Source: Pseudoclavibacter helvolus (GTDB taxonomy: Bacteria; Actinomycetota; Actinomycetes; Actinomycetales; Microbacteriaceae). Taken from it: a DNA stretch of 64,000 nucleotides. A program made the position numbers and the translations under genes. The stretch spans positions 1 to 64,000 of the forward strand of contig NZ_JACHWJ010000006.1 of assembly GCF_014191305.1 (NCBI RefSeq). The letters are read 5' to 3'. The stretch's first letter is position 1. Each line of letters begins with the position of its first letter. The notes below the pieces were generated by a model. It worked only from the letters and a program-made list of their open reading frames with translations. It searched no databases and was not told where the DNA came from. This document shows positions 1 to 64,000 of this stretch, in pieces.

Positions 1-336
1 TCTGCCGTTCCGCCGCCAGCTCAGGCCCCCAGCTACTCCGGAACCTGAGTGGGGCAGATCTCAGGCGACCGACACGCGTATTCGCTCACCGTCACGATCT
101 CCGACGTAGACGGCGTCATGACAGCCACCGCAACCTACCCAGAACTGCCATGTACGGGAACCTGGTCGCAGACCAGCCGTACCTCGGACCGCATCGTCGT
201 GGTCGAGCGCATGGGGAGCGAGAACGACTGCTTCGACAACGTCTCGATCACCCTCGAGGCTTTGGGCCCCGACACACTCGCTTACAGCGCGCAGTCCGGC
301 AACTACTTCATCACCTCGACTCTCGTCCGCAGCTGA
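1..336 (+). pseudogene. 3' part of a small secreted-type beta-rich protein, interrupted by in-frame TGA
   Basis: Reading frame 1 is open from the window edge through SAVPPPAQAPSYSGT, meets TGA at 46-48, then continues as VGQISGDRHAY... to TGA at 334-336. The reading across the stop, YSGT-stop-VGQISG, looks like a GTW-type strand with TGG (Trp) changed to TGA. The remaining ~95 residues are rich in beta-strand residues and hold two Cys (LPCTGTW and ENDCFD), as in small extracytoplasmic domains of actinobacterial lipoproteins. GTG at 49-51 directly after the stop could restart translation, but there is no ribosome-binding site and the fold would lose its first strand. The 5' end lies outside the window. 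I infer a nonsense-mutated gene; a sequencing error is the alternative. Confidence 0.55.
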
Positions 337-357
337 GCGGGCCACGACGCCTTCGAG

Positions 358-2451
358 TCAGGCGTTTGCACCCGCCTTCTGCTGCTTGAGCTTCTCCTCC
401 GCCTGCATCGCCTTCTCCTCGATGGGGGCGTTGCCAGACTCCCGTTGCGCGCGCATGTACGCGCGCGCCTCGTCCTGGCGTTCACGCTCGGCACCGGAGG
501 CAATGGATGCGCGGATGTGCTCCGGTCCGTAGCCGAACGCGTCGACAAGGTCGGCGGCGTGCGGGCGGAGCCGCGCGATGAGCCGTTCCCTGTAGGCGGA
601 GACGGCCTGCGCGCGCGGGACGGAGAGACGACCGGACATGAGGTACCAGGCCAGGTTCTCCTCGATGAGGCCGAGGCCGAAGAGGTCACGCAGCCAGGTG
701 AGCACCTGCCTGGTCTTGCCCTCCGGCATGCCCGAGATGGCGTCCGTGAAGGCTTCCCACTGCAGCAGCTGGCCGTGTGCCCTCGCCGCTTCGATGAGCG
801 TCGGTTGGTTGCGGTTGAAGAGCGCCGCCGCCTCTGGCTTGGACAACTTCTTCGCGTTGCGCAGCTTCGCCGCTACTTCGGATACGAGTGTCTCGACTCG
901 CGCCGTGAGCAGTTCGTGCTGAGTCGCGGGCTGGCGCAGCCAGCCGACCGAGCGGGCCCGGCTGCCCCGGTCGATGACGATCTGGCCGATGCCGCGGAGG
1001 CCGGAACCCGAGAACACGCGTTCGGCGGTCTGCTCGGCGATGATGCGCGTGACCTCGCCGCGGTCGGCGCCCTTGAACTGCTCGGCGTAGTCGCTCAGGA
1101 GGCGCTTGCCGACGAGTTGCAGCAGCACGTGGTTGTCGCCCTCGAAGGTCGTGTAGATGTCGAGGTCGTGTCGCAGCTGCGTGATGCGGTTCTCTGCGAG
1201 GAAGCCGGCGCCGCCGCAGGCCTCGCGCGCCTCCTGGAGCGTGTTGATGCCGTGCCAGGTGGAGAGCGGCTTGAGCGCCGCGGCGAGCGTCTCCAGGTCT
1301 TCGCGGTTCTCGGGGGTGTCGAGCTCGCCCGAGAAGACGCCGTGGAACTGCTTCAGCAGGTTCTCGTGGGCGAAGCTCAGCGCGTAGGTCGTCGCGAGGC
1401 GCGGGATGAGTCGTTTCTGGTGCATCCCGTAGTCGAGCAGCACCGTCTCCTCGCCGTCGCCGCCCGCGAACTGCCGGCGTTCGTTGGCGTACGTGACGGC
1501 GATCTTGAGCGCGATCTTCGAGGCGGCCACCGAGGCGCCGTCAAGCGACACCCGGCCCTGGACCAGCGTGCCGAGCATCGTGAAGAAGCGGCGGCCAGGG
1601 CTCTTGATGGGCGAAGTGTAGGTGCCGTCTTCGGCCACGTCGCCGTAGCGGTTGAGCAGGTTGCGGCGGGGCACGCGCACCTCGGTGAAGTGCAGGCGCC
1701 CGTTGTCGATGCCGTTGAGGCCCCCCTTGACGCCGTCGTCCTCGCCGCCGATGCCCGGCAGGAACCGGCCTTCGTCGTCACGGATCGGGACGTAGAAAGC
1801 GTGCACTCCGTGCTTGACGTTCTTCGTGATGAGCTGTGCGAAGACAACTGCCGCCTTGCCGTGCAGAGCCGCGTTGCCGAGATAGTCCTTCCAGGCGCCG
1901 CGGAACGGGGTGTTGATGACCCACTCCTGCGCGCCCTGGTCGTACGTCGCCGTCGTACCAATCGAGGCGACGTCGGAGCCATGGCCCGTCTCAGTCATGG
2001 CGTAGACGCCCGGCACTTCGAGGCTCATGATGCCAGGCAGGAACGTGTCGTGGTGGTACTCCGTGCCGAGGTGCATGACGGCCGAGCCGAAGAGCCCCCA
2101 CTGCACGCCAGCCTTGATCTGGAGGCTTGGGTCGGCGACCACGAGCTCCTCGAACGCGGCGATGTTGCCGCCGTGGTTCTCGCCACCGCCGAGGCGTTTC
2201 GGGAAGGCCAGGTTGACGGCGCCCTCCTCCACGAGGATGCGCAGCTGGCCCATGACGCGGTCGCGGTGCTCGGGCATCGCGAGGGCCGGGTCGCGCCACA
2301 GTTCCGGCCTGGCCGAGTTGGCCCTGGCCCGCAGGCGCTCCTCCGGCCAGGTGCCGAGCAGCTGCTGCGACAGCCAGCCGACATCGATGCGGCTCTGCTC
2401 GAGAGCAACCGGCTCGTCGAGTTCCGGATCGTTGATGCTGATGTCAGACAC
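358..2451 (-). CDS. Acyl-CoA oxidase (acyl-CoA dehydrogenase superfamily)
   Basis: A 697-residue protein, the usual length of peroxisomal-type acyl-CoA oxidases and longer than the ~390 of ordinary dehydrogenases. It should oxidise acyl-CoA to trans-2-enoyl-CoA with FAD and O2. FAD/substrate motif YAMTETGHGSD lies at residues 150-160, CGGAGFLAENR at about 412-422, and the catalytic Glu is in TTFEGDNH (E437). The C-terminal ~240 residues form the extra helical domain of oxidases. The start is GTG at 2449-2451, preceded by AAAGGAG eight bases upstream. It is transcribed alone, after a terminator of the upstream ABC gene, from a promoter with a PafBC/RecA-NDp-like signature at 2485-2506. No other beta-oxidation gene is adjacent. 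Confidence 0.9.
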   Translation of the reverse strand: MSDISINDPELDEPVALEQSRIDVGWLSQQLLGTWPEERLRARANSARPELWRDPALAMPEHRDRVMGQLRILVEEGAVNLAFPKRLGGGENHGGNIAAFEELVVADPSLQIKAGVQWGLFGSAVMHLGTEYHHDTFLPGIMSLEVPGVYAMTETGHGSDVASIGTTATYDQGAQEWVINTPFRGAWKDYLGNAALHGKAAVVFAQLITKNVKHGVHAFYVPIRDDEGRFLPGIGGEDDGVKGGLNGIDNGRLHFTEVRVPRRNLLNRYGDVAEDGTYTSPIKSPGRRFFTMLGTLVQGRVSLDGASVAASKIALKIAVTYANERRQFAGGDGEETVLLDYGMHQKRLIPRLATTYALSFAHENLLKQFHGVFSGELDTPENREDLETLAAALKPLSTWHGINTLQEAREACGGAGFLAENRITQLRHDLDIYTTFEGDNHVLLQLVGKRLLSDYAEQFKGADRGEVTRIIAEQTAERVFSGSGLRGIGQIVIDRGSRARSVGWLRQPATQHELLTARVETLVSEVAAKLRNAKKLSKPEAAALFNRNQPTLIEAARAHGQLLQWEAFTDAISGMPEGKTRQVLTWLRDLFGLGLIEENLAWYLMSGRLSVPRAQAVSAYRERLIARLRPHAADLVDAFGYGPEHIRASIASGAERERQDEARAYMRAQRESGNAPIEEKAMQAEEKLKQQKAGANA

Positions 2452-2484
2452 GGATGCTCCTTTGCAACGTTTGGGGATGCATCC

Positions 2485-2506
2485 ACGCTAGGACTGGCCA
2501 CCGACA
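2485..2506 (-). promoter_or_regulatory. RecA-NDp / PafBC-type promoter of acyl-CoA oxidase
   Basis: On the minus strand TGTCGGTG is followed by exactly 8 nt and TAGCGT. This is the arrangement of the mycobacterial DNA-damage promoter TTGTCRGTG-N8-TAnnnT. It lies about 34 nt upstream of the GTG start. The 16-mer TGGCGAGTGTCGGTGG is repeated exactly upstream of cstA (39334-39349). Confidence 0.6.
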
Positions 2507-2581
2507 CTCGCCATTTCCCGGTAGGAGGGCACGAGAATCCCGCACGCCTCACGCTTCCGAATTGCACACTTCATACAACTC

Positions 2582-2609
2582 AGCGGGCCAAGCGTTAGCT
2601 TGACCCGCT
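2582..2609 (-). terminator. Hairpin downstream of the ABC permease gene
   Basis: A 12-bp stem (2582-2593 with 2598-2609, one mismatch) closes a 4-nt loop GTTA. It starts 38 nt after the permease stop codon. There is no T-tract, as is common for actinobacterial terminators. Confidence 0.5.
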
Positions 2610-2646
2610 AGAGATGCGCCGGAAACGGTCGGTGCGGTGCGCTCGC

Positions 2647-3849
2647 CTAGCCCTTCAGGGCGTCGCTGAGCTTCACTCGGCCGCCGATCCGGAGGATTGA
2701 GTTCTCGTAGATTCGCGCGCCGATCATGATCGAGACCGCGCTCGTCGCGATGAGGATCACGAGGGCGAGGATCGGCTCCCACCATTCCGCCTGGCCCAGC
2801 ACCACGCGCAGCGGCATCGCGATCGTCGCGGAGAACGGGATGTAGCTGAGGATCGTCATGAGCAGCGCGTTGCTGTTGAAGAGGATCACGAGCATGTACG
2901 GGATCAGCATGAGCATCATGAGCGGCGTCGTGACGCTGCCCACCTCCTCCTGCCGCGAGACCATGGCGGATGCTCCCGCGTAGAGCGTCGCGATGAGCAC
3001 GAACCCGAAGACGAACAGCACGAGGAACCAGATGAATCCGGGCCCGATCAGCGAGAACAGCGCCCCCTGACCTGTCGCCGCGAGCGCTATGGCCGCCGCC
3101 GCGAGGATCGCCGCGACCTGGATGAGCGCGAGGATGCTGTTGCCGATGACCTTGCCAGCCATGATGACGCGGGGCGTGACCGTCGAGAGCAGGATCTCGA
3201 CGATGCGCGACTGCTTCTCCTCGACGACGCTCTGCGCGATTGTGTAGGCGTAGCCCATGGCAGCCATGAAGTAGAGCACGCCGAACGCGACCGCCATAAT
3301 GTAGCCGAGCGCGGGGTTCACCTCTGGGGCCTCGAGCGAAAACGACGGCGGCACCTGGGCGAGCGCCATCGAATCCTCGGTGGGCACGCCCTCGAGGCCG
3401 ACAAGCACAAACTGGCTGTCGCCAAGGTCGCTCGCTGGCTGTCCGTCGCCCGTGAAGAGTTCAAGCCCCCGCGCATCCGCCGGCGTCAGCACCGCGTATT
3501 CGACGGCCCCGTCGCGCACGAGCTGGGCTGCTTCCTCGGCGGATGCGGCTTCGGTCGTCTCGAGGCCGGCCGCGGAGGCGACCGATTGGGTGCCGGAGAC
3601 CGTCGCGACCTTCGTCGCGCCGCCCCCGATCGCGTCGCCGAACAGGGCAACCGCGCCGATTCCACCCGCGACGAGCAGCAGGGTGATGAGGAACGAGATC
3701 TGCTGGGCGCGCGAGCGGGCCTGCACGAGGATCTCGCGCTTCGCGATGAGCTGGATGCCCTTCGCGGAGCTGAGGCCGAACTGCCTCTGGCGGGGCGCCG
3801 CACCTGCTGACGAGCGCTGCGGGGCCTTGGCTTCCTGTGTGTTCGTCAT
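2647..3849 (-). CDS. ABC-2 type exporter permease (NatB-like)
   Basis: 400 residues. The N-terminus is cytoplasmic (residues 1-50, polar, ending in KREILVQARSRAQQ), followed by a first membrane helix, then a ~120-residue extracytoplasmic domain and a block of five hydrophobic helices. This is the NatB/YhaP plan of Na+/drug efflux ABC permeases. Its ATG overlaps the ATPase stop codon (ATGA), so the two are translationally coupled and form one exporter. Substrate is unknown. Proximity to the two-component system upstream (4870-7135) suggests possible cell-envelope stress control, but no direct evidence is visible. Confidence 0.8.
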   Translation of the reverse strand: MTNTQEAKAPQRSSAGAAPRQRQFGLSSAKGIQLIAKREILVQARSRAQQISFLITLLLVAGGIGAVALFGDAIGGGATKVATVSGTQSVASAAGLETTEAASAEEAAQLVRDGAVEYAVLTPADARGLELFTGDGQPASDLGDSQFVLVGLEGVPTEDSMALAQVPPSFSLEAPEVNPALGYIMAVAFGVLYFMAAMGYAYTIAQSVVEEKQSRIVEILLSTVTPRVIMAGKVIGNSILALIQVAAILAAAAIALAATGQGALFSLIGPGFIWFLVLFVFGFVLIATLYAGASAMVSRQEEVGSVTTPLMMLMLIPYMLVILFNSNALLMTILSYIPFSATIAMPLRVVLGQAEWWEPILALVILIATSAVSIMIGARIYENSILRIGGRVKLSDALKG

Positions 3850-4730
3850 GCGACGACCTCCCGGTAGATGTCGGAGAGCTTCACGATGTGGCGGCCGAAG
3901 CCGAAGACGGGGCCCCGGTCGAGGGCCGTGCGGAGGATGCGCTGGGCGGTCTCCCCCGAGTCGGCGACGAAGATCGCGTCGCCCCGGTCGAACTCGAGCA
4001 CCTTGATACCCGGCTCGTCGCGCAGCCAGCCAGCGTCGCCCGCGAGGGAGATGCGGTGCATGCCCTCCGAGTGCCGCTCCTGCAGTTCGTGCCGGTCGCC
4101 GCTCGCCCTGATCGCGCCGCCCGAGATGATGACGAGGTTGTCGCTGAGGCGTTCGACGACGTCGAGCTGGTGGCTGGAGAACAGCACAGGGACTCCGCGA
4201 GCGGCGAAGCCCTGCAGTGTCTCGAGCACCACCTCAACCGCGAGCGGGTCGAGGCCGGAGAACGGCTCGTCGAGGATGAGCATCTCGGGCTCGTGCGCCA
4301 GCGACGCGGCGATCTGCGCGCGCTGCTGGTTGCCGAGCGAGAGGTCCTCGACGTTGTCGTTGATGCGTTCGGTGAGGCCGAGGTCGTCGAGGAAGCGGTC
4401 GGCGTTCTTGGCCGCCTCCCTCGCGCTGAGCCCGTGCAGCTCCGCGAAGTAGGTGACCTGCTCCTTGACCTTCATCTTCGGGTACAGGCCGCGCTCCTCC
4501 GGCATGTACCCGAAGCGGGCCCTGTCGGTGACAACAACCGGCCAGCCGTCGATCGTCACGACGCCGGAGTCCGGCTTGACGACGCCGAGGATCGTGCGCA
4601 TCGTGGTGGTCTTGCCTGCTCCGTTGCCGCCGACGAAGCCCGTGAGCTTGCCCGGCTCGACGGAGAAGCTCACGTTGTCGAGCACCTTGCGGTCGCCGTA
4701 GGTCTTGGAGATGTTCTGGATCTCGAGCAT
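3846..4730 (-). CDS. ABC exporter ATP-binding protein (NatA-like)
   Basis: 294 residues. Walker A is GGNGAGKTT, the signature motif is LSLGNQQ, Walker B is MLILDEPFSGLDP, and the switch His is in SSHQLD. The C-terminal ~80 residues carry the small DUF4162-like domain typical of NatA/CcmA-type exporter ATPases. I chose ATG at 4728-4730 because AGGAGG lies seven bases upstream; an open frame extends further 5' without family similarity. It pairs with the permease encoded just downstream by a 4-nt overlap. The partner exporter is probably for drugs, peptides or Na+; the substrate cannot be read from the sequence. Confidence 0.85.
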   Translation of the reverse strand: MLEIQNISKTYGDRKVLDNVSFSVEPGKLTGFVGGNGAGKTTTMRTILGVVKPDSGVVTIDGWPVVVTDRARFGYMPEERGLYPKMKVKEQVTYFAELHGLSAREAAKNADRFLDDLGLTERINDNVEDLSLGNQQRAQIAASLAHEPEMLILDEPFSGLDPLAVEVVLETLQGFAARGVPVLFSSHQLDVVERLSDNLVIISGGAIRASGDRHELQERHSEGMHRISLAGDAGWLRDEPGIKVLEFDRGDAIFVADSGETAQRILRTALDRGPVFGFGRHIVKLSDIYREVVA

Positions 4731-4869
4731 CACCCCTCCTGTCTCGCGCGACGCCCCCCGCCGCACCGTCTCTGGGTATGAAGAAGACGCTACGGAGGTC
4801 GGGGCGTGGATGGATCGGCCGTGCGACGGAACTCGTCGGCTGGCCCGTTCATCCGCTCGGGTGAGTGGG

Positions 4870-5589
4870 CTACTCGACGGGGGCGACGACCCCGACGTTG
4901 TAGGCGAAGATCACGGCGTGGATGCGGTCGCGCACTCCGATCTTCGCGAGCAGGTTGGAGACGTGCGTCTTGACGGTCGCCTCAGACACGAAGAGGCGGG
5001 ACGCGATGTCGGCGTTGCTGAGCCCTTCGGCGATGAGGGCAAGCACCTCGCCCTCGCGGTCGGTCAGGTTCGCGAGCGCCGGATGCTCGGCTGCCGTCGG
5101 CGCGTCGGCTTCGGCTTGCGCGGCATCGGCCAGCTCGGGCGAGCTCGCCTCTGGTGCGTCGTGGAGCATGCCAGCGATGACGCCGCGTGTCACCTGCGGG
5201 TCGAGGAGCGCGTCGCCCGAGTGGACAACCCGCACGGCCTCGACGAGCGTCTCCGGCGGCGAGTTCTTGAGCACAAAACCGCTTGCCCCAGCGCGGAGCG
5301 AATCGCGCACGGCTGCCTCGTCGCGGAACGTCGTCAGCATGAGCACGCGCGGAGCGACACCTTCGAGCTGCATGATCTCTCGTGTCGCGGCGATACCGTC
5401 GAGCACGGGCATCTGCACATCCATGCAGACGAGGTCTGGGCGCAGCTCGTCGACAACCGAGACTGCCTCACGGCCGTCGGTGGCCTCGCCGACGACGACG
5501 ATGTCCGGCTCGGACTCTAGGATCAGCTTGAAGCCCATGCGCACGAGCTGGTGGTCGTCGACCAGCACGACGCGGATCTGTTCAGACAC
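4870..5589 (-). CDS. NarL/LuxR-family response regulator
   Basis: 239 residues. The receiver domain has acidic pocket DD (11-12), phospho-acceptor Asp57 in CMDVQMP, T86 and K108. The C-terminal HTH is LuxR type (LTDREGEVLALIAEGLSNADIASRLFVSEATVKTHV). A linker of ~45 acidic, Ala-rich residues separates them and is longer than usual. GTG start with AAAGGAGG nine bases upstream. Transcribed after its histidine kinase, 103 nt downstream, so this is a cognate pair. Its targets are not visible; the NatAB-like exporter immediately downstream is a plausible one. Confidence 0.9.
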   Translation of the reverse strand: MSEQIRVVLVDDHQLVRMGFKLILESEPDIVVVGEATDGREAVSVVDELRPDLVCMDVQMPVLDGIAATREIMQLEGVAPRVLMLTTFRDEAAVRDSLRAGASGFVLKNSPPETLVEAVRVVHSGDALLDPQVTRGVIAGMLHDAPEASSPELADAAQAEADAPTAAEHPALANLTDREGEVLALIAEGLSNADIASRLFVSEATVKTHVSNLLAKIGVRDRIHAVIFAYNVGVVAPVE

Positions 5590-5692
5590 TTGGCCTCCTT
5601 TGGCACCCGCCGGTGCGGTGTCGTTCTCGTGACCGTATCGGGGCGAGGTTACCGGGAGTTGGCCGTTCGGTGCTGGGTCTTGACGTCACGCC

Positions 5693-7135
5693 TCAGGCCT
5701 GCCGCTCGTAAGGCACTCGGAGCAGCACGCGGAACCCGCCGCCGCTGCGCTTGCTCGTTGTGACATCTCCGCCAGCGGCTCGCGCTCGCTCGCGCATGCC
5801 GACGAGGCCGAGGCCGCCAGAGCCGTTCTCGCGCCGCGCCGCGGCAGCGTGCACAAGCGAGGCCGGCCCGTCGTCGGTCACGTCGAGCTCGAGCCCACTG
5901 TCGAGGTAGCGCAGCCGCACGTCGGCTGGTGCCTCTGCCCCGGCGTGCTTGCGCGTGTTGGTGAGCGCTTCCTGGAGCACGCGGTAGACGGCGACGCCGG
6001 TGAGCGGGGAAACCTGCCGGGGCTCCCCGAACGTGTTGAATTCGACCCGCATGCCAGCCCCACGGAGCTCCTCGATGAGCGCTGGCACCTGCTCGATCGT
6101 GTGCGTCGAAGGGGCGGAGGCGCCCGAAGAAGCCCCGGGGGCACCGTCGTCAGCGAGCTGCTCGCCGTCGGACGCGTCCGCATCCGCGCTGCGCAGCGTC
6201 GTCAAGAGCGAGTGGAGCTCCTCGATGGCGACGCGGGCGCTCTGCTCGACGCCGAGGAGCGCCTGCTGGGACTTCTCCGGCGAGGTCTCTGCCGTGCGCC
6301 GCGCCGCGGCCGCCTGCAACCCCATGAGGGACACGTGGTGCGCGACGACGTCGTGGAGCTCGCGCGCGATGCGGACGCGGTCGAGACGGATCGCCTGCTC
6401 CTCCACGAGACGCCGCTCGTCTGCAAGAGCCGCCGTGTACTCCTCGAGCTCTCGGGTGCGCTCCTCGAGCGCTGCCCGCTGCTCCGCACGCCGGTAGTCG
6501 GAGTTGCCGAACCAAAACGCGCCGATGAAGTAGAGGACGTTGATGAGCAGCGTGTAGGCGCCGAAGACGCTCGAGATCCAGTTCTCACTGTCGCTGCCGT
6601 CCGAGAACGTGAAGACGAGCGTCGCCCGCGTGAACGAGTCGACGACTGCCCAAACGATCATGCCAACCGTGATGGCGACGCGGAGCAGCGTCACCATGAC
6701 CCGCTGATTGCTCCAGGCCCCCGCCGTGAAGATCAGCAGGAAGTAGCCGATCTGCGTGACGATCGTGTCGAGGTACGTGAACGCGTATGCCGAGACGAAC
6801 GCGACTGTGCTGAGCACGAGCATCCACAGCGGGAAGCGGCGACGCAGCGCGATGGCGACGCCGTACATTGCCGGCACCAGGAACATGCCCACGAGGGCCA
6901 TGGCCGGGTCGTTGTCGTGGAGGATGGCGCCAACCTCGGCCGGATCTGCGCCCTTGCGCAACTCGAGCACAGCCCAGTTCGAGAAGGCCATGAGGGCAAC
7001 CGCGACAAGCGCCACGACAATATCGGTGCGGAGGGCTCGACGAGATGGGCCCGGTCGCTGCCAGTCGATCGGGTGCTCGGCGTCGATGCCCTGGAGCCGC
7101 TGCCAGAGTTCGCTGCCACGCGCTGACGAGATCAT
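5693..7135 (-). CDS. Sensor histidine kinase, NarL-associated (HisKA_3)
   Basis: 480 residues from ATG at 7133-7135 (TTGGGGG lies just upstream; the frame stays open further but that extension overlaps nothing conserved). Five to six membrane helices occupy residues ~36-210, then a coiled-coil stretch rich in EER repeats (~215-250), the dimerisation motif ARELHDVVAHHV with phospho-His261, and a C-terminal HATPase with GLGLVGMRERA. A ~35-residue Ser/Ala/Asp-rich insert lies between the HisKA_3 and ATPase parts. No large extracellular sensor domain is present, so it probably senses the membrane or cell wall. It acts on the response regulator encoded downstream. Confidence 0.9.
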   Translation of the reverse strand: MISSARGSELWQRLQGIDAEHPIDWQRPGPSRRALRTDIVVALVAVALMAFSNWAVLELRKGADPAEVGAILHDNDPAMALVGMFLVPAMYGVAIALRRRFPLWMLVLSTVAFVSAYAFTYLDTIVTQIGYFLLIFTAGAWSNQRVMVTLLRVAITVGMIVWAVVDSFTRATLVFTFSDGSDSENWISSVFGAYTLLINVLYFIGAFWFGNSDYRRAEQRAALEERTRELEEYTAALADERRLVEEQAIRLDRVRIARELHDVVAHHVSLMGLQAAAARRTAETSPEKSQQALLGVEQSARVAIEELHSLLTTLRSADADASDGEQLADDGAPGASSGASAPSTHTIEQVPALIEELRGAGMRVEFNTFGEPRQVSPLTGVAVYRVLQEALTNTRKHAGAEAPADVRLRYLDSGLELDVTDDGPASLVHAAAARRENGSGGLGLVGMRERARAAGGDVTTSKRSGGGFRVLLRVPYERQA

Positions 7136-7235
7136 GCCCCCAAGGCTAGAGGGAGCCTCCGACGTTGCGTGCAGAGACTCCGGTTCGTGCGCAGAGGCCG
7201 GGCCGCGCGCAGAGGCCGCGGTTGCCGAGAACGCA

Positions 7236-7718
7236 TCAGTCGAGGAGCCCCGTCGGCGCGGCGGGAAGACGACGCCAGGCCGCATGGAGCCAGATCGCGC
7301 CGACGACGGCGGTCCCGAGGCCGACGACCAACTGGACAGCGCCCGTCCCGCTCGCCCCGGTCACCGCGAGCACGCCCGTGAGCAGGAGGCCGGTGACGGC
7401 AAACACGGAAAGGATGCTGCCCGCAGTGCGCGCGCCCTCGGCTCGCTTCCGGTTCGGCGACCCGAGCACCTTCCAGATAGCCCCGTAGCCGACCACGATG
7501 ACGACGAGGGAGATCACGAAGCTCAGCACGCTGGCCGAACGGAACTCCGACTCCTGCTGCCAATTGGCGAGCGCACCCGCCGCGATCATCAGCGCAAGGA
7601 GTAGCGTGAGCCTGCGCAGGCGCGAGACCCGCGTTGGGGTGAGCGATCGCTCCGGCTCGGCATCGCGCGGCACGTCGTAGCCGGGGCGCGGTTCTTCGGA
7701 CGGAGTGGAGTCAGGCAT
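7236..7718 (-). CDS. Small four-helix membrane protein, unknown function
   Basis: 160 residues: a polar N-terminus of ~35 residues and four predicted membrane helices (about 36-55, 63-85, 98-115, 125-147). The ATG at 7716-7718 is preceded by GGGAGG. It lies 100 nt upstream of the histidine kinase in the same direction and may be cotranscribed, so it could be an accessory membrane partner of that kinase. I recognise no named family. Confidence 0.7.
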   Translation of the reverse strand: MPDSTPSEEPRPGYDVPRDAEPERSLTPTRVSRLRRLTLLLALMIAAGALANWQQESEFRSASVLSFVISLVVIVVGYGAIWKVLGSPNRKRAEGARTAGSILSVFAVTGLLLTGVLAVTGASGTGAVQLVVGLGTAVVGAIWLHAAWRRLPAAPTGLLD

Positions 7719-7847
7719 GGCTTAAGCCTCCCACGTCACGGCTCCCCAGCCAGGGGCATCCCGTCACAGAACGGATTCGAACAGCTGGATGCGCGTCCAG
7801 TTTCGCGGCGAGCGCACGGTGCACGAAACACGCATCCCGCTCGTCGC

Positions 7848-8744
7848 TCAGTCGCCGAGCGCCGGAGCGTCCGTCTCAGCTCCCGCGCCGCCACGCAGCG
7901 GCTGCGTATCGCCGATAGCGCGAGTGCGGAGCCTCCGCGCGCGCTGCACGAGGACGCCGTCGCCGTCGCCGTCAGCGCCTGCCCCTGCCCCAGCCCCAGC
8001 CCCAGCCCCAGCCCCAGCAAGAGCGTCGAGCGCGCCGGCCAGCGCGTCCGCGCCAGCCTGTTCCGCGGCCGCGTCGTCGGCGATGAGCTCGATGAGCAGA
8101 GCCGTCGCGCGCGACAGGTTCTTCGCGCCCGCGTACCTCGGCAGGCAGGCTTCGTTGACCTCCGCGAGCCGCTGCGCAAGCGCGTGGAACCGCACCAGGT
8201 GACAGCGCTCGTGGGCGACAACCGCCTCCAGCTGCTGGCGCGTGAGCAGTTCTTCGAGCCCGCTCGAGACGATGACAACCGGCGAGGGGCCGGCCGCCGC
8301 GAGCGCGTGCGGCGACGGGGACTCGACGAAGCGCACGAGCGCGCCGCCGATGCGCTCGTCTCGGTACGAAAGCACGCGCGCCGCATCCCGAAGCTCGTCA
8401 TTCGCGCGCCTGCCGTCGGCAAACGCGCGGCCGGAGCGGCGCGTGATGATGAACCCCCAGCCGAACATGGCGATGAGCCCAGCGCTCGCGAAGACGGAGG
8501 CAAGGGCGATCTCGAATCCGCTCAGCCAGCTGCCCTCGTCATGCTCCCAGTTGAGCACCGCGACGACCGAGAGCGCGACGGCCGCGAGCAGCGCAAGCGA
8601 GCCGCCAAGGACAGCCCCGTGCCAGAGCCCGAGCGCGAGTTGCGGGTGTCGCACCTGCCACGTGCCGCGCGTCAGCAGCGAGGGCGCCGCGAGCATGGTG
8701 AAGACGGCGAACGCGAGGCAGGCGAGCGCAGGGATGATCCACAT
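7848..8744 (-). CDS. M56-family membrane metallopeptidase (BlaR1/HtpX-like)
   Basis: 298 residues. Three hydrophobic helices lie in the first ~115 residues, then the zinc motif HERCH (HExxH) and a downstream EADD-like region (LIADDAAAEQ) that would supply the third ligand. It lacks the penicillin-sensor domain of BlaR1. The gene follows a BlaI-type repressor, the usual partner that M56 peptidases cleave. The C-terminus contains a run of Ala-Gly dipeptides encoded by five exact GCCCCA/TGGGGC units (7987-8016), outside the conserved core. No beta-lactamase gene is nearby. Confidence 0.8.
   Translation of the reverse strand: MWIIPALACLAFAVFTMLAAPSLLTRGTWQVRHPQLALGLWHGAVLGGSLALLAAVALSVVAVLNWEHDEGSWLSGFEIALASVFASAGLIAMFGWGFIITRRSGRAFADGRRANDELRDAARVLSYRDERIGGALVRFVESPSPHALAAAGPSPVVIVSSGLEELLTRQQLEAVVAHERCHLVRFHALAQRLAEVNEACLPRYAGAKNLSRATALLIELIADDAAAEQAGADALAGALDALAGAGAGAGAGAGAGADGDGDGVLVQRARRLRTRAIGDTQPLRGGAGAETDAPALGD
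7987..8016. repeat. Hexanucleotide tandem repeat inside the M56 gene
   Basis: Five perfect GCCCCA units in tandem, with a further near unit GCCCCT at 7981-7986. The unit length of 6 keeps frame and encodes Ala-Gly pairs in the M56 C-terminal tail. Confidence 0.85.
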
Positions 8745-8818
8745 GTCGGATCACTCGCGTCCGGGCAGGAAACCCGAACGCCCTCTTAGAGCCATGGTAG
8801 AGCCCAGTCCGGCTCCGA

Positions 8819-9217
8819 CTAGCTGGCCGCTGCGGCCTCGGGCGCCGCGACAGGCGTGCGCTGGAGGGCCGCACGCAGGAGGTCAGCGTCTCGCGCGTCG
8901 AGGTTGCCGGCGAACTTCAACAGGGCGGCCTCGCGGCCGTCGATCGTCTTGAGCGCGTTGAGCATGGCCCGTGAGGCGTGCTCGGCCTCGGTCTGCGTCG
9001 CAGCGAAGCGGATGCCGCGCTGCTCGTGGCCGACGCGAGTCACGTCTCCCTTCGTCCGCAGCCGGTCGAGAGCAGTGAGGATGGTCGTGGATGCGGGGAC
9101 CCGGCCCGGGAAGCGGTCCTGGATCTCGCGTGCGGTGAGCGGCTCGTCTGCGGCCCACAGGAGCCGCAGCACGACGAGTTCAAGCTCACCCCGTGCTCGA
9201 GTGCGAGTTCCTGGCAT
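8819..9217 (-). CDS. BlaI/MecI/CopY-family transcriptional repressor
   Basis: 132 residues: an N-terminal winged helix beginning ELELVVLRLLWAADEPLTAREIQDRF, with the recognition region STTILTALDRLRTKGDV, and a C-terminal dimerisation helix ending in an Ala-rich tail. ATG at 9215-9217 with GGAG upstream. The gene lies 74 nt upstream of the M56 peptidase in the same direction. A palindrome TCTACA-TTT-TGTAGA at 9320-9334, matching the BlaI operator type TACA...TGTA, lies in the divergent region shared with ykoE. Confidence 0.9.
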   Translation of the reverse strand: MPGTRTRARGELELVVLRLLWAADEPLTAREIQDRFPGRVPASTTILTALDRLRTKGDVTRVGHEQRGIRFAATQTEAEHASRAMLNALKTIDGREAALLKFAGNLDARDADLLRAALQRTPVAAPEAAAAS

Positions 9218-9319
9218 TGTGCTGCTCCAATTCTTGTCGCGGAAGTACCGAGGGGAACGTCACCCTGGCAACCGCGAACATCCAGGCTATCAATCCCTGG
9301 GCCGTGTCGCGCGGCTCGC

Positions 9320-9334
9320 TCTACATTTTGTAGA
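9320..9334. promoter_or_regulatory. Candidate BlaI-type operator
   Basis: A perfect 15-nt palindrome TCTACATTTTGTAGA (6-bp arms, 3-nt centre) lies 103 nt upstream of blaI and 61 nt upstream of ykoE. BlaI/MecI repressors bind TACA-n-TGTA half sites, so autoregulation and perhaps control of the ECF operon are likely. Confidence 0.65.
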
Positions 9335-9354
9335 CTTGCACGAGCCCGTGACCC

Positions 9355-9375
9355 CAGCGGGACCGTGTCCCGCTG
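9355..9375 (+). promoter_or_regulatory. Perfect hairpin in the ykoE leader
   Basis: CAGCGGGAC-CGT-GTCCCGCTG is a 9-bp perfect stem with 3-nt loop that ends 19 nt before the ykoE ATG, directly next to the ribosome-binding region. It could limit initiation or end a short leader. No TPP riboswitch core (CTGAGA, ACCTGATCTGG) is present. Confidence 0.5.
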
Positions 9376-9394
9376 AGGGAAGGCGTGGAGCCCA

Positions 9395-9958
9395 ATGAGA
9401 AACGTCAGCACTCGTCTGCTCATGAGCTGTGCAGCGATCGGCGTCGCAGGCGGCGTGGTGTTCACCGTCAACGCCTATATCGGCGGCGCCGTCTCCAACC
9501 TGCTGCCGCTCGTGTACGGACTCACAATCGGCCTCTACTTCATTCCTGGTGCCCTCGCGCAGGCCCTGTTCCGCCGACCGTGGGTTGGCCTCTTCACCTC
9601 GGCGCTCGCAGGTCTCGTGGCGAGCCCGTTCCAGCCGATCGCGTTCGGCGCGTTCCTCATCGGCGTCGGCATCGGCGTCCTGCAGGAACTCCCGTTCCTC
9701 GTCGTGCGCTACCGACGCTGGCCCGCGTGGCTGTTCCTCGTCGGCTCGGGCTTCGCTGGGCTGGTCATGACAGCCGCGGCGTTCCGTATCCTCGGCGGCG
9801 GCGACTACGACCTCCTCGGCACAGTGCTGCTCATCGGAAGCTTCTTCATCTCCCCGCCGCTGTGCACGATGCTCGCCGTATGGCTCGCGAAGCAGCTCGA
9901 ACGCGCCGGGATCGGCCGAGACCTGCGCCTCGCGGAAGACCGCAGAGCGCGCAGGTGA
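9395..9958 (+). CDS. ykoE: ECF transporter substrate-binding S component (YkoE-like)
   Basis: 187 residues with five to six hydrophobic helices and short loops, the size of an S component. Order S component, double ATPase, then T component is that of YkoEDC, a family linked to thiamine-precursor (hydroxymethylpyrimidine) uptake. The ATG lies 19 nt after a leader hairpin and overlaps nothing upstream; the stop overlaps the next gene's GTG by 4 nt (GTGA). No TPP riboswitch precedes it, so the substrate is uncertain; the BlaI-type operator 61 nt upstream is an unusual control element for a vitamin transporter. Confidence 0.75.
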   Translation: MRNVSTRLLMSCAAIGVAGGVVFTVNAYIGGAVSNLLPLVYGLTIGLYFIPGALAQALFRRPWVGLFTSALAGLVASPFQPIAFGAFLIGVGIGVLQELPFLVVRYRRWPAWLFLVGSGFAGLVMTAAAFRILGGGDYDLLGTVLLIGSFFISPPLCTMLAVWLAKQLERAGIGRDLRLAEDRRARR

Positions 9959-11841
9959 CGGCCCCGCTCCTTCGGGTCGAGCACCTTTCCGTCACCCACT
10001 TCGACGCCACCGCTCCGCGCCCGGACGACGTCTCCTTCACGATCTCGCGCGGCGAAGCGGTGCTGCTCCTCGGCCCCTCCGGGTGCGGCAAGTCGACGCT
10101 CGCAAGGGCGCTGAACGGACTCATCCCGCAGTCGCTCGGGGCCGAGGTGACCGGGAGGGTGCTGCTCGCGAGCGGCGGAGCCGAGGCCGCAGCCAATTGG
10201 GAACCGGAACCGAGCGACGCTTGGCGTGACGTCGCAGAACTCGACGTCGCCGCGGCCGGCCAGCACGTCGCCATGGTCTTTCAGGATGCGGACGCGCAAA
10301 TAGTGACGGGGCAGGTCTTCGACGAGGTCGCCTTCGGCCCGGAGAACCTGCGTCTCCCCGTCGAGGAGATCGAGGCTCGCGCCGAGGCCTCGCTCGCTCA
10401 GCTCGGCCTGTGGGCGCGACGCGACGACTCCCCCGACGTGCTCTCCGGCGGGGGCAGGCAGCGCCTCGCGATCGCGAGCGCCCTCGCGATGGGCTCGCGC
10501 CTTCTTGTGCTCGACGAGCCGACCGCGAACTTGGACCAGGCGGCGAAGCACGCCATCTACCTGGCGCTCGGCGAGCTTGTGCGGGCGGGAACTCACGGCC
10601 TCCTGCTCATCGAGCACGACCTCGACGAGGCCCTCACGATCGCGACGCGCGTCATCGTCCTCGACTCCGACGGGCGGCTCGTCCTCGACGGCTCGCCCCG
10701 CGAGGTCTTCGGGCAGAACGAGCAGCGGCTCCGCGAGCTCGGCGTGTGGTTCCCCGTGGCGCACGAGGCCGCGGCGCTCGTGTCCCGTGCAGGCTGGGAT
10801 CTCGGCGCTGCCCCCCTGCCGCTGCTCGGGCGCGAGCTCACGCAGCGCCTTCAGCACGTGCATCCGCCTGCGCAGCCGCAGGCCGCTCGAGTCCGCGAGC
10901 CAGCGCCAACTTCGGTGACAACTCCAACGGAACTGGCCCCGGGCGCCCCCGTGAACCCCGAGCTGTCACCGAAGTTGACCGCTCGACCCACAGAGGCGCC
11001 CCTGGAGCAGCAGCGGCTCACACCCCGCCTCGAAGCCCGAGACCTGACCGTCACCCGGGACCGAACTCGGGTGCTTGGTCCGGTCTCGCTGAGCATCAGC
11101 CCCGGCACCATCACAGCCGTCGTCGGGCACAACGGGGCCGGCAAGTCGACCCTCCTCCAGGCGCTCGCCGGAGTGCGCCGCGCGCCGCGTGGCGCCGTCC
11201 TCCTCGACGGGCAGGACACCGCTCGGCTGCGTGCCGGCGCCCTGCGCGCCCGCGTCGGCTACGTCTTCCAGAACCCGGAGCACCAGTTCCTCACGCACAC
11301 GGTGCGCGACGAGCTCGCGTTCGAGATCGGACGGGGGGTGACAGATGCACGGGCCCGAGTCGACGACATGCTCGAGCGCTTCGGGCTTGCCGAGCACGCC
11401 GACCGCCATCCTTTCCTCCTGTCAGGCGGCCAGAAGCGGCGCCTCACGGTCGCCGCCGCGTTGCTCGATGGTGCCGACGTGCTGGTGCTCGACGAGCCGA
11501 CCTTCGGCCAGGACAAGGCGCGCGCCGACGAGCTCGTTGTGCTGCTCCGCGAGCTGCACCGCGATGGGGCGACCCTGGTGCTCGCGACCCACGACCTGCA
11601 GCTCGTCACGGAGCTCGCGACGCACCTGACTGTCCTTGAGGGAGGGACGATCGCAGCTCACGGCGAGGTGAGCGAGGTCATAGCATCCGGTGCCCTCGAG
11701 TCCGCGGGACTGGGGCTTCCACCACTCGCCCGCGCGCTCGCAGACGCCAGACAGGATTGGCTGCGCGGCGTGACCTCGCTGGCCCAGCTGCAAGCGGCGC
11801 TCGAACGGCAGGCATCCCTGCACGGGAGTGACGCGTCGTGA
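9955..11841 (+). CDS. ykoD: ECF transporter duplicated ATP-binding protein (YkoD-like)
   Basis: 628 residues from GTG at 9955-9957, which overlaps the S-component stop. Two ABC modules are present: the first has GPSGCGKST and LSGGGRQRLAIA and LLVLDEPTANLDQ, the second GHNGAGKST, LSGGQKRR and VLVLDEPTFGQD. Both look catalytically complete. A ~75-residue Pro/Thr/Ala linker separates them, and about 24 residues of it (~318-341) are encoded by a copy of a genome repeat (10907-10977). The energising pair for YkoE/YkoC; translationally coupled to both neighbours. Confidence 0.88.
   Translation: MTAPLLRVEHLSVTHFDATAPRPDDVSFTISRGEAVLLLGPSGCGKSTLARALNGLIPQSLGAEVTGRVLLASGGAEAAANWEPEPSDAWRDVAELDVAAAGQHVAMVFQDADAQIVTGQVFDEVAFGPENLRLPVEEIEARAEASLAQLGLWARRDDSPDVLSGGGRQRLAIASALAMGSRLLVLDEPTANLDQAAKHAIYLALGELVRAGTHGLLLIEHDLDEALTIATRVIVLDSDGRLVLDGSPREVFGQNEQRLRELGVWFPVAHEAAALVSRAGWDLGAAPLPLLGRELTQRLQHVHPPAQPQAARVREPAPTSVTTPTELAPGAPVNPELSPKLTARPTEAPLEQQRLTPRLEARDLTVTRDRTRVLGPVSLSISPGTITAVVGHNGAGKSTLLQALAGVRRAPRGAVLLDGQDTARLRAGALRARVGYVFQNPEHQFLTHTVRDELAFEIGRGVTDARARVDDMLERFGLAEHADRHPFLLSGGQKRRLTVAAALLDGADVLVLDEPTFGQDKARADELVVLLRELHRDGATLVLATHDLQLVTELATHLTVLEGGTIAAHGEVSEVIASGALESAGLGLPPLARALADARQDWLRGVTSLAQLQAALERQASLHGSDAS
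10907..10977. repeat. ~72-bp palindromic repeat, family A copy 1, within ykoD
   Basis: 18-bp inverted arms (10907-10924 and 10960-10977, one mismatch), with the family core CAACTTCGGTGACA and TGTCACCGAAGTTG. It lies in frame in the linker between the two ATPase modules. Other copies are intergenic: 30668-30739, 30796-30868, 56097-56168, 62316-62387. Confidence 0.8.
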
Positions 11842-12707
11842 GCGCCGCAGGCAACGCACTCGTCTCGCGTCCCAGCGTGGAGCGTTCGCGAGCCGAACGC
11901 CTCCCCTGGCTGCACCGGCGCACGCCGCTCGTGAAGATCGCGGCGACGCTGCCCGCGATCATCGCGATGTTCGTCGTCCGAGACGCGCTCAGCCCCGCGG
12001 TACTGATCCTGCTCTGCGGCGCCGCCATCGCGAGCGGAGCCCGCATGACGGCGCGCGGCACGCTGCTGCTGATTCTCGGGGTTCCCGCCGTCGTGGCGGT
12101 GCTTTCGGTCACGCTCGGGGTCTGGGTCGACCCCAACGTCGCGGGCGAGACGGCGAGCGCGACACCGCTCCTCGCCGCACTCGGCCTCGACGGGACGGCA
12201 ACCATCTTCGAGCTCGCCGGCCGCCCGTTCACGGTGGCCGCGTGGGCGACTGGCCTCGGCACCGCGCTGCGCCTCGTCGCGATCGTGCTGCTCTCGCTGG
12301 TCGGCGGCATCGCGACGGCCGGCGACGACTTCGTGCGCTCGCTTGTGCAGCACCTGCGTGTGCCATACCGCTTCGGCTACGCGGCGATGGCGGCGTTCCG
12401 CTTCGTGCCGAGGTTCCAATCGGAGCTCGAGGTGATCCGCGCCGCCCGCCGCGTGCGCGGCATCGATCGTGGGCGAGGGCTCCTCGCATGGGTGCGTTCG
12501 CAGCTCGACGTCGCGATCCCCCTGCTCGCCGGGGCGCTCCGGCACGCCGACAGGGTCGCCCTGTCCATGGATGCGCGCGCGTTCGGCTTCGCCCCGACCC
12601 GCACCGAACGCCACGTTCTGCGCACGGACGCCGCCGATTGGGCCCTCATGCCCATCGCGTGGGCTGCGACGGCCGCCGCCCTGCTCGCGCCGAGCATCCT
12701 GGGCTGA
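11838..12707 (+). CDS. ykoC: ECF transporter transmembrane T component (YkoC-like)
   Basis: 289 residues, GTG start overlapping the ATPase stop by 4 nt. Hydrophobic helices are followed by the cytoplasmic coupling helices with the EcfT motifs (AARRVRGID and SMDARAFGF, both of the A-R-G/A-R-x type that dock on the two ATPases). It links the S component to the ATPase. Last gene of the three-gene operon; downstream lies repeat-rich intergenic DNA. Confidence 0.88.
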   Translation: MSAAGNALVSRPSVERSRAERLPWLHRRTPLVKIAATLPAIIAMFVVRDALSPAVLILLCGAAIASGARMTARGTLLLILGVPAVVAVLSVTLGVWVDPNVAGETASATPLLAALGLDGTATIFELAGRPFTVAAWATGLGTALRLVAIVLLSLVGGIATAGDDFVRSLVQHLRVPYRFGYAAMAAFRFVPRFQSELEVIRAARRVRGIDRGRGLLAWVRSQLDVAIPLLAGALRHADRVALSMDARAFGFAPTRTERHVLRTDAADWALMPIAWAATAAALLAPSILG

Positions 12708-12782
12708 GCACCCGCCGCCGAGCATCCGCCCCAAGCCTCCGTCGCCGAGCATTCGCGCCCAGCGTCCGCGCATCCACCCCAA

Positions 12783-12852
12783 GTCTCGGGATGGGTTCCT
12801 CATCTCGGGATGGGTTGCAACCCATCTGGAAGTGAGGAACCCATCCCGAGAC
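12783..12852. repeat. Large perfect palindrome (family B), nested
   Basis: A perfect 20-bp inverted repeat (12783-12802 with 12833-12852) encloses a perfect 18-nt palindrome GATGGGTTGCAACCCATC at 12809-12826. The same core with variants occurs at 40794-40997. It lies in the 246-bp gap between ykoC and a convergent gene and could act as a bidirectional terminator or as a REP-like element. The gap also carries repeated GCCGT units near 12892-12915. Confidence 0.85.
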
Positions 12853-12953
12853 AGAGGGCCTTGCCGCGCTAAGCAGTGCCGCGCCACGCCGGGCCGTGCC
12901 GTGCCGTGCCGTGCAGTGCCGCGCCACGCCGGGCGGCGAAGCCAGGCGGGAAG

Positions 12954-13289
12954 CTACTCGGTGGTGTTCTGCCCGAAGTTGCTCTCGGCGACACCCCACT
13001 CGTCCGGGCCGCTGGCGAAGCGCTTGTCGTGCTTCTCCGCTTCCTCGACCTCGGCCTCGAGCTCGTCCGGGGTGTCGACGTGCTCCGGCTCGAAGAGGGA
13101 GCCCGCGTCCGGGAAGAGGTTGCCGTCGCCGTTCGCACGCTCATTGGCCAGCTGCTCGGAGCTGATGCGTGAAGCGCTCGCCTCACTGGCGGTCTCGGCA
13201 CCTGACCCCTCGCCGTTCGCTGCCACGTCTTCGCCCGCGCTCGCCTGGTCTGCCCGCGCCTGCGGGTCGTTCGCCTGCTGTTCGCTCAT
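12954..13289 (-). CDS. Acidic hydrophilic hypothetical protein
   Basis: 111 residues, strongly acidic, without hydrophobic segments or Cys. The first ~55 residues are Ala/Ser/Glu/Gln-rich and probably disordered; the rest (LFPDAGSLFEPEHVDTPDEL) may be helical. ATG at 13287-13289 has TACCGT seven bases upstream on the minus strand, so the transcript may be leaderless. No family recognised; the composition and strand make it likely a real small cytosolic protein. Confidence 0.6.
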   Translation of the reverse strand: MSEQQANDPQARADQASAGEDVAANGEGSGAETASEASASRISSEQLANERANGDGNLFPDAGSLFEPEHVDTPDELEAEVEEAEKHDKRFASGPDEWGVAESNFGQNTTE

Positions 13290-13342
13290 GCGCGCAACGG
13301 TACGCCGTGATCATCAACGTTCCGAGTGCGCGCGAGATGAGA

Positions 13343-13384
13343 GATGCCCCTCGGGACGGAGTTTCCTCCGTTCCGAGGGGCATC
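13343..13384 (-). terminator. Strong hairpin terminator of the DEAD-box helicase gene
   Basis: A 19-bp stem (13343-13361 with 13366-13384, one G-T pair) and TTTC loop begins 26 nt after the helicase stop. It also separates the helicase from the downstream small gene. Confidence 0.8.
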
Positions 13385-13409
13385 GACAGCCCACCTGGTG
13401 CTGGGGTGC

Positions 13410-15413
13410 TTAGTCGACGTAGGCCATGAAGGCGTCGAGCTCGGCCCCGCCCGGGCGGGCCGGGATCATGGGCGCTTCGATCTCCGCGCGCTCAAGCAGC
13501 TCGGACATGCGCCGACGACGCTGCTTCGGGATGACGGTGACGACCGTGCCGCGCTGACCCGCGCGACCCGTACGACCCGAGCGGTGCAGGTACGACTTGT
13601 ACTCCTCCGGCATGTCCGACTGGATGACAAGCCGGATGTCGTCGACGTGGATGCCACGCGCCGCGACGTCAGTCGCGACGAGTACGTTCACCTTGCCGCT
13701 CGTGAGCAGGCGCAGGTTGTGCGTGCGCCGCCCCTGCGTGAGGTCGCCGTGGAGGGCTGCCGCCGGTACTCCGGCCATCGACAGCTCAGTGGCGAGGCCT
13801 TCCGCGGCAACGCGCGTCTTCGTGAAGATGAGCACGCGCCCGCCGGAGCCCGCGAGCTGCTCGATGACGGCGCGCTTGTCGTCGCGCTCGACGACCAGCA
13901 CGCTGTGGTCGATGTCCGTGTGCTGCTCTTCCTCGCCCGCAACCTCGTGCACCGAGGGCTTCTTGAGGAACTCGGTCACGAGGCGCTGCACGGCAGCGTC
14001 GAGCGTGGCCGAGAACAGCAGGCGCTGCCCGCCCGGCATCGTCATCCGCAGGATGCGCTGCACGGGCTCGAGGAAACCGAGGTCGCACATCTGGTCGGCT
14101 TCGTCAAGCACCGTGATCTCGACCTGGTCCAGGCGCAGGAAGCCCTGACGCTCGAGATCCTCGATGCGGCCAGGCGTGCCGATGACGATGTCGACGCCGC
14201 GCCCGAGGGCAGTCACCTGCCGCTGCTGGGGCACGCCACCGTAGACCTGGGTCGTGAAGAGTCCGACGCTGCGGGCGATCGGCTGGATCGTGCGGTCGAT
14301 CTGCAGAGCGAGCTCGCGGGTCGGCGCGACGATGAGCGCGCGCGGTGCACGCCCGATCTTGCGCTTGCTGGCGTCGGCGTCACGGCCGCGGGCGACGCTG
14401 AGTCGCTGCACGAGGGCAGCGCCGAAGGCGATCGTCTTGCCGCTGCCCGTGCGGCCACGGCCGAGGACGTCGCGACCCTGGATCGCATCCGGGATCGTTG
14501 ATGCCTGGATGGGGAACGGGCTCGGCGCCCCGAGCTCAGCCAACGCGTCGACGATGTTGGCGCCGAGGCCGAGGTCGCCGAAGCTCAGGCCGTCGGCGTT
14601 CTTGGCACCAACCGCGGTCGGGGCGAGGCGCTCGAGCACGCGGTCCTCGTCGTGCGAGGGCGCGCGGCCGGCAGCCGACTGGCTGTGGCTGCGGTAGTCC
14701 TGGATGGCCCCGCGCTGCGGCTGGTTCGCGCCGCGCGCCGTCGGGTCGAAGTGCTTGGCGCTGCGGTCGCCGCGGGAGCCGGCAGCTGGCTGGCGGCCGT
14801 GCGACTGGCGCAGTGCGTCGTGGTGGTGACGGTCGATGCGCTCGTTGCGGTCGCCGAACTGGGCGTCACGACCACGAGCGCCGCCGCGGGCAGGGGCACC
14901 GCCGCGCGACGGGGCGCCGCGCCGAGTGCTGTAGCGGTCGTCCCCGCGCGGACGGCTCTGGTCGGAGCTGCGCGAGTTGTCGCGGGCCCTGTCGAAGGAG
15001 TCTGCGCGACCGCCGGCGTCGTACCCACCGCGGCGGTCATCGTTGCGGTCGCGGTAGCCACCACGGCGGTCATCGCCACCCGAGTAGCCGCCACGTTCGT
15101 CGTTGCGTCCCCCGTAGCCACCGCGGCGGTCGTCGCCGCGAGCACCGTTCGGGCGACGGTCGTCGCCGCGGTACGAGCCGCGCTCGCCGCCGCCTGAAGT
15201 CCCGGAGCCGCGACGGTCGTCGCGCCCGCCGTAGCTGCCACGGCGATCGTCGCCTGCCGCACCGTCTCGGCGGTTCTCACTCGCCCAGCGCGGGTTGCCA
15301 TTGGCACCTGCGCCTCCGCCAGCACGAGCGGGGCGCTCGCCTCGGCCGGAAGAATCCTTGGGGATGTAGTTGCTTGCGGGTTTGAACCCGCCCTTTGCTT
15401 TGCGTTTCGGCAT
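13410..15413 (-). CDS. DEAD-box ATP-dependent RNA helicase with RGG-rich N-terminus
   Basis: 667 residues. The N-terminal ~260 residues are Arg/Gly/Asp-rich (repeats such as DDRRGGYGGR), an RNA-binding disordered arm unusually placed before the core. The core holds the Q-motif region (SFGDLGL...PSPFPIQ), motif I GRTGSGKT, Ia PTRELALQ, II VLDEADQM (DEAD), III SAT, and VI HRSGRTGRAG. ATG at 15411-15413 with GAGAAGG upstream. Expected role is RNA unwinding in ribosome assembly or cold growth. Monocistronic, bounded by a strong terminator. Confidence 0.93.
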   Translation of the reverse strand: MPKRKAKGGFKPASNYIPKDSSGRGERPARAGGGAGANGNPRWASENRRDGAAGDDRRGSYGGRDDRRGSGTSGGGERGSYRGDDRRPNGARGDDRRGGYGGRNDERGGYSGGDDRRGGYRDRNDDRRGGYDAGGRADSFDRARDNSRSSDQSRPRGDDRYSTRRGAPSRGGAPARGGARGRDAQFGDRNERIDRHHHDALRQSHGRQPAAGSRGDRSAKHFDPTARGANQPQRGAIQDYRSHSQSAAGRAPSHDEDRVLERLAPTAVGAKNADGLSFGDLGLGANIVDALAELGAPSPFPIQASTIPDAIQGRDVLGRGRTGSGKTIAFGAALVQRLSVARGRDADASKRKIGRAPRALIVAPTRELALQIDRTIQPIARSVGLFTTQVYGGVPQQRQVTALGRGVDIVIGTPGRIEDLERQGFLRLDQVEITVLDEADQMCDLGFLEPVQRILRMTMPGGQRLLFSATLDAAVQRLVTEFLKKPSVHEVAGEEEQHTDIDHSVLVVERDDKRAVIEQLAGSGGRVLIFTKTRVAAEGLATELSMAGVPAAALHGDLTQGRRTHNLRLLTSGKVNVLVATDVAARGIHVDDIRLVIQSDMPEEYKSYLHRSGRTGRAGQRGTVVTVIPKQRRRRMSELLERAEIEAPMIPARPGGAELDAFMAYVD

Positions 15414-15602
15414 GTGTGCCTTCTCTCAGTCCGGCACGCTGCTCACACAAGAATCGGCGCATGCCCAACTTGCCAGGTTAGCTCAGGTTGGCCGCCGTGA
15501 CCAGGGCGGATGCGCGCCACCTGTTCCCCGGCAGACCGAAGGCGTGCATACCGGCCCCTTTCGGGTTCGGGATGCGCGCCCTCCTCACGGGTTTGACGGT
15601 CG

Positions 15603-16376
15603 CTACTGCGAGGTAGTGACGAGGACCGTCCATGGTCCGTCTGGAACATCGGCGTCGTCGATGAAGCGCCAAGAGACGCCCTCTTCGACCCCGTTGATGT
15701 CCGCGAACCCCAAGCACGAGTTGAGGGCTGGCGAGACATCCATGCCTGCTCCCCCGTAGCGCTCGTTCTTGGGCCTCGCATCGTCAGCTCCGAAGACGTA
15801 CGTGTCGTCGTCGTACTCGCCGGGACCCGCATCCTGGATCTGGCCGTAGCACGTGCGCCCGTCGTGTTCGAGCTGCACCCACCGGTTCTTCATGAGGCTG
15901 AAGGAAGGATCGGTCTTCCCCTGCGCGTAGGCAGGCTCCCCTGACCAGGGGATGATCGGCTGGCGCATCTCGGCCGCCCTCTGGTTGTTGACGTCGTCAA
16001 ACGGGAGATCGAGGTAGAAGGGGTTCTCCTTGGCGGTCGTCTGCGTCGGGAAGTAGTTGTTGCCAGCTGACCTGGCCTCCGTCTGACAGACCCCGTCGAC
16101 GATGACGCCATCGCATCCCCCGTAATTGGCGTACCAGTTGTCGTCGAACGTCGAGAACATCTGGCTGCCGTCAGCGGCGTTGGGATCGAAGACTTCGCCA
16201 ACCCAGAAGGTTGTTGCGACGATCTCCGTGTGCCACGGGTACGTCTTCTCCGCGGCGCTGCCGCGGCCCCCCTCAGACACCGGCCCGGCGCAGGCGGCGA
16301 TGCTCACGAGGAGCACCGCCGCCAGACCCGCCACAGCTGACTTCCGGGATGATCTCGCGGTTACGGAACCTTGCAT
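15603..16376 (-). CDS. Putative secreted lipoprotein of the polysaccharide locus
   Basis: 257 residues from ATG at 16374-16376, overlapping the 3' end of the deacetylase gene by 16 nt. Signal peptide with basic start (residues 1-12), hydrophobic core and lipobox SIAAC, so it is probably lipid-anchored. The mature part is rich in Trp, Tyr and Asp ([22 protein letters not shown]) with Cys pairs, suggesting an extracytoplasmic carbohydrate-active or binding domain; I do not recognise a characterised family. An upstream GTG at 16431-16433 would add 19 residues but spoil the signal peptide. Coupling to the deacetylase suggests they act on the same glycan. Confidence 0.7.
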
Positions 16377-18139
16377 TTGGGAGCGTTGCCGTTCTTGATG
16401 AAGCCGTTGTCCCAGAAGTAGTACTTCTCCCACGGGTCGTACGAGTAAGTGCCCGTCGGGTCGAGGTAGTAGCCCCAGTTGCCGTACCGGTCATACGCGT
16501 CGTGGAAGGTCCACTTCGCGTTGCACTTGAGGTTCGCGGGTGGCGGGGTTGGCTTCGGCGTCGAAGTCGGCTTCGGCGTCTTGGTGGGCTTCGGTGTCTT
16601 GGTCGGCGCCGCAGTCGGCGTCGGCGTCGGCGTCCCAGTCGCAGTCGGCGTCGGCGTCGGCGTCGCAGTCGCAGTCGCAGTCGGCGTCGGCGTCGCAGTC
16701 GCAGTCGGCGTCGGCGTCGCAGTCGCAGTCGCAGTCGGCGTCGGCGTCGGCGTCGGCGTCGGCTCTCCCGGCTTCACGACAACCATCGAGGACGAGTTGA
16801 GCGTGAGCGACCCGTTCGAGAAGACGGTGAGTCCGAACGAGAGGGCCGTCGCGTCAGCGGGGAGCGCAGGTGTGGTCCACGTGGCTTCGCTCGAAGCTGC
16901 GCTTGGGTCGAACCAGGGGCTCGATTCCCAGTAGCGCCAGGCCCCGCGGGCGTCGCGCACGTACACCGCGAACTGCGTGTCGACCGTCGAGGTATGCGTC
17001 GCACTGAGCACGTACTGCGCCCCCGGTTCGGCCGCGGGCGCGCACTCGCCGAGGTCGAGCTTCTGCATGAGCGACGACGAGCCGCTCTCGTAGTTGCTGA
17101 CGTCGACGACCATCTTCATCCCGCTGTCGACTCGCGTGAACTTGGCGGTGTGGGTGCCCCACGAGTTCGTGTCCCAGCAGGTTGGCGCGGATGCACCCGT
17201 CGGCCATTCTTCGAGTCCCGGGTTCACGACACGGTTTCCGTCGGTCGCGGTCTGGCCAGGTGCCCAGTCGCCGTCCCTGATGGGTTTCGCTGCGCCGCCG
17301 ATGACCGAGTCGACGGTTCGCACGTCGATGGCTCCCGCCTGGACCTCGGACTCGAGGTAGTCGGCAAAGGCCTCCAGCGTCTCAGTGGTGACGCCGATGG
17401 TCGAACACCCTGCGGTCTCGCAGACTCGGTGGAACGTGATGGGCATCCATCCGCTGCCGGCGTCCTGCGCCTGGGTGACCAGACCCTTCAGATCCTCGAG
17501 CGTCCATCCCTCGCTGACCTGCGCCGGCGCGCGGAGCGCAAACGGGTCGAGCGGCGGGATGCTCTCGGTCGGTGGGCAGTCGGTGCAGCCGTCGGGCGAC
17601 TGCAGGTCGCCGAGGAGTCGTGCGCTATTGAAACCACACTCCTCGACCGCTTCCCTCGCCGACTCGCTGAACCCCGCGTACGGGTAGGCGAGGCTCGTGG
17701 TGACGAAGCCAAGGTCGGCGAGGTTTGCACGGTCGGTGCAGGCCTGCCTGATCGCCTCATCCGTGCTGACACTCGAGAGGTCGACGTGGCCGGTTGTGTG
17801 GGAGCCGATCTCGTGGCCGGCGTTCTGCAGACGCGTGAGGTCACTTGTGGCGAGGTAGCCCTCCATGTTGAGGGCGCCGCTCTGCACGTAGAAGGTGCCA
17901 TCGAGGCCGTGCCGGTCGAGAATCTCGGCGCCGAGGAGCTGGTCGATGTTGCCGTCGTCAAACGTGAGCGTGACGACGGGAACCCCCGACTCGACGGCCT
18001 CGGCGGGTGCCGCCGGCCGGATGACAGCTGCCCCTGCCCCTGTGGCAAGCGCTAGCGAGACGACCATGGCCAGAGGGGCGTCAAATCGCTTCAGGGCTGC
18101 GGACGCCGAGCTCGTCTCGCTTGGCTGCTGCCCACTCAT
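16361..18139 (-). CDS. Secreted polysaccharide deacetylase (NodB domain) with PT-rich linker
   Basis: 592 residues. One membrane/signal helix (~22-42), then a NodB domain: TFDDG at 59-63 (catalytic/metal Asp) and HTTGH at 114-118 (metal His pair), and YPYAGF. A middle beta-sandwich-like domain (~280-450; [10 protein letters not shown]..., carbohydrate-binding-like) follows, then a ~90-residue Pro-Thr/Ala-Thr linker and a C-terminal aromatic domain ([18 protein letters not shown]). It should remove N-acetyl groups from an extracellular glycan such as poly-GlcNAc. ATG overlaps the epimerase stop by 4 nt. Confidence 0.85.
16610..16770. repeat. Low-complexity PT/AT-coding repeat in the deacetylase gene
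   Basis: Runs of GTCGGC and GTCGCA hexamers (minus-strand Thr-Pro and Thr-Ala codons) form the linker of the deacetylase. Expansions would stay in frame and change stalk length. Confidence 0.85.
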
Positions 18140-19113
18140 GCGCTCTTGGCGGTTTCGAGCCGGCCCCGCTCCCCCTGGACGACGGCGTCGATAATCCCCT
18201 CGAGAGGAAGACGTGGCTCGTAGCCGATGAGCTCCGCTGCCAGCGCGTTGTTCGGGACGCGGCGCTGCATGTCCTCGTACCCCTCACCGTATGCCTCCGC
18301 GTACGGCACAAGCACGATGTCGCTCGAGCTACCGGTACGGTCGCGCACGATCGTCGCGAGCTCCAAGATGGAGACCTCACGCGCGCCACCGAGGTTCACG
18401 GCCCGCGCGAACGCACGCTCCTCCTCGACGAGCGAGATCATCGCGGGTGCGACTTCCCCGACGTACCCGAAGCATCGGCTCTGCGATCCGTCGCCGTACA
18501 CGGTGAGCGGCTCGCCGGTCAGGGCTTGGCGGACGAGGTTGGGCACGACCATCCCGTATCTGCCCGTCTGACGTGGGCCGACAGTGTTGAAGGGCCGCGC
18601 GATCGCGACGCGCAGGCCGTGCTCCCTCGCGTAGGCGTGCGCAAACGACTCGTCGAGCCCCTTCGCTGCGGCGTAGGTCCAGCGCGCGGTCAGCGGGGAG
18701 CCGAGGATGCGGTCTGCACCCTCATCGAGGGCATCCGCCGTGTTCTTGCCGTACACCTCGCTCGTCGAGGCGAGCATCACGGCAGCGTCGTGGCGCAGCG
18801 CCGCTTCAAGCACGTTCTCGGTGCCGTGGAGGTTGGTGCGGAGGCTCTTGAGCGGCTCGTTGAGGATCGTATGCACGCCGACCGCGGCCGCGAGGTGGAA
18901 GACCCTGTCCACCTTCGAGACCAAATCGTCGACGAGTGGCGCGTCGAGCACGCTCCCCTCGACGAAACGGACTGAGGCGATGGCACCGTCGAGGTTGTCG
19001 AGGCGGCCTGTGGAAAGATCGTCGAGCACAACGACCTCGTCGCCGCGAGCGACAAGCTCGTCGGTGAGGTGGCTGCCGATGAATCCGGCGCCTCCGGTGA
19101 TCAGAGTTCTCAT
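18136..19113 (-). CDS. NAD-dependent nucleotide-sugar epimerase/dehydratase
   Basis: 325 residues, extended SDR. NAD motif GGAGFIGS at residues 7-14, catalytic Ser-Thr region STSEVYG and YAAAK (Tyr/Lys dyad), PFNTVGPRQ near the sugar site. It resembles UDP-glucose 4-epimerase and UDP-glucuronate decarboxylase subfamilies; substrate cannot be fixed. It is followed by the deacetylase with a 4-nt overlap and preceded by a nucleotide-sugar dehydrogenase 58 nt upstream, so it likely modifies the sugar nucleotide made by that enzyme for polymer synthesis. Confidence 0.88.
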
Positions 19114-19171
19114 AGTGGTGCGGTGTCCTTCTCTTCTGCTGACTGGATGAAGTTGTGGGTCGGTTGAGCGA

Positions 19172-20482
19172 CTAGATGAGGCTCAGACCGGCGCGGGGTT
19201 CGAGGGTGTAGGTGGCGTCGAGGACTCGCGGGCGGCCCTGGAGCCACTCAAGTTCCGTGTCGTCGTGCTTCGTGTGCAGGACCACAAGGTCGGCGTCGAC
19301 CTGCTGGCTCGCCTCGCTTGCTACCAGGAGTTCGCCATCGGAGAGGCGAATGGACGGCACCTTCGAGTCGACGAACGAAACCCGCATTCCCTGCTTGCGG
19401 AGGATCTCGATGACCTCGATGGCCGTCGATTCGCGCACGTCGGCCACGTTCGGCTTGTAGGCGACGCCGAAGACGACCACGCTGGCGCCGAACGGCGCGA
19501 TACCGTCGGCCGCGAGCATCGAGTTGACTCTCGCCGCGACGCGTGCGGGCCTGTGCGCGAGTCCGGTCATTGCCTGCTCGAGGATGGGCGAGGAGACTCG
19601 GTCGGCCCGCAGCTGCCAGAGAAGGTAGTGCGGGTCGCACGGAATGCAGTGGCCGCCAACGCCCGGTCCCGGACGGAACGGCATGAAGCCGTACGGCTTC
19701 GTCGCCGCCGCGTCGATGACGTCGGTGACGGGAACGCCCAGCTCTCTGCAGACACTCGCGAACTCGTTGATGAAGGCGATGTTCACCGCACGGAACGTGT
19801 TCTCGAGGAGCTTCGACGCTTCCGCGATCTCCAGGGTGTCAACAACGTGAGTCGCGTTGACGTAGCGCCCGAGCATGGCCGCAGCTTCCGCCGCACACTC
19901 AGGCGTCGAACCACCAACCACACGGGGGACGTCCTCATGGCCGAACGCCTCATCCGCCGGATTGATGCGCTCGGGGCTGAAGGCGACGTGGACGTCGATG
20001 CCCGGCTGGAGCCCGCGAGCGATGAGCGGCTCGACGAGGAGGTCCTTGGTGCATCCCACGTAGGAAGTCGATGTGAGCATGAGCAGCTGTCCAAGCGTCA
20101 CGGCGTCGATCACCGCCGCACACGCGCCCTTGAGCGCCCGGAGGTCGGGAACCGCGTGTGCATCAATCGGCGTCGGCACGCAGACGATGACAGCCCGCGC
20201 GCGGGCGAGGAGGGAAACGTCATGAGAGAGCGTCCAGCCGTCGTCTGTGGCGTTCGCCGCCCCGAGCCGCAGGCGGTCGCCCTCCACAAGGTCCACCTGA
20301 CCCGAACGGATGGCAGCAAGCCTTCCCTCGCTGATGTCGATCCCCAGGACCTTCGACCCTGCGGCGCAGAACGCAAGAGCGGTCGGCAGACCGACGTAGC
20401 CGAGCCCGACGATCGCAATATCGAAGTCTCGAACCGGTGTTTCAGACCTTGGTTTCCTCAGTAGTGATTGTACCCGCGACAA
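19172..20482 (-). CDS. UDP-sugar 6-dehydrogenase (UDP-GlcNAc/ManNAc or UDP-Glc type)
   Basis: 436 residues. NAD motif GLGYVGLP (26-33), catalytic Cys279 in GVGGHCIPCDP, Lys/Asn residues of the active site around AEASKLLENTFRAVNIAF, and C-terminal nucleotide-binding domain (GVAYKPNVADVRES). The GxGGHCIPxDP form is typical of the WbpA/WecC group that makes UDP-N-acetyl-hexosaminuronates. The start appears to be TTG at 20480-20482, with GGGGGG nine bases upstream; no ATG/GTG precedes the Rossmann motif. First gene of the minus-strand polysaccharide operon. Confidence 0.88.
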   Translation of the reverse strand: MSRVQSLLRKPRSETPVRDFDIAIVGLGYVGLPTALAFCAAGSKVLGIDISEGRLAAIRSGQVDLVEGDRLRLGAANATDDGWTLSHDVSLLARARAVIVCVPTPIDAHAVPDLRALKGACAAVIDAVTLGQLLMLTSTSYVGCTKDLLVEPLIARGLQPGIDVHVAFSPERINPADEAFGHEDVPRVVGGSTPECAAEAAAMLGRYVNATHVVDTLEIAEASKLLENTFRAVNIAFINEFASVCRELGVPVTDVIDAAATKPYGFMPFRPGPGVGGHCIPCDPHYLLWQLRADRVSSPILEQAMTGLAHRPARVAARVNSMLAADGIAPFGASVVVFGVAYKPNVADVRESTAIEVIEILRKQGMRVSFVDSKVPSIRLSDGELLVASEASQQVDADLVVLHTKHDDTELEWLQGRPRVLDATYTLEPRAGLSLI

Positions 20483-20772
20483 TTGACGCCCCCCAGCGAC
20501 GAAGTAAACAGAGAATGACCACGCGAACGCTCCTCGGAGCGCGTCAAGATCTGAGGTTGAGGCTACCTCGCGACCCGAGCACCACAGGGCTCCAATATTG
20601 ACACGTCCTGCTCTCAGCCTGCCAATTCAACTAATTCCGGCCCGATAGGCCAAGAAGATCGGCCAAAACGGGAAGATCTCCATGACAACGCAAGCACCAC
20701 GTGGTGGACTACCCGCCTTCAGCAAAGTGAGTGAAGCATCGCGACCCGATGGCACCTTGCTAAGCTCAAGTC
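20483..20772. promoter_or_regulatory. Divergent promoter region of the polysaccharide locus
   Basis: 290 bp between the divergent dehydrogenase and GT2 genes, of lower GC than its surroundings. It contains a perfect 12-nt palindrome CACCACGTGGTG (20695-20706), TTGACA near 20599, and TAAGCT at 20761-20766 exactly six bases before the GT2 GTG, which suggests a leaderless GT2 transcript. Confidence 0.5.
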
Positions 20773-22035
20773 GTGCCGAACGAAGTGCTCCTCCTGACGG
20801 CGCTGATCCTCTTCCTGTTTGTCGGAGCCAACGCCACCTTCTGGACAGTGACGTCAGCGATCCGGGCCGTGCGGGAGCGCCGGTTCCGCCTGAGCGACCT
20901 CGACCACACGGGCACGGGCGCGCTCCTCTTCCCCCGCGATGTCGCCATCCTCATTGCGGCACACAACGAAGCGAGCGGCATCCAGCGCACTGTGCGCTCC
21001 GCGGGAAGTCACGTGCCCCTCGCGAATGTGTTTGTCGCCTCGGACGGGTCGAAGGATGCGACGTCCGCAATCGCACGGGCCGAGGGCGCCAACGTCGTGG
21101 ACATCTCGCCGAACCGAGGGAAGGCGGGAGCGCTGGAGTTCGCCATCGACTGGTTCAGGCTCGCGGACCGCTTCGAAGTCCTCATGCTGCTCGACGCCGA
21201 CACGGTGCTCGCGCCGGATTATCTGGACTTCGCGCTCCCGCTCTTCGCGGACGACGGCGTCGTCGCCGTGGCTGGCACAGCACGCACCGCACTGTTCCCC
21301 GGCCCGACGTCGCGTCTCGGCGAGCTCCTCATCACCCACCGCGACCGCATGTACGTCGTCATGCAGTACCTGCTGAAGTTCGGCCAGGCGGCCAGCTTCG
21401 CGAACGCGGTCATGATCGTGCCAGGGTTCGCGTCGCTCTACCGCACCCGCATCCTCAAGCACGTCGACATCTCAGCTCCGGGACTCGTGATCGAGGACTA
21501 CAACATGACGTTCGAGGTACATGCGAAACGGCTCGGACGCATTGCCTTTGACCCCCGAATCGCAACGGCCTACACGCAGGACCCCGACACGCTACGCAGC
21601 TACGTCGCGCAAGTGCGGCGCTGGAACCTCGGCTTCTGGCAGACGCTGCGGAGGCATTCGGGGATGCAGGCTCGCTTCGGCACGCTGGCGGCGTTCTCCG
21701 TCATCGAGATCACGCTGAGCTCACTGTTCATCGCGCTCACGCCAGTGCTCGTGCTGGTGTCCTTCGTCGTCGGGCTTCCCGAAGTGGTGGCTGCAGATTC
21801 CTTCGAAGACCTGGCAGCCCGCTTCCCGGCGTTTCTGCTGCTGATCGCGTTCTTCGTCGCCGATCTCGCGCTGACGGTCGTGGCCCTCTGCATCTCACGG
21901 CGCCGTGCTTTCGTGAAGTGGTCAGCCCTCCTACCTCTGTTGCGTTGGCTTGACGCCGTGCTCTGCCTGCAGGCTGCGCTGCTGAGCTTCAAGCGTGGCA
22001 GCGACGGCCGCTGGCGCAGCCCTGTTCGACGGTAG
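20773..22035 (+). CDS. Membrane processive family-2 glycosyltransferase
   Basis: 420 residues. An N-terminal membrane helix, then a GT-A catalytic domain with AAHNE, DG, DAD at 141-143, catalytic ED at 241-242 and QVRRW at 280-284 (Q/RXXRW), followed by two to three membrane helices. This is the layout of poly-GlcNAc (PgaC/IcaA), hyaluronan and cellulose-type synthases, so it probably polymerises and extrudes an exopolysaccharide. GTG start with TAAGCT six bases upstream, no ribosome-binding site: probably leaderless. Divergent from the sugar-nucleotide and deacetylase genes, with which it likely forms one pathway. Confidence 0.88.
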   Translation: MPNEVLLLTALILFLFVGANATFWTVTSAIRAVRERRFRLSDLDHTGTGALLFPRDVAILIAAHNEASGIQRTVRSAGSHVPLANVFVASDGSKDATSAIARAEGANVVDISPNRGKAGALEFAIDWFRLADRFEVLMLLDADTVLAPDYLDFALPLFADDGVVAVAGTARTALFPGPTSRLGELLITHRDRMYVVMQYLLKFGQAASFANAVMIVPGFASLYRTRILKHVDISAPGLVIEDYNMTFEVHAKRLGRIAFDPRIATAYTQDPDTLRSYVAQVRRWNLGFWQTLRRHSGMQARFGTLAAFSVIEITLSSLFIALTPVLVLVSFVVGLPEVVAADSFEDLAARFPAFLLLIAFFVADLALTVVALCISRRRAFVKWSALLPLLRWLDAVLCLQAALLSFKRGSDGRWRSPVRR

Positions 22036-22070
22036 ACGGCGGCAGTCGGCAATCACCTAGCGGACGAGCG

Positions 22071-25000
22071 TCACTCGACGTGCGCGGCGGCCAGCTCCTC
22101 GTCGATGCGAGCCTCGCGCTTCGCACGCCGACGCTCAAGGGGCCCTTCGACCACCGAGTAGAGCGCAGGTAGGACGAGCAGCGTCAGGACCGTGGAGGAC
22201 AGCAGCCCCCCGATGACAACAAGCGCAAGCGGTTGCGAGATGAATCCGCCGTGGCCGGTGATGCCGAGTGCCATCGGGGTGAGGGCAAGCATCGTGGCGA
22301 GCGCCGTCATGACGATGGGGCGGACTCGTCGTGCACCGCCGGCAACCAGCGCTTCGCGCACGGCGAGCCCCCGCGCCCTGAACTGGTTGACGAGGTCGAT
22401 GAGCACGATGGCGTTCGTGACGACGACGCCGATGAGCATGAGCACGCCGATGAGGGAGGCGACTCCCAGCGGCACGCCGCTCACGAGCTGCAGCAGGATC
22501 GCCCCCGTGGCCGCGAAGGGCACGGACACAAGCAGGAGCAGCGGCTGGAGGAGGCTCTTGAAGGTGGCCACCATGACGATGTAGACGATGAGGATCGCCG
22601 CCAGGAGCGCGAGCCCGAGCTGTTGGAAGGCAGCCGCCTGGTCTGAGCTGACACCACCGAGCACCGCGGTAGCGCCCTCCGGCAGGGTCAGCGTCTCGAG
22701 CTGCTCGGTGATGAGGGCGTTGGCCGAGCTGAGGTTGTCGTCGGTGGGAACGACCGTGACGGACGCGAGCGGTACGCCTCGCTCTGACGAGATCGAGACT
22801 GGTCCGTCGACGATCTCAACCGTGGCGAGCGTGGTGAGGGGAACCGGGCCGAGGGCAGTCGGGATGTTCGTGGCGCGGAGCGCGTCGATGTTCGCGGGTG
22901 GTTCTGAACCGAGCAGGACAACCTGCACGCTCGAGCCGTCGACCGTGAGGGAGCCGACCGGGGTCGGCTGCAGCTGCTGCGCGACGATGGCTCCGATAGC
23001 GGTCTGGCTGAGCCCGTACTGTGCGGCCGTGGCCTGATCGATGTCCATCTCCACGAACGGGCGCGTCTCGTCGAGGTCGCTTGTGACTTCGCCGAGCTGT
23101 TCGACGCCGGCCAGCACTGCAACGACCTGGTCACTGGCCTCGCGGAGGGTCTCGGAGTCTGGCGCGGTGAGGTCGACGCTGATGGCGCTCGAGAAGCCCG
23201 CACTTCCCCCGCCTCCGACGGAGATCTCGCCGGTCTCCTCTGGGAGGGCGTCGAGATCGTCGCGGAGCTCCGCCTGGATGGCGTCGGAGTCAGCGTCGGT
23301 CGACGTGGTCACGGAGAAGCTCGCGCGGGATGCGCCGCCGCCCGTGAACAGGGACGCTGCGCCGCCTCCGCCGATCGTGAGCTGCACGGTCTCGACACCT
23401 TCCTTGGCGCGGATGATGTCCTCGACCTGCGAGGCCGCCTCGCCGGAAGCCGCGAGCGTCAGGTTCGGCTCGAGCGCCTGCGTGACCGTGAAGCTGTTGC
23501 TGCCCGTGTTGCCGAGGAAGTTGGTCTTCATGAGTGGCGCAAGGGCACCCGTCAGGATGAGGATGAGCAACGCAGCCCCGAGGGTGATGAAGGGGCGGCG
23601 CAGGGTCCATCCGAGCACAGGCTCGTAGCCGCGCTGCAGCCAGCTCGATTCTTCGTCAGCCCCTGCCAGCTCGGAGTCTGGCCCGTTCTCGGCGCGACCG
23701 GCGACAGCGGCCTCCTGCTCCGCCTGGCGGCGGAGCGCGCGGCGCGGATGGAGCTCCTCATCGTCGCTGCGCAGCCCGAGGGGGGCGAAGCGACCGGCGT
23801 CGCGCTGGGCGCGTTCGCGGCGCGGGCGCACCCTGACGGGCTCGACGGGGACGTCACTGCTTCCTGTCGCTGTCGCGGATTCTTGCACGACAACGCCGCC
23901 CGTTGCGGGGGCTGTTTCCTGTGCGAGCACCTGCTCGCGGTCCTGTGCTGGTTCGGCGGGTTCGGCGGATTCGGTCGGCTCACTGTTGCCTGACCACGTC
24001 TCGGCGGTGCCGACGCGGGCCTTGCGCTTCAAGTGCCTACCGCCGAGCATCCAGTAGGCGAGCACCGGCACGATCGTGAGCGAGACGAGCAACGATGCGA
24101 GGAGCGCGATGACGCTCGTCAGGGCAAACGGCCTGAAGAGCTCGCCAGAGATGTCGCCGACAAACGCGATGGGCAGGTAGACGGCGACGGTCGCGATGGT
24201 TGCGCTCGTGACAGCTGTCGCCACCTCTCGGACGGCTTCAGTGATGACGCGAACGCGCTCGGCGCCGCGCAGGCTCGCCCCAGGGTGCATCGACATGTGC
24301 CGCTTGATGTTCTCGATGACAACGATGGAGTCGTCGACAACTCGTCCGATCGCGATTGTGAGGGCACCGAGCGTGAGGATGTTGAGCGAGTACTCGGCGG
24401 CCTGCAGGCCGATGAACGTCACCAGCAGCGATGTCGGGATGGAGATCGCCGTGACGAGCGTCGCCCTGAAGGACAGCAGGAAGACGAAGATCACGATGAC
24501 GGCGAAGACCAGCCCGAGCAGGCCCTCAACAACCAGCGTGTCGATGGACTGCTGGATGAACGGGGCCTGGTCGAAGACGATCTGAAGGGTCGCTCCCCCG
24601 CCGATGGACGCTTGGAGTGCTGGGAGTGCATCCCGAACGGCCTGCGAGACCTCAACGGTGTTTGCGTTCGCGAGCTTGGTGACGGACACGGTGAGCGCGT
24701 CCTCGCCGTTGACCCGGGAAATAGAGGTCGCGGGCTCCGGCCCGAGCTGCACCGTGGCGACGTCACCGAGGGTCGTCGTGGGCGGAGTCGCGCCGCTCAG
24801 CGGGAGCGCGGCGATGGCGTCGACGTTGTCGAGGAGCGTGCCGGCCTGCACGGTGAGGGCGTCGTCGCCCTCCGTGATCTGGCCGATCGGGATGAGCGTG
24901 CCAGCCGCGTCGAGCGTGTCTCTGATGCTCTGGATGCTGGCACCAGCGCCCGCGAGCGCTGCCTGGTCTGGCGTGATCTCGATGCGGGAGACGGGAGCTC

Positions 25001-25529
25001 CGCTGACTGCCGCTTCGCGCACGCCATCGAGTTCCGTGAGGCCAGGCACTGTGGAGCTCTCAAGGCTCGCAGCGAGTTCCTCGGCGTTCGTGCCGCCTGT
25101 TGCCGCGATCTGGATGACCGGGAAGTCGTCGATCGAACCGCTAAACACGGTCGTCTCGGTACCTTCGGGCAGCTGGCTCTCGATGCGGTTGAGGGCCTGC
25201 TGGATGCGCTGCTCCGCGTAGACCGTGTCGGTCCCGTACTCGAACTCGACCGTCACTGAGGAGAGGTTCGCGCTCGAAGTGACCTGCGTCGAGGACAGGC
25301 CTTGCAACCCCTGCAGCGAGGTCTCGACGAGGCGGGACACGTCCTCGTCCACGATCTCGGGCGATGCCCCCGGGTAGGTGGTGACAACCGACACGATGGG
25401 CAGAGAGACCGACGGGATCAGCTCCTGCTTGAGCGAAGTCATCGACAGGCCACCGAAGAGGAGCACGCAGAGCGTCACAAGGGCGATCAGCGCGCGGTTT
25501 CTCAAGCTCATCTCAGCGAGTTTGTGCAC
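22071..25529 (-). CDS. RND-family efflux transporter (HAE/AcrB-like) of a Gram-positive
   Basis: 1152 residues with the AcrB plan: N-terminal helix, first porter domain, helices 2-6, then a second symmetrical half. SRLVETSLQGLQGLSSTQVTS is the conserved porter start, and the charged helix-4 region is GRVVDDSIVVIENIKRHM (two Asp of the proton relay). A ~140-residue charged, Pro/Glu-rich cytoplasmic insert (about 515-655) joins the halves, an uncommon feature. There is no membrane-fusion or outer-membrane partner, as expected for a Gram-positive SwrC/YerP type. Probable substrates: lipophilic drugs, surfactants or lipids. Convergent with the GT2 gene (35 nt between stops). Confidence 0.88.
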   Translation of the reverse strand: MHKLAEMSLRNRALIALVTLCVLLFGGLSMTSLKQELIPSVSLPIVSVVTTYPGASPEIVDEDVSRLVETSLQGLQGLSSTQVTSSANLSSVTVEFEYGTDTVYAEQRIQQALNRIESQLPEGTETTVFSGSIDDFPVIQIAATGGTNAEELAASLESSTVPGLTELDGVREAAVSGAPVSRIEITPDQAALAGAGASIQSIRDTLDAAGTLIPIGQITEGDDALTVQAGTLLDNVDAIAALPLSGATPPTTTLGDVATVQLGPEPATSISRVNGEDALTVSVTKLANANTVEVSQAVRDALPALQASIGGGATLQIVFDQAPFIQQSIDTLVVEGLLGLVFAVIVIFVFLLSFRATLVTAISIPTSLLVTFIGLQAAEYSLNILTLGALTIAIGRVVDDSIVVIENIKRHMSMHPGASLRGAERVRVITEAVREVATAVTSATIATVAVYLPIAFVGDISGELFRPFALTSVIALLASLLVSLTIVPVLAYWMLGGRHLKRKARVGTAETWSGNSEPTESAEPAEPAQDREQVLAQETAPATGGVVVQESATATGSSDVPVEPVRVRPRRERAQRDAGRFAPLGLRSDDEELHPRRALRRQAEQEAAVAGRAENGPDSELAGADEESSWLQRGYEPVLGWTLRRPFITLGAALLILILTGALAPLMKTNFLGNTGSNSFTVTQALEPNLTLAASGEAASQVEDIIRAKEGVETVQLTIGGGGAASLFTGGGASRASFSVTTSTDADSDAIQAELRDDLDALPEETGEISVGGGGSAGFSSAISVDLTAPDSETLREASDQVVAVLAGVEQLGEVTSDLDETRPFVEMDIDQATAAQYGLSQTAIGAIVAQQLQPTPVGSLTVDGSSVQVVLLGSEPPANIDALRATNIPTALGPVPLTTLATVEIVDGPVSISSERGVPLASVTVVPTDDNLSSANALITEQLETLTLPEGATAVLGGVSSDQAAAFQQLGLALLAAILIVYIVMVATFKSLLQPLLLLVSVPFAATGAILLQLVSGVPLGVASLIGVLMLIGVVVTNAIVLIDLVNQFRARGLAVREALVAGGARRVRPIVMTALATMLALTPMALGITGHGGFISQPLALVVIGGLLSSTVLTLLVLPALYSVVEGPLERRRAKREARIDEELAAAHVE

Positions 25530-25572
25530 GCCGTCAGTCTTGCACGCACCTCCGACAGCGGCCGGAACCCCG

Positions 25573-25611
25573 CTGAGCGCTCCCCGAATCCGTGATCTGG
25601 GCAGCGCTCAG
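25573..25611 (-). terminator. Inverted repeat after the sigma-like fusion gene
   Basis: CTGAGCGCT and AGCGCTCAG (9-bp perfect arms, 21-nt loop) lie 23-61 nt beyond the stop at 25634. A weak terminator candidate, also ~45 nt upstream of the RND gene start. Confidence 0.4.
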
Positions 25612-25633
25612 TGGGAGGCCTGCGAGCGACGAG

Positions 25634-27136
25634 CTAAAACGGAACCCCGTCGACAACTTCCGCCGTGTAGAAGGCAGAATCCTTGACGTGCCCAGCGGGG
25701 AGCCCGTTCGACGCCATCGTGTAGACAGTCTGCATGCCGACCAGGGCACCCGTCGTCTGATCGATCAGAACCTGCTCACGGATGGGAAAGACGGTGTCAT
25801 CGACGCTAAGCGCAGTGGCCGCGACTCCGTTCACCTCCACCGGTGCATCCACGAGGGTGAGACTCGGAATCAGCAGCATCGCTTCGTAGAGCGAGGCCCG
25901 AACGTCGGCTGGCGTGGCCCCATCTCTGAGCTGCGTCTGCAGCGCTCTGAGGCACTCCGCGTCGTACTGAGGCGAGGACGCGTCGAGATCGGCGACGTAG
26001 TAGTCGAAGAGCGCCTGCGGGTCACGGGGCAACGCCGCATACGCCGCTTGGGTTCCGGCCACCTTGCCGATCATCACTTCGGAATTCTTGAACCGCCAGA
26101 CCATAGTCGCGGGGTCAACTTCCGTCGGCTGCTCCTGCAGCCAACGGGCGGCGGCGGCTTCTGACTCAGGGCCGAGGGTCTCCGAAACCGACTCCAGCCC
26201 GTTCACCGCAATCGATTCCTGGTTGTCATCCCAGGCAACGTAAAGCTGCACCGTCCGCCCAATCATCCAAGCCACTGGACTCACCTCGGGGTTCACGTCG
26301 GTGGTCCCCTCCCACGCGGAGGTCCCGATCTCCGTCTCCAGCAGCAGGTACTGGCCTTCAGCGAGTACGGGGTCTTCCACCTGCCTCGCCTTGTTTGCGG
26401 CATCCCTCAGCACCGATTCCGCCGTCCTGGCCTCGCCAGTGGCCGAACCGCTTGCCGGCGACTCTGACGCGACAACGGGTGCCTGGCCGATCTGGTCGCC
26501 CCCGTTCACCGTCGTGAGGTTACTCAGCACCAGCGCGCCAGACACTACCGCGACTCCGCTGAGACCAACGAGACCCCAACCGAGTCCGCGGCGCAATTTC
26601 GCTCGGTCAGCCGTGGGGCGGGCAGAACCAGACTTCGCACCCCGCGCCCGCGCCGCCCGCTCGAGCAGCGCATCCCGACCGCCTTTCGAGAGGGAAGCCA
26701 CCGCCCAACCCAAGCGCCGCATGCGGGCACCCGCGTCGACCCTGGCCTCCGCGTCTGCAGTGAAGTCACGGTTCTCGGTCAGCGCAGCGGCGTCGGACGC
26801 CGTGAAGCTGCGCCACTCCCGCGCCTCGAGGCGCCAGTGTTTCTTCAGGAGCGTCGTAGCGATGCCAAGCAGCCACGACTTCACCTCACCCCTTGCCGTG
26901 TCGAAGCGGCTGCGCTGCTCGAAGGCGACGAGGAAGGTCTCCGACATGACGTCGTCGGCGACCTCCGCGTTGGTTCTTCGAGCCGCGTAACGGTGCACGA
27001 GCCGGTAGTGCCGGTCGTACAACTCGGCGAAGGCAGCGGGTTCGGCCCGCGACCGTTCGATGATCTGGTTGTCAGTGCTCACAACAGGTATTGCAGGATC
27101 TGGCGAAAAGAGTTCACGGAATATGTTCTCCGACAT
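25634..27136 (-). CDS. Fusion: ECF-like sigma region 2 + membrane CU044_5270-type domain, sigma region 4 missing
   Basis: 500 residues. Residues ~25-105 are an ECF sigma region 2 (AFAELYDRHYRLVHRYAARRT, ADDVMSETFLVAF, RGEVKSWLLGIATTLLKKHWR). The region-4 HTH that reads the -35 element is absent: only ASLSKGGRDALLERAARARG (~147-166) remains where region 4 should begin. Then come a basic stretch, a membrane helix (~185-205) and a ~295-residue extracytoplasmic domain like the CU044_5270 proteins normally encoded by the next gene after such sigma factors. An in-frame deletion joining two neighbours is the simplest origin. Function as a normal sigma factor is doubtful; it could be membrane-bound or a relic. 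ATG at 27134-27136. Confidence 0.7.
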   Translation of the reverse strand: MSENIFRELFSPDPAIPVVSTDNQIIERSRAEPAAFAELYDRHYRLVHRYAARRTNAEVADDVMSETFLVAFEQRSRFDTARGEVKSWLLGIATTLLKKHWRLEAREWRSFTASDAAALTENRDFTADAEARVDAGARMRRLGWAVASLSKGGRDALLERAARARGAKSGSARPTADRAKLRRGLGWGLVGLSGVAVVSGALVLSNLTTVNGGDQIGQAPVVASESPASGSATGEARTAESVLRDAANKARQVEDPVLAEGQYLLLETEIGTSAWEGTTDVNPEVSPVAWMIGRTVQLYVAWDDNQESIAVNGLESVSETLGPESEAAAARWLQEQPTEVDPATMVWRFKNSEVMIGKVAGTQAAYAALPRDPQALFDYYVADLDASSPQYDAECLRALQTQLRDGATPADVRASLYEAMLLIPSLTLVDAPVEVNGVAATALSVDDTVFPIREQVLIDQTTGALVGMQTVYTMASNGLPAGHVKDSAFYTAEVVDGVPF

Positions 27137-27177
27137 TCACGCTGATCCACCACCGCGCACGCGGTCCGACCATGACG

Positions 27178-28326
27178 TCAGCCCAGTGAAACCCAACTCA
27201 AGGAGACCCAGAGCCCGAGGGCTGGCAGCGGAAACGCGAACAGCAACCCCGCGACGAGGTTGAGCAGCCAGTACCGGCGCAGGATCGCGGCGAACTCCCG
27301 CAGGATCGCGCTCGGCCAGTAGTAGCGGGCGACAGGCGCCTGCACGGCCTGCGCGTCGATACCCAGCTCGCGCGCCAACATGGCCGCTCGCATCGCGTGG
27401 TAGTTGCTTGTGGCGATGATGCCGGGCCCGGTGATGCCTTCCCGCTCGAGGATCGCCTGCGTGAACCGCAGGTTCTCCTCCGTGTTCACGGACTCCTCTT
27501 CGCTCAGGATGCGCGGTTCTGCCGCCGCAACCGACAGTCGGGCGGATTCCCCACCGTCGAGAGCGTTGGCGGGGTCGAGAGCCCACTCACGCATCGCGCG
27601 CCCTTCGGCCAGCGCTTCGTCGCTTCCCTGCCCTCCCGACATGACAACGACCGAGGCCCCGGCCCGTTGCGCCGCGGCCAACCCCGCGCGGATGCGCGAC
27701 GCCAGCAGGGGCGGGACGCGCCTGCCGCCAGAGAGGCCTGAGCCGAGCACGATCACCCACGTCCCGACAGTGCCCCGGACGAGCCGCGCGTAGAGCCACG
27801 AGTAGCCGAGGAACACGACGAAGGCGGCCCCGAGGTAGGCGGCACCAAGCGCCAAGAAGAGAGCCACGGCGAGGAAGGCGTCGCTCTGGACGAGCATCGC
27901 GACAAATGGGAGCGCGGCGAGGGCAGTCAGGAGAAGTCCCACGACCAGCGAAAGCAGGTTGCCAAGCGAACGGCCCTCGCGCCGCAGCATCCGGGCGCCA
28001 TTGACGTAGAGCATAACGATGAGCACGAGCAGCAGGAGCGGCGACAGCAGGAGCGGCAGCCAGGTGAGCGCGCCGACCAGCCCCGCGACTCGACCGTCGA
28101 AGCTCGAGATCGCCCCGACCGCGACGACGAAGGCCGCCACGATCCACACGCCGTTGCTCAGCCGGCGCGGCTCCGTCCGCGTGCGGTGCACGGCGACCCA
28201 GGAGAGTCCAGCCCCGAAGATGAGAGCGACGAGCGTCGACACCCATGTGAAGTCCTGCGTGATGATGTCGCACTCCCGCGGTGGTGCATCCGCCAGCGGC
28301 TGCCGGACGGCCCCAGTATGTCGCAC
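27178..28326 (-). CDS. YdcF/SanA-family (DUF218) membrane protein
   Basis: 382 residues: five to six membrane helices in the first ~190 residues, then a DUF218 domain (IVLGSGLSGGRRVPPLLASRIRAGL..., MSGGQGSDEALAEG, ATSNYHAMRA) and a last hydrophobic helix. The family (ElyC, SanA, YdcF) acts in the envelope, with roles in cell-wall precursor metabolism. GTG at 28324-28326 is the farthest start; other in-frame GTGs exist, so the N-terminus is uncertain. Divergent from the DUF4097-PadR operon across a region with repeated TCGCGATATA sites that may control both. Confidence 0.8.
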   Translation of the reverse strand: MRHTGAVRQPLADAPPRECDIITQDFTWVSTLVALIFGAGLSWVAVHRTRTEPRRLSNGVWIVAAFVVAVGAISSFDGRVAGLVGALTWLPLLLSPLLLLVLIVMLYVNGARMLRREGRSLGNLLSLVVGLLLTALAALPFVAMLVQSDAFLAVALFLALGAAYLGAAFVVFLGYSWLYARLVRGTVGTWVIVLGSGLSGGRRVPPLLASRIRAGLAAAQRAGASVVVMSGGQGSDEALAEGRAMREWALDPANALDGGESARLSVAAAEPRILSEEESVNTEENLRFTQAILEREGITGPGIIATSNYHAMRAAMLARELGIDAQAVQAPVARYYWPSAILREFAAILRRYWLLNLVAGLLFAFPLPALGLWVSLSWVSLG

Positions 28327-28359
28327 CCGCGCGTTCGAGTCTCCGACAGATCCCGCCAG

Positions 28360-28395
28360 TCGCGATATAGCGCGAATACTCAGACTCGCGATATA
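28360..28395. promoter_or_regulatory. Candidate PadR operators
   Basis: TCGCGATATA occurs at 28360-28369 and 28386-28395 (26 bp apart); the first is part of the near-palindrome CGCGATATAGCGCG (28361-28374). They lie between the divergent ydcF-like gene and the DUF4097-padR operon, so autorepression by PadR is the likely use. Confidence 0.55.
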
Positions 28396-28462
28396 ACTTG
28401 ACTCGCAGTTGCTCGGCTCCGCGCCGGGCGCGAATCATGAACACCCCTTCCGAGGAGCAGCA

Positions 28463-29470
28463 GTGGCTATTGAACAGTGGATCGTGGACGGGCCCCGCGT
28501 CATCGACGTGCAGACCGTCCGCAGCGTTCGCGCGAGACTCGCAGGCGGCGCCATCAGCGTGCTCGCCCACAACGAACCGAGCACCCGCATCGAGGTGTCA
28601 GGGCTCACAGGGCGTGACCTGAAGATCGCCATCGACGGCGACCAGCTCCTCATCGACCACCCCCAGCTCTCCTGGACCGACGTCCAGACGTCCGCGAAGA
28701 CCATCTGGAACCAGCCAACCGCGGTCATCAGCGTGCTGGTCCCAGCAGGCGTGGACGTCGACGTGCTCGGCGTCAGCTCAGAGGTGCTCGTCGCGGGCAT
28801 CAACGGGCGCATCGACATCAACACGGTCGGCGGCGAGCAGTTCCTCGACGCCACCCGCGGCGAGCTGCACCTCAACTCGATCGGCGGTGAGATCAGCGTG
28901 CGCGGGCACGCCGGCAAGGCCGTCGTCAAGACCGCATCGGGCGACGTCACGGCAACCGGCCCGCTTGTGAGCTTCGACGGCAGCACGGTGTCGGGAGTCA
29001 CGATCGTCGACGTCACCTCCGGCTCACCGAGCCTCATCGCCAACAAGTCCGTCAGCGGGGCCACCACGGTGCGGCTCCCCGGCGACACGAACCCGAGCTA
29101 CCAGGTCTCCACCGTCGGCTCGTCCGTGCAGCTCGACGGGCTCCACCTCGAACCGCTTCGCGGCACCACCTACCGCTCGGAACCCAGGGAAGGCGAAGTC
29201 ACCGACGTGCGCATCAGCACCGTCACCGGTCGGGTGTCCGTCATGTTGTCCGCGCGAACGCCACGCGCCGGAGAGGCCCCGGCCGACTTCGACGACCGCA
29301 TCGACTCGCGACTCGTGACCTGCCCAGTCCCCGACGTGGACACAGCCACCGCCGAGAGCGGGCCCAACCACAGCACTTCAGGTGCGGACTCGGAGCCCGG
29401 CGGCAGCATCGAGGTCGACGCCAGCAGCGAGACCGAATCCGACACCACAAAGCCGGGAGGCACCGAGTGA
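28463..29470 (+). CDS. DUF4097-domain protein (beta-helix-like)
   Basis: 335 residues from GTG at 28463-28465, chosen because GAGGAG lies six bases upstream and because upstream residues are not conserved. No signal peptide. Repeated short strands with alternating V/D/G (GRIDINTVGG, GELHLNSIGG, KAVVKTASGDVTATG) form the right-handed beta-solenoid of the DUF4097/DUF4098 family. The last ~60 residues are acidic and disordered. The stop overlaps the padR GTG by 4 nt. DUF4097 genes are commonly paired with PadR regulators in actinobacteria; the biochemical role is unknown. Confidence 0.8.
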   Translation: MAIEQWIVDGPRVIDVQTVRSVRARLAGGAISVLAHNEPSTRIEVSGLTGRDLKIAIDGDQLLIDHPQLSWTDVQTSAKTIWNQPTAVISVLVPAGVDVDVLGVSSEVLVAGINGRIDINTVGGEQFLDATRGELHLNSIGGEISVRGHAGKAVVKTASGDVTATGPLVSFDGSTVSGVTIVDVTSGSPSLIANKSVSGATTVRLPGDTNPSYQVSTVGSSVQLDGLHLEPLRGTTYRSEPREGEVTDVRISTVTGRVSVMLSARTPRAGEAPADFDDRIDSRLVTCPVPDVDTATAESGPNHSTSGADSEPGGSIEVDASSETESDTTKPGGTE

Positions 29471-30504
29471 CCCCGCCAGTCTTCGCCCACGGACACCTGC
29501 GCCTGTACCTGCTGAGCCTCCTCGAGGACCAGCCGCGCCACGGCTACGAGCTCATCCAGGCACTTTCAGAGCGTTTCGACGGCACCTACTCGCCAAGCGC
29601 GGGCACCATCTACCCGCGCCTCGCGAAGCTCGAGGAAGAAGGCCTCGTCACCAAGCACAACGACGGCCGCAAGAGCGTCTACCGCATCACCGAAGCCGGC
29701 AGGCGCGAGCTCGACTCACGACGAGAAGAGCTCGCATCCATCGAGCAGGACGTCGACTCGTCGGTCCGCCGCCTCGCCGCCGACGTTCGGCACGGCCTCA
29801 CCAGCGCGCGCGAAGAGTTGCGAGCCGAGTTCGCGAGGCTCGCCCAGGAGCTCGGCCCGGATGCACGAGCCGGGTTCGAGAAGGCCGCGAGCGCAGGGGC
29901 CGCGGGAGCCGCATCCGCGCGTGGCTTCTTCGCCGGAGCCGCGAAGGGCTGGAACGAACCTCGCGAGGCCCCCATCTCCACGCCAGGCGAGACGCCGCCA
30001 GGGTTCACCCCGCCAGGCTTCGGCGGCGGAGCGACGGCCTCGGGTGAGCCGCGACCCCAGGACCCACCTCAGGCGCCAACCCCGCCGCAGACCCCAGGGA
30101 CGCCTCAACCCCCCGAAGCTCCAGCCGGTTCGGGCCCCGAGCACCGCACCCACGGCAGGTACGACTCCTGGGCATCGGCCAGCAGCTCACACGTCTGGGA
30201 AAGCAGCAAGAACGAACAAGGGGCATCGGAAGGCGGCGCGGCCAGCGCTGGCGGCGGTCCCTCCGGCGGCGCCAGCAATCCGCAGCGTGAGGCCGGCCGC
30301 GCGCAACTGGAAGCGATGTCGCAGGCCGACCTCGTGCTCAACAAGTTCAGACACGAGCTCCGCCAGGAGCTCCGCGCCGCCCAGAGTGAGCAGCGCCTCT
30401 CACCCGGCATCGTGACCTTCCTCGACCAAGAGCTCGAGCGAGTCCGCGAGCGCATCACACACGCCCTCGGCTCCCGCGATACGAACAACACGCCAGGGGC
30501 CTAG
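29467..30504 (+). CDS. PadR-family transcriptional regulator with long C-terminal extension
   Basis: 345 residues, about three times a basic PadR domain. The N-terminal winged helix is clear (LRLYLLSLLEDQPRHGYELIQAL, SAGTIYPRLAKLEEEGLV, GRKSVYRITEAGRREL). A coiled-coil stretch (~85-140), a Pro/Gly-rich low-complexity region (~155-285) and a final charged helical segment (~285-335) follow. Translationally coupled to the DUF4097 gene and followed by a hairpin terminator. Likely represses its own operon through the TCGCGATATA sites. Confidence 0.88.
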   Translation: MTPPVFAHGHLRLYLLSLLEDQPRHGYELIQALSERFDGTYSPSAGTIYPRLAKLEEEGLVTKHNDGRKSVYRITEAGRRELDSRREELASIEQDVDSSVRRLAADVRHGLTSAREELRAEFARLAQELGPDARAGFEKAASAGAAGAASARGFFAGAAKGWNEPREAPISTPGETPPGFTPPGFGGGATASGEPRPQDPPQAPTPPQTPGTPQPPEAPAGSGPEHRTHGRYDSWASASSSHVWESSKNEQGASEGGAASAGGGPSGGASNPQREAGRAQLEAMSQADLVLNKFRHELRQELRAAQSEQRLSPGIVTFLDQELERVRERITHALGSRDTNNTPGA

Positions 30505-30558
30505 CCAGCAGCCGGGCCGAGCGAGGCCGGTTGCGGCCGGGCGAGCGATCTGTAGGGC

Positions 30559-30597
30559 ACGAAGGGCCGTTTCCCACCTCGGGGAGCGGCCCTTCGT
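30559..30597 (+). terminator. Terminator of the DUF4097-padR operon
   Basis: ACGAAGGGCCG (30559-30569) pairs with CGGCCCTTCGT (30587-30597), 11 bp, with further pairing in the loop. It begins 55 nt after the stop. The rest of the 467-bp gap up to crcB holds two family A repeats and the crcB promoter, and no gene that I can support. Confidence 0.7.
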
Positions 30598-30667
30598 CGC
30601 GCCCGGCGCGCTCGCATACCAGCCCACCGCAGCCAAGTCCACGCTGCCCAAGCCCAGCCCACCGCAG

Positions 30668-30739
30668 CCAACTTCCGTGATAACTCGGCTGTTTGCGTCG
30701 GCCTCCCGGCAGACAATCGCTGTTCGTCACTGAAGTTGG
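30668..30739. repeat. ~72-bp palindromic repeat, family A copy 2
   Basis: Arms CCAACTTCCGTGA and TCACTGAAGTTGG, 13 bp with one mismatch, separated by ~46 nt. Tandem with copy 3. Confidence 0.75.
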
Positions 30740-30795
30740 CCAGCACGCGGAGCCAGGACGCCGCTAGACCCCCCAGTCCACTCACCGCTCCCTGT

Positions 30796-30868
30796 CCAAC
30801 TTCAGTGCAAACTCGGGTCGATGAGCGCCTTCTTGGGGCAAAAAGACGCTGAATCGCACTGAATTTGG
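30796..30868. repeat. ~72-bp palindromic repeat, family A copy 3
   Basis: Arms CCAACTTCAGTGC and GCACTGAATTTGG, 13 bp with one mismatch. Its left part is identical over more than 20 nt to copy 4 (56097-56168), 25 kb away. Confidence 0.75.
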
Positions 30869-30929
30869 TCAGCGCGCGGCGCGCGCGGCGCCTGTCAGCA
30901 CCACCCACGGGCGCCGCCCACCGGAGGCC

Positions 30930-30965
30930 GCTGCGCTAGCGCAGCACTCGGCACGGGAGTACCGT
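30930..30965 (+). promoter_or_regulatory. crcB promoter with palindrome over the -35 region
   Basis: TACCGT (30960-30965) lies six bases before the crcB GTG, suggesting a leaderless transcript. A perfect 16-nt palindrome GCTGCGCTAGCGCAGC (30930-30945) covers the -35 position and could be an operator. No fluoride riboswitch core is seen. Confidence 0.5.
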
Positions 30966-30971
30966 TGCGGC

Positions 30972-31502
30972 GTGCCAACGCCAGCCCGTCTCCTCCTTGT
31001 CGTGTTCCTCGGCGGAGCCGCGGGCACTCTCGCCCGCCTCTGGCTCGGCTCCTTCATGGCGACCGCCACGATGGCTCAGGGCTCGGCCAGCTTGGCTGAG
31101 CTCTCGGCGGGGAGCGTGCACGTGCTCGACTCCGACATCGTGACGGCCCTCATCGCGAACCTCGCGGGATCCCTCGCGCTTGGCATCATCGCCGGCGCGC
31201 ATTGGCCTCCTCAGCTGGCCGCGTGGCGCGCCGCGCTCGGCCCGGGGTTCTGCGGGGGCTTCACGACGTTCTCGCTCATCGCCCTGGCGCTCGCGTTGGT
31301 CTTCTCGACGTCCGCCTGGGCGATCATCGCGTTTGCCGTCGGCACGATCGGCGGCATCGCGGCTGTCTTCCTCGGGCGCACCATCGGCCGGCGCATCTCA
31401 CCTCCTCCGACGACTGCCGCTCCCGCGGAAGGCCCAGTTACTCCCGGACCGGGGACCGCCCCCGGCCGGGACCCGTACGCGCCGAACGAGGGGATGCGCT
31501 GA
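30972..31502 (+). CDS. crcB: CrcB/Fluc fluoride channel, subunit 1
   Basis: 176 residues, four membrane helices, conserved GGAAGTLARLWLG at the N-terminus and GFCGGFTTFSL in helix 3 (the Phe/Thr fluoride track). A Pro-rich tail follows the last helix. GTG start, probably leaderless. Overlaps the second crcB by one base (TGATG). Paired CrcB proteins form an antiparallel heterodimeric fluoride exporter in many Gram-positives. Confidence 0.88.
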   Translation: MPTPARLLLVVFLGGAAGTLARLWLGSFMATATMAQGSASLAELSAGSVHVLDSDIVTALIANLAGSLALGIIAGAHWPPQLAAWRAALGPGFCGGFTTFSLIALALALVFSTSAWAIIAFAVGTIGGIAAVFLGRTIGRRISPPPTTAAPAEGPVTPGPGTAPGRDPYAPNEGMR

Positions 31503-31966
31503 TGAACATCCTCATGATCCTGGCCGTCGCGGTCGCGGGTGGCGTCGGCGCATGCATCCGCTACGTCGCCGTCGAGGGCTGGCCGCGGATGCGTGAACCG
31601 GAGCCTGCCGTCGCCGAGAATGACCCAGCCGCGACTCTCGTGGCAGCCCCATCGCGTCGCCTCGCCCCTGAGTGGCGCCTCATGATCGTCAACGTGCTCG
31701 CGTCGCTCGTAGCCGGGTTCGCTGCGGGGTTGCTGCCCCTGCCGACGGTCGCCTCGATGATCGTCATCTCGGGCTTCTGCGGGGGAATGAGCTCGTGGAG
31801 CTCCGTGATGCTCGACGCCGCGAACGCCCTGAGCGCGCGCAAAGTCGGCAAGACCGCGATCATTGTGGCCGTCCAGATGCTCTGGGGTGTGCTCGCGGCA
31901 CTGATCGGCGTGACGGTCGGCCAGCTGCTTGGCGAGAGCCTGGGTCTCGGCCTACTCGCCTGGTAG
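31502..31966 (+). CDS. crcB: CrcB/Fluc fluoride channel, subunit 2
   Basis: 154 residues, ATG at 31502-31504 sharing its A with the stop of subunit 1. Four helices, GGVGACIRYV at the start and GFCGGMSSWSS in helix 3. Between helices 1 and 2 it has an extra polar loop of ~30 residues (EPAVAENDPAATLVAAPSRR). The changed helix-3 motif (MSSWS instead of FTTFS) indicates it works as the partner of subunit 1 rather than alone. Confidence 0.85.
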   Translation: MNILMILAVAVAGGVGACIRYVAVEGWPRMREPEPAVAENDPAATLVAAPSRRLAPEWRLMIVNVLASLVAGFAAGLLPLPTVASMIVISGFCGGMSSWSSVMLDAANALSARKVGKTAIIVAVQMLWGVLAALIGVTVGQLLGESLGLGLLAW

Positions 31967-32115
31967 CGGCTCGGAGCTTGGGCCTCCGCGCTTGCTCGTC
32001 GCGCTTGCTCGTCATCCTCGCGGATGACGCGCGGCGCGCAATGCCCTCCCAGAGGAGGGGCGGATGCGCCCTCAGGCGGTCGAGGCGCGCACCCCCTTGG
32101 CGGCACCTTGGAAGC

Positions 32116-32955
32116 ATGACTCCGCAACCAGGCTTCCAGACATCAGCAGTGCACCCACAGGTCCAGCACCCGCAGCTGCCCCGGACGGCGCAGCTGGGTG
32201 CGGGCATGCTCACTCCTCAGCCGCAATTCGTGACCGGGCTGACCCCCGCCGGGTTGCCGGAGGCCGGCACGGTGCTCGCGGCGCACTCGCTCACCAAGAC
32301 CTACGGTGCGACGACGGCGCTCGCCGGCGTCGGTATCGCGGTCCGGGCTGGCGAGGCACTTGCGATCATGGGTGCCTCCGGTTCGGGCAAGACGACGCTC
32401 CTGCACAGCCTGGCCGGGATCATCGCACCAGATTCGGGGCGCATCGAACTCTACGGAGACGGCGGCGGCCGCGAGGTGACTGGCATGTCGGAGGCCAAGC
32501 GCACAGATCTGCGCCGCACCGAGTTCGGCTTCGTTTTCCAGGAGGGGATGCTCCTGCCGGAGCTCACCGCGCTCGAGAACGTCGCCATCGCGGCCATGCT
32601 GTGCGGCGTCGACCGGAAGCGCGCCGAGCAGGCGGCAGCGCAATGGCTCGCCGCAATGGGGCTTGGCGGCATGGAGGCTCGTCGCATCGGCGAGCTGTCT
32701 GGTGGTCAGGCCCAGCGTGTTGCGATCGCCCGCGCCCAGGTCACTGGTGCTCGAATCGTGTTCGCCGATGAGCCGACGGGCGCCTTGGACTCGGCCACGA
32801 GCGCCGATGTCATGACGGCGTTGCTCGCCGCGACAGCGCGCGCCGGACGCAGCCTCGTTGTCGTCACTCACGACCCAGACGTCGCGGCCCGCTGCGACCG
32901 CACGGTCCGGATGCGCGACGGCCGCATCCTCGACGACACGGCGGCCCGCGCATGA
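32116..32955 (+). CDS. ABC transporter ATP-binding protein (MacB/LolD type)
   Basis: 279 residues from ATG at 32116-32118 with a weak GGAAG upstream. The first ~55 residues are Gln/Pro-rich, not part of the fold. Then Walker A GASGSGKTT, Q-loop FVFQEGMLLPEL, signature LSGGQAQR and Walker B IVFADEPTGALDS. The signature spacing is of the MacB/FtsE type that energises FtsX-fold permeases. Its stop overlaps the permease ATG by 4 nt. Confidence 0.88.
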   Translation: MTPQPGFQTSAVHPQVQHPQLPRTAQLGAGMLTPQPQFVTGLTPAGLPEAGTVLAAHSLTKTYGATTALAGVGIAVRAGEALAIMGASGSGKTTLLHSLAGIIAPDSGRIELYGDGGGREVTGMSEAKRTDLRRTEFGFVFQEGMLLPELTALENVAIAAMLCGVDRKRAEQAAAQWLAAMGLGGMEARRIGELSGGQAQRVAIARAQVTGARIVFADEPTGALDSATSADVMTALLAATARAGRSLVVVTHDPDVAARCDRTVRMRDGRILDDTAARA

Positions 32956-34424
32956 CCGCCAGGCACGAGGCCGGCTTCCTCGCCCCAGGTACCGACTCCA
33001 TCCCGTCCGACGCCGCGACGCGTGCGACGGCCGAAACCTCGACTGCAGCCCCGAGCCCAGCACCTCGCGGAACCGGTCGCATTCCGTTCCTCACGATCCT
33101 GCGCATGCTCACCCGCCCCGACACCGTCGGCATCGCAGCCGTCGCGCTCCCGGCGGTTGCATTCGCCGTCGTGACCGCCCTCACCCTGGTTGTCGTCGGT
33201 GGCACAATCATGCTCTTCAACCCGCCTCCGGGCATGCAGTCGCACGGATTCTTCGCCGTCTTCGCGCTCGCGCTTCTCGCGGTCCCACTGCTCACCCTCG
33301 GCGTCGCGGCCGCGCGCCTCTCCGCCAGGCGCCGCGACGAACGGCTTGCGACGCTAAGACTCCTCGGCGCATCCACGACCATCGTGACGGTGCTCGCCGT
33401 GGCCGAGGCGACCCTCATCGCCATCGTCGGCATCGTCGCGGGGGCGGTCCTGTACGCGGGGCTGCTCCCCCTAGTCGGGCTGCTGCCGTTCTACGGCGGA
33501 CCGGTCGGGGCCGCATCCATGTGGGTAGGTTTCCCGATCCTGGCGGCAACGGCCGCGAGCATCGCCGCACTCGCCGCAGCGAGCTCGTTCGCAGGGCTCG
33601 CCGCTGTTCGTGTCACGCCGCTCGGTGTGCGGAAACGCGACAAGGCGCCGCGCGTGAAGTGGTTCGCGCTCGCCGGCGGGGCCGTGGCACTGCTCGTCGC
33701 TCTTGGCCTCATCAGCATCGCCCAGGGGCTCGTGACAGCCCTCGGGATCGTTGGCATCGTCCTGGCCCTGTTCGTGCCGTTCGCGGTTGGGATGCTCGCG
33801 ATCAACCTCACGGGTGGGCCGCTCGTCGGACTCATCGGCAGGCAGATGGCGAAGCGCGCGAAGACGCCAGCACGCCTCATCGCAGGACGCCGTCTCGCCG
33901 AGGCCCCCGGCGTTGCATGGCGCAGCGTGTCCGGCATCGCGATGATCGCGTTTGTCGCCGTCATCGGCGGCAGCGGGCTCGCGCTGCTCGACATGGTCGG
34001 CGGCACAGAGGGAGTCTCGGCGGAGGACCTCACCGTGATGACGGACCTCCGCACCGGCGTCTTCCTAACGCTGTTCATCGCGTTCCTCATGCTGGCGTGC
34101 ACTGTCGGGGTCTCGCAGGCATCGGCGATCCTCGACGAGCGCAAGCTGCTCATCTCCCTCGACCGCGCGGGCATGCCTCGCAGGGTCTTCGAGAAGGCAC
34201 AGCGCTCTCAGGTCTGGGCGCCGCTCTTGCTCGCCGCGCTCGGCGGTGCTGGAGCCGCGGTGGCGCTCGTACTGCCCATCGTGGGCGCCTCGCTGATCGT
34301 CGCGCCGCTGGCGATGCTGACGATGGCGCTCTGCTTTGCGCTCGGATTCGGCGCCGTCTGGCTCGCACTTCTCAGCACACGCCCCGTTGTCAGGTCGGTG
34401 CTCGCATCCCCGCACCGCGGCTAG
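32952..34424 (+). CDS. FtsX-fold ABC permease
   Basis: 490 residues. A polar N-terminus (~40 residues), one helix followed by three (FtsX half: FAVFALALLAVPLLTLGVAAARLSARRRDERLATLRLLGAS), two more helices, then a second FtsX half with ARLIAGRRLAEAP and C-terminal helices. Duplicated FtsX domains without a large extracellular porter domain are typical of small actinobacterial exporters for peptides, lipids or bacteriocins. Coupled to the ATPase; no regulator or sensor kinase adjacent. Confidence 0.85.
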   Translation: MTARHEAGFLAPGTDSIPSDAATRATAETSTAAPSPAPRGTGRIPFLTILRMLTRPDTVGIAAVALPAVAFAVVTALTLVVVGGTIMLFNPPPGMQSHGFFAVFALALLAVPLLTLGVAAARLSARRRDERLATLRLLGASTTIVTVLAVAEATLIAIVGIVAGAVLYAGLLPLVGLLPFYGGPVGAASMWVGFPILAATAASIAALAAASSFAGLAAVRVTPLGVRKRDKAPRVKWFALAGGAVALLVALGLISIAQGLVTALGIVGIVLALFVPFAVGMLAINLTGGPLVGLIGRQMAKRAKTPARLIAGRRLAEAPGVAWRSVSGIAMIAFVAVIGGSGLALLDMVGGTEGVSAEDLTVMTDLRTGVFLTLFIAFLMLACTVGVSQASAILDERKLLISLDRAGMPRRVFEKAQRSQVWAPLLLAALGGAGAAVALVLPIVGASLIVAPLAMLTMALCFALGFGAVWLALLSTRPVVRSVLASPHRG

Positions 34425-34569
34425 GGGCGCATCCGCCTCCGCGCGCGGGTTCTGCGACCCCTTGAACGACACCGCCGCCCGCGCGGAAAAGTCAGTGGGA
34501 TGCGGGCTCCCGCCGCCCAGAGGGTGCATCTGGCTCACTCATACGCAGGGGCGCTAGCCCGGCAGAGAG

Positions 34570-34593
34570 CAGAGGCAGAGGCAGAGGCAGAGG
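34570..34593. repeat. CAGAGG tandem repeat
   Basis: Four exact CAGAGG units with flanking near units (34563-34600), in the convergent gap 34425-34621 between the FtsX permease and the FAD oxidoreductase. No gene is seen in that gap. Confidence 0.8.
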
Positions 34594-34621
34594 CAGAGAG
34601 CGGGGATGAGGGCCGGGATGC

Positions 34622-35770
34622 CTACTTGACGTCGGCGGGAGTCTCGCCGAGGCGGTCGAAGACGCCCTCGGCGAGGCGCTCGGCATCGAGGCGTGCCGCT
34701 ATCGGGTTGCGTCGGTTCGTGCCGTACCCGAGCAGCGCGACGCGATTGTCGCGGCGGCTCCACCCGTCACGCAGGCGAGCCATGCCGCCCTGCTCGCGCA
34801 ACTGCAGCGGCGCGAGGTGACGCATCGTCGGGCGGCTTCCCGTTGCCCAGATGATGGCGTCTGCCACGAAACGGTCGCCGTTCGCCAGCGTGACGCCATC
34901 AGGTTGGATGCTCACGAGCGGTCCACGAGACACGAGCAGCCCCCGCCGGATCGCGGCGAGCGTGCCGCGCGAGAGTGGGATCCCGCGGACGCTGACCTCA
35001 CTCGGGAGGCGCTCGCCGCGCTCGACGAAACGCACGAACTCGGCCTCGTGGCGCGCATCCATCTCACGCTGTCGCGAATCGGTGCGCGACGGGAGCGTCA
35101 GGCGCGGAAGCTCATGGAAGTCAGGCTCGCGGCGCGTCGACCACGCGGTGGTGGCCGCGATCGGCTCGAGCTCACGCAGGATCGTCACAGCCGAACGCCC
35201 ACCACCGACGACAAGCACACGCTTGCCCGCGAACTCCGCCAGCGACTCGAGGTGTGCAGACGGCAGCTGCTCGCCCGCGAAGTCCAGCGCGCCCGGATAC
35301 CAGGGCACAAACGGGGACGACCAGTCCCCCGTCGCGTTGATGACGTAGCGCGTCGTGATCGTGCGGGGAGGACGGTCGCCTACCTGGATGTGCACCGTCA
35401 GCAGCGGGGACCTGCGCATCGCCTCGACGCGCAGCACCCGCACAGGGCGTGCGACGTAGAGGTCGTAGGCATCCTCGTAGCGACGCATGAGCGGCGGCAT
35501 GATGTCGCGGACGATCGCTTCCGGGTCCTGATCGCTGAGCCGGATGCCGAGCTCGGAAAGCCCCGGAGGCCCCGCTAGGAGCGGCGTGTGTCCTACCGTC
35601 TGGAAGTCCCAGCCGCGCCCCCAGGACCCGCCGGGCTGTGGTTCGGCGTCGAAGACGACGAAGTCTCTCAGCGGGCGCAGGCCCATCTCGGCGAGCGTCG
35701 CCGCGACCGTCACGCCGGGCACACCCGCGCCGATGACCACGAGGTCGATATCGGTTTTCACGGCGAGCAC
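34622..35770 (-). CDS. FAD-dependent NAD(P)-binding oxidoreductase / monooxygenase-like
   Basis: 382 residues. FAD motif GAGVPGVTVAATLAEMG at residues 14-30, PQPGGSWGRGWDF, a second dinucleotide motif VVGGGRSAV for NADPH, and ATGSRPTM near the end. It resembles CzcO/flavin monooxygenase-type proteins but lacks a recognisable full FMO fingerprint and is short. GTG start at 35768-35770. Monocistronic. A role in trimethylamine oxidation (product of the nearby catabolic cluster) is conceivable but unsupported. Confidence 0.7.
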   Translation of the reverse strand: MLAVKTDIDLVVIGAGVPGVTVAATLAEMGLRPLRDFVVFDAEPQPGGSWGRGWDFQTVGHTPLLAGPPGLSELGIRLSDQDPEAIVRDIMPPLMRRYEDAYDLYVARPVRVLRVEAMRRSPLLTVHIQVGDRPPRTITTRYVINATGDWSSPFVPWYPGALDFAGEQLPSAHLESLAEFAGKRVLVVGGGRSAVTILRELEPIAATTAWSTRREPDFHELPRLTLPSRTDSRQREMDARHEAEFVRFVERGERLPSEVSVRGIPLSRGTLAAIRRGLLVSRGPLVSIQPDGVTLANGDRFVADAIIWATGSRPTMRHLAPLQLREQGGMARLRDGWSRRDNRVALLGYGTNRRNPIAARLDAERLAEGVFDRLGETPADVK

Positions 35771-35993
35771 GTCCGGCTTCCTGTCGAGGCGCTGGGGCGC
35801 ACCTGTGCGGTCACTCGGGCGGTCGACGAGCTTCCGTCCGGTAGGGGTCAGTCTAGAGACGCGCGGTGACGTGGCCGGGTCGGCGCACCGAAGATTAGCT
35901 CGGCCGCCGTGGTAATGTGAGCGTCAGATTTTCGTTAACGACTTGCGACCGGGTGGCCATTCCTGCCCGGCCCGATTTATAAGGGGGTTACGC

Positions 35994-36239
35994 ATGGGGC
36001 GTGGCCGTCAAAAGGCGAAGCACACCAAGGTCGCCCGTGAGCTCAAGTACTCCGTACATGAGACGAACTATGACGCGCTGGCACGTGAACTCTCCGGTGG
36101 CTCTTCGAGCTATCCGGCGACTCCTCCAGCCGCTGAAGAACCAGCCGACGACATCCTCTCGAAGTGGTCCGAGTACCTCGACGATGATGACGCCGACGAA
36201 GACGACGACACGAGCGGCTACGCGCAGAAGCGTGCGTAG
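35994..36239 (+). CDS. DUF3073 small protein
   Basis: 81 residues starting MGRGRQKAKHTKVARELKYS, the invariant beginning of the actinobacterial DUF3073 family, with an acidic C-terminus (YLDDDDADEDDD). ATG with GGGGG eight bases upstream; an in-frame ATG/GTG further upstream is not used by relatives. The basic head suggests nucleic-acid or ribosome contact, but the function is unknown. Confidence 0.9.
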   Translation: MGRGRQKAKHTKVARELKYSVHETNYDALARELSGGSSSYPATPPAAEEPADDILSKWSEYLDDDDADEDDDTSGYAQKRA

Positions 36240-36312
36240 GCGTTCGCGCACCGCTCCCCCGAGCGTTGCCGACACCATCGCCGCTCCTCTCTGAGCCGAA
36301 CCCATCACTCCT

Positions 36313-36690
36313 GTGATCGAACTCCAGCCGCCGAGTTTCCCCGCTGCCATTGCTGTGGCGGTGATCCTCTTCGTCGGCAACCTCGTGAGCATGCTCACGG
36401 TGCGTTGGGGAGCGGATGGTCGCCTCGACCGTTGGGGCTACGCGGGCCTGCGAACTGCCGCGACTCGCGCGTCCGACGAAGCCTGGCGTACTGGCCACGA
36501 GGCGGCGCTCCGCGCCGCGAACACGGGGGCCGGAGCCGGAATCGTCTTCGCTGTCGTGTCCGTGCTCTCTGCGGGGACCGTCGCGCCGTACCTGGTGTCG
36601 CTCGCACTCGCCGTCATCGCGACGCTCACGGGCGTGATCTCGAGTCTCGTGATCGCACACCGCGCCGCGAAGGGCGTCGCGGGCGGCTAA
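36313..36690 (+). CDS. Small membrane protein, possibly SdpI-like
   Basis: 125 residues with three hydrophobic helices (about 8-28, 73-93, 98-118) and a loop NTGAGAGIV. GTG at 36313-36315. The segment between helices 1 and 2 (GRLDRWGYAGLRTAATRASDEAWRTGHEAA) resembles SdpI-family immunity/membrane proteins (xxxAWxxGHxxA). No partner toxin gene is visible nearby. Confidence 0.6.
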   Translation: MIELQPPSFPAAIAVAVILFVGNLVSMLTVRWGADGRLDRWGYAGLRTAATRASDEAWRTGHEAALRAANTGAGAGIVFAVVSVLSAGTVAPYLVSLALAVIATLTGVISSLVIAHRAAKGVAGG

Positions 36691-36786
36691 GACCTCGCTG
36701 CTCGAGCCACCCGGCGCACTGCGCACGGAGCTAGGCCGCGCGCGGCGTAACGGGCTTCCGGGCTGCACGCCGTCGATCGCCGCCGT

Positions 36787-37020
36787 TCAGCAGCAGCGCC
36801 CCTGCGGGTTCCTGTCCTGCTCGTCGGTGCGCTCGCGCCAGAAGGCTCGCTCGCCCATCGGCTCGACCCCCGGATGCGCGCGGCGCTGATGCGCGACGTA
36901 CACCTCGTACGCGTTGTCACCCATCATCGACCTCACGTACCACCGGACGGCCCGCGCGGCGCGCCCGACTGCGCCCGCCGCCGAGCGCATCCCGGACCCG
37001 ATCTCCGAACTCGCCGTCAT
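36787..37020 (-). CDS. YbdD/YjiX-family small protein
   Basis: 77 residues with WYVRSMMGDNAYEVYVAHQRRAHPG, the hallmark of the YbdD/YjiX (DUF466) family, and a C-terminal RNPQGRCC. Its ATG begins one base after the cstA stop. The family is nearly always encoded with CstA and is thought to be needed for its peptide or pyruvate uptake. Confidence 0.88.
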   Translation of the reverse strand: MTASSEIGSGMRSAAGAVGRAARAVRWYVRSMMGDNAYEVYVAHQRRAHPGVEPMGERAFWRERTDEQDRNPQGRCC

Positions 37021-37021
37021 G

Positions 37022-39286
<2,265 letters not shown>

Positions 39287-39320
39287 AGGTCGCTCCTCGT
39301 TGAGTGGCTTTCGTCACCCC

Positions 39321-39342
39321 ACGATGGCGCACACCACCGACA
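39321..39342 (-). promoter_or_regulatory. RecA-NDp / PafBC-like promoter of cstA
   Basis: On the minus strand TGTCGGTG, 8 nt, CATCGT. Same spacing as the site before acyl-CoA oxidase, with a C for the first T of the -10 hexamer. About 35 nt upstream of the GTG. Confidence 0.5.
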
Positions 39343-39403
39343 CTCGCCACCCCCGGAAGGAGGTATTCATCGGATCGAGACCCAGATGCAGGAATTCGGT
39401 CGG

Positions 39404-39895
39404 CTAGGCCCCGTCGCGAAGGTTGCGCGCGAAGCTCGCCGCACGGACCCGCAAGTTCTCCTTGCGCTGCTCGCGCGCCGCATCCCGGTCGTAACCGATG
39501 TACGCGGACGTGGGTAGGCGGCGCACGTTGGCCGAGCACTCGAACGCTGCGCACACCAGCGTGCCGACCGTGTCGCCGCGGCGCCCAGCATCCCCCGTGC
39601 GCTTCGCGCTGTAGAAGACGACGTCGTTCGGCAGCGTGACGTCCTCACACCACGAGCACATGGCCCGCCGCGTGGGGAGCTTGCGCGCCCGCTCGAACAC
39701 GATCGCGACGAGCTCGTCATCGACCGGGATGACCGCGTAGGCGCGACGACCCAGCTTCGGGTCAGTCCACCCCAGGTAGTCGCGCCGCTCCCAGTCGACC
39801 TCGTGGAACCCCGGCGGCAAGGTCACGTCGCTGACCTCCTTGCGCGAGGCGTTCACAAACGCGTCCCGGATCTGGGCCTCGGTGAGCTGCTGCAT
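39404..39895 (-). CDS. FBP-domain (treble-clef, EF-G-binding type) protein
   Basis: 163 residues from ATG at 39893-39895; TACGCT sits six bases upstream, so the transcript may be leaderless. The C-terminal half has MCSWCEDV and VCAAFECSANVRR, a CxxC...C-type zinc treble clef as in the actinobacterial FBP domain (homologous to the zinc domain of fusidic-acid resistance protein FusB, which binds EF-G). N-terminal helices precede it. A ribosome/EF-G role is inferred from the family only. Confidence 0.8.
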   Translation of the reverse strand: MQQLTEAQIRDAFVNASRKEVSDVTLPPGFHEVDWERRDYLGWTDPKLGRRAYAVIPVDDELVAIVFERARKLPTRRAMCSWCEDVTLPNDVVFYSAKRTGDAGRRGDTVGTLVCAAFECSANVRRLPTSAYIGYDRDAAREQRKENLRVRAASFARNLRDGA

Positions 39896-39920
39896 CCCTC
39901 GAGCGTACCCAGCCGAATGG

Positions 39921-40601
39921 TCAGAGTCCGTCAGCGAACTCCGCAAGCGCCTTCGCGAGAGGATCCGGCGCGCCGATGGCCACGTAATGCCCGCCAGGGA
40001 TGACCACGGCCTCGACCCCTGTCCGATCGCGCGCATGCTGCTGCGCGAACTCGAGCGGGAAGAACAGGTCATCCTGAGCCGCGATGAAACCGGTCCGCGT
40101 CTCACGACCGACGCCCGGCCACGGCGCGTCCATCCACGACCCCGTCTCCTCGCGAGCGTGCGCCTTCGCGTCGACCACCAGGTCGTCAGGTACGAGGTTG
40201 TAGAACACCTGCTCGTCCGAGGAATCGACGCCGAGCGCGCTGTGGCCCGTCGCATCCCACCACTCCTGCATCGTCTCGCCCGGCTGCGGGATCATGCCGG
40301 CAACGTAGACGAGCCCGTCGGCGTCGAGGCGCTCTGCGACGAGAGCCGCCGTGAAGCCGCCAAGCGAATGGCCGACGATCACGAGCTTCTCACTCTGACC
40401 GTCACCGTCCGAGCTGTCGCCCCTCGCTTCGTCGAGCTGCGACGAGACCGACTCGGCGTAGTCGACCAGGGACAAGCCTTGCTCCTCGATCGGCAGGTCC
40501 ACCGCGATCGCGCGGTGCCCGGCCTCCTCGAGCTTCGGCGCCACCAGGTTCCAATCCCAGCCCGACGAGCCGCCACCGTGGATGAGCACAAACGTAGCCA
40601 T
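39921..40601 (-). CDS. Alpha/beta hydrolase (salicylate esterase/MeSA-like)
   Basis: 226 residues from ATG at 40599-40601. Starts ATFVLIHGGGSSGWDW (oxyanion HGGG), nucleophile elbow GHSLGG, a later Asp in the FIAAQDDLFFPLE segment and the catalytic His in GGHYVAIG. The compact HGGG/GHSxGG form is that of plant-type methyl-ester hydrolases and bacterial EstC-like esterases. Downstream of it on the same strand is the FBP-domain gene 25 nt away. Substrate unknown. Confidence 0.85.
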   Translation of the reverse strand: MATFVLIHGGGSSGWDWNLVAPKLEEAGHRAIAVDLPIEEQGLSLVDYAESVSSQLDEARGDSSDGDGQSEKLVIVGHSLGGFTAALVAERLDADGLVYVAGMIPQPGETMQEWWDATGHSALGVDSSDEQVFYNLVPDDLVVDAKAHAREETGSWMDAPWPGVGRETRTGFIAAQDDLFFPLEFAQQHARDRTGVEAVVIPGGHYVAIGAPDPLAKALAEFADGL

Positions 40602-40793
40602 GAGGTTCCCTGTCTTCGCGTCAGTTGTTCGTGGGCGGAAGCACGTGGATCCGCTCCCCCACCCTGCGGGCTCCGCCTGGGCTTTCGCCTGGCTTTGGGC
40701 GAAGGCACGTCTGTGGCACGGCGGCGCACTGCGGCGCGAGGCAGCAGTCTCGAGACGAAAACGCGAGCCTCGGGATGAAAACGCCACTCTCGA

Positions 40794-40997
40794 GATGGGT
40801 TACGCGCACGCAGATGGGTTGCAAGCCATCCCGAAGTGCGAAACCCATCCGGAAACCACGACGACCGCAACTCAACGCCAGAAACCCATCTCGAGATGGC
40901 TTCCGCCCACGCGACCACCTCCGCCAGGTCTCGGGATGGGTTACGCGCACGCAGATGGGTTGCAAGCCATCCCGAAGTGCGAAACCCATCCGGAAAC
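40794..40997. repeat. 63-bp exact direct repeat (family B palindromes)
   Basis: Bases 40794-40856 and 40935-40997 are identical over 63 nt, 141 bp apart. Each holds GATGGGTTGCAAGCCATC and flanking GATGGGTT...AACCCATC elements like the nested palindrome at 12783-12852; another GAAACCCATCTCGAGATGGC lies between them. The 503-bp gap 40602-41104 has no supportable gene. Confidence 0.85.
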
Positions 40998-41000
40998 TGG

Positions 41001-41071
41001 GCGAGCGGAGCGGGGCGAGCGGAGCGGGGCGAGCGGAGCGGGGCGAGCGGGGGCGGGGCGAGCGGAGCGGG
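41001..41071. repeat. 14-bp tandem repeat
   Basis: GCGAGCGGAGCGGG three times exactly (41001-41042), one 15-nt variant, then one more exact unit to 41071. Ends 34 nt before the M20 gene stop. Confidence 0.85.
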
Positions 41072-41104
41072 GCGGGACGGGCGGATGCGGCGCGTGCGCC
41101 CGCC

Positions 41105-42412
41105 TCAGCTCGCGAGGAGCGGGCGCTCGCTGCGGTCGGCGGCGACGAGTGCCGTGGCGAGGACGTGGATGCCCACCGCGATGTCGACGGCCTCGGTGAA
41201 CTCCTCCGGCACGTGGCTGCGTCCGCCGATGGAAGGCACGAAGATCATGCCCATGGGACCGAGGTGGGCGAGGTGCGCGGCGTCGTGGCCGGCGCCGGAC
41301 GGCACGGCCTCCCAGGTGTAGCCGAGCGCGTCGGCGGCCTCGCCGAGGAGGCGCTGCACGTCGGGGTCCGCCGCGACTGGGTCCTGGTCGTTGAGCCACT
41401 CGATCGCGGTCTCGACGCCGCGGAGTGCGGCGCCTGCAGCGATGTCCTCGGCGACGCGACGCTTCGCGCCGTGCAGCCACGACGCATCCACGCTGCGCAT
41501 CTCGGCCCAGATTCTGGCCTCGTCAGGGACGATGTTGAAGGAGCCGGACGACGACTCGATGCGGCCCGTTGTCGAGACCCCGTGGATGGGTGCGCCACAC
41601 GCCTCGCGCTCGATCGTGAGGATGGCCTCGGCGGCCGCGATGAGCGCATCCTGCCTGCCCTGCATCGGCATGGTGCCGGCGTGGTCGGCGCGGCCGGAGA
41701 ACGCAGCCATGAGGCGCTCGATGCCGGCGATCGCCGTGACGACGCCGATCTGCTTGCCACTCCGCTCGAGCTGAGGGCCCTGCTCGATGTGCAGCTCGAG
41801 GTAGGCGTGCAGCGAACCTGGCGCCCACGCCTGGCCGAGCGCGCCGCTCGTGTCGAGGCCGAAGCCCGTCATGGCGTCGCCGAGGCGCAGCGCCGAGTCG
41901 CCGTTGGTGCGCTCGAGGTGCTCCGGCAGCAGGAGCCCCGCGATCGAGCGCGACCCGATGCAGGAGACGCCGAACGAGTTCGCCTCCTCGCCGAGGAAGT
42001 CGACCACGTACAGGTCGCGGGAGAGCGTGATGCCCTCCTCGCGGAGACGCCGCGCGACCTCGATGCCCCCGAGCACGCCGACGATGCCGTCGTAGCGACC
42101 ACCCGCGCGCACGGTGTCGGTGTGGGAGCCCGTCATGAGCGGCTTGAGCGACGAGCTCGCGCCGCGCAGCACCCCCACGACGTTGCCGGCCGGGTCGATG
42201 TGCGCGTCGAGGCCGGCTGCGCGCATCCGGTCACGGACCCACTCGCGTCCAGCTCGATACGCGTCCGAGAACACACGCCGCGAGAAGCCGGGCTCGGCGC
42301 TCTCGACGAGCCCCGCGAGCTCCGTCAGGTCGGCGAGCACCCGCTGCTGGTCCGGGCGGAGTCGCGACGGGTCGGCGGCGCCGAGTAGCGCATCCGCGGT
42401 ATCAGCTGACAT
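41105..42412 (-). CDS. M20 amidohydrolase, N-carbamoyl-amino-acid hydrolase type (probable N-carbamoyl-glutamate hydrolase)
   Basis: 435 residues from ATG at 42410-42412, which overlaps the DUF917 stop by 11 nt. HyuC/allantoate amidohydrolase features: GSHTDTVRAGGRYDGIVG (metal His and bridging Asp), FLGEEANSFGVSCIGSR (Glu pair), ELHIEQGP, and the C-terminal AGHDAAHLA. The family hydrolyses ureido acids to amino acid, CO2 and NH3. Last gene of an operon with a hydantoinase-type enzyme and a urocanase homologue, so I infer N-carbamoyl-L-glutamate to L-glutamate. Allantoate hydrolase is the alternative, but no allantoin gene is nearby. Confidence 0.8.
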   Translation of the reverse strand: MSADTADALLGAADPSRLRPDQQRVLADLTELAGLVESAEPGFSRRVFSDAYRAGREWVRDRMRAAGLDAHIDPAGNVVGVLRGASSSLKPLMTGSHTDTVRAGGRYDGIVGVLGGIEVARRLREEGITLSRDLYVVDFLGEEANSFGVSCIGSRSIAGLLLPEHLERTNGDSALRLGDAMTGFGLDTSGALGQAWAPGSLHAYLELHIEQGPQLERSGKQIGVVTAIAGIERLMAAFSGRADHAGTMPMQGRQDALIAAAEAILTIEREACGAPIHGVSTTGRIESSSGSFNIVPDEARIWAEMRSVDASWLHGAKRRVAEDIAAGAALRGVETAIEWLNDQDPVAADPDVQRLLGEAADALGYTWEAVPSGAGHDAAHLAHLGPMGMIFVPSIGGRSHVPEEFTEAVDIAVGIHVLATALVAADRSERPLLAS

Positions 42413-43520
42413 AGCCGACCGTCCCGCCGACGAGGCCAGAGTCGCGGTACTTGAGGAAGTCGATGTCCATGATCTGCTCGATCTCTGCGAGCCCCGACTC
42501 GTCGATCGCCGACGAGGAGACGGGCAGTGCGGATGCTGGCACCGAGACGAGCACAACATCCTCGCCCTCGTAGGCGTCCTTCACCGCGACCGCCTCGCCG
42601 AGCTTCGGGTCGAGGATGATGATCGTGTCAGGGTAGGTCGCGATGCGCTCGCCGCCAGACTCGATGGCCATGTACTCGTTGAGGTACGGCACCGTGAAGT
42701 CGCCGATGCGGAACGTGCCGTGGTCCCACCCACCGTGCGTGTCGGTCGGCACCTCGAAGCCGAGCGGGCCGCTGGACACGACGGTGCCGCCGAGACGCTC
42801 GACAACCGCCTGCACAAATGCCTCCTGCTTGCCAGCGCCGCGCTTCCTCAGAGCCGCGGCCATGTCGCGACCAAGGTCGAGAGCAAGGGAGATCGAGCCG
42901 TGCGCGGCGTTCTCCTTGACGTAGCTCAGCTCGACGGGGTTCCGCGCCGCGGCGATGAAGCCGCCCGTCCGCACCGAGATGTCGCGCAGCACGTCGTCAC
43001 ACGTGTTGATCGTGCCCTTGTTCACCGACAGGAAGTGACCGTGCAGGGCGCGGTTGCCGCCGGAGACGACCTGCGTCGCGACGTAGCCCTCGCGTTCGGC
43101 GAGGCCAAGCGAGCCGAGCTTGCCGGTCGGGTGCGCGCGCACGTCTCCGGCGACGTCGAGCACCTTGACCCCGAGGACCGACGACTGGATCCAGCCGTTG
43201 AGGGTCGTCGAGTAGCCGTTCTGGGCGGTCATGACGGCCGAGATGGGCACATCCGTCGCCTTGATGAGCTCCTGCAGTGCGTGCACGTAGTCGATCGGGC
43301 GGATCTCCCAGTTCTTCGCTGCCGGGGCGCCGATGGCCGTGACCGTCGCCACCCAGCTGTCTTCCGGGAGCTCGTCGACGCTCGCGAGCACGGGCCGGTT
43401 CAGCTCGGTCGCCATGCGCCCCATGAGCTCGCCGTGGTGCTTCCACCCGCCGCCGCCGCATGCAAGCACACCGCCGCCGAGCACTCCGTGGATGGCGTCT
43501 TCCTGGGTCAGTTCACGCAC
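42402..43520 (-). CDS. DUF917-family protein (S-methyl-thiohydantoin desulfurase type)
   Basis: 372 residues from GTG at 43518-43520, overlapping the hydratase stop by 8 nt, with AAGGGA upstream. It matches PF06032: DAIHGVLGGGVLACGGGG at the start, IGAPAAKNWE, and GGNRALHGHFLSVNKGTINTCDD (conserved metal-ligand-type residues). Formerly of unknown function and annotated near hydantoinases, the family has since been linked, to my knowledge, to removal of sulfur from (S-methyl-)thiohydantoins. Placed between thiourocanate-hydratase-like and carbamoylase genes, it would convert the thiohydantoin propionate to hydantoin-5-propionate, releasing methanethiol or H2S. Confidence 0.75.
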   Translation of the reverse strand: MRELTQEDAIHGVLGGGVLACGGGGWKHHGELMGRMATELNRPVLASVDELPEDSWVATVTAIGAPAAKNWEIRPIDYVHALQELIKATDVPISAVMTAQNGYSTTLNGWIQSSVLGVKVLDVAGDVRAHPTGKLGSLGLAEREGYVATQVVSGGNRALHGHFLSVNKGTINTCDDVLRDISVRTGGFIAAARNPVELSYVKENAAHGSISLALDLGRDMAAALRKRGAGKQEAFVQAVVERLGGTVVSSGPLGFEVPTDTHGGWDHGTFRIGDFTVPYLNEYMAIESGGERIATYPDTIIILDPKLGEAVAVKDAYEGEDVVLVSVPASALPVSSSAIDESGLAEIEQIMDIDFLKYRDSGLVGGTVGYVS

Positions 43521-45393
43521 GTGCGTTCCCTTCTTCGGGGTCTGAGATGGCTGGGGTTGCTGAGGGTGCTGAAGCCGCCGGGTCGGCAGAAGCGGCTGGC
43601 CGAGCGGATGCGCCGCGCGCGGCAAGCCCGAGGGCCGCGAGGGGCGCGTCTCCGGTCTCGCCTCCCCGTTCGATGGCGACGCTTGCCTCCTCGTACCCGG
43701 CGGCCGCGTGCCGGAGAACGCCGAGGCCCGTGTCGAGGTCGAGCGCGAGGCGCAAGCGCTCGCGAGTCTCCGCCTTGCCGTCGGCGACGATGGAGACGCC
43801 CGCGGACTGCATCCACCCCGTGTAGCCACCACCGCCGGAGTGGATGGCGACGAGGTCGGCGCCCGCCGTGGACAGCAGCATGGCGTCGAGGAGCGGCCAG
43901 TCGGTGACGCCGTCTGAACCGTCGCGCATGCCCTCCGTGCCGATGCGCGGGTGCGTCATGCCGGCCGAGTCGAGGTGGTCGCGGCTGAAGAGCACGGGAG
44001 CTGTGAGGCGGCCATCGGCGACAAGCTCGTTTGCGGCCTGCGCGAGTCGAGACCGCTCGCCGTGCCCGATCCAGCAGGAGCGTGCTGGCAGGCCCTGCTG
44101 CGGCACGTGCACGCCCGCGAGCGCGAGCCACTCGGCGATCTCGGGGCGGTCGGGGAAGAGCGACGACGCGAGCGCGTCCATCGTGAGCTGGTCTTCGACG
44201 TCGCCGGACAGGCACACCCAGCGGAAGGGGCCGATGCCCCGTGCGAAGAGCGGCCGAAGGTACGCCTCCATGAAGCCCGGGATGCGGTTGACCCGCTCCG
44301 TCTCGCTCTCCCCGAGGTGCTCGAGCGCCTTGACGCGCAGGTTGTTGCCGTTCTCGAACGCGATCGATCCGCGTTCCTGCAGCGTGAGCATGGCCTCGAC
44401 CTGCTTGGCCATGGATGCGCGTGCCAGGGCCTCGACGCGCTCCGGCTCGGTTTCGCGGGCCGCGACCCACTCGTCGAGCGTGTATTCGAGGGGCACGTAG
44501 CCGTAGCGTGCGTCGTGCGCCGCGGTCTGGTCGGTGACGATATCTGGCGTGATGCCAAGCTCGGCGAGCTCCGCGAAGACGGCTGCCGCGTTGGCGCGCA
44601 GCGCGACGGCCGCGGGGATTCCCTCGGCGCGGGCCGCCTCGATGAGCGCAAGTGCGTCGTCGAGGGTTGAAGCCAGCACGTCGATGCCGCCGACCGCGAG
44701 CGCGCGGTCGATCTTGACCTGGTCGATCTCGATCGTGAGCGACGACAGGCCGAGGATGCGAGCCGAGATCGGCTGGGCTGATCCCATGCCGCCGAGGCCA
44801 GCCGTGAGCATCCACCGACCTTCTGCTCGCGCGTCGTAGTGCTGGACAAGCACCTCGCGCAGCAGCTCGTACGTGCCCTGGAGCACGCCCTGGCGTCCGA
44901 TGTACTGCCAAGCGGCGGCGGTCAGGCCGCCCCAGATGGTCTGGCCGGCGCGGTATCGCTCGTAGAAGCGGTCGCTCGTCGCCCAGTTGCCGACGGTGTT
45001 GTTGACGGCGGAGAGCACCATGGGCGAGTCCTGCTTCGTCGACATGATGCCGACCGCCGCGCCCGTCTGCAGGATGAGCGTCTCGGCCTCGTCGAGCTCG
45101 AGCAGCGAGTTCACGATGCGGCAGGCCTCGTCCCAGTTGCGGGCGGCCTTGCCGAGCGAGGCGTAGACGATGAGTTCTGAAGCGTTCTCACCGACCTCGA
45201 GCACGTTCTCGAACATGCGCAGCAGGCCCTCGGCCCGCCAGTTCTTCGCGCGCAGCTTCGTGCCGCGTTCGGCGACAATCGGCTGCATGCCCCTGGCCAG
45301 GATGGGGCTCGCGAGGGGCGCGGATGCCGGGGGCGGGGTCGCGCCAGCGGCACCGCTGGTCGGGGCTGCCGGGGTCGTGGCTGCTTCAGGCAC
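43513..45393 (-). CDS. Urocanate-hydratase-family enzyme (probable thiourocanate / S-methyl-thiourocanate hydratase)
   Basis: 626 residues; GTG at 45391-45393 overlaps the IclR stop by 8 nt and has GGAG upstream. NAD motif GLGGMGSAQPIS, catalytic-loop GLPARSCWIGHGER (active-site Cys retained), GRDHLDS and GLGVLRHAAAGYE are urocanase signatures. The pocket segment HSGGGGYTGWMQSAG differs from the HHGGGVGMGFSQHAG of true HutU, losing one His of the HH pair, and a ~45-residue Ala/Pro tail is added. With no hutI or hutG nearby and a DUF917 gene next door, a sulfur-bearing urocanate is the likely substrate. Ordinary HutU activity remains possible. Confidence 0.8.
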   Translation of the reverse strand: MPEAATTPAAPTSGAAGATPPPASAPLASPILARGMQPIVAERGTKLRAKNWRAEGLLRMFENVLEVGENASELIVYASLGKAARNWDEACRIVNSLLELDEAETLILQTGAAVGIMSTKQDSPMVLSAVNNTVGNWATSDRFYERYRAGQTIWGGLTAAAWQYIGRQGVLQGTYELLREVLVQHYDARAEGRWMLTAGLGGMGSAQPISARILGLSSLTIEIDQVKIDRALAVGGIDVLASTLDDALALIEAARAEGIPAAVALRANAAAVFAELAELGITPDIVTDQTAAHDARYGYVPLEYTLDEWVAARETEPERVEALARASMAKQVEAMLTLQERGSIAFENGNNLRVKALEHLGESETERVNRIPGFMEAYLRPLFARGIGPFRWVCLSGDVEDQLTMDALASSLFPDRPEIAEWLALAGVHVPQQGLPARSCWIGHGERSRLAQAANELVADGRLTAPVLFSRDHLDSAGMTHPRIGTEGMRDGSDGVTDWPLLDAMLLSTAGADLVAIHSGGGGYTGWMQSAGVSIVADGKAETRERLRLALDLDTGLGVLRHAAAGYEEASVAIERGGETGDAPLAALGLAARGASARPAASADPAASAPSATPAISDPEEGNARA

Positions 45394-46219
45394 TCTGGTC
45401 GCTCCAGACTTCGAGGTCCACGTTCGATGGCAGTTTCGCGGCGAGCTCTGCAGCCCCCTGCTTGAGGAGCGCGATGCGCTCATCCAGTGCCCCAGTCTGC
45501 CGCTCGTCACCGACAAGAGACAGGGAGCACAGCACTCGACCGCCCGCGAAGACGGGCACGCCGATGCCGACCATGCCTGGCGTGATCTGCCCGTACGAGA
45601 CAGCGTGGCCCTCGGCCCGCACCTGGCGCAGGTACGGCTCGATCATCTCGGGACTCATTGTCGCGGTTGTGTACGCGCGCAGGCCGCCGGAGAGCAGCTC
45701 GCGCACGACCTTCTTCGGCGCGTACGCGAGCAGCGGCAGTGCAGTCGCACCGGCGTAGAGGCTGCGCACCTTGCCGCGTCCGAACGGGATGCGGTGCTGC
45801 GGATGCGCGTACGACACCTCGAGGCACACGGCGGTGATGTGCACCCGCACGGCGAGAATCGCGGTCATCCCGGTGAGCTCGCGGAGGCGCCGCAGCACGG
45901 GGGCCGCGTAACGCACGAGGTGCGGTGAAGCGTCGTCGCTCTCCGCGAGGCGGCTCGAGGGCATGAGGTAGCCGTCGATCTCGATCGCGAAGCCCGCATC
46001 CCTGAGCACCGTCACGTAGCGGTACACAGTCGACAGCGGCATGCCGAGCTCGCTGCTGATCTCGGAGATCTTGAGGCGCCCGCGCCCCTGAATGAGCTGC
46101 AGGATCTCGAGGCCTCGGTGCAGCGACTTGTACGCCGCGCCACCAGCACCGCCAGAGACCGGCGCACCCCCGGAGATGTGCTGGCCGTTCGGGTCAGCCT
46201 TTGGTCGAATGTCACTCAT
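45386..46219 (-). CDS. IclR-family transcriptional regulator
   Basis: 277 residues. N-terminal winged helix (YKSLHRGLEILQLIQGRGRLKISEISSELGMPLSTVYRYVTVLRDAG) and a C-terminal effector domain (YAGATALPLLAYAPKKVVRELL, VSYGQITPGMVGIGVPVFAGG). It lies second in the operon, two bases after the amidohydrolase and overlapping the hydratase, so it is made with the enzymes. It probably senses a pathway metabolite and binds the nested palindromes at 47621-47657 upstream of the operon. Confidence 0.88.
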   Translation of the reverse strand: MSDIRPKADPNGQHISGGAPVSGGAGGAAYKSLHRGLEILQLIQGRGRLKISEISSELGMPLSTVYRYVTVLRDAGFAIEIDGYLMPSSRLAESDDASPHLVRYAAPVLRRLRELTGMTAILAVRVHITAVCLEVSYAHPQHRIPFGRGKVRSLYAGATALPLLAYAPKKVVRELLSGGLRAYTTATMSPEMIEPYLRQVRAEGHAVSYGQITPGMVGIGVPVFAGGRVLCSLSLVGDERQTGALDERIALLKQGAAELAAKLPSNVDLEVWSDQSA

Positions 46220-46221
46220 GG

Positions 46222-47610
46222 TCAGACCAGCACCTCTCCCCTGCCCATGCCGGCGAGGAGCCCCGCCGTCTCTGAGTACACGAGCTCGCCGCGCGAGAAC
46301 GTGTGCGTCACACTGCCACCGGGCGACATGCCCTCGTATGGCGTCCAGCCTGCGTTCGACAGCATCCGGTCGAGCTCGATGGATGCGTCGCCCGGCGTGA
46401 AGACGACGATGTCGGCGTCCTTGCCCACCTCGAGCGCCCCCTTGCGCGCGTCGAGGCCGTACCGGCGCGCGGGGGCGATCGTGAGCGCATCCACCGCCTG
46501 CGACAGCAGGCCCTCTGACGGGTCACGGCGCAGTGCCCCGCCGAGCGTCGCCGCGACGAGCGTCTGGACGCCAGGCGCTCCCGAACTGTTGTCGAGCATG
46601 ACCTCGTGCTCCTTCAACTCCCGCGACCACGGCGCGTGGTCGGAGCTGACGACGCTCACGGCGCCGCGGCCGATGCGGTCCCACAGCCCTTCGCGAGCGG
46701 CGGCGTCACGCAACGGCGGGTTGATCTTCAGGTGCCCACGCTGCGTCTCGAGGTCGTCCTGGGTGAAGGTCAGGTAGTGCGGGCACGTCTCGAGCGTCAC
46801 GTCGGCGCCCTGCGAGCGGTACCACTCGACGAGGTCGACGCTGCGGGGCAGCGACAGGTGGCACACGTGCAAGCGCGCGCCCGTGTTCGCGGCGACCTCG
46901 AGCGCGGTCAGCACGCCGAGCGTCTCCGAGACCGGCGGCCGTGAGCGAGAGTGCGACTGCGGGTCAGTACTGCCGGCAGCGCGCTCTTCCTGGAGCAGCG
47001 ACTGGATGATCTCGTTGTTCTCGGCGTGCGTGCACAGCGTGCGGCCCGCATCCCGGACAGCGGCCATGACGCTCAGCAGCTCACGGTCGTTGATGCGGGG
47101 GAAGCGCGTCTCGTGCGTGTGGAAGAGCGACACTTTGAAGCCGACGGCGCCGACTTCCGCGAGCTCGCCGGCAGCGCGCCAGCCTCCGCCCGGCGCGAGG
47201 GTGCCGAGGAGCGCGACGTCGATATGCGCCTCGTCGTTTGCGAGGTCCTGCTTCACGCGGAGCTTGTCGAGGCTGTTGATCGGGCCGGTGCCGTCGTATG
47301 GCATCTCCACGATCGTCGTCACGCCACCGGCTGCCGCGGCACGCGTCGACGCGGCGATGCCCTCACCCCCGTGCGAGAGGGAGTGCACGTGCGCATCCAC
47401 CACACCGGGCAGCACGTAGGAATCCCCGACGTCCACGACGCGCACGCCAGCGGGCGCAGGCGAGCGCGAGGCTCCCGTGTGCACCGCGACGATGCGCGGG
47501 CCAGCGGCCCAGACCTCGCCTGGCCCCCAGACGCCACGCGCGTCCCGAATTCTCCCGCGAACGATCAGGGTCGCGACGAGGTCTTCCTGCGGCTGCACGG
47601 CTGGCTCCAT
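46222..47610 (-). CDS. Cyclic amidohydrolase, hydantoinase/dihydropyrimidinase/allantoinase type (probable hydantoin-5-propionate hydrolase)
   Basis: 462 residues. HxH motif DAHVHSLSHG, carboxylated-Lys candidate in GFKVSLFHTHE, later metal His in CTHAENN and CHLSLPRS, and catalytic Asp in SSDHAPW. These are the residues of dinuclear cyclic-amide hydrolases. The ATG at 47608-47610 is preceded at six bases by TATTCT and has no ribosome-binding site, so a leaderless mRNA is likely; a GTG two codons earlier is possible. First gene of the operon leading to the M20 hydrolase, it would open hydantoin-5-propionate to N-carbamoyl-glutamate. Confidence 0.82.
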   Translation of the reverse strand: MEPAVQPQEDLVATLIVRGRIRDARGVWGPGEVWAAGPRIVAVHTGASRSPAPAGVRVVDVGDSYVLPGVVDAHVHSLSHGGEGIAASTRAAAAGGVTTIVEMPYDGTGPINSLDKLRVKQDLANDEAHIDVALLGTLAPGGGWRAAGELAEVGAVGFKVSLFHTHETRFPRINDRELLSVMAAVRDAGRTLCTHAENNEIIQSLLQEERAAGSTDPQSHSRSRPPVSETLGVLTALEVAANTGARLHVCHLSLPRSVDLVEWYRSQGADVTLETCPHYLTFTQDDLETQRGHLKINPPLRDAAAREGLWDRIGRGAVSVVSSDHAPWSRELKEHEVMLDNSSGAPGVQTLVAATLGGALRRDPSEGLLSQAVDALTIAPARRYGLDARKGALEVGKDADIVVFTPGDASIELDRMLSNAGWTPYEGMSPGGSVTHTFSRGELVYSETAGLLAGMGRGEVLV

Positions 47611-47616
47611 GCACAC

Positions 47617-47657
47617 AGAATAAGAACGTCACCGACGTTTGGGCTACTACGTTCTTA
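47617..47657 (-). promoter_or_regulatory. Operon promoter with nested palindromes (candidate IclR operator)
   Basis: Outer inverted repeat TAAGAACGT/ACGTTCTTA (47621-47629, 47649-47657) and a perfect inner palindrome AACGTC-ACC-GACGTT (47625-47639). The minus-strand -10 TATTCT (47617-47622) overlaps its edge, so binding would block RNA polymerase. Confidence 0.6.
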
Positions 47658-47698
47658 GATCACGGGACGAATCGCGGTGATCCGAGGCGGCTTGCTGA

Positions 47699-48181
47699 TC
47701 AGCGGATGCGGTGGTGGTCGAAGACGATGCTCGTGCGCGTGGAGGCGACGGCCGGGTGCGTCGAGAGGTGCGCCACCACGAACTCCCGAACGTCGTTCGA
47801 GTCGCGCACGGCAACGTGGACGATGAAGTCCTCAGAGCCGCCGAGGAAGAAGATCTGCACGACCTCTGGCAGCGCCCGCATCTCCTCCGCGAAATGCGCG
47901 AGCTCCTGCCGCTTCCCCGAGCGGATGTTGACGCTGATGAGCGCCTGCAACGCGAGGCCGAGCTGGGGCAGGCCAACGTCCGCCGTGAACCTCGTGATGA
48001 CGCCGCGGTCGACCAGCGAGCGCACGCGCGCGATGCACGTCGACTGCGCAATGCCGACGGCGCTCGCGAGCTGCGTGTTCGACTGCCGCGAGTTGGCCTG
48101 CAGCAGCTCGACGAGCTGACGGTCGATGTTGTCGAGCGCCCCCGCTTCAGCATCCCGAAGTTCCTTCGGCGTTCCAGCCAT
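47699..48181 (-). CDS. Lrp/AsnC-family regulator (AldR-like)
   Basis: 160 residues. HTH IDRQLVELLQANSRQSNTQLASAVGIAQSTCIARV, then an RAM/asparagine-sensing domain (ALISVNIRSGKRQELAHFAEEMRALPEVVQIFFLGG). Divergent from ald with 139 bp between starts, the usual layout for an Lrp activator of alanine dehydrogenase that responds to alanine or other amino acids. Confidence 0.9.
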   Translation of the reverse strand: MAGTPKELRDAEAGALDNIDRQLVELLQANSRQSNTQLASAVGIAQSTCIARVRSLVDRGVITRFTADVGLPQLGLALQALISVNIRSGKRQELAHFAEEMRALPEVVQIFFLGGSEDFIVHVAVRDSNDVREFVVAHLSTHPAVASTRTSIVFDHHRIR

Positions 48182-48212
48182 GCTGATCCCCTCTGATCAC
48201 AGATTCCTACCA

Positions 48213-48270
48213 ATTCTGCCCCAGATGCCGAGGTTTCTGCGGCGTTCAACCTGTTCGAAACACTTTCTGC
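48213..48270. promoter_or_regulatory. Candidate Lrp/AldR binding repeats
   Basis: Three direct copies of (A/T)TTCTGC at 48213-48219, 48234-48240 and 48264-48270, 21 and 30 bp apart (two and three helical turns), between the divergent lrp and ald genes. Confidence 0.45.
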
Positions 48271-48320
48271 GCATGATTTCGGAAGAACCGAACCGAACGA
48301 GCACGAACAATGAGGTCATC

Positions 48321-49442
48321 ATGCGCATCGGGATCCCTGCAGAGATCAAGAACAACGAGAACCGCGTCGCTATCACGCCAGCCGGAGTGCACGAACTCGT
48401 GCGGCACGGCCACGACGTCTTCATCGAAGCCGGCGCCGGGCTCGGCTCTGGCAACACCGACGACGACTACGCAACGGCTGGAGCGAGCATCCTCGCCACC
48501 GCCGACGAGGTGTGGGCACGCGCTGAGCTGCTCCTCAAGGTGAAGGAGCCCATCGCCTCCGAGTACCGCCACATGCGCCCCGACCTCGTTCTCTTCACCT
48601 ACCTGCACCTCGCCGCCGATCGCGCGCAGACGGAAGCGCTCGCGAACGCGGGCACCACGGCCATCGCCTACGAGACGGTGCAGCTGCCCAACCGCTCGCT
48701 GCCGCTGCTGACCCCCATGAGCGAGGTCGCGGGTCGCCTCGCGACGCAGGTCGGCGCGTATCACCTCATGAAGGCCGCCGGCGGGCGGGGCATGCTGCTC
48801 GGCGGCGTGCCCGGCACCCCGAAGGCGAAAGTGGTTGTCATCGGCGGCGGAGTCGCGGGCGAGCACGCCGCCGCAAACGCCGTCGGCATGGGCGCCGACG
48901 TCACCATCATCGACCTCAACATCCCGCGCCTTCGCGAGCTCGAGGTGCAGTTCCAGGGCAAGATCCAGACGCGCGCGTCGTCGGCGTACGAGATCGCGGC
49001 GCAGCTCGCCGAGGCTGACCTCGTTGTCGGGTCTGTTCTCATCCCGGGTGCCGCCGCCCCGAAGCTTGTCACCGACGAGATGGTGGCCGGCATGAAGAAG
49101 GGCTCGGTGCTCGTCGACATCGCGATCGACCAGGGCGGATGCTTCGAGGGCTCCCACCCGACGACGCACGACGACCCGACGTTCCCCGTGCACAACTCGA
49201 TCTACTACTGCGTCGCCAACATGCCGGGCGCCGTGCCGGAGACGTCGACGCGCGCGCTCACCAACGCGACGCTGCCCTACGTCACCGCCATCGCCGACAA
49301 GGGCTGGAAGCTTGCCATGCAGGAGAACCCCGCGCTCGCGCTCGGCCTCAACGTGCACGGCGGACACATCACCAACCGCGGCGTCGCGACCGCGCTCGGC
49401 CTCGAGTACCGCCCCGTAGAAGAGGTGCTCGCCGCCGAGTAA
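48321..49442 (+). CDS. ald: Alanine dehydrogenase
   Basis: 373 residues from ATG at 48321-48323 with GAGG seven bases upstream. [23 protein letters not shown] is the family start; Lys and His of the active site lie in LLKVKEP and [12 protein letters not shown] motif [10 protein letters not shown]; and [18 protein letters not shown] near the end. It interconverts alanine and pyruvate plus ammonia with NAD. It interrupts the two catabolic operons on the opposite strand and could assimilate or recycle the ammonia they release. Confidence 0.95.
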
Positions 49443-49461
49443 CCGCCCGGCCGCCGCGGGG

Positions 49462-50232
49462 CTAGGCGCTTGTTGTGGCGACGCTCGTGGAGGCGACCGT
49501 CGCGCCGGAGCCAGAGCCGGAGCCAGAGCCGGAGCCCAAGCCCGCCCGGGAGCTGGAGCTTCCCGCCGCCTTGGGGCCACGCTTCTTGCGGCCTGGGACG
49601 ACGAGGCGCCCGAGCAGCGCGAGGAGTCCGTCGACGACCAGCGCGAGGACCGTGACGAGGATGGCGCCGACGAGCACGCGTCCGTAGTCGGTGACGGCGA
49701 GGCCGTCAAAGATGTAGCGTCCGAGGCCGCCCAGGTTGACGTAGGCGGCGATCGTCGCGGTGGCGATGACCTGCAGTACGGCGCTGCGGAGGCCGGCGAC
49801 GATGAGCGGCATGGCGTTGGGCAGTTCGACCTGCCACACGATCTGCCACTCGGTCATGCCCATGGCGCGCGCAGCATCCACCGTCGAACGGCTGACGTTG
49901 GCGACGCCCGAGTACACGCCGGCGAGGAGCGGCGGCACGGCGAGCACAACAAGCGCGATGACGGGCGGGAACAGGCCGAGGCCCATGAGCAACACGAGCA
50001 GCGTCATGAGGCCGAGGCTGGGGAGGGCGCGCAGCACGTTGGCAGTGGCGACGATGAAGGTCGTTCCCTTGCCGGTGTGCCCGATGATGAGGCCGAGCGG
50101 GAACGCGACGACCGCCGCGAGCGCAACGGCGAGGAGCGAGTACCAGAGGTGCTCGCCGACGCGGGCGGGGATGCTCGCGGAACCGACCCAGTTGGCCGGG
50201 TCGAGGAAGTAGGCCAGCATTTCGTTGAACAT
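49462..50232 (-). CDS. OpuC/EgtUV-like ABC importer permease 2
   Basis: 256 residues with six hydrophobic helices and the permease-ATPase coupling loop DAARAMGMTEWQIVWQVELPNAMP. The last ~45 residues are Arg/Lys- and then Gly/Ser-rich (GSGSGSGSG), encoded by alternating GAGCC(A/G) hexamers at 49507-49542. ATG shares one base with the stop of permease 1. Paired permeases of this type serve glycine betaine, choline, carnitine or ergothioneine importers. Confidence 0.85.
   Translation of the reverse strand: MFNEMLAYFLDPANWVGSASIPARVGEHLWYSLLAVALAAVVAFPLGLIIGHTGKGTTFIVATANVLRALPSLGLMTLLVLLMGLGLFPPVIALVVLAVPPLLAGVYSGVANVSRSTVDAARAMGMTEWQIVWQVELPNAMPLIVAGLRSAVLQVIATATIAAYVNLGGLGRYIFDGLAVTDYGRVLVGAILVTVLALVVDGLLALLGRLVVPGRKKRGPKAAGSSSSRAGLGSGSGSGSGSGATVASTSVATTSA
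49507..49542. repeat. Hexanucleotide repeat in permease 2 tail
   Basis: Alternating GGAGCC and AGAGCC units (six in tandem) code for Gly-Ser pairs on the minus strand. Length changes would preserve frame. Confidence 0.8.
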
Positions 50233-50957
50233 CAGACGTTCCCCTTGCCGATCACGGTGTCGAGCATGGCAGTCTCAGTGCGCTCGTTTGGGGTGCGCTT
50301 CGACGCGCGTTTGGCCTTCACGCGGCCGCTGCGCAGCCACGGGGTGGTGGCAACGCCGATGAGGGCGATGACGCGGTCGAAGACAAACGCGAGCACCAGG
50401 ATCGTGATGATGCCGGCGAAGATCTGGTCCGGGTAGTCGCGCTGGAACCCGGCCGTGAACAGCTGGCCGAGCCCGCCGACGCCGATGACGGCGCCGACCG
50501 AGACGAGCGAGACGTTCGTGACGGCGACAACTCGGAGGCCGGCGACGAGCACCGGGATGGCGAGCGGCAGCTCGATTTCGATGACGCGCTTGATCGAGGA
50601 GTAGCCGATGGCGCTCGACGCGTCCTTCACGTCGGCGGGCACCGCGTCGAGCGACTCGAGCACGGTGCGGATGAGCAGCGCCGTCGAGTAGAGCGTCAGC
50701 GCGATGACGACGTTGAGCGGGCTGATGATGGGCGTGCCCACGATCGATGGGATGACGACGAAGAGCGCGAGGGACGGGATCGTGAACACGATGCTCGCGA
50801 CGACGATCGCGATCGCCCGCCCGCGGGGGCGGCCGACGAGGAGCATCCCGACCGGCAGCGCGATGACGAGCCCGAGGACCGTCGGCACGACGGCGAGCAC
50901 CGTGTGCTGGATGATGATGGGCCAGACCGTGTCCCAGTTGGCGATGAGCCAGTTCAT
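50232..50957 (-). CDS. OpuC/EgtUV-like ABC importer permease 1
   Basis: 241 residues from ATG at 50955-50957 (overlaps the ATPase stop by 4 nt). Five to six helices, with the coupling loop DASSAIGYSSIKRVIEIELPLAIP and VGAVIGVGGLGQLFTAGFQRDYPDQ, as in OpuCB/OpuCD-type permeases. With permease 2 it forms the heterodimeric channel. Confidence 0.87.
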   Translation of the reverse strand: MNWLIANWDTVWPIIIQHTVLAVVPTVLGLVIALPVGMLLVGRPRGRAIAIVVASIVFTIPSLALFVVIPSIVGTPIISPLNVVIALTLYSTALLIRTVLESLDAVPADVKDASSAIGYSSIKRVIEIELPLAIPVLVAGLRVVAVTNVSLVSVGAVIGVGGLGQLFTAGFQRDYPDQIFAGIITILVLAFVFDRVIALIGVATTPWLRSGRVKAKRASKRTPNERTETAMLDTVIGKGNV

Positions 50958-52018
50958 GACCGATCGCCGCTCGCTTCGGCGACGCGGGCGAACACGGTCT
51001 CGCCGCGCACGATGCCTGCCGCGACGCCGGCCTCGTCGACGACCACCGCGAGGCTGGCCGGGGAGGCGAGCACCGCGTCCAGCGACCGGCGCAGGTTGTC
51101 GTCGAGGGTGACGACGGCGCCGACGGGGACGCGCAGGGAGCTCGCGCGGTGCAGCCAGGCGTCCGGGCGGCCGTTGTCGTCGACGGCGAGCGACCACTCG
51201 GAGGTGTGCGGGTCGAGGCTGATGATTCCGGCCACGGGCTCGGCGAGGGGCTCTGCGGTGAGGGACGCGTCCCGGAAGGTGAGCGCGCGGTAGCCGCGGT
51301 CCTTCGAGATCATGCTCGACACGAACGTGTTCGCGGGCCTCGTCATGACCTCCTCGGCGGCCGCGTACTGGTGCAGCACGCCACCTGGGCCGAAGACGGC
51401 GATCTTGTCGCCGAGGATGAGCGCCTCGTCGATGTCGTGCGTCACGAACACGATGGTCTTCTTGAGCTCGCGCTGCAGGCGGATCATCTCCTGCTGCAGT
51501 TCGTCACGCACGACGGGGTCGACGGCGCTGAACGGCTCGTCCATGAGCAGGATGGGCGGGTCGGCCGCGAGGGCACGGGCCACGCCCACGCGCTGCTGCT
51601 GCCCGCCGGACAGGTCCGCGGGGTAGCGGTGCACAAGCTCGGGGCGGAGGCGGACACGCTCGATGGCGTCCATCGCCTTCGCGCGCGCCTCCTTCGCGGG
51701 CACGCCCTTGAGGCGCAGCACGGTCGCGACGTTGTCGAGCACCGTGCGGTGTGGGAAGAGGCCCGCGTTCTGGATGACGTAGCCGATGCCAAGGCGCAGC
51801 TGCGTGGAAGGAACGTGGGCGACGTCCTTGCCCGCGACCGTGATGCGTCCGCTCGAAGCGTCGATCATCTTGTTGATCATGCGCATCGACGTGGTCTTGC
51901 CGCAGCCACTCGGGCCGACGAAGGCTGTGAACGACCCTTCCTCGATGTTGAGGCTGAGGTCGTTGACCGCGGTGGTGCCGTCCGGATACGTCTTGGTGAC
52001 GCTCTCGAAGGTGATCAT
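50954..52018 (-). CDS. OpuC/EgtV-like ABC importer ATPase
   Basis: 354 residues. Walker A GPSGCGKTT, Q-loop YVIQNAGLFPHRT, signature LSGGQQQR, Walker B ILLMDEPFSAVDP and FVTHDIDEAL, all typical of OpuCA/ProV. The C-terminal ~100 residues contain one CBS-like unit (LDDNLRRSLDAVLASPASLAVVVDEAGVAAGIV) rather than a clear CBS pair. Begins 49 nt after the lyase, so the transporter is in one operon with the first enzyme of the pathway. Confidence 0.9.
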   Translation of the reverse strand: MITFESVTKTYPDGTTAVNDLSLNIEEGSFTAFVGPSGCGKTTSMRMINKMIDASSGRITVAGKDVAHVPSTQLRLGIGYVIQNAGLFPHRTVLDNVATVLRLKGVPAKEARAKAMDAIERVRLRPELVHRYPADLSGGQQQRVGVARALAADPPILLMDEPFSAVDPVVRDELQQEMIRLQRELKKTIVFVTHDIDEALILGDKIAVFGPGGVLHQYAAAEEVMTRPANTFVSSMISKDRGYRALTFRDASLTAEPLAEPVAGIISLDPHTSEWSLAVDDNGRPDAWLHRASSLRVPVGAVVTLDDNLRRSLDAVLASPASLAVVVDEAGVAAGIVRGETVFARVAEASGDRS

Positions 52019-52067
52019 GCTGCTCCTTGGCTGGGGACGGGGTGATCTTGGTGTGTTAGCTGGCAGC

Positions 52068-53747
52068 TCACGCGTCCTGCACGTGCTCGCTCAGCTCGGC
52101 GATGTCGGCACGCACGCGGTCGATTCGCTGAGAGGTCATGATTGCGGGGTCGTTCAGGGCAAGCGTTTCACGGATGCGCTTGGAGAGCTGCACCACTAGC
52201 GGGGCGCGGTCCTTCATGCTCGGCGCGGGGGCGGCGACGCCGACGCCAACGGCGAGGAGCGCCTCGATCGCGAGGAGGCGCTCGGCCGCCTCGAGGCTGT
52301 CCTCGAGGAGGCGCACGGCGAGGTAGCCCTGCGCGTTGTGGTCCTCGACGCCATCGCCGACGACGCCGCCGAGGTGCGAGACGGGCGCCGCAAGCTGCTG
52401 CAGCCGCGCCATGAGCGACGAGGCCGTGTTGGCGAGGATGACCGGCACAAACGGATGCTCGGCGTCGTCGATCGACAGGACCTGCTCGACGAGCGAGCGC
52501 TCGGAGCGCAGGCGCCGGATCATGAGGGAGCAGCGTCGCTCGCTCATGATGCCGAAGTGGGCAAGCAGGAGCCTGACCGAGTCGGCCGTGATGGCCATCT
52601 GGATGGTCGAGAAGTTGCCGTTCGAGATGATGACGTCGTTCTCGACGTCGATGAACGGGTTCTCGCTGCGCGCGTTCAGCTCGACCGTGACCGACTCGCG
52701 CAGCACATCCGCCTGCTCGATGAGCGTGCCGTGCACCTGCGGAACGGTGCGCATGGAGAGCGGGTCCTGCAGGGAACCGGCCGTGGCGGGGCCGTAGGCG
52801 CGGCTCGAGCCGAGCAGGGAGCGGAAGCGGGCGGCGGCGCGGATCTGTCCCGGGTGCGGGCGGGCCGCGACGACCTTCTCCTGGAAGCCCTTGACGCTGC
52901 CGTTGAGGGCGTCGAAGGTGTGCGCGACGACGAGGTCGGCGGATGCGGTGAAGCGGTCGAGGCGCACCGAGGTGAGGGCGGCGATGCCGACGGAGGCGGC
53001 GTTGGCGCCGACGAGCGCGAGCCCGTCCTTCGCGGCGAGCTCGAGCGGGACGAGGCCGGCGGTCGCGAGGGCCTCCCTGGCGGGGGCGGTCTGCGTGCCG
53101 GTCTCGTCGAGGACCCGCCCGCGCCCGACAAGCACGTTGCCGACGGCGGCCAGCATGGACAGGTCGGCCGCGCCGACGGACCCCTCAGACGGGATGGCGG
53201 GAGTGACGCCGCACTCGAGGAGGCACCGAAGCCCCTCGAACAGCGCCGTCGTCGCACCGGAGTTGCCCTGCGCCATGACGGCGAGGCGCGCGAGCATGAC
53301 CGAGCGGGCCTCGATGGGCGTCAGGTTCTTGCCGACGGCCGCGTCATGAGAGGCGAGCACAAACAGCTGGAACGCGTGCTGCAGCTCCTCTGGGATCTCC
53401 TGGTCGCGCAGCGGTCCGAGGCCGCGGTTCACGCCGTACGCGGGTTCGCCGCGGGCCATGACGCTCTCGATGACGGATCGCGCCTCTGCGAGCCGGACCC
53501 TGACGTGCGGGTCGATGTCGAGGTGCCCAACCGTCACGGCAAGGCGTTCCAGGATGCGCGGCGTCATTCGGTCGCGGCCGATGACGAAGCTCGTCAGCGG
53601 CAGCGACGATTCGGCACTCGTGCCCGCGAGCGCGTTGACTCCGGCGGACGACGCATCCGTGACGGGCCGCTTGCCTTGCGCGGCGCGCTTGTTTGGGCGC
53701 ATCGTTGGGCGCACATGCGGACGTTCGGCGTCTGCGTGCTGCTGCAT
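52068..53747 (-). CDS. HAL-superfamily lyase lacking the MIO tripeptide (probable ergothionase)
   Basis: 559 residues from ATG at 53745-53747; histidine ammonia lyases have ~510, so the true start may be further in, but must precede LPLTSFVIG. HAL fold signatures are clear: PAYGVNRGLGPLR (Tyr base), RPHPGQ, SLQDPLSMRTVPQVHG, NARSENPFIDVEND, GNFSTIQMAI. The MIO-forming site of HAL, GSVGASGDLAPL, reads GSVGAADLSML (residues ~189-199): Ser-Gly is missing, so no MIO electrophile can form. Ergothionases are MIO-free relatives that expel trimethylamine from ergothioneine. Encoded between a betaine-type binding protein and its ATPase. Confidence 0.8.
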   Translation of the reverse strand: MQQHADAERPHVRPTMRPNKRAAQGKRPVTDASSAGVNALAGTSAESSLPLTSFVIGRDRMTPRILERLAVTVGHLDIDPHVRVRLAEARSVIESVMARGEPAYGVNRGLGPLRDQEIPEELQHAFQLFVLASHDAAVGKNLTPIEARSVMLARLAVMAQGNSGATTALFEGLRCLLECGVTPAIPSEGSVGAADLSMLAAVGNVLVGRGRVLDETGTQTAPAREALATAGLVPLELAAKDGLALVGANAASVGIAALTSVRLDRFTASADLVVAHTFDALNGSVKGFQEKVVAARPHPGQIRAAARFRSLLGSSRAYGPATAGSLQDPLSMRTVPQVHGTLIEQADVLRESVTVELNARSENPFIDVENDVIISNGNFSTIQMAITADSVRLLLAHFGIMSERRCSLMIRRLRSERSLVEQVLSIDDAEHPFVPVILANTASSLMARLQQLAAPVSHLGGVVGDGVEDHNAQGYLAVRLLEDSLEAAERLLAIEALLAVGVGVAAPAPSMKDRAPLVVQLSKRIRETLALNDPAIMTSQRIDRVRADIAELSEHVQDA

Positions 53748-53842
53748 CCGGAACTCGCTTCTGGTGGATCTTGAAAACTGGAGGGTTGAAGAAAGCGGGG
53801 GAAGTTGGTTCGGGGGCGTGTTCGGTGCTGCTGCCGGGAGGA

Positions 53843-53877
53843 GTGGATGCGGGTGGGTCGAGCCCACCCGCATCCAC
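53843..53877 (-). terminator. Perfect hairpin between the binding-protein and lyase genes
   Basis: A 15-bp perfect stem (53843-53857 with 53863-53877), 5-nt loop, 32 nt after the binding-protein stop. Probably an attenuator that leaves the binding protein expressed above the lyase and transporter genes that follow. Confidence 0.7.
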
Positions 53878-53908
53878 CCTCTCGGCGGTCTTGCGGGTTC
53901 TTCGGTGC

Positions 53909-54847
53909 CTAGGCGCCGAGGAGACCCTTCTCCGTGAGCCAGTCGGTCGCGGCCTTGGTGGGCTCGACCTTCTCTTCACCGGAGACGCGCGTGTTGAGCG
54001 CGATGAGCTCGTCGGTCGTCAGCTGCGCCGAGATGGCGTCGATGACTTCAGCGACCTCAGGGGTGAGCTTCTCGGTGCTGCCGATGGGGATGACCTGCTG
54101 CGCCGGGAAGTTGTTCTTCGGGTCCTCGAGCACAACCAGGTCGTTCTCGACGATCGCGGGCGACGTGGTGAAGATGTTCGCGACCTGCACCTGTCCGCTC
54201 ACGAGGGCGTCGACCGTTGCTGGTCCGCCACCGTCAGCGATGGGGGTGAATGCGGCAGGCTCGACGCCGTAGTTCGCCTTGAGACCCGGGAGGCCCTGCG
54301 GGCGTTCCTGGAACTCGGCCGGGGCGCCGTAGGTGATCTCGGCGTTGTGGGCGGCGAGGTCGGCGATGGTCGTCAGGTTCCACTTCTCAGCGGTCTCCTT
54401 CGTGACGACAACCGCGTCCTTGTCCTCGGCCTCGGCGGGGGTGAGGCCCGTGAGGCCCTCCGTCTCGAGCGCCGCGGTGAGGTTCGTGTTGATGGTCTCC
54501 GCGTCCGTCGTCTCCGCCTCGGGGTCGAGGAAGATGAGGAGGTTGCCCGTGTAGTCGGGGATCAGGTCGATCGATCCATCGGACAGCGCGGGGATATAGG
54601 CCTCGCGAGAGCCGATGTTGAACTGGGTCTCGACCGTGAACCCGGCATCCTTGAGCGCTTCCGCGTACAGGTTGCCGATGATCTCCGACTCCGGGAAGTT
54701 CGCCGAGGAGACGACGATCGTGTCACCGGATGCGGCTCCATCGTCGGTTCCGCCCGCGGCGGTGTCGGTCGGGTTGGAGCAGGCCGAGAGGAGGCCGATC
54801 GCTGCAAGCGCAGCGATGCCTCCGGTGATCAGACGCTTCTTCTGCAT
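53909..54847 (-). CDS. OpuCC/ProX-family substrate-binding lipoprotein (EgtU-like)
   Basis: 312 residues from ATG at 54845-54847 (AGGGGAA upstream). Signal peptide MQKKRLITGGIAALAAIGLLSAC with lipobox LSAC. The PF04069 domain shows SSANFPESEIIGNLYAEALKDAG, REAYIPALSDGSIDLIPDYTGNLL and EFQERPQGLPGLKANYG, a hallmark of quaternary-amine binding proteins. First gene of the transporter operon. Ergothioneine, a betaine, is the inferred ligand from the neighbouring lyase. Confidence 0.88.
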   Translation of the reverse strand: MQKKRLITGGIAALAAIGLLSACSNPTDTAAGGTDDGAASGDTIVVSSANFPESEIIGNLYAEALKDAGFTVETQFNIGSREAYIPALSDGSIDLIPDYTGNLLIFLDPEAETTDAETINTNLTAALETEGLTGLTPAEAEDKDAVVVTKETAEKWNLTTIADLAAHNAEITYGAPAEFQERPQGLPGLKANYGVEPAAFTPIADGGGPATVDALVSGQVQVANIFTTSPAIVENDLVVLEDPKNNFPAQQVIPIGSTEKLTPEVAEVIDAISAQLTTDELIALNTRVSGEEKVEPTKAATDWLTEKGLLGA

Positions 54848-55084
54848 TGGGGTTCCCCTATCTTCGGCGGTAGCCAGAACATCAGTGAGTTCGGCCATCT
54901 TAGGAATGTGCCCCATGAATTCGGCACGCGCTTCCCGGACGGCGCGAATTAACTCTGTGTTACGTGCCCAACGTTCCGCGCGGGCGCGGTGTTCCCTGGC
55001 CGCGCGTGGCGCATCCTCCGCACACCTCTCCGAAAACCCCGAAGTCAACCCTCAGCACGCACACCGGCGAAAACGGGTAGACAT

Positions 55085-56032
55085 GTGTCCGTGACGACCA
55101 CAGCGACCCTTCCCCTCATCTCCGTCATCGCGACGGGCGGCACGATCGCCAGCACGACCACGGCCTCCGGGGCGACAACCCCGAGCCTCGGCGCGGATGC
55201 GCTGCTCGAGGGCACGGAGGCTCCCGGCGCTCGCCTGCGTCCCGTCAACCTCATGGCGGTCGACTCGTCGAGCCTCACGCTCGCCGACATGCAGTCGATC
55301 AGCGACGAGGTGCGCCGCCAGGTCGAGGACGACGAGGTCAGCGCCGTGATCGTGCTGCACGGCACCGACTCCATGGAGGAGTCGTCGCTGCTCACCGATC
55401 TGCAGCTCGAGAGCTCGAAGCCGGTTATCTTCACGGGGTCGCAGTTCACCGCCGAGTCGGAGGCGCCCGACGGGCCGGCAAACGTGGCCGCGGCCCTTGC
55501 CGCCGCGCTCGACCCCGCGAACGGTGGGCGAGGCGTGCTTGTCGCGTTCGGTGGGCGGCTCCTCAAGGCCTGGGGCCTCACGAAGGCCTCCGCCGACCGC
55601 GCGGACGCGTTCCGCAGCGTCACAGACAAGCCCGCACGCCGCCTCCACCTGCCCGCACCCGTCGCCGGGATGCGCGTCGACACCGTCGCCGTCGTGCCAG
55701 GCGCTGACGCGACGCACCTGCACGCGAGCCTCGAGGCTGGGGTGCAGGGCATCGTGCTCGTCGGCCTCGGCTCCGGCAACGCGAGCCAGAGCATCGTCTC
55801 CGCGGCGTGGGAATGCCAGGCCTCCGACATCCCGCTCGTCGTCTCGAGCCGCGTGCCCTTCGGAGTACTGAAGGCCAGCTACGGCGGGGGCGGAGGCGGC
55901 CACGACCTCGCGGTTGTCGGCGCCATCCACGCGGCCGTCCTGCGTGCCGGACAGGCGCGCATCCTGCTCGCGGCCCTCATCGCGAACGAAGCGACAAGCG
56001 AGGAGATCGCGGCAGCCTTCGCCGCCGAATAG
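55085..56032 (+). CDS. L-asparaginase-family amidohydrolase (type II-like)
   Basis: 315 residues. Catalytic Thr-Gly-Gly in VIATGGTIAST, second Thr site in VLHGTDSMEE, and Lys in FTGSQF region differ little from asparaginases. GTG at 55085 was preferred because GGG lies nine bases upstream; GTG at 55091 is an alternative. No signal peptide, so probably cytosolic. Divergent from the binding-protein gene over 237 bp. Could serve nitrogen release from Asn/Gln; a role in the adjoining pathway is not obvious. Confidence 0.85.
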   Translation: MSVTTTATLPLISVIATGGTIASTTTASGATTPSLGADALLEGTEAPGARLRPVNLMAVDSSSLTLADMQSISDEVRRQVEDDEVSAVIVLHGTDSMEESSLLTDLQLESSKPVIFTGSQFTAESEAPDGPANVAAALAAALDPANGGRGVLVAFGGRLLKAWGLTKASADRADAFRSVTDKPARRLHLPAPVAGMRVDTVAVVPGADATHLHASLEAGVQGIVLVGLGSGNASQSIVSAAWECQASDIPLVVSSRVPFGVLKASYGGGGGGHDLAVVGAIHAAVLRAGQARILLAALIANEATSEEIAAAFAAE

Positions 56033-56096
56033 TCGACGGCGCTGTCACGGGCGACGCTGCGCACAAGGTGCCAGGCCGGGTCGGCGCCGCCCCTGT

Positions 56097-56168
56097 CCAA
56101 CTTCAGTGCAAAATCAGGCCCGGGAGCACCGAAACGCGCTCGAAGCGCCTGTATTGCACTGACATTGG
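56097..56168. repeat. ~72-bp palindromic repeat, family A copy 4
   Basis: Arms of ~22 bp (CCAACTTCAGTGCAAAATCA / GTATTGCACTGACATTGG with few mismatches), in the convergent gap between asparaginase and purM. It could also end both transcripts. Confidence 0.8.
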
Positions 56169-56258
56169 TCAGGCCGCGCGGAGAACGAAGTCCGAGAGCC
56201 GTCGCTCCGGCGCCCGTCGCCAAGAAGCGGCGGGCAGCGTTCCGCGCTGCGCCCTGCC

Positions 56259-57365
56259 TTAGCCGGCGTAGCTGCCGACGAGGCGCACGGCGCCGCCGTC
56301 GACGCCCTTGGCGCCCTGCTCGAAGCCGGCGAAGTCGCGAGCCTCGGTCGAGATGGTGCCGGCGACCCACGAGGGCAGACCGGCGGCCTCGAGCCACTCG
56401 ACGACAGCGGATGCGCGCTGCGCGTCGACGACCGCGAACATCCCGATGCCGAGGTTCCAGGTGCCTTCCGTCGACTCGAGGTCGGTGCCCGCGAAGCCCG
56501 CGAGCACGCGGAAGATGTCGTTGGGCGACCATGCGCCGCGGTCGAGCTCTATCCACGCGCCCTGCGGGAGAACCCGCGCGAGGTTGGCAGCGATGCCGCC
56601 GCCCGTGACGTGGCTGAAGGCGTGCACGGCGCCGTCGAGGGCGGGCTCGGCGAGCAGCTTGACCAGCGGGCCAGTGTAGAGGCGCGTCGGCTCGAGGAGC
56701 ACTTCGCCCACGACCCCGCCCAGCTCCGCCGAGGTGTCCGTGAAGGAGAGGCCCTGGTCGGCGACGATGCGGCGAACCAGCGAGTAGCCGTTCGAGTGGA
56801 GGCCGCTCGAGGCGATCGAGACGACGACGTCACCGTGCTGCACACGCTCGGGTCCGAGCATCCGGTCGGCTTCGACGACACCAACCGCGGCACCAGCCAC
56901 GTCGTAGTCGTCCGGGCCGAGGAGGCCAGGGTGCTCTGCTGTCTCGCCGCCGGTCAGCGCGGTGCCGGTCTCGGCGCACGCCTTGGCGATGCCCTCGACG
57001 ATCGAGGCGATGCGCTCTGGCACAACCCGGCCGCACGCGATGTAGTCCGTCATGAAGAGGGGCTCAGCGCCCACCACGATAATGTCGTCGACGACCATGG
57101 CGACGAGGTCCTGGCCGATCGTGTCGTGCTTGTCGATGGCCTGCGCGATGGCGACCTTCGTGCCGACGCCGTCGGTCGACGTGGCGAGGATGGGCTTCGT
57201 GAACGAGGTCAGACGCGACGCGTCGAAGAGGCCGGCAAAGCCGCCGACACCGCCGAGCACTTCTGGTCCGTGGGTCGCCTGGACGGCGCGCTTCATGAGC
57301 TCGACGGCGGTGTCACCCGCACGGGTGTCGACGCCAGCGGCGGCGTAGAGGTCGTTGCCTGACAC
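56259..57365 (-). CDS. purM: Phosphoribosylformylglycinamidine cyclo-ligase (AIR synthetase)
   Basis: 368 residues from GTG at 57363-57365 with AAAGGG upstream. MSGNDLYAAAGVDTRAGDTAVELMK, STDGVGTKVAIA, DDIIVVGAEPLFMTDYIA, GGETAEHPG and HVTGGGIAANLAR are PurM motifs. It closes FGAM to AIR with ATP in the cytosol. Divergent from purF over 226 bp. Confidence 0.95.
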   Translation of the reverse strand: MSGNDLYAAAGVDTRAGDTAVELMKRAVQATHGPEVLGGVGGFAGLFDASRLTSFTKPILATSTDGVGTKVAIAQAIDKHDTIGQDLVAMVVDDIIVVGAEPLFMTDYIACGRVVPERIASIVEGIAKACAETGTALTGGETAEHPGLLGPDDYDVAGAAVGVVEADRMLGPERVQHGDVVVSIASSGLHSNGYSLVRRIVADQGLSFTDTSAELGGVVGEVLLEPTRLYTGPLVKLLAEPALDGAVHAFSHVTGGGIAANLARVLPQGAWIELDRGAWSPNDIFRVLAGFAGTDLESTEGTWNLGIGMFAVVDAQRASAVVEWLEAAGLPSWVAGTISTEARDFAGFEQGAKGVDGGAVRLVGSYAG

Positions 57366-57591
57366 AGAATGCCCTTTCCTCGGGGGATGCGCCCAACAGC
57401 CTAGCCCGCCGCGAGCGTTACCCCGGAAGCGAACCCTTTCCACGCGGGTGCGCGCGGACCCGTCAGCTGTGACAAAATCGGAAAATCGTCTCAGGCGCCC
57501 CGGCGCCCCCTCCTACTCGTGGCCCTCGCGGGCCTCATCAAACTTTGTGGCCCTAGCGGGCCCGCTTACCTGTGCTTGGAGCTCCCCCAGC

Positions 57592-59049
57592 GTGTGCGGC
57601 ATTGTTGGTCACGTCTCGACCAGTCCCGTCAACCAACAGATCTACGATTCCCTTCTGCTCTTGCAGCATCGCGGTCAGGATTCGTCCGGCATCGCGACGG
57701 CCGACGGCGACACGTTCCACATTGCGAAGGTCAAGGGCCAGGTCCGCGAGGGCTACCGCACCCGCGACATGCGGAACCTGCTCGGCAACGTCGGCCTCGG
57801 CCACGTCCGCTACGCGACGGCAGGCAGCGCGAAGAGCGACGACGAGGTGCAGCCGTTCTACGTGAACGCGCCGTACGGCATCGTCCTCGTGCACAACGGC
57901 AACCTCACGAACACGCGTGAGCTCCGCAAGGAGCTCTTCAACGTCGACCGCCGCCACCTGAACTCGTCGAGCGACACCGAGCTGCTGCTCAACGTGCTCG
58001 CGAACGAGCTGCAGCACGGCATCAAGGGCGAGGAACTCACCCCAGACGACCTGTTCGACTCGATCTCCCGGCTCCACGACCGGGTCGAGGGCTCGTACGC
58101 ATCCGTCGCCCTCATCTCGGGATACGGTCTGCTCGCCTTCCGCGACCCGTTCGGCATCCGCCCCCTCGTCCTCGGTCGTCGCGACGACGAGCACGGCCGC
58201 GACGAGTGGGTTGTCGCCTCGGAGTCGCTTGTGCTCGAGTCCGGCGGCTACGACCTGGTTCGCGACGTCGAGCCCGGCGAAGCGATCTTCATCACGGCTG
58301 GCGGCGAGCTCTTCTCGCGCCAGTGCGCCGTGAACCCCCGCCTCGTGCCCTGCTCGTTCGAGTACGTGTACCTGGCCCGCCCCGACTCCGTCATGAACGG
58401 CATCTCGATCTACGAGTCGCGCCTGCGCATGGGCAAGACCCTCGCGGCGAACGTCGAGCGCAGCATCAGCGCCGGCGACATCGACGTTGTCATGCCCATT
58501 CCGGACTCCGGCCGCCCCACAGCCATGGAGATGGCGAAGACCCTCGGCATCGACTACCGCGAGGGCTTCTACAAGAACCGCTACGTGGGCCGCACGTTCA
58601 TCATGCCGGGCCAGAAGGTGCGCAAGAAGTCGGTGCGCCAGAAGCTCAACGCGCTGCCGACGGAGTTCCGTGGCAAGAACGTGCTCCTCGTCGACGACTC
58701 GATCGTGCGCGGCACGACGTCGAAGGAGATCGTTGAGATGGCCCGCCAGGCCGGCGCCAACTCGGTGACCTTCGCATCCGCCGCTCCCCCGGTCCGCTAC
58801 CCGCACGTCTACGGCATCAACATGCCGTCGCGCGGCGAGCTCGTCGCATCCGGCCGGTCGATCGAGGAGATCGCCTCGGTCATCAGCGCCGACCGACTCG
58901 TCTACCAGGAGGTCGGCGACCTCTTCACGGCCATCACCGAGGGCTCCAACGTGAAGGAACTCGACATGAGCTGCTTCGACGGCAACTACGTCACGGGCAC
59001 CGTCACCCCCGAGTACCTCGCCTGGCTCGAGCTCAACACGAAGAGCTAG
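57592..59049 (+). CDS. purF: Amidophosphoribosyltransferase
   Basis: 485 residues from GTG at 57592-57594 (GGAG upstream). The Cys2 nucleophile of the glutaminase follows directly after the start residue (MCGIVGHV), so no propeptide is present. PRPP-binding motif VLLVDDSIVRGTTSKEI in the C-terminal PRTase domain; FPIPDSGRPTAMEMA-like loop. Catalyses the first step of purine synthesis. Followed by a clear terminator. Confidence 0.96.
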   Translation: MCGIVGHVSTSPVNQQIYDSLLLLQHRGQDSSGIATADGDTFHIAKVKGQVREGYRTRDMRNLLGNVGLGHVRYATAGSAKSDDEVQPFYVNAPYGIVLVHNGNLTNTRELRKELFNVDRRHLNSSSDTELLLNVLANELQHGIKGEELTPDDLFDSISRLHDRVEGSYASVALISGYGLLAFRDPFGIRPLVLGRRDDEHGRDEWVVASESLVLESGGYDLVRDVEPGEAIFITAGGELFSRQCAVNPRLVPCSFEYVYLARPDSVMNGISIYESRLRMGKTLAANVERSISAGDIDVVMPIPDSGRPTAMEMAKTLGIDYREGFYKNRYVGRTFIMPGQKVRKKSVRQKLNALPTEFRGKNVLLVDDSIVRGTTSKEIVEMARQAGANSVTFASAAPPVRYPHVYGINMPSRGELVASGRSIEEIASVISADRLVYQEVGDLFTAITEGSNVKELDMSCFDGNYVTGTVTPEYLAWLELNTKS

Positions 59050-59117
59050 GCACCGTCGGGCCCTCACGGGGCCCCTGGGCCGGCGCGTCCCGACCGCCCG
59101 CCCCGCGCATCCAGCCG

Positions 59118-59156
59118 GGAAACGCATGTTCGTTGCGAAACGAGCATGCGTTTTCC
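59118..59156 (+). terminator. purF terminator
   Basis: GGAAACGCATG-TTCGTT pairs with AACGAG-CATGCGTTTTCC (~17 bp, one bulge and one mismatch), ending in TTTTCC. It begins 69 nt after the stop. Confidence 0.75.
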
Positions 59157-59261
59157 ATAGGCCTCGCGCCTGGGCGTGAAGCCAGAGCCCGCCGGGCAGA
59201 GCCGCCGGGCAGGGCGCGCTGGCAGGGGGCGTGCTCGCGGATGCGCCGGTAGAGTCCTCGC

Positions 59262-59918
59262 ATGACCGACGCACCCGACGCACCCCACGCACCCCACGCA
59301 CCCCACGCACCGCGGAACCGCACGCGCGACCTGACCCAGATCGCCGTCTTCGCGGGCATCGTGGCGGCGCTCGGCGTGGTTCCGGCGATCACGATCCCGG
59401 GCCCCGGTGTGCCGATCACGCTGCAGACTCTCGGCGTGATGCTCGCGGGGGCAGTGCTCGGCTCGAAGCGCGGGTTCTCCGCGCTGCTGCTCTTCGACGT
59501 GCTCGTGCTTGCGGGCCTCCCGCTGCTCGCTGGCGGCCGCGGTGGGCTTGCGGTGCTCGCGAGCCCCACCGTCGGCTACTTCATCGGCTTCCCGATCGCG
59601 GCCTTCGCCGTCGGCTGGCTCGTCGAGCGCTTCGGCAACCCGTTCCGCATCCTGCCCGGCATCGTCTCGACGGTCGTCGGTGGCGTGTTTGTGCTCTACA
59701 TTCCGGGCATCATCGGCGTCGCCCTCATGGCGAAGATCGGCTTCGGCGCCGCGGCCCTCTCGGCCCTGGCGTTCCTGCCTGGCGACCTCGCCAAGGCGGT
59801 CATCGCGGCGCTCATCGCCCGCGGCGTGCACAAGGCCTACCCGGGGCTCATCCAAGACCGAGGACACAGGCGGGCGGAGGCGACGGAGACGTCGGCCGCT
59901 CCGGCAGTGGATGCGTGA
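59262..59918 (+). CDS. bioY: Biotin ECF transporter S component
   Basis: 218 residues. BioY motifs: IAVFAGIVAALGVVPAI, GVPITLQTLGVMLAGAVLGSKRGF and FPIAAFAVGWLVER, six helices. The N-terminus contains three Pro-His-Ala repeats encoded by CACCCCACG 9-mers (59281-59307), absent from the family core. ATG has TAGAGT exactly six bases upstream and no ribosome-binding site: a leaderless transcript is likely. Followed by bioM 51 nt on and bioN. Confidence 0.92.
   Translation: MTDAPDAPHAPHAPHAPRNRTRDLTQIAVFAGIVAALGVVPAITIPGPGVPITLQTLGVMLAGAVLGSKRGFSALLLFDVLVLAGLPLLAGGRGGLAVLASPTVGYFIGFPIAAFAVGWLVERFGNPFRILPGIVSTVVGGVFVLYIPGIIGVALMAKIGFGAAALSALAFLPGDLAKAVIAALIARGVHKAYPGLIQDRGHRRAEATETSAAPAVDA
59281..59307. 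repeat. 9-bp tandem repeat at the bioY N-terminus
   Basis: CACCCCACG three times exactly, preceded by one variant (CACCCGACG at 59272-59280). Frame-preserving. Confidence 0.8.
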
Positions 59919-59969
59919 GGCCGGGGCTCCCACCTCGACCAGCGCCCGCCGCCTGAACGGGGTGCAGGC

Positions 59970-60671
59970 ATGATCGAGCTGCACGGGGTGAGCGTCGCCT
60001 TCGGAGACGGCCCCCAGCGCCGGACCGTGCTCGACAACGTGACGGTGTCGCTTGGAGAGCAGCGCCTCGGAGTCATAGGCGCGAACGGCTCGGGGAAGTC
60101 GAGCCTGGCGCGCCTCCTCAACGGGCTGCTGCTGCCGACGACCGGAACAGTGACCGTCGACGGCTTCGACACGAAGCGCGACGGGCGCGAGGTTCGCCGA
60201 CGCGTTGGATTCTGCTTCACCGACCCCGACTCCCAGATCATCATGCCCACGGTCGGCGAAGACGTGGCGTTCGGGCTCGGACGTCGCGGCCTCAGCAAGT
60301 CCGAGATCGCGGCCCGCACGGCCGCCGCGCTCGAGCAGGTGGGCCTCGGCGACCGCGCCGACCACCCCGCGCACCTGCTCTCCGGCGGTCAGAAGCAGTT
60401 GCTCGCCCTCGCGGCTGTCCTCGTGACCGAGCCGAGCATCCTGGTCCTCGACGAGCCGACAACCCTCCTCGACCTGCGCAACTCGCACGCCATCGCCGCC
60501 CGCATCGCACAACTGCCGCAGCAGGTGGTGCTCGTGACGCACGACCTCGACTTGCTCGAAACGTTCGACCGCGTACTTGTGGTGCACGAGGGACGCATCC
60601 ACTTCGATGGGCAGCCTCGAGCAGCGATCGCCGCCTACCGTGCGGTTGTGGATGCCGAGGGCCCGCTGTGA
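59970..60671 (+). CDS. bioM: Biotin ECF transporter ATPase
   Basis: 233 residues. Walker A GANGSGKSS, signature LSGGQKQLLALA, Walker B ILVLDEPTTLLDL, His-switch VTHDLDLLE, Q-loop CFTDPDSQIIMPT. Size and gene order (bioY-bioM-bioN) identify it as the ATPase of the biotin importer. Confidence 0.92.
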   Translation: MIELHGVSVAFGDGPQRRTVLDNVTVSLGEQRLGVIGANGSGKSSLARLLNGLLLPTTGTVTVDGFDTKRDGREVRRRVGFCFTDPDSQIIMPTVGEDVAFGLGRRGLSKSEIAARTAAALEQVGLGDRADHPAHLLSGGQKQLLALAAVLVTEPSILVLDEPTTLLDLRNSHAIAARIAQLPQQVVLVTHDLDLLETFDRVLVVHEGRIHFDGQPRAAIAAYRAVVDAEGPL

Positions 60672-60698
60672 CGGCACGATTCGTCGGGGCGAGCGCAC

Positions 60699-61313
60699 GT
60701 GCCTGACCGCCGGTCGCCGCTCGCGGTCTACGTCCCTGGCGCCTCCGTAGTTCACCGGCTGCCCGCCGGCGCGAAGCTCCTCGCACTGGTCGCAGCTGGT
60801 GCGGCCGTGCTCGCGATCTCGTCTCCGCTCGCCGCCGGCGTCGCGGTCGTGGTGGCGCTGCTCGGCTTCGCGGGCGCGCGCCTCAGCCTCCGCTACGCGT
60901 GGCGCGGCGTTCGGCCGACGTGGATCTTCCTCGTCGGCATCTTCGCCTTCCAGTGGTGGAGCGCCGAGCTGGCGAGGGCGGTCGGTGTTGTCGGGTCGAT
61001 CATCGCGCTGCTGCTCGCGGCGACGCTGGTGAGCCTGACGACTCGGACGACGGACATGATCGAGGCCATCGTCTGGCTGCTCAGGCCCCTCGGACGCCTC
61101 GGCGTGAACCCCGACAGGGTTGCCCTGCAGCTCGCGCTCGGCGTGCGCGCCGTCCCGCTTGTCGCCGAGTTAGCCGAGACCGCCAGGCAGGCGCAGTATG
61201 CACGCGGGCGCCGCGGGAGTCCTCGCGCCTTCGCCGTGCCGCTTGTCGTGCGCGCGTTGCGCCGCGCCGACGCCATGTCAGACGCACTGCACGCGCGAGG
61301 CCTCGACGACTGA
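60699..61313 (+). CDS. bioN: Biotin ECF transporter T component
   Basis: 204 residues, GTG start 27 nt after bioM. Four to five helices and the two EcfT coupling motifs (ARGRRG and ALHARGLDD) near the C-terminus. It couples BioM to BioY in the membrane. Confidence 0.9.
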   Translation: MPDRRSPLAVYVPGASVVHRLPAGAKLLALVAAGAAVLAISSPLAAGVAVVVALLGFAGARLSLRYAWRGVRPTWIFLVGIFAFQWWSAELARAVGVVGSIIALLLAATLVSLTTRTTDMIEAIVWLLRPLGRLGVNPDRVALQLALGVRAVPLVAELAETARQAQYARGRRGSPRAFAVPLVVRALRRADAMSDALHARGLDD

Positions 61314-61352
61314 GCGCATCGAGACTGGGGTGCGCCTTGGGAGCGCCCGAGG

Positions 61353-61778
61353 CTAGCCGCGGTTCTCGAGCTCGTCGGCGCGGATGAGGCGCGCATCCAC
61401 CGTCTTCTTAGAAGCGACCCTGCCGGCGATGTAGCCAGCGAGGCCGCCGAGGGCCAGCGTGATCGGTACCGTGAACGCGAGCAGGAACGCGAACACCTGA
61501 ATGCGCGTGAACGCCTCGTTCGGCGGGAACGCGAACGTCAGGATCGTCACGAGCACAACGCCGACGATCGCGCCGAGCACCATGAAGCTGCCCATACGAG
61601 GAACGCGGTGCACCTTGGCGTCCATCTCGCGGACACCGTCGTCTTCGTCTTCCTCCGCGAACTCGGCGAGCTCAGCCTCGTAGCCGTCCAGCTCGCCTCC
61701 GGCTTCGACCGCACGGTCAGCCGAGGTGTCGTCGCCGCCTTCTGGGCGCGACTGCGTTGGTTCGTTCTCGCGGAGCAT
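61353..61778 (-). CDS. Small membrane protein with acidic N-terminus
   Basis: 141 residues from ATG at 61776-61778 (GACAAT lies six bases upstream). An acidic disordered N-terminus of ~60 residues (ELAEFAEEDEDDGVREMDAK) is followed by two hydrophobic helices (about 67-87 and 98-118) and a basic tail. Conserved small proteins of this form occur near purD in relatives, function unknown. Convergent with bioN. Confidence 0.65.
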   Translation of the reverse strand: MLRENEPTQSRPEGGDDTSADRAVEAGGELDGYEAELAEFAEEDEDDGVREMDAKVHRVPRMGSFMVLGAIVGVVLVTILTFAFPPNEAFTRIQVFAFLLAFTVPITLALGGLAGYIAGRVASKKTVDARLIRADELENRG

Positions 61779-61876
61779 GCGTCCATTGTCTCGCAGTTCG
61801 CGGTGACCTCTCGCAGGGACTCCGGCGACCCGAACTGGCCCCACGCGATCAGCGGCCTCGCGGGCCGCACCTTCGG

Positions 61877-62251
61877 TCACCGACGGACGAGCGGGAGCCA
61901 GGCAGAGACGTCGGCGCGGGTCCCGGATGCGCGGACGCGGTTCGCGTCCGCAGCCTCCTGCCAGGTGGTGCGGCCGGTTGCGAGTTCGAGCCACGTGTCG
62001 GCGTCGAGCTCGATGACGTTCGGCGGCGTGCCCCGAGTGTGGCCGGGCCCCTCGACGCACTGCACGGCGCCGAACGGCGGCACACGCACCTCGACGCTCG
62101 CCCCCGGGGCGCGGTCTTCGAGAGCCTGCAGCGTGTAGCGGACCGCGGTCGCGGCGTCGGCGCGCGGCGTCGGGCGCCCTTCGGCGCGGGCTTCGGTCCA
62201 GGCGATGATGGCGCCGAGCCCTGCGGCGTCGGCGATTCGAGGTTTCGGCAC
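61877..62251 (-). CDS. Sterol-carrier-family (SCP2-like) protein
   Basis: 124 residues from GTG at 62249-62251 with AGGGG six bases upstream. VPKPRIADAAGLGAIIAW...RYTLQALEDRAPGASVEVRVPPFGAVQC...HTRGTPPNVIELDADTWLELATGRTTWQEA is the small actinobacterial sterol-carrier type often encoded beside purD. The end WLELATG with TWxEA is the lipid-pocket strand-helix of SCP2 proteins. Ligand unknown. Divergent from purD. Confidence 0.8.
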   Translation of the reverse strand: MPKPRIADAAGLGAIIAWTEARAEGRPTPRADAATAVRYTLQALEDRAPGASVEVRVPPFGAVQCVEGPGHTRGTPPNVIELDADTWLELATGRTTWQEAADANRVRASGTRADVSAWLPLVRR

Positions 62252-62315
62252 GTCCCCTATTCTGCGCCAGCATGCACGGACGACCTGCAGCCGCGTCCGT
62301 CTCGAGAGACGACTG

Positions 62316-62387
62316 TCAATTTCGGTGATAGCTCGAGGATTCGGTGACGCCACGAGCAGTTTGAGAAGCGTTGTCACCGAGGTTTGA
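62316..62387. repeat. ~72-bp palindromic repeat, family A copy 5
   Basis: Left arm TCAATTTCGGTGATAGCTC and right arm GTCACCGAGGTTTGA pair over ~13 bp with mismatches. In the 249-bp gap between the sterol-carrier gene and purD, close to the purD promoter. Confidence 0.7.
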
Positions 62388-62488
62388 AGCCGCTCCGTCC
62401 GAACCGCGCCCCAACGGCCCCCGATACCGCCCTTCGTCGCGGGGCGGTCATCTGCGTTCACGCGGCGGCGCGAGACGTCGTCCCCGGT

Positions 62489-62494
62489 TAGGCT
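62489..62494 (+). promoter_or_regulatory. Leaderless -10 element of purD
   Basis: TAGGCT lies exactly six bases before the purD GTG with no ribosome-binding site between them. Confidence 0.5.
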
Positions 62495-62500
62495 GGTGCG

Positions 62501-63784
62501 GTGAGAATTCTCGTCCTCGGATCCGGTGCCCGCGAGCACGCAATTGTTGCCGCCCTCCACAGCGAGCGCGCACACTCGATCGTCACGGCGCCAGGCAACC
62601 CCGGCATCGCCACCGAGTCTGAGGTGATCCGACTCGACGTGAATAACCCATCGCTTGTGACGGACTTCGCCAAGGATGAGAACTTCGAACTCGTCGTCAT
62701 CGGCCCCGAGGCGCCCCTCGTCGCGGGCGTCGCCGACGCGCTGCGCGAGGCCGGCATTCCAGTGTTCGGCCCGTCGAAGGCCGCCGCAGAGATCGAGGGC
62801 TCCAAGACGTTCGCGAAGGACGTCATGTCCCGCGCCGGCGTTCCGACGGGCGGCGCGCGCCTCGCGGCGACGCTCGAAGAGGCCGCTGCTGCCATCGACG
62901 AGTTCGGCGCCCCCTACGTCGTGAAGGCCGACGGCCTGGCGTCCGGGAAGGGCGTCATGGTCACCGAGAGCCGCGAGGACGCGCTCATCCACGCGGAGCA
63001 CTGGCTCGCTGCCGGCCCGGTGTTGGTTGAGGAGTTCCTCGACGGCCAGGAGGTCTCGCAGTTCGTCTTCTCCGACGGCGTCAACGTCCGCGCGCTCCCG
63101 CCCGCCCAAGACTTCAAGCGCCTGCTCGCCGGCGACGAGGGCCCGAACACGGGCGGCATGGGCGCGTACACGCCCGTCCCGTTCCTGAACGACCGGTTCG
63201 GCGGCGAGCGCGCCTTCTCGAAGCTCATCGTCGATCAGGTCGCTAAGCCCGTCGTCGACGAGATGCGCGCGGCCGGCACTCCGTTCGCCGGTCTGCTCTA
63301 CTGCGGACTCATCGTCACGACGGCGGGAATCCGCGTCATCGAATTCAACGCCCGCTTCGGCGACCCGGAGACGCAGGCCGTACTCGAGCGCCTCGACCAG
63401 CCGCTCTCCGAGCTGCTCTACGCGTCGGCGACCGGCACGCTTGGGCACCTGCCCGAGGAACTCGCGATCGCCGACAACGCGGCGGTCACGATTGTGCTTG
63501 CCAGCGAGGGCTACCCGGAGGACGTGCAGTCTGGCCGCACCATCTCGGGTGTCCCGGATGCGCTGGCCGAGCCGAACGTGAAGGTGCTGCAGGCGGCGAC
63601 CACTGAGCGCGATGACGACACGCTCGTGACGAGCGGCGGACGCATCCTCAACGTCGTCGGCACCGGCGCGACGATCGCCGAGGCTCGCGCGTTCGCGTAC
63701 CAGGGGCTGTCGCGCATCCACATCGACGGAGCGCAGTACCGCGCCGACATCGCTGAGCTCGCGGCTCGCGAGCAGCAGTCGTGA
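62501..63784 (+). CDS. purD: Phosphoribosylamine-glycine ligase (GAR synthetase)
   Basis: 427 residues, GTG start. [39 protein letters not shown]-grasp segment [28 protein letters not shown] and [12 protein letters not shown] are PurD motifs. Ligates phosphoribosylamine and glycine. Stop overlaps the purC GTG by 4 nt. Confidence 0.96.
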
Positions 63785-64000
63785 CCGACGCCGCTCAGGC
63801 TCCCCTCCTCGAGGGCTGGTCGCACGTCTCCTCTGGCAAGGTCCGCGAGGTGTACGAGGAACTCGACGACAATCGCGTGCTGCTTGTTGTGGCGAGCGAC
63901 CGCGTGAGCGCGTTCGACCACATTCTCAGCCCTGGCATTCCCGGCAAGGGCGCCCGTCTGACGGCGCTGAGCCGCTGGTGGTTCGACCGCATCGCCGTCA
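63781..64000 (+). CDS. purC: SAICAR synthetase, N-terminal part (cut by the window end)
   Basis: GTG at 63781-63783 overlaps the purD stop. The 73 visible residues read [41 protein letters not shown] and [12 protein letters not shown], the start of PurC (SAICAR synthetase). Coupled to purD in one operon. Confidence 0.93.

Follow-up and report, generated by a model that had tools for sequence, protein, structure and literature searches.

The window, a stretch of 64,000 nucleotides from a genome of Pseudoclavibacter helvolus, contains two gene runs on the minus strand. One (49462-54847) has the order SBP-lyase-ATPase-permease-permease, and the other (41105-47610) the order ErtD-IclR-hydratase-desulfurase-ErtE. 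Their ten genes and one candidate regulatory site are as follows:

53909-54847, minus strand: substrate-binding lipoprotein (SBP) of an OpuC/ProX-type ABC importer (PF04069, E 1e-53)
52068-53747, minus strand: MIO-less HAL-family lyase, putative ergothionase (trimethylamine lyase) (PF00221, E 3e-109)
50954-52018, minus strand: importer ATPase (top NCBIfam match proV, 291 bits, cut-off 326.6)
50232-50960, minus strand: importer permease (PF00528)
49462-50232, minus strand: importer permease (PF00528)
47621-47657, no strand assigned: candidate operator upstream of ErtD, an inverted repeat TAAGAACGT-N19-ACGTTCTTA
46222-47610, minus strand: putative hydantoin-5-propionate amidohydrolase (ErtD-like; top NCBIfam match NF058538)
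45386-46219, minus strand: IclR-family regulator within the ErtD-ErtE run (PF01614 and PF09339)
43513-45393, minus strand: putative thiourocanate hydratase (top NCBIfam match NF058530; tree 98/96)
42402-43520, minus strand: putative thiohydantoin desulfurase (PF06032/PF20906; top NCBIfam match NF058529; tree 97/94)
41105-42412, minus strand: putative N-carbamoyl-L-glutamate amidohydrolase (ErtE-like; top NCBIfam match NF058540)

The earlier note had described five enzymes here and placed the lyase in an operon with the importer. Open reading frames are indeed present for all ten genes at these places on the minus strand, the lyase shares one run with the importer genes, and the Pfam matches are concordant for all ten proteins (Lyase_aromatic; the N, Rossmann and C domains of Urocanase; the N and C domains of S-Me-THD, the old DUF917; Amidohydro_1; Peptidase_M20; OpuAC; ABC_tran; BPD_transp_1, twice; IclR). 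The ErtD-ErtE run is tightly packed, with overlaps of 11, 8 and 8 bases and a single gap of 2 bases. In the importer run, the ATPase and permease genes overlap, and gaps of 161 and 49 bases separate the SBP from the lyase and the lyase from the ATPase. The arrangement is more than chance, because four Pseudoclavibacter loci (L018-L021) show an identical gene order over the extent of sequence available for each (L018 stops at a contig end, and its second run, L089, is on a separate contig), because dN/dS is low (0.03-0.13 in comparisons of six genes with two species, covering part of the desulfurase), and because a genome of another genus, G165, has a single-run counterpart (L083; hydratase-desulfurase-SBP-lyase-ATPase-permease-permease). 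Between the two runs lie genes for an alanine dehydrogenase (plus strand, ending at 49442) and an Lrp/AsnC regulator (47699-48181, minus strand). The former was considered as a pathway member and dropped: it adjoins the Lrp/AsnC gene, and the G165 stretch contains nothing that matches it.

At a minimum, the IclR-type regulator probably acts on the run in which it lies. The IclR control proposed earlier holds as far as position goes, with the gene inside the ErtD-ErtE run; it does not extend to an operator common to both runs, which share no 15-mer when up to two mismatches are allowed on both strands. In upstream regions aligned by eye, the candidate operator shows a paired T-A to C-G change in L020 and L021, and its pairing is incomplete in L019. 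A Deinococcus plasmid cluster likewise has an IclR gene, so the regulator as such is not unique to the window.

The four enzymes of the ErtD-ErtE run all have ergothioneine-route models as their top NCBIfam match, every one below its curated cut-off: 407.1 bits for the ErtD-like protein (cut-off 600), 508 for the ErtE-like protein (520), 341.7 for the desulfurase (440) and 692.8 for the hydratase (930). The last cut-off is also missed by G165 (715.6) and Deinococcus (766.9), and is passed by Paracoccus (1045.7). The hydratase scores less with the S-methyl model (608.2 bits) and less again with the HutU model (581.4), whose cut-off of 375 it passes. As controls, the HutU of the same genome scores 915.3 with hutU versus 646.6 with TUC, two further urocanases adjoining hut-type genes score 930.7 and 867.7 versus 672 and 623.8, and an Agrobacterium plasmid enzyme scores 975.4 with the S-methyl model versus 724.9 with TUC. 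The phylogenetic placement that the earlier note had suggested as a check puts the hydratase on the thiourocanate side of a branch supported at 98/96, away from HutU and together with 7ned, which we take to be a characterised thiourocanate hydratase; forcing it with HutU gives a p-AU of 0.028. At the 45 columns that distinguish TUC from HutU, it has 27 TUC letters, 4 HutU letters and 14 of neither kind. The desulfurase clusters with cluster-linked desulfurases (97/94).

These two enzymes also bear on the form of the substrate, which had been left undecided as (S-methyl-)ergothioneine. The Pfam families carry the name of the S-methyl enzyme and there is an S-methyl cluster on Agrobacterium pAt (L099), so one could suppose that S-methyl-ergothioneine is degraded and that the sulfur leaves as methanethiol. 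We consider this unlikely: the S-methyl models score 85 bits lower for the hydratase and 104 lower for the desulfurase (237.2 bits), 15 of the 24 columns separating TUC from S-methyl hydratases are TUC-like and 3 S-methyl-like, and forced grouping with the S-methyl rows of the trees (two hydratases, one desulfurase) gives p-AU values of 0.023 and 0.044. Model scores, columns and trees thus favour the thione as the predicted substrate.

The lyase reads GSVG-AADL where MIO lyases read GSVGASGDL. It lacks the Ala-Ser-Gly triad from which the MIO cofactor arises, a loss shared with the ergothionase structure from Treponema denticola (PDB 6s7j) together with an identical one-residue shortening; in both, N195 is altered, with an Asn two residues further, and Tyr280 is replaced by Leu. 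A 2026 paper describes ergothionase as lacking the MIO cofactor (PMC13405746). Of seven ert-like plasmid clusters, five yielded a lyase, and these lyases too are without the triad. Without the Ala/Cys-Ser-Gly triad that marks HutH, and with 287.2 bits against the HutH model (cut-off 539.15), the lyase differs from HutH on both counts; the HutH encoded elsewhere in this genome has the triad and scores over the cut-off.

The ancestry of the lyase is less clear-cut. In phmmer, it matches 6s7j no better than HutH (162.9 and 162.2 bits), and no NCBIfam model that it matches calls it an ergothionase. Our best, dense tree places it within an actinobacterial MIO-less clade, outside that of 6s7j (forced together, p-AU 0.057). 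Its proposed separation from HutH stands in the dense tree for the MIO-bearing rows (forced together, p-AU 0.0002) and is non-significant in the other two of three tests: 0.077 once the Klebsiella and Aureimonas MIO-less rows, which lie inside the HutH clade, are counted with them, and 0.42 in a sparser tree. A single clade of all ert lyases is rejected by the dense tree (p 0.0065); one of all MIO-less lyases has p 0.38, yet is absent from the best tree, which requires at least two changes of the MIO trait.

The importer was described as OpuC/EgtUV-like, of which the OpuC/ProX-like part is retained. The SBP lacks the EgtU letters at K242, G244, T275, F293, Y337, Y341, D381 and Y419, with Ala, Phe, Tyr, Ala and Asp replacing K242, G244, F293, Y337 and Y341. 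G244 and Phe at 293, with the aromatic cage, mark EgtU (PMC9732360), so the pocket residues (G244F, F293Y, Y337A, Y341D) rule out an EgtU identity. What is shared with EgtU is a quaternary-amine-type ABC importer and an SBP matched by phmmer; here, the SBP has a separate gene. Urocanase or hut genes adjoin three of the five plasmid-borne relatives of the importer that we opened. The OpuC-type importers of an Aureimonas and a Klebsiella plasmid (L107, L110) are close (SBP 41-42%, ATPase 49%) and have the same SBP letters as the window at K242, G244, T275, F293, Y337, Y341, E375 and R379, but are coupled to hut genes instead of a desulfurase and ErtD/ErtE. Because such relatives recur next to MIO-less lyases in hut clusters, the importer and lyase suggest a swappable histidine-betaine module. 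At a Rhizobium jaguaris importer locus, relatives of ErtD and ErtE are present, and the 44 kb opened hold no match to the hydratase, desulfurase or lyase.

From these assignments, we infer that the two runs most likely serve to scavenge ergothioneine, by import and breakdown to glutamate. The importer would take up ergothioneine. The lyase, unable to form the MIO electrophile, would release trimethylamine rather than ammonia and yield thiourocanate, an assignment made because the MIO triad is lost and because of the gene context. Going by the closest named families, the urocanase-type hydratase would convert thiourocanate to the thiohydantoin, the DUF917 enzyme would swap sulfur for oxygen with release of sulfide, the ErtD-like enzyme would open the hydantoin, and the ErtE-like enzyme would liberate L-glutamate, CO2 and ammonia. 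The step chemistry is reportedly that of the Seebeck-group paper of 2021. The core route put forward earlier (ergothioneine, thiourocanate, thiohydantoin, hydantoin propionate, N-carbamoyl-glutamate, glutamate), served by an importer of its own, remains the best-supported prediction from sequence. The substrate probably comes from outside the cell, since no EgtD-family gene was found (PF10017 has no match in this 97%-complete genome). Counting against ergothioneine are the sub-cut-off scores of all four Ert matches, the HutU cut-off that the hydratase passes, the even phmmer scores of the lyase, its place outside the 6s7j clade in the best tree and its two non-significant tests out of three against HutH, the SBP without an EgtU pocket, the lack of an operator common to both runs, and G165, which has no close ErtD or ErtE (top identities 31% and 29%), so that the route there would halt at hydantoin propionate.

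Two other readings are very improbable. In the first, the cluster degrades histidine or hercynine via urocanate and the sulfur-linked genes are bystanders, as the HAL and urocanase families of the first two enzymes and the hut operons holding some importer relatives might suggest; against this, the hydratase is TUC-like in models, tree and columns, the hydratase, desulfurase and ErtE genes overlap in a single run, and a further hutH and hutU are encoded in the genome. The absence of hutI, hutG and hutF noted earlier holds for the ten genes of the cluster, which lack hut late genes, and, as regards hutF and hutI, not for the genome: a separate histidine set (hutH, hutU, hutF, hutI) scores over or near cut-off on other contigs, hutF and hutI together on one. 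Co-regulation of hutI/hutG homologues with the cluster had been raised as an objection; the hut genes form separate loci, each adjoining its own IclR-type gene, and the histidine pathway would run separately. In the second, the true substrate is a related thio- or seleno-histidine betaine such as selenoneine, or a partly methylated thiohistidine, which would fit the sub-cut-off Ert scores and the SBP pocket, but lineage divergence accounts for the low scores equally well and no sequence feature pointing to such substrates was found.

For ergothioneine itself, Beliaeva, Leisinger and Seebeck (2021) are said to have described five-step catabolism in firmicutes and proteobacteria. Each of the five steps has its enzyme family represented here, in two adjacent runs. 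The differences are the actinobacterial host, the four modelled enzymes below cut-off, a lyase that the best tree puts into another MIO-less clade, an OpuC-type importer encoded in the same run as the lyase and the IclR gene within the late run. By sequence, the first enzyme and the importer differ from the counterparts studied for this route. Our literature search, with most subscription papers outside its coverage, found, among the entries listed, no title or abstract opening naming the route in Actinobacteria. Ergothioneine, a mushroom antioxidant, is produced by fungi and certain bacteria and reaches animals through their food, and its lifetime in soil and gut depends on its degraders. A complete predicted set in an actinobacterium is easily overlooked, because the hydratase passes the HutU cut-off only and no NCBIfam model matched by the lyase names it an ergothionase. 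The 2026 paper considers ergothionase confined to a restricted set of genera and states that divergent homologues are not covered by its analysis (PMC13405746).

We propose more tentatively, and with rather more doubt than confidence, that a large and for the most part undescribed group of MIO-less betaine lyases exists within the HAL superfamily. In Actinobacteria, these would be interchangeable entry enzymes that, paired with a single OpuC-type histidine-betaine importer, may channel hercynine into hut and ergothioneine into ert. A further, oxidative route of sulfur removal from ergothioneine might be formed, in the family to which the window belongs and in a neighbouring one of the same order, by a MIO-less lyase together with a cysteine-synthase homologue and an FMN monooxygenase of the NtaA/DmoA type. 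Checking the sequence letters for a lost MIO triad is a simple way to pick out, among HAL relatives, candidate trimethylamine-releasing enzymes, and it makes this wider group directly testable.

A structure model of the lyase (seven sequences, mean pLDDT 45) was set aside. MIO-less lyases also occur in 39 further actinobacterial genomes, and an FMN monooxygenase gene adjoins the lyase in 13 of the 20 loci opened.

We conclude that the window, within contig C6 of a genome of 3.84 Mb, carries an ergothioneine catabolic cluster that follows the known chemical route, for which we infer the chemistry of every step. In the parts of the literature available to our search, this route is not named for the window's lineage. 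The cluster comprises 10 genes, all on the minus strand, in two operon-like runs (A and B) separated by an Lrp/AsnC gene and an alanine dehydrogenase. They lie at coordinates stated beforehand, and Pfam confirmed each of the gene families named in the earlier note (HAL-like lyase, urocanase-like protein, DUF917 protein, cyclic amidohydrolase, M20 enzyme, and importer).

Genes of runs A and B (Pfam family confirmed for each; scores are those of the best NCBIfam model)
53909-54847, minus strand, run A: substrate-binding protein (SBP)
52068-53747, minus strand, run A: lyase
50954-52018, minus strand, run A: ATPase
50232-50960, minus strand, run A: permease
49462-50232, minus strand, run A: permease
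46222-47610, minus strand, run B: ErtD-like amidohydrolase (ErtD, 407.1)
45386-46219, minus strand, run B: IclR regulator
43513-45393, minus strand, run B: hydratase (thiourocanate hydratase, 692.8)
42402-43520, minus strand, run B: DUF917 protein (thiohydantoin desulfurase, 341.7)
41105-42412, minus strand, run B: M20 enzyme (ErtE, 508)

NCBIfam release 20 includes models for the ergothioneine route, and for all four run B enzymes the route model is the best match, yet the scores are below the curated cut-offs of 930 (hydratase), 440 (desulfurase), 600 (ErtD), and 520 (ErtE). The hydratase scored 608.2 with the S-methyl enzyme model and 581.4 with that of urocanase (HutU), and the DUF917 protein 237.2 with the S-methyl desulfurase model. 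Three control urocanases, taken from hut-type clusters, ranked the HutU model first (915.3 for the genome's own, 930.7 and 867.7 for the opened stretches L181 and L108), while plasmid enzymes of Paracoccus (1045.7) and Agrobacterium (975.4) passed the thiourocanate and S-methyl cut-offs, respectively. No ergothionase-named NCBIfam match was found for the window's lyase or for four other scanned lyases lacking MIO, the cofactor formed from an Ala-Ser-Gly triad.

The phylogeny against HutU, proposed earlier as a check, upholds the hydratase assignment. In a tree of 16 rows, the enzyme falls on the 7ned side of a branch with 98/96 support, with another Pseudoclavibacter, G165 (a genome of another genus), Deinococcus, and six enzymes from proteobacterial clusters; the opposite side holds the two S-methyl enzymes and three HutU. 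We take 7ned to be the thiourocanate enzyme and 8q9u/8q9v the S-methyl enzyme; the PDB labels them alike as urocanate hydratase. Forcing the window's three rows with HutU (p-AU 0.028) or with the S-methyl rows (p-AU 0.023) gave tests that are weakened because the branch of these rows is long. At the 45 columns fixed and different between seven thiourocanate hydratases and three HutU, the window's enzyme has the former's letter at 27, the HutU letter at 4, and neither at 14; at 24 columns separating thiourocanate from S-methyl enzymes, the counts are 15 and 3. The ten cluster-linked desulfurases, including the window's, form a single group in an 18-row tree (97/94); forcing the S-methyl row to join those of the window gave p-AU 0.044.

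The window's lyase has lost the triad and its loop is shorter by one residue, as in 6s7j, the solved ergothionase of Treponema denticola; according to PMC13405746, ergothionase has no MIO. We searched 398 genomes of the family and 396 of the phylum, took the best 30 loci from each, and obtained 54 new loci (L114-L167); among these best scorers, which do not measure frequency, the triad is absent in 39 (39 genomes, all outside Pseudoclavibacter) and present in 15. With N195 numbered, we assume, as in Pseudomonas HutH, this position is changed in the window's lyase, an Asn stands two residues further, and Y280 is Leu. Tyr occupies position 280 in none of the 39 triad-less lyases and in all 15 others; an Arthrobacter lyase outside this set lacks the triad and keeps Tyr280. 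Streptomyces stretches L022-L024 encode MIO-less HAL relatives with Phe at this position and contain no other match to the route.

A 35-row tree places the window's lyase and that of G165 among the 16 rows of an actinobacterial MIO-less clade (98/96), separate both from a HutH clade (100/99), which contains two MIO-less plasmid lyases, and from a clade of 6s7j, Paracoccus, Burkholderia, and Shinella (98/96). For the check proposed earlier, the lyase stands apart from HutH in this tree, and also from the solved ergothionase. Forcing it into a group with the MIO-bearing HutH rows gave p 0.0002, and p 0.077 once the two plasmid lyases were added to that group; for a grouping with the ergothionase clade, p was 0.057; in a smaller tree, grouping with HutH was not rejected (p 0.42). 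A single clade of all the route's lyases was rejected (p 0.0065, 35-row tree). Given the triad loss and these trees and tests, the window's lyase has the build of an ergothionase, but its descent more likely makes it a separate MIO-less line, one that is probably different from the known.

The window's lyase and hydratase are additional to a separate histidine set, since the genome has a second HAL on contig C5 (Cys-Ser-Gly triad; 611.6, above the HutH cut-off of 539.15) and hut genes on C1. C1 carries an IclR-type gene, hutU (915.3), an M20 gene of the allantoate-amidohydrolase type, formimidoylglutamate deiminase (491.1, cut-off 362), and hutI (328, cut-off 298.15); PF10017 had no match in the genome.

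The importer differs from the studied ones. The earlier description as OpuC/EgtUV-like stands in part: acetylcholine and nicotine sensor proteins top the phmmer ranking of the SBP with EgtUC close behind, but relative to the EgtU residues in PMC9732360, eight are replaced (K242 by Ala, G244 by Phe, T275 by Arg, F293 by Tyr, Y337 by Ala, Y341 by Asp, D381 by Gln, and Y419 by Phe) and E375 and R379 are kept. Importer matches occur in 565 plasmid records. Five of the best six were opened: three (L107, L108, L110) have a triad-less lyase beside urocanase or hut genes, L109 has ErtD and ErtE relatives, and L111 has neither arrangement. Among 20 loci chosen by lyase (L168-L187), three have the importer; in two it accompanies hut genes, and in the other there is a partial match to urocanase at the contig end. 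Given these neighbours, we take it as a putative histidine-betaine importer accompanying a betaine lyase. In L183, a hut-type cluster with the importer contains both a MIO-less lyase and a normal HutH with MIO, as though a single pathway were fed by two entry enzymes. Plasmids of Klebsiella oxytoca (L110:4468-9338) and Aureimonas (L107) carry hut operons that include an OpuC-type importer and a lyase resembling HutH, in which a three-residue deletion removes the triad, a candidate hercynine lyase; among 72,556 plasmid records, 214 matched the Klebsiella module, and in 164 of these the match covered 80% or more of it.

Pseudoclavibacter records carry near-identical clusters. In the family sample, 6 of 398 genomes have desulfurase matches above 500 bits, namely G165 and five Pseudoclavibacter, one of which is the window's genome; in the phylum sample, the window's genome is the single such case among 396; the lyase is found at 97-100% in half of the 10 genomes of the genus. 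Records L018-L021 and G004, G005, G006, and G008 represent the same genomes and do not add to the count. In G165, the genes for hydratase, desulfurase, SBP, lyase, ATPase, and permeases are consecutive, linking run A with run B; no ErtD or ErtE occurs there at orthologue level. G165 then has the importer a second time (L083:18281-19900 and L102); before this copy, 47 residues match the C-terminus of the desulfurase, which may be what is left of a duplicated cluster. Ten plasmid loci were opened on a desulfurase match. In seven of them, from Deinococcus, Paracoccus (two), Shinella, Rhizobium, Thalassospira, and Burkholderia, the ErtD, ErtE, desulfurase, and hydratase genes are all retained, and five of these seven have a lyase within the stretch; one (L099) is of the S-methyl type, and L097 and L098 have no hydratase match. 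Neighbours of the plasmid clusters vary (e.g., TRAP transporters). L099, on an Agrobacterium pAt, encodes an S-methyl hydratase and desulfurase above cut-off, a GST-family protein, a molybdopterin S/N-oxide reductase, and a betaine-type permease, with no lyase match within the stretch.

For six cluster genes, dN/dS against two species is 0.03-0.13. The region upstream of ErtD contains an inverted repeat that is conserved in part within Pseudoclavibacter; the region upstream of the SBP yielded no counterpart.

In 13 of the 20 opened lyase loci (L168-L177, L184, L186, and L187), from eight genera by their codes and all in the window's family except one genome of the same order, the MIO-less lyase adjoins an NtaA/DmoA-type FMN monooxygenase. 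A cysteine synthase/cystathionine beta-synthase homologue is also present in 12 of them; the thirteenth, L174, has UbiD, IclR, and a 51% ErtE in its place. These loci possibly encode an oxidative sulfur-scavenging route.
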